Source of the DNA: Candidatus Woesearchaeota archaeon
Lineage (GTDB): Archaea > Nanobdellota > Nanobdellia > Woesearchaeales > SM23-78
Direction: 5' to 3'
DNA: 16,679 bases
Assembly: GCA_011372335.1 (NCBI GenBank)
Contig: DRSY01000049.1
Location: 1 to 16,679 of the forward strand
Shown here: piece by piece, positions 1 to 16,679 of the stretch
Position numbering within the stretch: position 1 is the stretch's first letter
How the letters are laid out: every line of letters starts with the position of its first letter
Translations under genes and position numbers: made by a program
Notes under the pieces: model-generated
The model's database searches: none
Told to the model about the DNA's origin: nothing
The model's input: only the letters and a program-made list of their open reading frames with translations

Positions 1-251
1 CTATAGTTCATTTGTTCTAAGCCAATCTGATTTGGAGAGAGTATTTTGATAGCAACTTCTTCTTCAAGAATTTTATCATAAGCAGCATAAACCACCCCCC
101 AGCAACCACGCCCAAGCAATTCCTTTAGTTCATATCTCTCAGAATCAATTAGTAATTCTAAATTTGAAGGTTTGTTCTTATTGGAAGGATTAGTAGGACT
201 TGGGATTGCTGAGCATTCTCCCTGAATCTGCTCTGTTTCTAACAAGCTCAT
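1..251 (-). CDS. Hanks-type (eukaryotic-like) protein kinase, N-terminal part
   Basis: The gene enters from the left edge, so only its first 83 residues are visible. After a polar tail of about 38 residues comes a kinase N-lobe: the glycine-rich loop GRGCWGVV (residues 47-54), the strand VYAAYD, and VAIK (66-69), whose lysine is the usual ATP-binding lysine. The HRD and DFG motifs would lie outside the window, so activity cannot be judged. The start is firm: a full Shine-Dalgarno GGAGGTG (259-265) lies 7 nt upstream inside the preceding gene, and the ATG overlaps that gene's TAA as TAATG. The protein is probably a cytoplasmic Ser/Thr kinase made together with the ribbon-helix-helix protein before it. 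No signal peptide is seen. Its substrate is unknown. Confidence 0.85.
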   Translation of the reverse strand, partial: MSLLETEQIQGECSAIPSPTNPSNKNKPSNLELLIDSERYELKELLGRGCWGVVYAAYDKILEEEVAIKILSPNQIGLEQMNY

Positions 252-388
252 TACTCAGCACCTCCAAGAACTTTATTTATAGAATACTCAAAAGCATGAC
301 TCTTATTCCTGAACCTGCCTTGCCTAATACTATCCATTACTTTTAGGGCGGTATTCTCATCAACAGATATGCTTAGTTTTATTTTCAT
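251..388 (-). CDS. Small ribbon-helix-helix (CopG/Arc-like) DNA-binding protein
   Basis: This 45-residue protein has the layout of a minimal ribbon-helix-helix repressor. A short basic beta strand (MKIKLSISVDE) is followed by helix A (about 11-23), a turn with GRFRNKSHAFEY and a final helix ending in INKVLGG. Such proteins dimerise, insert the paired strands into the DNA major groove and often repress their own operon, sometimes as antitoxins. It is the first gene of a minus-strand operon and overlaps the kinase start by one base (TAATG). GGTGG at 393-397 is a plausible ribosome binding site. A TATA box (433-444) and a perfect inverted repeat (416-432) lie upstream, which suggests autorepression. 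The family call is by pattern and spacing only. Confidence 0.75.
   Translation of the reverse strand: MKIKLSISVDENTALKVMDSIRQGRFRNKSHAFEYSINKVLGGAE
259..265 (-). promoter_or_regulatory. Strong internal Shine-Dalgarno for the kinase
   Basis: GGAGGTG on the minus strand is a seven-base match to the archaeal anti-Shine-Dalgarno. It lies in the last codons of the ribbon-helix-helix gene, 7 nt before the kinase ATG. It fixes that start and supports coupled translation. Confidence 0.8.
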
Positions 389-415
389 TTAACCACCGTT
401 CAAGCTTGGCACGTG

Positions 416-432
416 GTAGTATATGATACTAC
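416..432. promoter_or_regulatory. Palindromic operator candidate of the RHH-kinase operon
   Basis: GTAGTAT and ATACTAC form perfect 7-bp inverted arms around a 3-bp spacer. The element abuts the minus-strand TATA box on its downstream side, between TATA and the expected transcription start near 412. A bound repressor would block transcription there. The ribbon-helix-helix protein is the obvious candidate ligand, by inference. Confidence 0.5.
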
Positions 433-444
433 TTATATATAAAT
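433..444 (-). promoter_or_regulatory. TATA box of the RHH-kinase operon
   Basis: ATTTATATATAA reads on the minus strand and predicts a start near 412, giving a leader of about 24 nt that contains GGTGG before the ATG at 388. Confidence 0.6.
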
Positions 445-494
445 CTTTCGGTTTTGTATCTACTAAAGAGTGGTTACGATAAGGTTGGGTATAA

Positions 495-505
495 CTTTAA
501 AAACC
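495..505 (+). promoter_or_regulatory. TATA box of the ABCE1-like mini-gene (leaderless)
   Basis: CTTTAAAAACC is centred about 27 nt before the ATG at 527, which is the spacing for transcription starting at or next to the start codon. The same arrangement recurs at other first genes in this window. Confidence 0.6.
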
Positions 506-526
506 TTGGAATAGACCCATAATAAC

Positions 527-649
527 ATGACCCGTATATGCATAGTAAAAAAGGAGAAGTGTAATCCTAAGGGTTGCGGGGATTATCTCTGTATTAGGGC
601 GTGCCCTGGTAACAGAAAAACAATTTGTGTTGGGCGGGTGAAAATTTAA
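527..649 (+). CDS. 40-residue mini-gene matching the first Fe-S motif of ABCE1
   Basis: The protein begins MTRICIVKKEKC and continues with cysteines at 12, 17, 22 and 26 in the pattern C-x4-C-x4-C-x3-C-P, then GNR. From memory this is the pattern at the start of archaeal ABCE1/Rli1 (MxRIAVxDxDKC...CPVNR). Similarity ends near residue 30, and a stop follows at 40; further cysteines are at 5 and 34. The reading frame has a well-placed leaderless promoter. It lies 181 nt upstream of the full ABCE1 gene, which lacks three of these four cysteines and has an N-terminus of its own, so this is a partial duplicate rather than a simple split. It may be a working Fe-S mini-protein or the relic of an older abce1 copy. 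The homology is strong; that it is expressed is inferred. Confidence 0.6.
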   Translation: MTRICIVKKEKCNPKGCGDYLCIRACPGNRKTICVGRVKI

Positions 650-746
650 ATAAGGCGACCTCTTTCTAATATCAGAAAAGCCTCCTGCTTCAAAAAATCA
701 AAAAAGAGCGTATGATTATCTGAACAAACATCCCAAGCCAGGCTTG

Positions 747-776
747 TATTGGAAACTTATATATTGGAAACCTATA
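747..776. repeat. Tandem 15-bp repeat in the ABCE1 promoter region
   Basis: TATTGGAAACTTATA (747-761) is followed directly by TATTGGAAACCTATA (762-776), differing at one base. Each copy ends in a TATA-like element, so the duplication may give two promoters or two regulator sites for ABCE1. Confidence 0.7.
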
Positions 777-781
777 AATAC
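771..781 (+). promoter_or_regulatory. Probable TATA box of ABCE1
   Basis: CCTATAAATAC predicts a start near 802 and a leader of about 28 nt, which would include the Shine-Dalgarno at 816-820. A second TATA-like site, TTATATAT, lies at 757-764. Confidence 0.45.
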
Positions 782-815
782 TTAGGAAGAAGCCCGCTTA
801 TTAGAAGAATGGAAT

Positions 816-820
816 GAGGT
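816..820 (+). promoter_or_regulatory. Ribosome binding site of ABCE1
   Basis: GAGGT lies 10 nt before the ATG at 831 and supports that start. This gene therefore appears to be led, unlike the leaderless mini-gene upstream. Confidence 0.5.
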
Positions 821-830
821 TTGGAATTAA

Positions 831-2567
831 ATGAAAAGAATAGCAATAGTAGATAACAACAAGCTGAAAGACATGGCTTTGAAGAAACACATACAAAGTT
901 TATGCCCTGTTAATCGGACTGGAAGTGATTGTATGTATTTCGAGGATTCAAAGCTTTTAATAGATGAGAATTTATGCATTGGATGTGGGATTTGCACTAA
1001 GCCAGCTCCAGAAGCAATACATATAGTTAACCTGCCAGAAGAATTAAAAAAAGAGCCTGTGCACCGCTACGGAAAGAACGAATTCGCTCTTTACAACCTC
1101 CCAATCCCTCTTAATAACAAGGTAGTGGGGATTATTGGGAGGAATGGTATTGGGAAGAGCACTGCTCTGAAGATTCTCACAGGGATTATAAAGCCTAATC
1201 TTGGCAGGCCAGGCAGAGAAGCAAGTTATGATGAATTAATAGATTACTTTAAGGGAAGCGAGGCTCAGGGATTCTTTGAGAAACTAAAAAAAGGAGAAGT
1301 AAGAATTAGTTATAAGCCCCAACAAGTTGATCTTATCCCGAAGCAATACAAAGGAAGTGTGAGGAGCTTATTACAAAAGGTTGATGAGAAAAAAGAGCTG
1401 CAAAGAATAGCAGAGGTCCTTGAGCTAAAAGAGGTTCTTGACCATGACATATCAAAGATTAGCGGGGGTGAACTTCAGAGAGTGGCAATAGCTGCTTGTG
1501 TGCTGAAAAAAGCTGATATTTATTTCTTTGACGAGCCAACAAGCTACTTGGATGTTAAGCAAAGGCTTAAGATTAGTGGTTTTATCCGAGGCTTGGTTAA
1601 TAGAAACACAGGAGTTATGGTTGTGGAGCATGACCTTATCCTCCTTGATTATATGGCTGATTTAATCCACTTAATGTACGGTAAGCCCTCTGCGTATGGC
1701 GTGGTTAGTCAGCCGAAATCAGCAAAGGCAGGTATTAATGTTTACTTATCAGGTTATTTAAAGGAAGAGAATGTGCGGTTCAGGGACCAAGCAATTAGTT
1801 TTGAAGCAAGGCCTCCTCTTAGTAGTAGAAAAGAGGATTTACTAACAGAATGGAATGCTTTTAGGCATAAGCTAGGAAGCTTTGAACTAGAAGCAGGTAA
1901 AGGAAACATATACAAGCATGATGTTATTGGTGTTCTTGGAGAGAACGGCATAGGGAAGACGACCTTTGTAAGAGTACTAGGAGGAGACATTAAGGGTCAT
2001 GAGCTAAAAGGATTAATGATTAGTTATAAACCCCAGTACCTTGAATCAAATGACGAATTGGTTATGAACTTCTTGCAAGAAGCCATCCAGAAGTACGAGG
2101 TTCAGCTAATCCGACCCTTAGAACTAAAGCCTTTATTCATGAGAAAACTATCAGAGCTAAGCGGTGGCGAGTTACAAAGGGTGTGGATAGCGAAGTGTCT
2201 AAGCCAGGACTCAGACTTAATCCTCATGGATGAGCCCTCTGCTTATCTTGACGTGGAGCAGAGATTAAAACTAGGCAGGATTATTAGTGAGATACTGAAG
2301 ATAACAGGAAGAAGTGCATTAATAGTAGACCACGACCTCTTATTCGTAGACACAATATCTGATAGGCTCATAGTATTTGAGGGAAAACCAGCAGTTCATG
2401 GAAGAGTAACAGGGCCCTTTCCAATGGAGGAGGGTATGAATAAGTTTTTAGAAAACATAGGTCTTACTTTTAGAAGGGATGATGAGAGTAAGAGGCCTAG
2501 GATTAATAAGCCTGGGAGTCAGAAGGATAAAGAGCAGAAGAGAAGGGGGAACTTATACTATGCGTGA
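831..2567 (+). CDS. ABCE1/Rli1 ribosome-recycling ATPase with a reduced Fe-S domain
   Basis: ABCE1 splits ribosomes after termination using two ABC ATPase domains and an N-terminal domain that normally holds two [4Fe-4S] clusters. Both ATPase halves look intact: Walker A GRNGIGKST (103-111) and GENGIGKTT (370-378), Q-loops at 164 and 402, SGGELQR at 211 and 444, DEP Walker B motifs at 234 and 467, and H-loop histidines 267 and 501. The hinge and the C-terminus (TFRRD, RPRINKPGS) are typical, and 578 residues is normal. The Fe-S domain is not. Cys25 and C-x2-C-x2-C (49, 52, 55) remain, but the first three ligands of motif one are Leu12, Leu17 and Ile21, and the fourth of motif two is Ala59. 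Together these are the ligands of one whole cluster. Start chosen at the ATG giving the conserved RIAIVD; GAGGT lies 10 nt upstream. Confidence 0.95.
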   Translation: MKRIAIVDNNKLKDMALKKHIQSLCPVNRTGSDCMYFEDSKLLIDENLCIGCGICTKPAPEAIHIVNLPEELKKEPVHRYGKNEFALYNLPIPLNNKVVGIIGRNGIGKSTALKILTGIIKPNLGRPGREASYDELIDYFKGSEAQGFFEKLKKGEVRISYKPQQVDLIPKQYKGSVRSLLQKVDEKKELQRIAEVLELKEVLDHDISKISGGELQRVAIAACVLKKADIYFFDEPTSYLDVKQRLKISGFIRGLVNRNTGVMVVEHDLILLDYMADLIHLMYGKPSAYGVVSQPKSAKAGINVYLSGYLKEENVRFRDQAISFEARPPLSSRKEDLLTEWNAFRHKLGSFELEAGKGNIYKHDVIGVLGENGIGKTTFVRVLGGDIKGHELKGLMISYKPQYLESNDELVMNFLQEAIQKYEVQLIRPLELKPLFMRKLSELSGGELQRVWIAKCLSQDSDLILMDEPSAYLDVEQRLKLGRIISEILKITGRSALIVDHDLLFVDTISDRLIVFEGKPAVHGRVTGPFPMEEGMNKFLENIGLTFRRDDESKRPRINKPGSQKDKEQKRRGNLYYA

Positions 2568-2606
2568 TTTCATACTTACCCTTACAATTCTTATGAAAAC
2601 AAAAGA

Positions 2607-2615
2607 TTTAAATAA
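2607..2615 (+). promoter_or_regulatory. TATA box of the Fic-DUF1461 operon
   Basis: TTTAAATAA is centred about 26 nt before the ATG at 2637, which fits a leaderless transcript. Confidence 0.6.
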
Positions 2616-2636
2616 TTTGTAAGCCCACCGGGTTTT

Positions 2637-3497
2637 ATGAGAATAATTAAACTAAGAAAGAATAATCACGAATACTATTACTTAAAGCACTCCTTCAGAT
2701 TCCAAGGCAAAGTTATTACCAGAGAAAAATACCTTGGGAAAAAGATTCCTGAAAACATAAAAGAAATAGAACAGGCTTTTCTTGAGGAATGTAAGAAAAA
2801 AAGCATATTCAGATTATTTGAGAAAATAAAGCAAGGCTTCCGGAGAGAATGGAAAAAATATCCTGACTCAATAAAAGAAAAATTAAAAGAACAAATCACC
2901 ATCGCCTTCACTTATAACACAAATGCTATTGAAGGCTCAACCATTAGTCTGGATGAAACAAGAGAGCTAGCAGAACACAGAATATCACCTAATAAGCCTC
3001 TTAAGGATGTGAAAGAAACAGAGGCACACCTGCAACTCTTTTTGGAAATGCTTGAAAAGAAAGAAAGACTAAGCCTCAACCTAATCCTTAAGTGGCATAA
3101 AAAATTATTCAAAGAGACAAAGCCGGATATCGCGGGGAGAATAAGGGATTATAATGTAAAAGTAGGCTTTTATAAGGCACCGGACTGGCAAGACCTTAAA
3201 AAACTATTAAGAAAAATGATTCTTTTTTATAATGAAAACAAGAGGATGAACCCTGTTGAGTTAGCAGCCAGGACGCACTATAAGTTTGAGAAAATACATC
3301 CTTTTGGGGATGGGAATGGAAGAATAGGCAGAATAATAATGAATCACATCCTCTGGCATAATAAGTATCCTATACTAATAATAGAGTATAAAAAAAGAAA
3401 AGCCTACTATAAAGCCTTACAAAAAGACGAAGATAAGTTCTTCGCCTACTTTGCAAGAAGATACTTAAAAACATATGAGAGATACGTTAAGAAATGA
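2637..3497 (+). CDS. Fic-family protein (probable AMP transferase) with inhibitory helix
   Basis: Fic enzymes transfer AMP or another phosphate-containing group to target proteins. The catalytic motif HPFGDGNGRIGR (residues 221-232) is complete, with the catalytic histidine 221 and the phosphate-binding GNGR. Upstream, TNAIEG (95-100) matches the (S/T)xxxE(G/N) inhibitory motif, and its glutamate 99 would block productive ATP binding, so the enzyme is probably off by default. IAGRIRDYNV (165-174) is the usual Fic-core segment before the active site. The first 75 residues are very basic with a short beta-rich start, as in stand-alone Fic proteins with an N-terminal extension. No signal peptide. 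The last 4 nt overlap the next gene (ATGA), so the two are probably co-translated. The target is unknown. Confidence 0.9.
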   Translation: MRIIKLRKNNHEYYYLKHSFRFQGKVITREKYLGKKIPENIKEIEQAFLEECKKKSIFRLFEKIKQGFRREWKKYPDSIKEKLKEQITIAFTYNTNAIEGSTISLDETRELAEHRISPNKPLKDVKETEAHLQLFLEMLEKKERLSLNLILKWHKKLFKETKPDIAGRIRDYNVKVGFYKAPDWQDLKKLLRKMILFYNENKRMNPVELAARTHYKFEKIHPFGDGNGRIGRIIMNHILWHNKYPILIIEYKKRKAYYKALQKDEDKFFAYFARRYLKTYERYVKK

Positions 3498-4162
3498 AAG
3501 AACAAAAACTTCTTATAAGCTTATCCATCATTCTTATAGTTTTTGTATTATTCTCTGCTAGTTTCTTCATGGTATTCTTTGACAGGGGCTTCTATGATAA
3601 GAGTTTTGATAAGTACGGAGTGTATGATGAGCTTGGTGTGCTGGGTGTTAGGAATACAGTTGACTATTTAATTAATTACTTAACTAATGAAAATACTGAA
3701 ATTAATGAAATAAAGCAATTAACTATTTTTACAGAGGAAGAAAGAGCACATCTAGAGGATGTTAAGAATATAATTAATTGGCTGAAGGCTCTTAGCATAG
3801 CTTCTCTTGTACTATTATTCGCTTTTATTATTCGTCTCAGCATCTTAGAAGACTTCAACACTAGTATTAGAAGAATCTTTGTTTACAGCTCAATAACTAC
3901 TCTCATAGTTCTTGCGATTATCTTTGTGCTCAGCCTTAACTTCTCTGCGTTCTTTGAGGTATTCCATAAAATCCTGTTCCCACAAGGCAACTATGCTTTC
4001 CCTGCTCATTACCTGCTCGTAAAACTCTTTCCACAGGAACTCTTCAAGGACTTCGCAAGAAAAATGTTTTTTCATACAGCCATCCTCAGCATAATCCTCT
4101 TATTCCTAGGCTCTTCTTTTATTATTCCCTCTAATAAGCAGGCTAAGAAATCTAATAAATAA
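3494..4162 (+). CDS. DUF1461-family integral membrane protein
   Basis: This 222-residue protein has four hydrophobic segments, at about 7-29, 97-117, 127-149 and 191-211. One extramembrane loop lies between the first two, and a second before the last carries FHKILFPQGNYAFP. The loop motif FTEEERAHLEDVK (79-91), YGVYDELG and the FP(Q)GN region are what I recall of the DUF1461/TIGR01906 membrane family, whose function is not established. Its start overlaps the end of the Fic gene (ATGA). That pairing suggests a membrane partner or target for the Fic protein, though compact archaeal genomes often overlap unrelated genes. It converges on the next gene with a single base between stop codons. The C-terminus is lysine-rich and probably cytoplasmic. 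Confidence 0.7.
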   Translation: MKEQKLLISLSIILIVFVLFSASFFMVFFDRGFYDKSFDKYGVYDELGVLGVRNTVDYLINYLTNENTEINEIKQLTIFTEEERAHLEDVKNIINWLKALSIASLVLLFAFIIRLSILEDFNTSIRRIFVYSSITTLIVLAIIFVLSLNFSAFFEVFHKILFPQGNYAFPAHYLLVKLFPQELFKDFARKMFFHTAILSIILLFLGSSFIIPSNKQAKKSNK

Positions 4163-4163
4163 G

Positions 4164-4499
4164 TCATCTTTTTATCTTTACTTTCATAGTCTGTCTTTTT
4201 ATTTCTTCTTCAGAATTTATATTTGCTAGCTCATCAAACAGTTTGACCAGTAGCTTGACTCGCGGGTTTTTCATATTCAATTGGTATAGTTGTATTCTCC
4301 CGATTTTTCTTTTTTTGACTATTATCTTGTTTTTTAACATATCATCCAGCATTCTGTAAATAGTTGATCTTCCCACACCAGCATATTCTGCCATGTCTGA
4401 TATGCAGTATTCTAAACGCCTGCCTATGATTAATAAATCCATTAACCTTACTCTAGGGCTATTCCCTAATAGGTGTGTTATTATTGTTTCTTCTTCCAT
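4164..4499 (-). CDS. Winged-helix transcriptional regulator (archaeal)
   Basis: A 111-residue single-domain winged helix-turn-helix. ISDMAEYAGVGRSTIYRMLDDM (about 33-54) is a clear helix-turn-helix, and KKRKIGRIQLYQLN (62-75) is the basic wing. The rest is a helix that may dimerise, ending in a very basic tail. I place the start at the internal methionine (MEEETII). A TATA box (4522-4529) is centred 26-27 nt upstream of it, as for leaderless genes here, and known relatives begin at this point. The reading frame stays open to an ATG at 4598, which would add 33 residues without domain character. It probably binds a palindromic operator; its regulon is unknown. A small basic protein is divergently transcribed from the same intergenic region. 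Confidence 0.85.
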   Translation of the reverse strand: MEEETIITHLLGNSPRVRLMDLLIIGRRLEYCISDMAEYAGVGRSTIYRMLDDMLKNKIIVKKRKIGRIQLYQLNMKNPRVKLLVKLFDELANINSEEEIKRQTMKVKIKR

Positions 4500-4521
4500 G
4501 AAACCTTGTAGAAACTCCAAA

Positions 4522-4529
4522 TATTTAAA
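4522..4529 (-). promoter_or_regulatory. TATA box deciding the start of the winged-helix regulator
   Basis: TTTAAATA on the minus strand is centred 26-27 nt from the ATG at 4499. It lies inside the longer open frame, which argues that the extension to 4598 is not translated. Confidence 0.6.
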
Positions 4530-4604
4530 TGTTTCGTTTTGATACATGGATGTTTCATAATAATACAAGATTATTCGGAAAATATACGAAAATCTCATAC
4601 CAGG

Positions 4605-4614
4605 TTATATATAT
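4605..4614 (+). promoter_or_regulatory. TATA box of the 89-residue gene
   Basis: TTATATATAT is centred about 30 nt before the ATG at 4639, giving a nearly leaderless transcript. Confidence 0.55.
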
Positions 4615-4638
4615 CTTCAAAAATCATTTTAACACAAC

Positions 4639-4908
4639 ATGAACAAAAAAGAAATACAACAAACTATTCTAGACACTTTAAAAAAAGCTCATCCACCAAA
4701 ATGGGGTGCTTCTCACACAGAAGAAAAGAATTTATTTAAGAGATTTCCAAAGCATATACGAGGAACAAAACAAGTAAAAAAAGCCCTAGAAGAATTATAT
4801 AAGCTTGGTTTCATAAACAAATATAAAAAAACAGGCGAAATACACGTCTCTCTGAATATCAGAAAAAAGAAGGAAATAGAAGCTTTCTTAGAAGAAGAAC
4901 CTTATTGA
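4639..4908 (+). CDS. Small basic protein, probably winged-helix-like
   Basis: This 89-residue protein has no family name I can give with certainty. Its pattern suggests a small winged helix. A first helix (KEIQQTILDTLKKAH) leads to a loop rich in H, W and K. A second region, RGTKQVKKALEELYKLGFI (about 41-59), resembles a recognition helix, and NKYKKTGEIHVSLN resembles a beta-hairpin wing. IRKKKEIEAFLEE closes it. Nucleic-acid binding is likely from the charge and shape, so it could be a regulator or a ribosome-associated factor. It is divergent from the winged-helix regulator and convergent with the DUF99 gene. Start chosen from the promoter; a longer frame from 4539 is a different frame and is rejected. 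Confidence 0.7.
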   Translation: MNKKEIQQTILDTLKKAHPPKWGASHTEEKNLFKRFPKHIRGTKQVKKALEELYKLGFINKYKKTGEIHVSLNIRKKKEIEAFLEEEPY

Positions 4909-4916
4909 AAAAAAAA
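4908..4916 (-). terminator. Oligo-T terminator after the DUF99 gene
   Basis: Nine consecutive T on the minus strand follow closely after the DUF99 stop codon. Archaeal RNA polymerase stops at such runs without needing a hairpin. Confidence 0.5.
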
Positions 4917-4919
4917 GCG

Positions 4920-5486
4920 TTAGGCTCTTCCTCTGCTCTGACCATCAACAATACCAGACGCAATTAGGTGAGAAACACGTATAGCTTCAGGCACATTAGC
5001 TCTTGAACAAGTGATTCTTAATAACTCCTCTGTCTCTTCTAAGCTAATACCAATATTCTGCACATAAACATTACTTATCTTAACAGGCTTCGGCATCCTC
5101 TTTATTATCCTAATCTTCTTCTTCATACCTGCTTTTTCAAGAGCAGCGAATAGCTTCTTATAATCCGGGTACTCGCGGATAATCACAACAACAGGGATTC
5201 CTGTCTCATTATACACCGCCCTGGGGTTAATAATATTAAAACCAGCTACTGCAATACCATCAAGGAATACTGCTTGTAGTTGAGGCTTGAACTTGGACTC
5301 GTTAATCATATCAATAATCTTCATGGTAGCGTCGTCACCGTCTTTTTCAACATAACATGATAATAAGCCATCCATGAAGCTACCGCCACGATACACAGTG
5401 CCTACAACAAGAACATACTTTTGCAAAGGATCGAACTTATCAAAAGGAGCGTCATCAATCCCAATAACCCTGAGTTCCTTCTTCAT
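4920..5486 (-). CDS. DUF99 (UPF0215) family protein
   Basis: A 188-residue archaeal protein of the DUF99 family, which is distantly related in fold to endonuclease V and RNase H; its role is not established. The family hallmarks are RVIGIDDAPFDK (residues 6-17), GTVYRGG and DGLLSCYVEKDGDDAT with acidic residues (about 29-53), QAVFLDGIAVAGFNI (72-86), and TGIPVVVIIREYPD (95-108). The conserved aspartates at the strand ends (Asp11, Asp12, Asp76) are where an RNase-H-like fold would hold metal. The length is normal. It is the last gene of a probable tRNA-Cys/trmI/DUF99 transcript, only 4 nt after trmI, and its T-rich terminator follows at once. A role in nucleic-acid processing fits the neighbours but is inferred. 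Confidence 0.9.
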   Translation of the reverse strand: MKKELRVIGIDDAPFDKFDPLQKYVLVVGTVYRGGSFMDGLLSCYVEKDGDDATMKIIDMINESKFKPQLQAVFLDGIAVAGFNIINPRAVYNETGIPVVVIIREYPDYKKLFAALEKAGMKKKIRIIKRMPKPVKISNVYVQNIGISLEETEELLRITCSRANVPEAIRVSHLIASGIVDGQSRGRA

Positions 5487-5490
5487 TTTC

Positions 5491-6312
5491 TTACCCTAAC
5501 TTTTTTTTATTAACTCCTCTATTCTTGTCCTCTTCTCTTAGCTTCCTAACAAATGTTAAGAATCCTGTATGAGCATGATCCTTGGTCTTAGGTCTTATTC
5601 TTTTCTCATCAACCAACCATTCCCTCTCAACGACCTCAACAGTCTTTTCTAATAAGAATTCTTCAGGTAATGCTTTCACAAACCTCTGTACTTGGTTAAG
5701 ATTAGGTAAATAAACCACGAGGAAGCCTCCTATCTTGAGTACTTTCTGCGCAGTCCTTATTGCTTTCCAAGGCTCTGGCACATCCAATACAAAAACATCA
5801 ATGTTCTTCTCCTTAACCTGTTTATACTCATAAATATTTCCTTGTTTAACAAATACGTTCTTTAAACCAAGAGCTTCCACGTTCTCACATGTTATTTTAA
5901 CACTCTTCTCGTTAATATCGTATGTTACCACTTTTTTTGCAAGCACACCAAGGAAGCACGCAAGAGCTCCTGAACCAGAGCCAGCATCCAACACAACAGA
6001 GTCCTTGGTAAGCCCGGTATTAGCAATAATAGCTCCTATGTCTTTTAGAGTAATTATTTGTGCCAGCCTCCTAATCCTTTTATAATGGTCGAGAAAAACA
6101 GGATCAAGAATGATGAACTCATGATTACCAACCCTTAGCTTTGAACCAGGCTTTCTTAGCAAATCCTTTCTCTTAATAACACCGTACTTGGTATGATAAT
6201 CCTTGGTTGTTTCAACATAGTGTTTTTCAAACCCAGAAAGAACAAATTCTCTCTCTAAATCCTTAACATAGGCTTTTTTCTCTTTCTTAACCAGAATCTT
6301 TCTTTCTCCCAT
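5491..6312 (-). CDS. trmI: tRNA (adenine-N1)-methyltransferase TrmI (m1A57/58)
   Basis: TrmI uses S-adenosylmethionine to methylate N1 of A58, and in archaea also A57, in the tRNA T-loop. An N-terminal beta-rich domain (about 1-75) is followed by a Rossmann methyltransferase. Motif I is VLDAGSGSG (107-115), the acidic end of strand two is YDIN (131-134), and LDVPEPW (176-182) holds the aspartate expected to act in catalysis. RPKTKDHAHTGFL (240-252) is the conserved C-terminal family block. At 273 residues it is slightly longer than usual, with a lysine-rich tail. The ATG lies 13 nt after the 3' end of the tRNA-Cys gene with no separate convincing promoter, so it is probably read from the tRNA promoter. 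The DUF99 gene starts 4 nt after its stop. Confidence 0.93.
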   Translation of the reverse strand: MGERKILVKKEKKAYVKDLEREFVLSGFEKHYVETTKDYHTKYGVIKRKDLLRKPGSKLRVGNHEFIILDPVFLDHYKRIRRLAQIITLKDIGAIIANTGLTKDSVVLDAGSGSGALACFLGVLAKKVVTYDINEKSVKITCENVEALGLKNVFVKQGNIYEYKQVKEKNIDVFVLDVPEPWKAIRTAQKVLKIGGFLVVYLPNLNQVQRFVKALPEEFLLEKTVEVVEREWLVDEKRIRPKTKDHAHTGFLTFVRKLREEDKNRGVNKKKLG

Positions 6313-6325
6313 TTTTAGAAGTTAA

Positions 6326-6446
6326 AGCGCGGGGTGGGAGTTTCGTCAAAACAAAGCTTTAAGGAAAGTCAAAAACTTCGTTTTTGTTCTCGAACCCACG
6401 ATCAGAGGGTTGCAGCCTCTTGCCTTAGCCGCTTGGCCACCCGCGC
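6326..6446 (-). tRNA. tRNA-Cys(GCA), split by a T-loop intron
   Basis: Joining 6446-6389 to 6339-6326 gives a 72-nt cloverleaf. The acceptor stem is GCGCGGG/CCCGCGC, the D-stem GCC/GGC, and the anticodon stem AGAGG/CCUCU with loop CUGCAAC (anticodon GCA, plus-strand 6411-6413). The variable loop is GAUC, and the T-stem is GUGGG/CCCAC with loop UUCGAGU. The base after the acceptor stem is U73, the expected cysteine discriminator. No CCA is encoded. Without the intron removed, the T-arm and acceptor stem cannot close, so the break is real. A TATA box (6474-6481) lies about 32 nt upstream. The trmI start codon follows 13 nt after the gene. Confidence 0.92.
6340..6388 (-). other. 49-nt tRNA-Cys intron at T-loop position 59/60
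   Basis: The T-stem GUGGG/CCCAC serves as outer helix. T-loop bases UUCG pair with CGAA near the intron 3' end as a 4-bp central helix. Three-base bulges follow on each strand: AGA at the 5' site and ACU at the 3' site. Beyond an A-A mismatch an inner helix CAAAA/UUUUG forms. Cutting after the second base of each bulge gives exactly the consensus loop UUCGAGU. This is a near-canonical bulge-helix-bulge for the archaeal tRNA splicing endonuclease. A competing internal hairpin, CAAAAAC-GAA-GUUUUUG, also lies in the intron. Confidence 0.85.
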
Positions 6447-6473
6447 GTGTAGTACCATGGGAGAAAACCAAGC

Positions 6474-6481
6474 TTAATAAA
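6474..6481 (-). promoter_or_regulatory. TATA box of the tRNA-Cys/trmI transcript
   Basis: TTTATTAA on the minus strand is centred about 32 nt before the tRNA 5' end. Confidence 0.5.
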
Positions 6482-6567
6482 GATTACGATAAAAGAAAGG
6501 CTTAAAACAAATTACTGATGCGCTGTTAACAAAGAAATAGCGTGGTGGAAGAGGGGGTTGAGAAAAG

Positions 6568-6577
6568 TTTTAAAAAA
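6568..6577 (+). promoter_or_regulatory. TATA box of the dihydrouridine synthase gene
   Basis: TTTTAAAAAA predicts a start near 6598 and a leader of about 24 nt without an obvious Shine-Dalgarno. Confidence 0.45.
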
Positions 6578-6621
6578 CATAAGAAAAACAAGAAGAAAAA
6601 AGAAAGCATATATTATGGACG

Positions 6622-7569
6622 ATGAGGGTTGGAAAGGTAAAGCTTAATTCAAGGGTTGTTCTAGCCCCAATGGTGGGTGTTAATTGTGCAGCTTTCAGGC
6701 TTCTATGCAAGGAGTACGGAGCAGGGCTTGTAAGCACACCAATGCTTGTGGTAAACCAAGTTGTGAATTGTCCTGAGAAGACTATGAAGAGGGTTTGTTT
6801 CTTACAAGAAGAGAAACCAATAAGCGCGCAGCTCGCAGGATCTGATCCTCTGCTCGTAGCAGAAGCCACGAGAATCATAGACTCGTTTGCTGATATTATA
6901 AACATAAATCTTGGGTGTCCTGATAAGAACATTCTAAGCCTCAAAGCAGGAGCGTACCTCTTGAAACACCCTGAGAGGATTAAAAAGGTGATAAGCCCTG
7001 TTACTAGTAATACTAACAAGCCTGTTACTGTGAAGATAAGGATTGGGTGGGATGAGAAGAGTATAAACACTTTGAGAATTGTTAAGGTATTAGAAGACCT
7101 CGGGGTTAGCGCAGTTATAATTCACGCAAGGACTGCTGAACAAGGCTATGCTGGAAGAGCTAAGTGGGACGAGATAAGAAGAGCAAAGCAAAAAACAAGC
7201 ATGCTTATATGTGGGAACGGGGATGTTTTCACACCAGCGGATGCTAAGAAGATGATTGAAGAGACAGGGTGTGATTTCGTAATGATAGGAAGAGGAGCGA
7301 TTGGCAACCCATTTATTTTTGAACAAACAAACACTCTTCTAAGAACAGGCAAAGCTCCACCACACCCATCTGACAAGGATAGGAAAGAATGCTTTATGAG
7401 GTTCCTGAAGTATTATGAAGAATACGAGTGTACTCCTAGTTTCGCACAGCTAAGACAACACGCGGTGTGGTTCACAAAGAAGATGAGGGGTGCTAAGAGG
7501 TTAAGGCAGAGGCTAATAAGAGCAAGATGTGTTAAGGAGATTATTGAGCTGTACAACAATGTCCTTTAA
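6622..7569 (+). CDS. tRNA-dihydrouridine synthase (Dus family)
   Basis: Dus enzymes use FMN and NADPH to reduce uridine to dihydrouridine in tRNA. The TIM-barrel landmarks are all present: RVVLAPMVGVNCAAFR (11-26) for flavin binding, NLGCP (96-100) with catalytic Cys99, VKIRIGW (137-143) with the FMN-binding lysine, IHARTAEQGYAG (167-178), GNGDV (198-202) and GRGAIGNPFIF (223-233). A shorter helical C-terminal part follows (about 250-315), as in archaeal and DusB-like forms. The length of 315 is normal. The start is the ATG giving MRVGKVKLNSRV. The gene is divergent from the tRNA-Cys/trmI transcript and convergent with the tRNA-Arg gene, so it sits within a run of tRNA and tRNA-modification genes. 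Which uridines it modifies cannot be told. Confidence 0.93.
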   Translation: MRVGKVKLNSRVVLAPMVGVNCAAFRLLCKEYGAGLVSTPMLVVNQVVNCPEKTMKRVCFLQEEKPISAQLAGSDPLLVAEATRIIDSFADIININLGCPDKNILSLKAGAYLLKHPERIKKVISPVTSNTNKPVTVKIRIGWDEKSINTLRIVKVLEDLGVSAVIIHARTAEQGYAGRAKWDEIRRAKQKTSMLICGNGDVFTPADAKKMIEETGCDFVMIGRGAIGNPFIFEQTNTLLRTGKAPPHPSDKDRKECFMRFLKYYEEYECTPSFAQLRQHAVWFTKKMRGAKRLRQRLIRARCVKEIIELYNNVL

Positions 7570-7665
7570 TGCTTAGAAGGAAAGGCAGTCAGAAGAGGTG
7601 AATAAAGAGGGATTAAGTAAGGAATTAAGATAAGACTTTAATAGAGAAGGGATGAGAATGGACAA

Positions 7666-7756
7666 TGGACCAGGAGGGATTCGAACCCCCGATCTTCGGC
7701 TTAGAAGGCCGACGCCCTTTCTGGCTCTGAACGCATCCAGACTAGGCTACTGGTCC
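7666..7756 (-). tRNA. tRNA-Arg(UCU) with a 16-nt D-loop insertion
   Basis: The acceptor stem is GGACCAG/CTGGTCC. The anticodon stem is UCGGC/GCCGA with loop CUUCUAA, giving anticodon UCU (plus-strand 7703-7705). The T-stem GGGGG/CCCUC closes loop UUCGAAU. The base after the acceptor stem is A73, and no CCA is encoded. The D-arm is GCCU/GGGC, but its loop has 16 bases too many (7719-7734); removing them leaves a normal 75-nt tRNA. A TATA box lies at 7781-7790, about 29 nt upstream. Confidence 0.92.
7719..7734 (-). other. Probable 16-nt mini-intron in the tRNA-Arg D-loop
   Basis: GCGUUCAGAGCCAGAA interrupts the D-loop between positions 20a and 21. CUGG in the 5' exon pairs with CCAG near the 3' end of the insertion. 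Bulges AUG and AAA follow, and cutting after the second base of each gives the standard loop AGUCUGGAUA. There is hardly any inner helix, so the splice motif is relaxed. The insertion ends can shift by about one base. Confidence 0.7.
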
Positions 7757-7780
7757 GTTAAAAAAAGAAGTGTGCGAGTT

Positions 7781-7790
7781 CGTTTATAAA
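7781..7790 (-). promoter_or_regulatory. TATA box of tRNA-Arg
   Basis: GTTTATAAAC on the minus strand is itself palindromic and is centred about 29 nt before the tRNA 5' end. Confidence 0.55.
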
Positions 7791-7859
7791 CTTTTTTGCT
7801 TTTAGAAGTAATCATAAGAAGCCAACAAACAAACCAGATTTTCTTCTTTTTATATTTCG

Positions 7860-9281
7860 TCACAGTCTTAACTTGTTCGCCATAACTACCAGAACAAAAT
7901 ATGCTGGTGCTGCTAGTACTAAGAGAATCGTAGCAAGTACTTTGAACAAGATTATTAATCCATAAGTCTGAGCAAGCCATGAGCCCAGAGGGATAAGTAT
8001 TATGAATGGAATGATAACCGCGAGGCTGAGTGCTGCGAAGTATAACCTTCTTAGGTGCTCTGTTAAGAGCTTCCTTACAAGCAAGCCCTGGCTTACTCCG
8101 AGTATAGCTGCTCCTAGCACGGATAAAGCATTGGCTATGCTTATGCTCATGAAGTGAGGATTATAAGCAGCTACTAATGGCATCATAGCAAGTAGTAAGG
8201 TGCCGAAAACAAGGGTGGGTGCTAACCCGACTTTCTTGTTTAAGTATTTTGAAAAAGGCGGTCCTAGGAAGGAGACTATGATAGCAAAAGCAAATATTAT
8301 TGCTACGTTCATAAAACCCCCCAGGGCTGTAAACCTGAACTTGTCATAAATAAAGATTCCGTAATAAGAATTGCCGAGTATCTGAACTAAGCCTGTTATT
8401 GAGCTAGCAAAAAGCAGAGTTAAGAGGTACTTGTTCTGAAAAAAAGTTTTTGTCTGCGTCTTTATCCTAAAATAATAGCCCCTTATTAATCCTTTAACAC
8501 TTCCAACCTCGACGGGCTGCTTCTCTTTTACGTAGTGCAGAACATAGCCTGATAGTATGAACGCTATTGCTGTTATTTCAAAAGAGACTAAGTAGCCATA
8601 AACAGGTATGCTTCTCCCGAACAACATGATTCTGGTTGCGTTCATCATAGGGAACTTATCAAACAAATAACCTGATATTAGGAAGGAGACGCCTGTTATT
8701 AGCACACCATAATGAGATATCCCTAGTAAGAACTTGCCCATCTTCTCTTTTTTCAAGGTCTGCTCTACCAAGCTATGATACAGATCACCATAAGTAACAA
8801 CACCAACACTGCCAATAAGAAGGGCAAGAGAGAACAAAGGGAGTGACTTAATAACAATAGCGAATGCTATGAATAAGAAGCTAAGCCCGAACACGATTCC
8901 TGCTTTGCTCATAAACTTCTTACTAATCGGTTTGAGCTTCGCGTATTCTTGCAAAAAAGAGGATATTAACAACGAGAGTATCGTCTTTAACCCGTTAATG
9001 ACTCCGATAAGGAAGAACCCCGCCCCTGTTAAGTAAAAAAGGATATTAATGAACTGCACTGGTGCAAAGCCGTACCCTATCCTGTCCAGAACTTCTTTGA
9101 TACTTAAAAGACGGTTGTTCTTCTCGTCCTCTCTGCTCTTTGTGCCTCCTCTAATTCTTTGTATTGCCTCAATAACGTCTTCTTCCAGAAACCCCTGGCT
9201 AACAAGCTCTGTTCTTACTTCCTCAGCAGGTTTTCCTTCCTTAAAAGCAGCCACAACTCTTTCTAACAATTCTTTGTTCAT
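7860..9281 (-). CDS. MFS-like multi-spanning membrane transporter
   Basis: A 473-residue protein with a soluble N-terminal part and about 12 hydrophobic segments. Residues 1-45 form two short helices with the repeated pattern KEGKPAEEVRTELVSQGFLEEDVIEAI, a UBA-like module common at the N-terminus of archaeal membrane proteins. A charged linker leads to the first membrane segment near 76. The helices fall into two halves separated by a basic loop around 255-290 (VKEKQPVEVG through RIKTQTKTFFQNKY), as in the major facilitator superfamily. I do not see an unambiguous MFS signature between helices 2 and 3, so the family call rests on topology, and the substrate is unknown. It is a single gene; its promoter lies in the divergent region shared with the propeller gene. 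Confidence 0.65.
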   Translation of the reverse strand: MNKELLERVVAAFKEGKPAEEVRTELVSQGFLEEDVIEAIQRIRGGTKSREDEKNNRLLSIKEVLDRIGYGFAPVQFINILFYLTGAGFFLIGVINGLKTILSLLISSFLQEYAKLKPISKKFMSKAGIVFGLSFLFIAFAIVIKSLPLFSLALLIGSVGVVTYGDLYHSLVEQTLKKEKMGKFLLGISHYGVLITGVSFLISGYLFDKFPMMNATRIMLFGRSIPVYGYLVSFEITAIAFILSGYVLHYVKEKQPVEVGSVKGLIRGYYFRIKTQTKTFFQNKYLLTLLFASSITGLVQILGNSYYGIFIYDKFRFTALGGFMNVAIIFAFAIIVSFLGPPFSKYLNKKVGLAPTLVFGTLLLAMMPLVAAYNPHFMSISIANALSVLGAAILGVSQGLLVRKLLTEHLRRLYFAALSLAVIIPFIILIPLGSWLAQTYGLIILFKVLATILLVLAAPAYFVLVVMANKLRL

Positions 9282-9446
9282 AAAACTAAAAACTTGATAT
9301 CCTGGTTTATCAATTTATTGGCTTTACAAAGAAAAAAAATTAAATGGTAAAAATTATTATGGTTGCACAAAAGAGTTTTTCCAAAAAAATAAGCTGCCTT
9401 AAAAATCAAAAACTATTTATAGCCTAATAAAATATTTTATTAATCA
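9282..9446. promoter_or_regulatory. Divergent promoter region, MFS-like gene and propeller gene
   Basis: These 165 very AT-rich bases hold the plus-strand TATA box TATTTATA (9414-9421), about 30 nt before the ATG at 9447. Weaker minus-strand candidates, AATAAATTG and GATAAACC (about 9305-9320), serve the MFS-like gene. No RNA gene or repeat is seen. Confidence 0.5.
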
Positions 9447-10712
9447 ATGAGTAGGATTACCTTTGCTTTTAAAAAGCTCACAAAAAAGAGGTCGGGTAGG
9501 CTTGATAAGAAATGGGATTTTGATGCACAAAGCCCCATCTCTAGTTCTCCTATCGTAGCAGATATTGATGGAGACGGAAATAAAGAAATAATTTTTGGCA
9601 CAAAAAAAGGCAAGTTGTTCGTGCTTGACACACAAGCAGGTATTAAGTGGTTCTATGATTCCAATGAGAATGTTGATGAGGTAGAACTCATGTTCCTTGA
9701 TGTTGAGAGCGCTAGTAGTATAGAAGCCCCTCCTAATGTCGCGGACCTCAACGGGGATGGAAGGAACGAAGTGGTTTTCGGAACCGAACTAGGCTTTGTG
9801 TACGTACTTGATGATAATGGAGGACTAATCTGGAAGTATAAAACAGAAGGACCTATTAGGGGCCAGATCCTCTTGTATGACTTGTACGAGGACGGTGACA
9901 TAAAAGTAATATTTGGATGCGGGGATAACAAGCTTTACGTGCTTAACAGTAAGGGTAAGGAGGTGTGGCGTTTTGACGCAGGAAGCCCTATTCACAGCAC
10001 ACCTGGTATTATGCACAAGGATAAACCGATGATAGTGTTTGGTACTAGTGATGGCAGTGTTTTGTGTGTTGACAGAAAAGGGGATATGGTCTGGAAGTTT
10101 AAAACAGGAGGCGAGGTGTTTGCACAACCAGCTATTGGAAACCTATTTAATGATGACCGCGTCTTTATTATTATTGGGAGTAATGATAATTACCTCTACG
10201 TTCTTGATGAGGCAGGCGAATTATTCTGGAAGTATAGAACAGAAGGGGCGGTTCTTGCAAAGGCATGCTTAGCTGATATTAATAATGATAATAAATTAGA
10301 AATCCTTTTTGGAAGCTGTGATAACAATGTATACGCTCTTACTCCTTACGGGGATAAGCTTTGGAGTTATGAAACCGATTTCTGGGTTGCTAATGAACCA
10401 ATAGTAGCAGATATTGATGGTGATGGTAGGAAAGAAGTGATTGTTGGTAGTTATGATCATAATCTTTACGTGCTTGACTGTGAGGGGAGTTACGTGCTTG
10501 ACTATGTGCCTGGTCTTAGCGGAGTAGTACACCAAGCAGGGCATTACAGTGATATTATGACCAAGGAGCCTGGAAAGGTAACTGGGAAGAAGATATGGCA
10601 GTTCAAAGCAGACGGGATTATTGTGGGCTGTGCTTATCTTCCGGATGAGAATAGTATCGTGGTTAACACAAGACCGGGCGTGGTTGATGATTTGGTGCAT
10701 AAAGAAGAATAA
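9447..10712 (+). CDS. Beta-propeller protein with PQQ/FG-GAP-like blades, no signal peptide
   Basis: The 421 residues form seven or eight repeats of about 42-45 residues. Each has the pattern P-x-VADIDGDG-x-KEIIFG, then NLYVLD, then G-x-x-W-x-(Y/F), the outer strand typical of PQQ-like propellers. Calcium-binding loops of the form D-x-(D/N)-x-D-G-x-x-E occur at 39-47, 100-108 and 322-330, with a weaker one at 277-285. Those of the middle blades are degenerate. Proteins of this type are usually secreted or surface adhesins or sensors, but this one starts MSRITFAFKKLTKKR with no hydrophobic signal segment or membrane anchor, so it appears cytoplasmic. The last blade (about 355-412) is divergent and probably closes the ring. 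TATA box and start spacing support the ATG. Partner unknown. Confidence 0.85.
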   Translation: MSRITFAFKKLTKKRSGRLDKKWDFDAQSPISSSPIVADIDGDGNKEIIFGTKKGKLFVLDTQAGIKWFYDSNENVDEVELMFLDVESASSIEAPPNVADLNGDGRNEVVFGTELGFVYVLDDNGGLIWKYKTEGPIRGQILLYDLYEDGDIKVIFGCGDNKLYVLNSKGKEVWRFDAGSPIHSTPGIMHKDKPMIVFGTSDGSVLCVDRKGDMVWKFKTGGEVFAQPAIGNLFNDDRVFIIIGSNDNYLYVLDEAGELFWKYRTEGAVLAKACLADINNDNKLEILFGSCDNNVYALTPYGDKLWSYETDFWVANEPIVADIDGDGRKEVIVGSYDHNLYVLDCEGSYVLDYVPGLSGVVHQAGHYSDIMTKEPGKVTGKKIWQFKADGIIVGCAYLPDENSIVVNTRPGVVDDLVHKEE

Positions 10713-10743
10713 GAATAAGAAGTGGTTTTAACATCACACCCCC

Positions 10744-10756
10744 TTTTTTATTTTTT
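10744..10756 (+). terminator. Oligo-T terminator after the propeller gene
   Basis: Two runs of six T separated by one A follow a C-rich stretch about 30 nt after the stop codon, which is sufficient for archaeal termination. Confidence 0.55.
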
Positions 10757-10773
10757 AATCCTGTTAATGCTTT

Positions 10774-10795
10774 TTTTACTCGGTGACTAGTAAAA
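10774..10795. repeat. Inverted repeat, 7-bp arms
   Basis: TTTTACT and AGTAAAA flank an 8-base loop. It lies between the propeller terminator and the KaiC-like promoter and could be a second terminator hairpin or a protein-binding site. Confidence 0.4.
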
Positions 10796-10875
10796 CACCA
10801 GGAAAGGAACTACACAGAGGGATTTGGTTAAAGTAAAAGGAGAAAATTTTAAAAAGGAAAAGACATAATACATAA

Positions 10876-10892
10876 TATATTTAAGTATTTAA
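10876..10892 (+). promoter_or_regulatory. TATA boxes of the KaiC-like gene
   Basis: TATATTTAA (10876-10884) and TATTTAA (10886-10892) are two overlapping candidates. They predict starts at about 10905-10917 and an unusually long leader of 60-70 nt for this genome. Confidence 0.45.
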
Positions 10893-10903
10893 GCGTAAAA
10901 GAG

Positions 10904-10934
10904 TTCCCGTTGGTTGAAGCTTCCAAAAAGGGAA
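10904..10934 (+). promoter_or_regulatory. Inverted repeat at the 5' end of the KaiC-like leader
   Basis: TTCCC-g-TTGG and CCAA-aaa-GGGAA can form a 9-bp interrupted hairpin around TTGAAGCTT. It falls at the expected transcription start, so it may be an operator or a leader hairpin. Confidence 0.35.
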
Positions 10935-10975
10935 GTGTGAAAAATTAAAAGGAAAAAAGGGGTGTTATAGAGAAA

Positions 10976-11788
10976 TTGGCAGGGATTATTTCTAGCAAAT
11001 CAGAGATTAAGAGGATTCCTTTATACATACAAGGGCTTGACGAGAACATAGAAGGCGGTGTGCCTGAAGGCCATATTGTTCTTGTGAGCGGAAGCGCTGG
11101 GACTATGAAGTCTTCTATAACTTTCAACATACTTTTCAACGAGGCTTTAAAAGGAAAAGTTGGTGTATATTGCTCTCTTGAACAATCATACGACTCGATC
11201 ATCCAGCAAATGGTTAACATGAACTTTGATATGAGCAGGGTTAACCTTGTTATTATTAAGGATCTGGCAGAGCTCAGAACAGCTATTAATAAGATGAAAA
11301 GTGTTGGAAACGGCGGCTTAGTAATAGTTGATATAGGGTGTATTAGAAAGGAGATTCGTGACGTAAAAATAGCTGATAATAGGAGTTGGCTTAATGTGAT
11401 TAAGAACGTGGTTAAGAAGATAAAAGAAGAGGTTGATTGTAAGTTGTTCTGCCTTGACTCTCTGAGTGCTTTGTACGTGCTATCAAGATTTGAGAATCCT
11501 AGGATTGAGCTCTTCTACCTGTTCGAGTTCCTAAGAGACCTTGAGATTACTTCTTTTCTGATATCTGAGTGTCAGCCTCAGAGCGATAAGTATAGCGAGT
11601 TCGAGATAGAAGAGTTCTTATCTGACGGGATAATACATTTAAGGCTTACTCCTTTCAGAAGAAATGTTGTGCGGGAGATTAGTGTTGTTAAGATGAGAGC
11701 AACTGCTTGTAATAATGATATATTCTCATTAGAGTACAAGCATAACAAGTTCCAAGCCTTGTACGGCGGACAGAACCCCTTATTATAA
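10976..11788 (+). CDS. KaiC-like RecA-superfamily ATPase (RAD55 type)
   Basis: A single KaiC-like ATPase domain of 270 residues. It opens with the family start GLDENIEGGVPEGHIVLVSG (20-39). The Walker A is GSAGTMKSS (39-47), in which the usual GTGKT has become GTMKSS, a variant I recall from archaeal KaiC-like proteins. SLEQS (67-71) carries the likely catalytic glutamate, and the Walker B strand is KLFCLDSLSAL (156-166). LSDGIIHL and VVREISVVKMRA near the C-terminus are typical. The start is TTG at 10976: a stop lies in frame at 10946, no ATG or GTG comes between, and the first internal ATG falls within the Walker A. GGGGTG (10959-10964) lies 11 nt upstream as a ribosome binding site. Such proteins take part in signalling or DNA repair; its role here is unknown. 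Confidence 0.88.
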   Translation: MAGIISSKSEIKRIPLYIQGLDENIEGGVPEGHIVLVSGSAGTMKSSITFNILFNEALKGKVGVYCSLEQSYDSIIQQMVNMNFDMSRVNLVIIKDLAELRTAINKMKSVGNGGLVIVDIGCIRKEIRDVKIADNRSWLNVIKNVVKKIKEEVDCKLFCLDSLSALYVLSRFENPRIELFYLFEFLRDLEITSFLISECQPQSDKYSEFEIEEFLSDGIIHLRLTPFRRNVVREISVVKMRATACNNDIFSLEYKHNKFQALYGGQNPLL

Positions 11789-11953
11789 ACGTAAAAGAAT
11801 TGTCTTGGATTTGCCTTCTTGGGCTTGTTGTAAGAAATCGCGTTAAAGTCATAAGCAGTATTCTAAGTGCGTGTTTTCCTGATTATTAAGCTTAGAGGAG
11901 GGTGTCTTATAAGTAGTAAAGGCAGGTGGTAAGCGAGCAGAACGTGGTTAAGC
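11789..11953. other. Intergenic region between convergent genes
   Basis: The KaiC-like gene (plus) and the small kinase gene (minus) converge on these 165 bases. No open frame of note, long T-run, tRNA or box C/D pattern was found by eye. Confidence 0.5.
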
Positions 11954-12556
11954 TCAGAGTGACTTAGAGAATATGAGTTCTAAATCAGATAAGTCTTTTC
12001 TTGCAAGCTTATCAAACTCTTTAAGAGTGACTTCGTAGTGAAACATACAAGAACCTAAATCAATTATTGCAATGGAAGATCTTCTACTCTCATATTCCTC
12101 GTATAGTTTTGGACCGGGATTTTTTATGATATTATTATACCTCACATCTATTCTTACAATACCGCGGGCGTGTATCGACCCTATTATTCTCTTCAGGGCG
12201 TAGTAGTCCTTTAATGTGCCTCCCCCATTCAGAGGGATGCCTTTCTGGAATTCTTTGAGTATAGCAATGTAGTTATCATTCTCGTAGGCTTCAACGAGGT
12301 GCGTGATTCCTTCTAAGTCTGGTAACTCTCTTAGAACCCTTTCTTCTCTCTGGACGTGCTTAAGTCTGCTCTTATACAGCCCTTCTGGTATGAAGGGGTT
12401 TCTTCTCTTATCTGCTAGTTTAAGAATATACCTCTGGGAGTCCTTCCTGTTCTCCACAAGGCAGACCTTGGTTGAAGTATTAGGGAATAATCTTAGGAAT
12501 ACCAGGTCTGGGCTGATCTGTTTTATTTCTTCGCTTAGAGGTAATAGCGGAGTCAT
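11954..12556 (-). CDS. Small atypical protein kinase-like enzyme
   Basis: A 200-residue single-domain protein with the residues of the protein-kinase fold in a divergent setting. They are YILKLADK (43-50) with ATP-binding Lys46, a following helix with EERVLREL, and the catalytic loop RIDVRYNNII (135-144), with catalytic Asp137 and metal-binding Asn142 in the usual D-x4-N spacing. IIDLGS (164-169) replaces DFG with DLG. The glycine-rich loop is not obvious, and the C-lobe is short, as in the Rio, Bud32 and lipopolysaccharide-kinase group. All four catalytic positions are kept, so it is probably active; protein or small-molecule substrates are both possible. I chose the internal ATG at 12556 because TTTATATA (12582-12589) is centred 29 nt upstream. 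The frame is open to 12592, but that start would lie upstream of the TATA box. Confidence 0.75.
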   Translation of the reverse strand: MTPLLPLSEEIKQISPDLVFLRLFPNTSTKVCLVENRKDSQRYILKLADKRRNPFIPEGLYKSRLKHVQREERVLRELPDLEGITHLVEAYENDNYIAILKEFQKGIPLNGGGTLKDYYALKRIIGSIHARGIVRIDVRYNNIIKNPGPKLYEEYESRRSSIAIIDLGSCMFHYEVTLKEFDKLARKDLSDLELIFSKSL

Positions 12557-12581
12557 CTCAGCAGCAGGGGTTAATGAAACG

Positions 12582-12589
12582 TATATAAA
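12582..12589 (-). promoter_or_regulatory. TATA box of the small kinase gene
   Basis: TTTATATA on the minus strand, centred 29 nt before the ATG at 12556. Confidence 0.55.
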
Positions 12590-12641
12590 CATTTCCTCCC
12601 ATACCAGGCGTGGTTTAGAAGAAGGAATTAAAAATCATAAC

Positions 12642-12650
12642 TTATTTATA
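12642..12650 (+). promoter_or_regulatory. TATA box of the asnB operon
   Basis: TTATTTATA is centred about 31 nt before the asnB ATG and predicts a leader of only a few bases. Confidence 0.55.
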
Positions 12651-12676
12651 ATTCTTTTCTCCTCTATCTGAGTTGT

Positions 12677-14596
12677 ATGTGTGGTATTGTTGGTTTTAAC
12701 TGGGAGGATAAGAGTCTTGCTCGTAGGATGAGCGAGGTGATTAAGCATAGAGGACCTGATGATAGTGCTTTTTTCACTGATAAAGGTTTAAGCCTGGGTA
12801 TGAGGCGGCTTAGTATTATTGATTTAACCAAAGGAATCTACCCTTTAACAAACGAGAGCAGAGATGTTTTCTTGGTATTTAACGGCGAGATATACAATTT
12901 TTATAAGCTTAGAAGGTTGCTAGAGGAGAAAGGTCATAGGTTTAGGACTGGGTGTGATGGTGAGGTCATTGTTCATGCTTATGAGGAGTATAAGGAGAAC
13001 TTCCTTAAGTTTTTGAATGGTATGTTCGCTCTTTGTCTTTATGATAGTAGGACTAAGGAGTTAATTCTTGCAAGGGATCGTGCGGGTATTAAGCCGTTGT
13101 ATTATTATTTTAGCAGAGGAAACCTTGTTTTTGCTAGTGAGATTAAGAGCATACTAGAAGTTAATAGTGTTAAGAGAGAGATTAATATCACTGCTCTTAA
13201 CCACTATTTTGCTCTTCGTTATAACCCTTGTTATGAAACCCTGTTCAGAGGGATAAAAAAGCTAGCTCCAGGTCATTTTATAAAATTTAGTTTAAGAGAG
13301 AAACGCTTGATTATTAGTAAGTACTGGGATATTAATCTTGAGAAGCAGAGTAACAAGAGCCTCGGATTCTTTGAAAAAAAGTTGTTTAGCTTACTAAAGG
13401 ACTCTGTTAGGAAGAGGCTTATAAGTGATGTGCCGCTAGGTGTTTATCTGAGTGGGGGTTTGGATAGCAGCTCGGTTGTCCTTATGATGAGTCTTATAAG
13501 AAGAGAGGAGAAGAGTGATGCTCCTATTCGTACTTATAGCGTGGGTTTTGCTCATGGAGAAAAGGTTAATGAAACGATTTATGCAAAGCAGATAAGTGAA
13601 TTCTTTAATACTGAGCACAAGGAGTTCATAATAGAACCTGATGTTGTTAAGCTTCTGCCTAGGATTGTATGGCATTGTGATGAGCCAATGGCTGATCCTG
13701 CTTTGATACCTGTTTATCTCCTATCAGAAGCTGCTAAGAAGACGTCTACTGTTATCCTCACAGGGGATGGTGGTGATGAGATGCTGGGAGGTTATGACCA
13801 GTATAAGTTCTTAAAAGCCACTTATCTCGCTAATAAGATTCCTTTTTTTAACATAGTCGGTCCTCTGATTAATAAGAGGATCCCTCTTAAAGTATGGGAT
13901 AGGTTTCACAAGCACAGTTCTGACCTTGGCAGAGCTGCTTATAGGCGGGGGAACATGGTTATCAAGGCGATGAAGGATAATAAGGCAAAGGCTTATTATG
14001 ACCTTATAGGTATGTTTGATGATGAGCAGAGGGAAGCGCTTGTTAAGAGTAAGTATTTTGAAAGGATTGATTACGATGTTATTAATAAAGAGTTCTTTAG
14101 TAAGAGAAAGGATTATATGAAGCAGTTACAATACTTTGATTTTAAGAAGCTGCTCGGCGAGGGCTTTTTGATGAAGACTGATAGGATGACTATGGCTATG
14201 AGTATAGAAGCACGAGTGCCGTTGCTTGATCATAGGCTTGTGGAATTGGTTTTCAGAATGCCGAGCAGCTATAAGCTCAGAGGGTTCCTCACCACCAAGT
14301 ACGTTTTTAGAAGGGCTCTTAGGAAACACTTGCCGCGCAACATTGTTGAGAGGAAGAAGCAGACGTTTCATGTGCCTATTGAGAACTGGCTTAATAACGA
14401 GTTAAAAGGCGTGGTTGATGATTTGTTGAATACAACCCGGCTTTTTAAAGAGAAAATCCTTAATCCTTACTATGTGAGGAAGATAAGGGAGAATTATGAT
14501 AAAGGCAAGTTGTTTTATGCTAGGCAGCTCTGGACTTTGATTAATTTTGAGCTCTGGCATAGGATGTTTATTCAGCGCGAAAAAGTAAGTTTATGA
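12677..14596 (+). CDS. asnB: Asparagine synthetase B (glutamine-hydrolysing)
   Basis: AsnB makes asparagine from aspartate, ATP and glutamine-derived ammonia. The N-terminal glutaminase domain starts with Cys2, the nucleophile exposed when Met1 is removed, and has HRGPDD (24-29), RRLSIIDL (43-50), NGEIYN (69-74) and ARDRAGIKPLYY (132-143). The synthetase domain has the pyrophosphate-binding loop SGGLDSSSV (259-267), then LTGDGGDEMLGGY and MTMAMSIEARVPLLDH. Its 639 residues place it among the longer archaeal and bacterial AsnB forms, some of which amidate sugars or peptides in surface-polymer clusters. The glycosyltransferase 40 nt downstream makes that possible, but plain asparagine synthesis is the simpler reading. 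It is divergent from the small kinase gene. Confidence 0.95.
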   Translation: MCGIVGFNWEDKSLARRMSEVIKHRGPDDSAFFTDKGLSLGMRRLSIIDLTKGIYPLTNESRDVFLVFNGEIYNFYKLRRLLEEKGHRFRTGCDGEVIVHAYEEYKENFLKFLNGMFALCLYDSRTKELILARDRAGIKPLYYYFSRGNLVFASEIKSILEVNSVKREINITALNHYFALRYNPCYETLFRGIKKLAPGHFIKFSLREKRLIISKYWDINLEKQSNKSLGFFEKKLFSLLKDSVRKRLISDVPLGVYLSGGLDSSSVVLMMSLIRREEKSDAPIRTYSVGFAHGEKVNETIYAKQISEFFNTEHKEFIIEPDVVKLLPRIVWHCDEPMADPALIPVYLLSEAAKKTSTVILTGDGGDEMLGGYDQYKFLKATYLANKIPFFNIVGPLINKRIPLKVWDRFHKHSSDLGRAAYRRGNMVIKAMKDNKAKAYYDLIGMFDDEQREALVKSKYFERIDYDVINKEFFSKRKDYMKQLQYFDFKKLLGEGFLMKTDRMTMAMSIEARVPLLDHRLVELVFRMPSSYKLRGFLTTKYVFRRALRKHLPRNIVERKKQTFHVPIENWLNNELKGVVDDLLNTTRLFKEKILNPYYVRKIRENYDKGKLFYARQLWTLINFELWHRMFIQREKVSL

Positions 14597-14636
14597 TAAA
14601 GAATTAGGAGTGATGAAGAAGGGGGAGAGTTGTAAG

Positions 14637-15347
14637 ATGAGAGGAGGCAAAGCAAAGAATCCTTATCCTAATAGGAGGACATGGATTGTTATTCCTGCTT
14701 ATAATGAGGAGAGAAGCATTGGGAGAGTGGTTGGAGAGTTGAGGAGAGCAGGGTATAATAACATCGTGGTAGTTGATGATGGCAGCACGGATAATACGTC
14801 TGTAGAGGCTGAGAAGCAGGGAGTGGTTGTGCTTAGGCATATGATTAATCGTGGTCAAGGAGCAGCGCTCAGAACAGGCACTGAGTACGCTCTGAAGCAC
14901 CGAGCTGAGTTCATTGTTCATTTTGATAGTGATGGGCAGCACAGAGTAGAGGACTTAGAAGCAATGCTTAGCCCTGTGATTAGAGGAGAGGTTGATGTTA
15001 CTCTTGGCTCAAGATTCTTAAGAAAAACAAGGATTCCTCTTAGCAGGAGGATACTATTAAAAGGCTCTGTTATTGTGCAATGGTTGTTTTATGGTGTTAG
15101 ACTTAGCGATGCTCATAATGGTTTCCGAGTGTTTAATAGGAGTGCTGCTCAGAGGGTGAGGATTGATTCTGATAGGATGGAGCATGCTTCTGAGATTGTG
15201 GAAAAGATTGTTAAGAAGAGGATTAAGTACAAGGAGGTCCCTGTTACTATTAGGTACACTGGTTATTCCATGAGGAAAGGAGAAGGGTCTGTGATAGGAG
15301 CTCTTAGGATTCTGTTTAAGATGTTGATCCGGAAGATAATGCGATAA
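14637..15347 (+). CDS. GT2 glycosyltransferase, dolichol-phosphate-mannose-synthase-like
   Basis: A soluble GT-A glycosyltransferase of about 236 residues. WIVIPAYNEE (16-25) is the nucleotide-binding start, VVDDGSTDNT (45-54) holds the first acidic motif, and HFDSDGQHR (95-103) holds the metal-binding D-x-D and acceptor motif. FLRKTRIP and DAHNGFRVFNR in the second half are typical of the dolichol-phosphate mannose/glucose synthase group. There is no membrane segment after the catalytic domain, as in the simplest members. It probably charges a polyprenyl phosphate with a sugar for protein or lipid glycosylation. I place the start at 14637, 9 nt after GGGGGAG (14621-14627); in-frame GTG 14610 and ATG 14613 are alternatives next to AGGAG. 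It is co-transcribed with asnB. Confidence 0.88.
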   Translation: MRGGKAKNPYPNRRTWIVIPAYNEERSIGRVVGELRRAGYNNIVVVDDGSTDNTSVEAEKQGVVVLRHMINRGQGAALRTGTEYALKHRAEFIVHFDSDGQHRVEDLEAMLSPVIRGEVDVTLGSRFLRKTRIPLSRRILLKGSVIVQWLFYGVRLSDAHNGFRVFNRSAAQRVRIDSDRMEHASEIVEKIVKKRIKYKEVPVTIRYTGYSMRKGEGSVIGALRILFKMLIRKIMR

Positions 15348-15399
15348 GCCCAACACCCCCTTGAGTCTTTCTGGTTATAAGAATTTCCTCTATAATCTT

Positions 15400-16485
15400 C
15401 TATAATAATGCTTTGAGGTGTTTTAACCCGTGTTTTATAATCCCCGGGTTCCTGGTCAGCAGGCTAAACAATAATTTGAATAAGTCATCTCTACTAGTCT
15501 CCCCTAAGACTTTCTTTGCTTGGTGGTTATCCAAGTTCTTGATTAGTTGATTCCAGTCCTTGCTGGTGAAGGAGTTCATTAACTGCCTTAGTTTGAGGTG
15601 TAGCCATAGGGAGGGGTAGAGGTGCAGGTAGATGCCAGCATTGTAGCTAAGGTTGTGTTTAAGGGCATAAGCAAGTATTTCTGCTGATATTAGTCCTGGA
15701 ATAATGCCTCCGCCGGTTGTTGCTTTTACAAAGCCAGCAGCATCTCCGACTAGGAAAACGTTCTTCTTACTGAACGCTGAGTAAGGGTTAAACAACGGGA
15801 TTAATCCGCCTTGCTTTGAGAGAATCCTGCCTTTATATTTCTTTAGCAAGTTCTTAAAGCACTCTTTTGGATTAGCCCGACTAGCAACTCCGACTCTCAG
15901 AGTGTTCTTGTTCTCAGGCACAGCCCAGCCAAAGCCTTGCTTAGAAGGATAAAAATCAATAATATTATTGTTCTTCTTCTTTATTACTGCTTGTAATCCA
16001 ACAAAGTATTCTCTATGCTTGATTAGTCCTGTGTTGTTAGCAACACTGCTTAAAGGACCGTCTGCTCCTATTAAGCAAGAGAATTCCTTTTTCTTTATTC
16101 TCCTGGATTTCAAGTCTTTTAGCAACACGTATGCTTTTGTTAATGAAGTGAACCTGTGGTTGAAAAAGAACTTGACTCCTTTTCTTCGAGCTTTATTATA
16201 GAAATATTCATCAAAGCGCGTTCTATTAATGATTAAGTCCGGTCTCCCCAGTCTTAGTTTAAGATGCTTGTTGTTAGGTGCGAATACGCGTACATTTTCA
16301 GCTTGGTTAATTACAAAATCATTTTTTTTAGGAATAAACCTGTATATGCCCTGTGTTACTATACCCGTGCATTGAACAGGAAGCCCCACCCGGGAGTGTT
16401 CCTCATACACTCTTACTTCGAAATCATCTGCTAACAGGCTTGCAAGGTAGCAACCAACAGGACCCCCGCCGATTATCGTAATCAT
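15400..16485 (-). CDS. Geranylgeranyl reductase family FAD enzyme
   Basis: Enzymes of this family use FAD to saturate the isoprenoid chains of archaeal ether lipids. The N-terminal Rossmann motif is IIGGGPVGCYLA (4-15), followed by an acidic strand end (YEEH, 27-30). LPVQCTGIV (35-43) carries the cysteine seen in the family active site. LIGADGPLSSVA (138-149) and VFLVGDAAGFVKATTGGGIIPG (about 243-264) are the two later FAD-binding motifs, the last being diagnostic. At 361 residues it is a little shorter than many archaeal members. The ATG lies about 29 nt after a TATA box (16510-16518). It ends with TAG, the only such stop among complete genes here. It converges on the asnB-glycosyltransferase operon. 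Substrate may be a membrane lipid or a polyprenol. Confidence 0.9.
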   Translation of the reverse strand: MITIIGGGPVGCYLASLLADDFEVRVYEEHSRVGLPVQCTGIVTQGIYRFIPKKNDFVINQAENVRVFAPNNKHLKLRLGRPDLIINRTRFDEYFYNKARRKGVKFFFNHRFTSLTKAYVLLKDLKSRRIKKKEFSCLIGADGPLSSVANNTGLIKHREYFVGLQAVIKKKNNNIIDFYPSKQGFGWAVPENKNTLRVGVASRANPKECFKNLLKKYKGRILSKQGGLIPLFNPYSAFSKKNVFLVGDAAGFVKATTGGGIIPGLISAEILAYALKHNLSYNAGIYLHLYPSLWLHLKLRQLMNSFTSKDWNQLIKNLDNHQAKKVLGETSRDDLFKLLFSLLTRNPGIIKHGLKHLKALL

Positions 16486-16509
16486 CAGTGAGTGGAGAAA
16501 AGAATAATG

Positions 16510-16518
16510 TTTAAAAAG
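16510..16518 (-). promoter_or_regulatory. TATA box of the geranylgeranyl reductase gene
   Basis: TTTTTAAAC on the minus strand is centred about 29 nt before the ATG at 16485, again nearly leaderless. Confidence 0.55.
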
Positions 16519-16679
16519 TTTGTTGAAATACTACTAGCAAAGACGAAGTATAAAAAAAAATTTTAGGAGACTTAATAAGAGTTAAGAGTTCATTGTTATT
16601 CATTTCTCAATCCAAAAAAATATTTTTATTATAACTGTGGGTTTTAAAGATTCAGTAGTTCTAGGGTTTTTTACTAAGC

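Follow-up and report, generated by a model that had tools for sequence, protein, structure and literature searches.

We found that the window analysed here, the whole stretch of 16,679 nucleotides from a Candidatus Woesearchaeota archaeon (contig DRSY01000049.1), encodes an ABCE1 that, judged from its sequence, probably works as a ribosome splitter holding one [4Fe-4S] cluster only, its N-terminal domain having been obtained ready-made by recombination within the same archaeal order (we put the probability of this reading at roughly 0.8). The NCBIfam equivalog model PRK13409 matched residues 1-578, the full length, with 774 bits (cut-off 469), the best PDB matches were 3j15 and 3bk7, and the last ~25 residues, the hinge 2 stretch, align with both structures, with RPR-NK, KD-EQK, RG and YYA in common. 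Walker A, signature, Walker B and H-loop were located at residues 103, 210, 234 and 265 in NBD1 and at residues 370, 443, 467 and 499 in NBD2 (Table 1). By its sequence the protein is an ABCE1 by descent, yet it does not have the eight cysteines that would define the family, only four of the eight ligands being present. An upstream start or extension as the source of further cysteines was excluded, since an in-frame TAA lies immediately 5' of the ATG of the ORF (831-2567).

Table 1. Features of the ABCE1 gene and its upstream region in the window.
Feature	Coordinates	Strand	Basis or remark
Upstream stretch common to G002, not to two-cluster G001/G003	761..830	+	By-eye comparison
ABCE1/RLI gene, single-cluster variant	831..2567	+	578 aa; PRK13409 equivalog match
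N-terminal Fe-S domain, one-cluster form (aa 1-66)	831..1028	+	Alignment A1 with 10 relatives
Leu12 replacing ligand Cys1	864..866	+	Codon CTG; Leu in 47/48 one-cluster rows
Ala16/Leu17, ligand Cys2 region	876..881	+	Exact equivalent uncertain (one-residue deletion)
Ile21 replacing ligand Cys3	891..893	+	Codon ATA; Ile in 46/48 one-cluster rows
Cys25, ligand Cys4, retained	903..905	+	Codon TGC; 48/48 one-cluster rows
Cys34, extra cysteine beyond the eight ligands, retained	930..932	+	48/48 one-cluster rows
Cys49, Cys52, Cys55, ligands Cys5-7, retained	975..995	+	47/48, 48/48 and 48/48 rows
Ala59 replacing ligand Cys8	1005..1007	+	Codon GCT; Ala in 43/48 one-cluster rows
Inferred recombination breakpoint zone (about aa 60-72)	1008..1046	+	DNA identity to G002 falls to G001/G003 level
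Walker A, NBD1 (GRNGIGKS)	1137..1160	+	Motif reading
Signature motif, NBD1 (ISGGE)	1458..1472	+	Motif reading
Walker A, NBD2 (GENGIGKT)	1938..1961	+	Motif reading
Signature motif, NBD2 (LSGGE)	2157..2171	+	Motif reading

Two other loci of the window deserve mention. The stretch 2637-4162 (+) holds a Fic-family protein (PF02661) and, after it, a match (PF07314, 84 bits) to Lit, the lipoprotein intramolecular transacylase, which is unexpected in an archaeon. At 7666-7756 (-) ARAGORN calls a tRNA-Ala(AGC); the fold shows an anticodon loop CUUCUAA, and the gene is more likely a tRNA-Arg(UCU). Compared with what we take to be the usual length, its D-arm has roughly 16 extra bases, possibly a non-canonical intron.

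Cysteines of the N-terminal domain are limited to positions 25, 34, 49, 52 and 55. In the alignment with two-cluster ABCE1, ligands Cys1, Cys2, Cys3 and Cys8 are replaced and Cys4-7 are retained. Among the replacing residues named in the preliminary description, Leu12, Ile21 and Ala59 held up, being conserved in the one-cluster rows, but Leu17 has to be qualified, because the one-cluster form is shorter by one residue between Cys1 and Cys4, which leaves the Cys2 equivalent uncertain; Leu17 is also poorly conserved (Leu in 8/48 one-cluster rows). Barthelme et al. are said to have assigned, in 2007, Cys4-7 to the ferredoxin-like cluster and Cys1, 2, 3 and 8 to the ABCE1/Rli1-type cluster. These cluster names are in use in the available text of PMC8153317, and in crystal structures, as far as the accessible part of PMC4275035 describes them, the first three cysteines and the last bind one cluster. 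From this pattern we infer that one cluster is absent from the window's ABCE1. The Pfam profile Fer4_RLI, which covers the Cys1-4 motif, gave no match at E-values up to 0.1 in the window or in the one-cluster locus L035 and matched the two-cluster locus L005 (26.9 bits, cut-off 23); Fer4 over the Cys5-7 motif scored 19.9 bits in the window and 23.1 bits in L035 (cut-off 21.1). The earlier claim that one full ligand set was lost and the other kept, with both ATPase domains intact, was borne out by alignment and motif reading and is strengthened by the occurrence of this form of the domain in 48 genomes. It might be argued that a second metal centre is still bound, held by residues other than cysteine (e.g., Asp14, His20, Gln22) or containing a different metal, as Asp14 is found in 34, Lys18 in 38, His or Tyr at position 20 in 45 and Gln22 in 43 of the 48 one-cluster rows. 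We consider this quite unlikely, because three of the lost ligand positions carry aliphatic or small side chains, 16/48 rows have Tyr at position 20, and no residue set substitutes for the four cysteines.

With a profile (A1) comprising 11 one-cluster domains, including that of the window, we searched 352 genomes of the order, 311 of which have an ABCE1 core match. The scores split: 48 of the 352 genomes reached at least 104 bits and the next one 77 bits. In a sample of the phylum (371 genomes, overlapping the order), no listed score from outside the order exceeded 66.2 bits; for occurrence outside the phylum, the sample was seven loci (L046, L048-L051, L053, L054) that carry other DPANN names or no name, all with eight cysteines. 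The main one-cluster form occurs in 14 of the 73 families tabulated, and six families (f1, f15, f25, f39, f82, f87) mix one-cluster and two-cluster members. The record of Archaeon GW2011_AR15 (L035, CP010425) has the same one-cluster N-terminus. In six of eight close pairs, the window's pair excluded, dN/dS of the one-cluster domain was 0.02-0.09 (dS was saturated in two), and it was 0.04 between the window and G002; the domain is under strong purifying selection. The preliminary description had named two findings that would speak against it, codons produced by assembly error and a second, eight-cysteine ABCE1 in the same genome. Assembly error is excluded, since the same domain is present in 48 genomes, among them the single-contig G114, and the window's genome (783 kb, 177 contigs, 74% complete) yielded no second ABCE1. 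That degree of completeness leaves some room for the view that the main work falls to an ordinary two-cluster ABCE1, with the one-cluster gene as a paralogue that is specialised or on its way out, and the carrier G131 gives two core matches, with a place listed for one of them. However, the near-complete carriers G010, G092, G114 and G127 show one core match each, which together with the purifying selection on the domain makes a paralogue highly unlikely.

A census of the ligands covered 227 N-termini with a readable anchor (6/233 had no usable N-terminus, and three further rows, G261, G301 and G317, were truncated), in a non-random sample of 48 high scorers, then the nearest in core sequence, then low one-cluster scorers and a few sequences from outside the order. 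The Cys1,2,3,8 set was absent in 53 of these 227. We also recovered a mirror form, in which Cys4-7 are replaced and Cys1, 2, 3 and 8 retained: Cys4 was lost along with most of Cys5-7 in 41/227 (not counting G009, which has a misplaced anchor and eight cysteines), 21 of them (one truncated) keeping Cys8 alone in the second motif and 20 keeping one cysteine more. Twelve of the 227 are intermediate, with Cys4 retained and one of Cys5-7 missing. Outright loss of both ligand sets was found in none of the 227 N-termini, i.e., a zero-cluster ABCE1 was not found; nearest to it is G153 (L102), without the Cys1,2,3,8 set and Cys5 and left with three ligands and the extra cysteine, and G208 is a partial case without Cys1-3 but with Cys8 retained. 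The extra cysteine after Cys4, present in 48/48 rows of the main one-cluster form, is absent in 36/39 mirror-form rows scored and therefore appears to belong with the Cys4-7 cluster. The Cys1,2,3,8 set is missing from at least three dissimilar sequences (the main form, G339-G342, and G328), and the matched pattern must therefore have arisen more than once. The preliminary description had argued that random decay would not pick a matched set, and this agrees with the recurrence of the pattern in many genomes and in both directions, with the purifying selection, and with a chance of 2/70 that a random choice of four of the eight ligands equals either matched set.

The mirror form has a patchy distribution across families (loci L108, L110, L111, L114, L116, L119, L129, L154, L167, L172). 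Other departures from the canonical ligands were seen as well. A group of loci (L223, L226, L238, L285-L290, L232, L228) carries one additional residue within CxxCxxC (TDAC/NDAC) and has in most cases lost Cys5, and these proteins may hold a [3Fe-4S] or an Asp-ligated cluster. In L123 (G264) the sole missing ligand is Cys6, and the extra cysteine is absent too. ABCE1s of two-cluster type without one ligand of the first motif were found in L017 (G024) and L133 (G212), which miss Cys2, and in L267 (G489), which misses Cys1.

The two parts of the window's gene have different relatives. Residues 1-66 are 94% identical to G002 and 47% to G001, and the ATPase core is 82% identical to G002 and 85% to G001. 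In a careful-method tree of the core (43 rows), the window's genus, which is mostly two-cluster, forms a clade (100/99 support) in which the window adjoins the two-cluster G001/G003; in an N-terminal tree (quick method, 69 columns) all 19 one-cluster rows form one clade (support 95). The genus as a single clade was rejected by the N-terminal data (p-AU 0.00076), and a single clade of the 19 one-cluster rows was rejected by the core data (p-AU 1e-102). Mapped on the core tree, the one-cluster label changes 12 times, at least nine of these changes being forced by supported branches. The cluster might have disappeared in situ, from a gene that the window's lineage inherited vertically and without recombination. 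Such losses seem to have happened elsewhere: G339-G342 and G328 are without the same ligand set and have different sequences, and the reverse loss of Cys4-7 shows graded intermediates. For the window we nevertheless regard loss in place as unlikely, because an alignment of its residues 1-66 with 10 one-cluster domains from other lineages has 26 invariant columns, its N-terminus is 74% identical to G011 despite 54% identity in the core, and its N-terminal residues reject a grouping with its own genus. Independent losses could have converged on the same domain; those of G339-G342 and G328 look quite different. Acquisition of the one-cluster domain by recombination is thus the most likely course suggested by the sequences, and the simplest account is that the 5' part of the gene was imported once or twice in the window's genus and at other times elsewhere in the order. 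A single import into the ancestor of G000 and G002 and two separate events are indistinguishable, because the core data are compatible with G000 and G002 as sisters (p-AU 0.445). The ~70 bases upstream of the start codon may have been part of the imported segment.

The suggestion that the one-cluster form reflects iron-sparing evolution was followed across the order with SufB/D (scored as present with two or more PF01458 matches) and SOD (PF02777), in 147 and 160 genomes, respectively, that were picked by completeness and by family contrast (some fall below 80% completeness) and from which 8 and 9 intermediates were left out. SufB/D was present in 47/62 single-cluster genomes vs 23/77 two-cluster genomes (Fisher 7.8e-8), the two-cluster class of this test and of that on SOD including G327 and G333, which were assigned by profile scores in the two-cluster range with their N-termini unread. 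By class, it was present in 21/28 genomes with the main form, 2/4 with other losses of Cys1,2,3,8, and 24/30 with the mirror form, to which G349 was assigned from a profile match on another contig. Among 11 phylogenetically independent supported pairs, taken from ABCE1 core trees and not from species trees, an average of 6.5 pointed the same way and 0.6 the opposite way (median p 0.039, range 0.004-0.69). SOD was present in 33/40 genomes without the Cys1,2,3,8 set vs 26/81 two-cluster genomes (Fisher 2.3e-7), a few of the matches being fragments and that of G121 having an internal stop; eight supported pairs for Cys1,2,3,8 losses gave an average of 4.1 the same way and 0.1 the opposite way (median p 0.125). 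A link between the mirror form and SOD was not found (14/30 vs the same two-cluster genomes, Fisher p 0.18). Within families, SOD was found in 5/6 one-cluster (one a fragment, with an internal stop) and 0/3 two-cluster members of f39 and in 5/5 and 0/2 of f15; f87 shows the opposite (0/1 and 2/3), and there is little contrast in f82 (1/1 vs 2/3) and f25 (1/1 vs 6/10).

We also tried the number of radical-SAM proteins as a measure of iron sparing. The medians were 11.5 in 18 genomes without Cys1,2,3,8, 8.5 in 20 mirror-form genomes and 21 in 27 two-cluster genomes (p 0.0024), as counts unscaled to genome size and with no more than 45 candidates scored in some genomes. This measure was rejected: seven supported pairs gave a median p of 0.25, and several members of f38/f39 have 23-45 such proteins. 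In G216, G254, G294 and other near-complete genomes, SufB/D was not found despite at least 20 radical-SAM proteins.

After phylogenetic pairing, the links to SufB/D and SOD are modest. In the window's genus, SOD was found in none of seven genomes and SufB/D in one of six, and neither was found in G000 or G002, both of which are incomplete genomes. The iron-sparing idea therefore stands only in so far as it has indirect, order-wide associations with SufB/D and SOD behind it, and the genus of the window gives it no support. As a driver in the order, pressure from oxygen or iron is plausible, if unproven; in that genus it was not seen. Neither oxygen nor iron need have played a part: with weak constraint on the domain, the cluster could have been lost by neutral drift or hitch-hiking, as suggested by the few contrasts that pairing leaves, by the missing link between the mirror form and SOD, and by the near absence of both markers from the genus. 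The raw associations are strong, however, and the losses are matched sets in both directions with no row outright without both, and we see drift as quite possible, at somewhat less than even odds.

For the preferred reading, a one-cluster ribosome splitter with an imported domain, we propose the following working model. The retained cluster would be the ferredoxin-like one, bound by Cys25, 49, 52 and 55, and the site of the other would be replaced by a shorter segment in which the conserved Leu12, Ile21 and Ala59 pack the site as protein. The domain was probably imported from a different lineage within the order, by recombination inside the gene with a breakpoint at about residues 60-72; its fold is presumably kept and ATP-driven ribosome splitting presumably still works. 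In the archaeal post-splitting complex, according to the available part of PMC7196836, the Fe-S domain lies between h44, the h5-h15 junction and uS12. In Sulfolobus numbering, the same text has Arg2, Lys15, Asn17, Glu19 and Lys59 contacting rRNA and Pro25, Arg28 and Ser29 contacting uS12, and states that loop 12-14 would clash with NBD2 upon closure (PMC7196836). The remodelled Cys1-3 segment might thus alter the face that normally touches 16S rRNA h44 and NBD2, and, by our mapping of positions, the uS12-facing Cys4-Pro-Val-Asn-Arg stretch would be unchanged. Such a form could perhaps have an advantage wherever a second, labile cluster is a burden because of oxygen or of the iron supply.

A description of a one-cluster ABCE1 was not found among the matches listed from open-access titles and abstracts, a set outside which most subscription papers lie, and no paper pairing Woesearchaeota with ABCE1 was found in that set. 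As a broader reading, to which we give even odds, either cluster would be dispensable separately as a full ligand set, but not both, the domains would move as 5' cassettes between archaeal lineages, and oxygen or iron would drive this. Natural proteins with one or the other cluster could serve as reagents to assign ribosome contacts to each cluster, and to ask whether it is only under aerobic conditions that both are required, and how much remodelling of the domain ribosome splitting tolerates. The swap, moreover, would be a case of domain exchange between lineages in a central translation factor.

Compared with two-cluster ABCE1/RLI/Rli1 (3bk7, 3j15), the window's protein shares the full-length architecture, both ATPase sites and the C-terminal stretch, but is without four of the eight ligands, has a Cys1-3 segment that is rewritten and one residue shorter, and is unmatched by Fer4_RLI. 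Both ABCE1 clusters are described, in the available text of PMC8153317, as conserved, essential and structural rather than redox-catalytic. In yeast Rli1, as far as the accessible part of an eLife paper of 2015 goes (PMC4523923), C25S and C61S hit different clusters, and each mutant alone grows without oxygen but not with it, whereas the two mutations together allow no growth. On the authors' interpretation, cluster binding persists in the single mutants as long as oxygen is absent (PMC4523923), and the mutants are therefore, on that account, weakened and not one-cluster proteins. To that extent the two systems are alike, since in yeast either hit is tolerated without oxygen and both are not, and the natural losses in the N-termini counted affect one set or the other and not both outright; they differ in that the yeast proteins are laboratory point mutants that fail in air, whereas natural lineages replace whole ligand sets. 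Single-cluster ferredoxins related to 2[4Fe-4S] ferredoxins have one ligand set of the dicluster fold absent, with protein packing instead. The same logic would apply to one-cluster ABCE1, in which protein would fill the place of the absent cluster, but those ferredoxins are electron carriers, whereas the clusters of ABCE1 are described, again in the part of PMC8153317 available, as unsuited to a redox-catalytic role.
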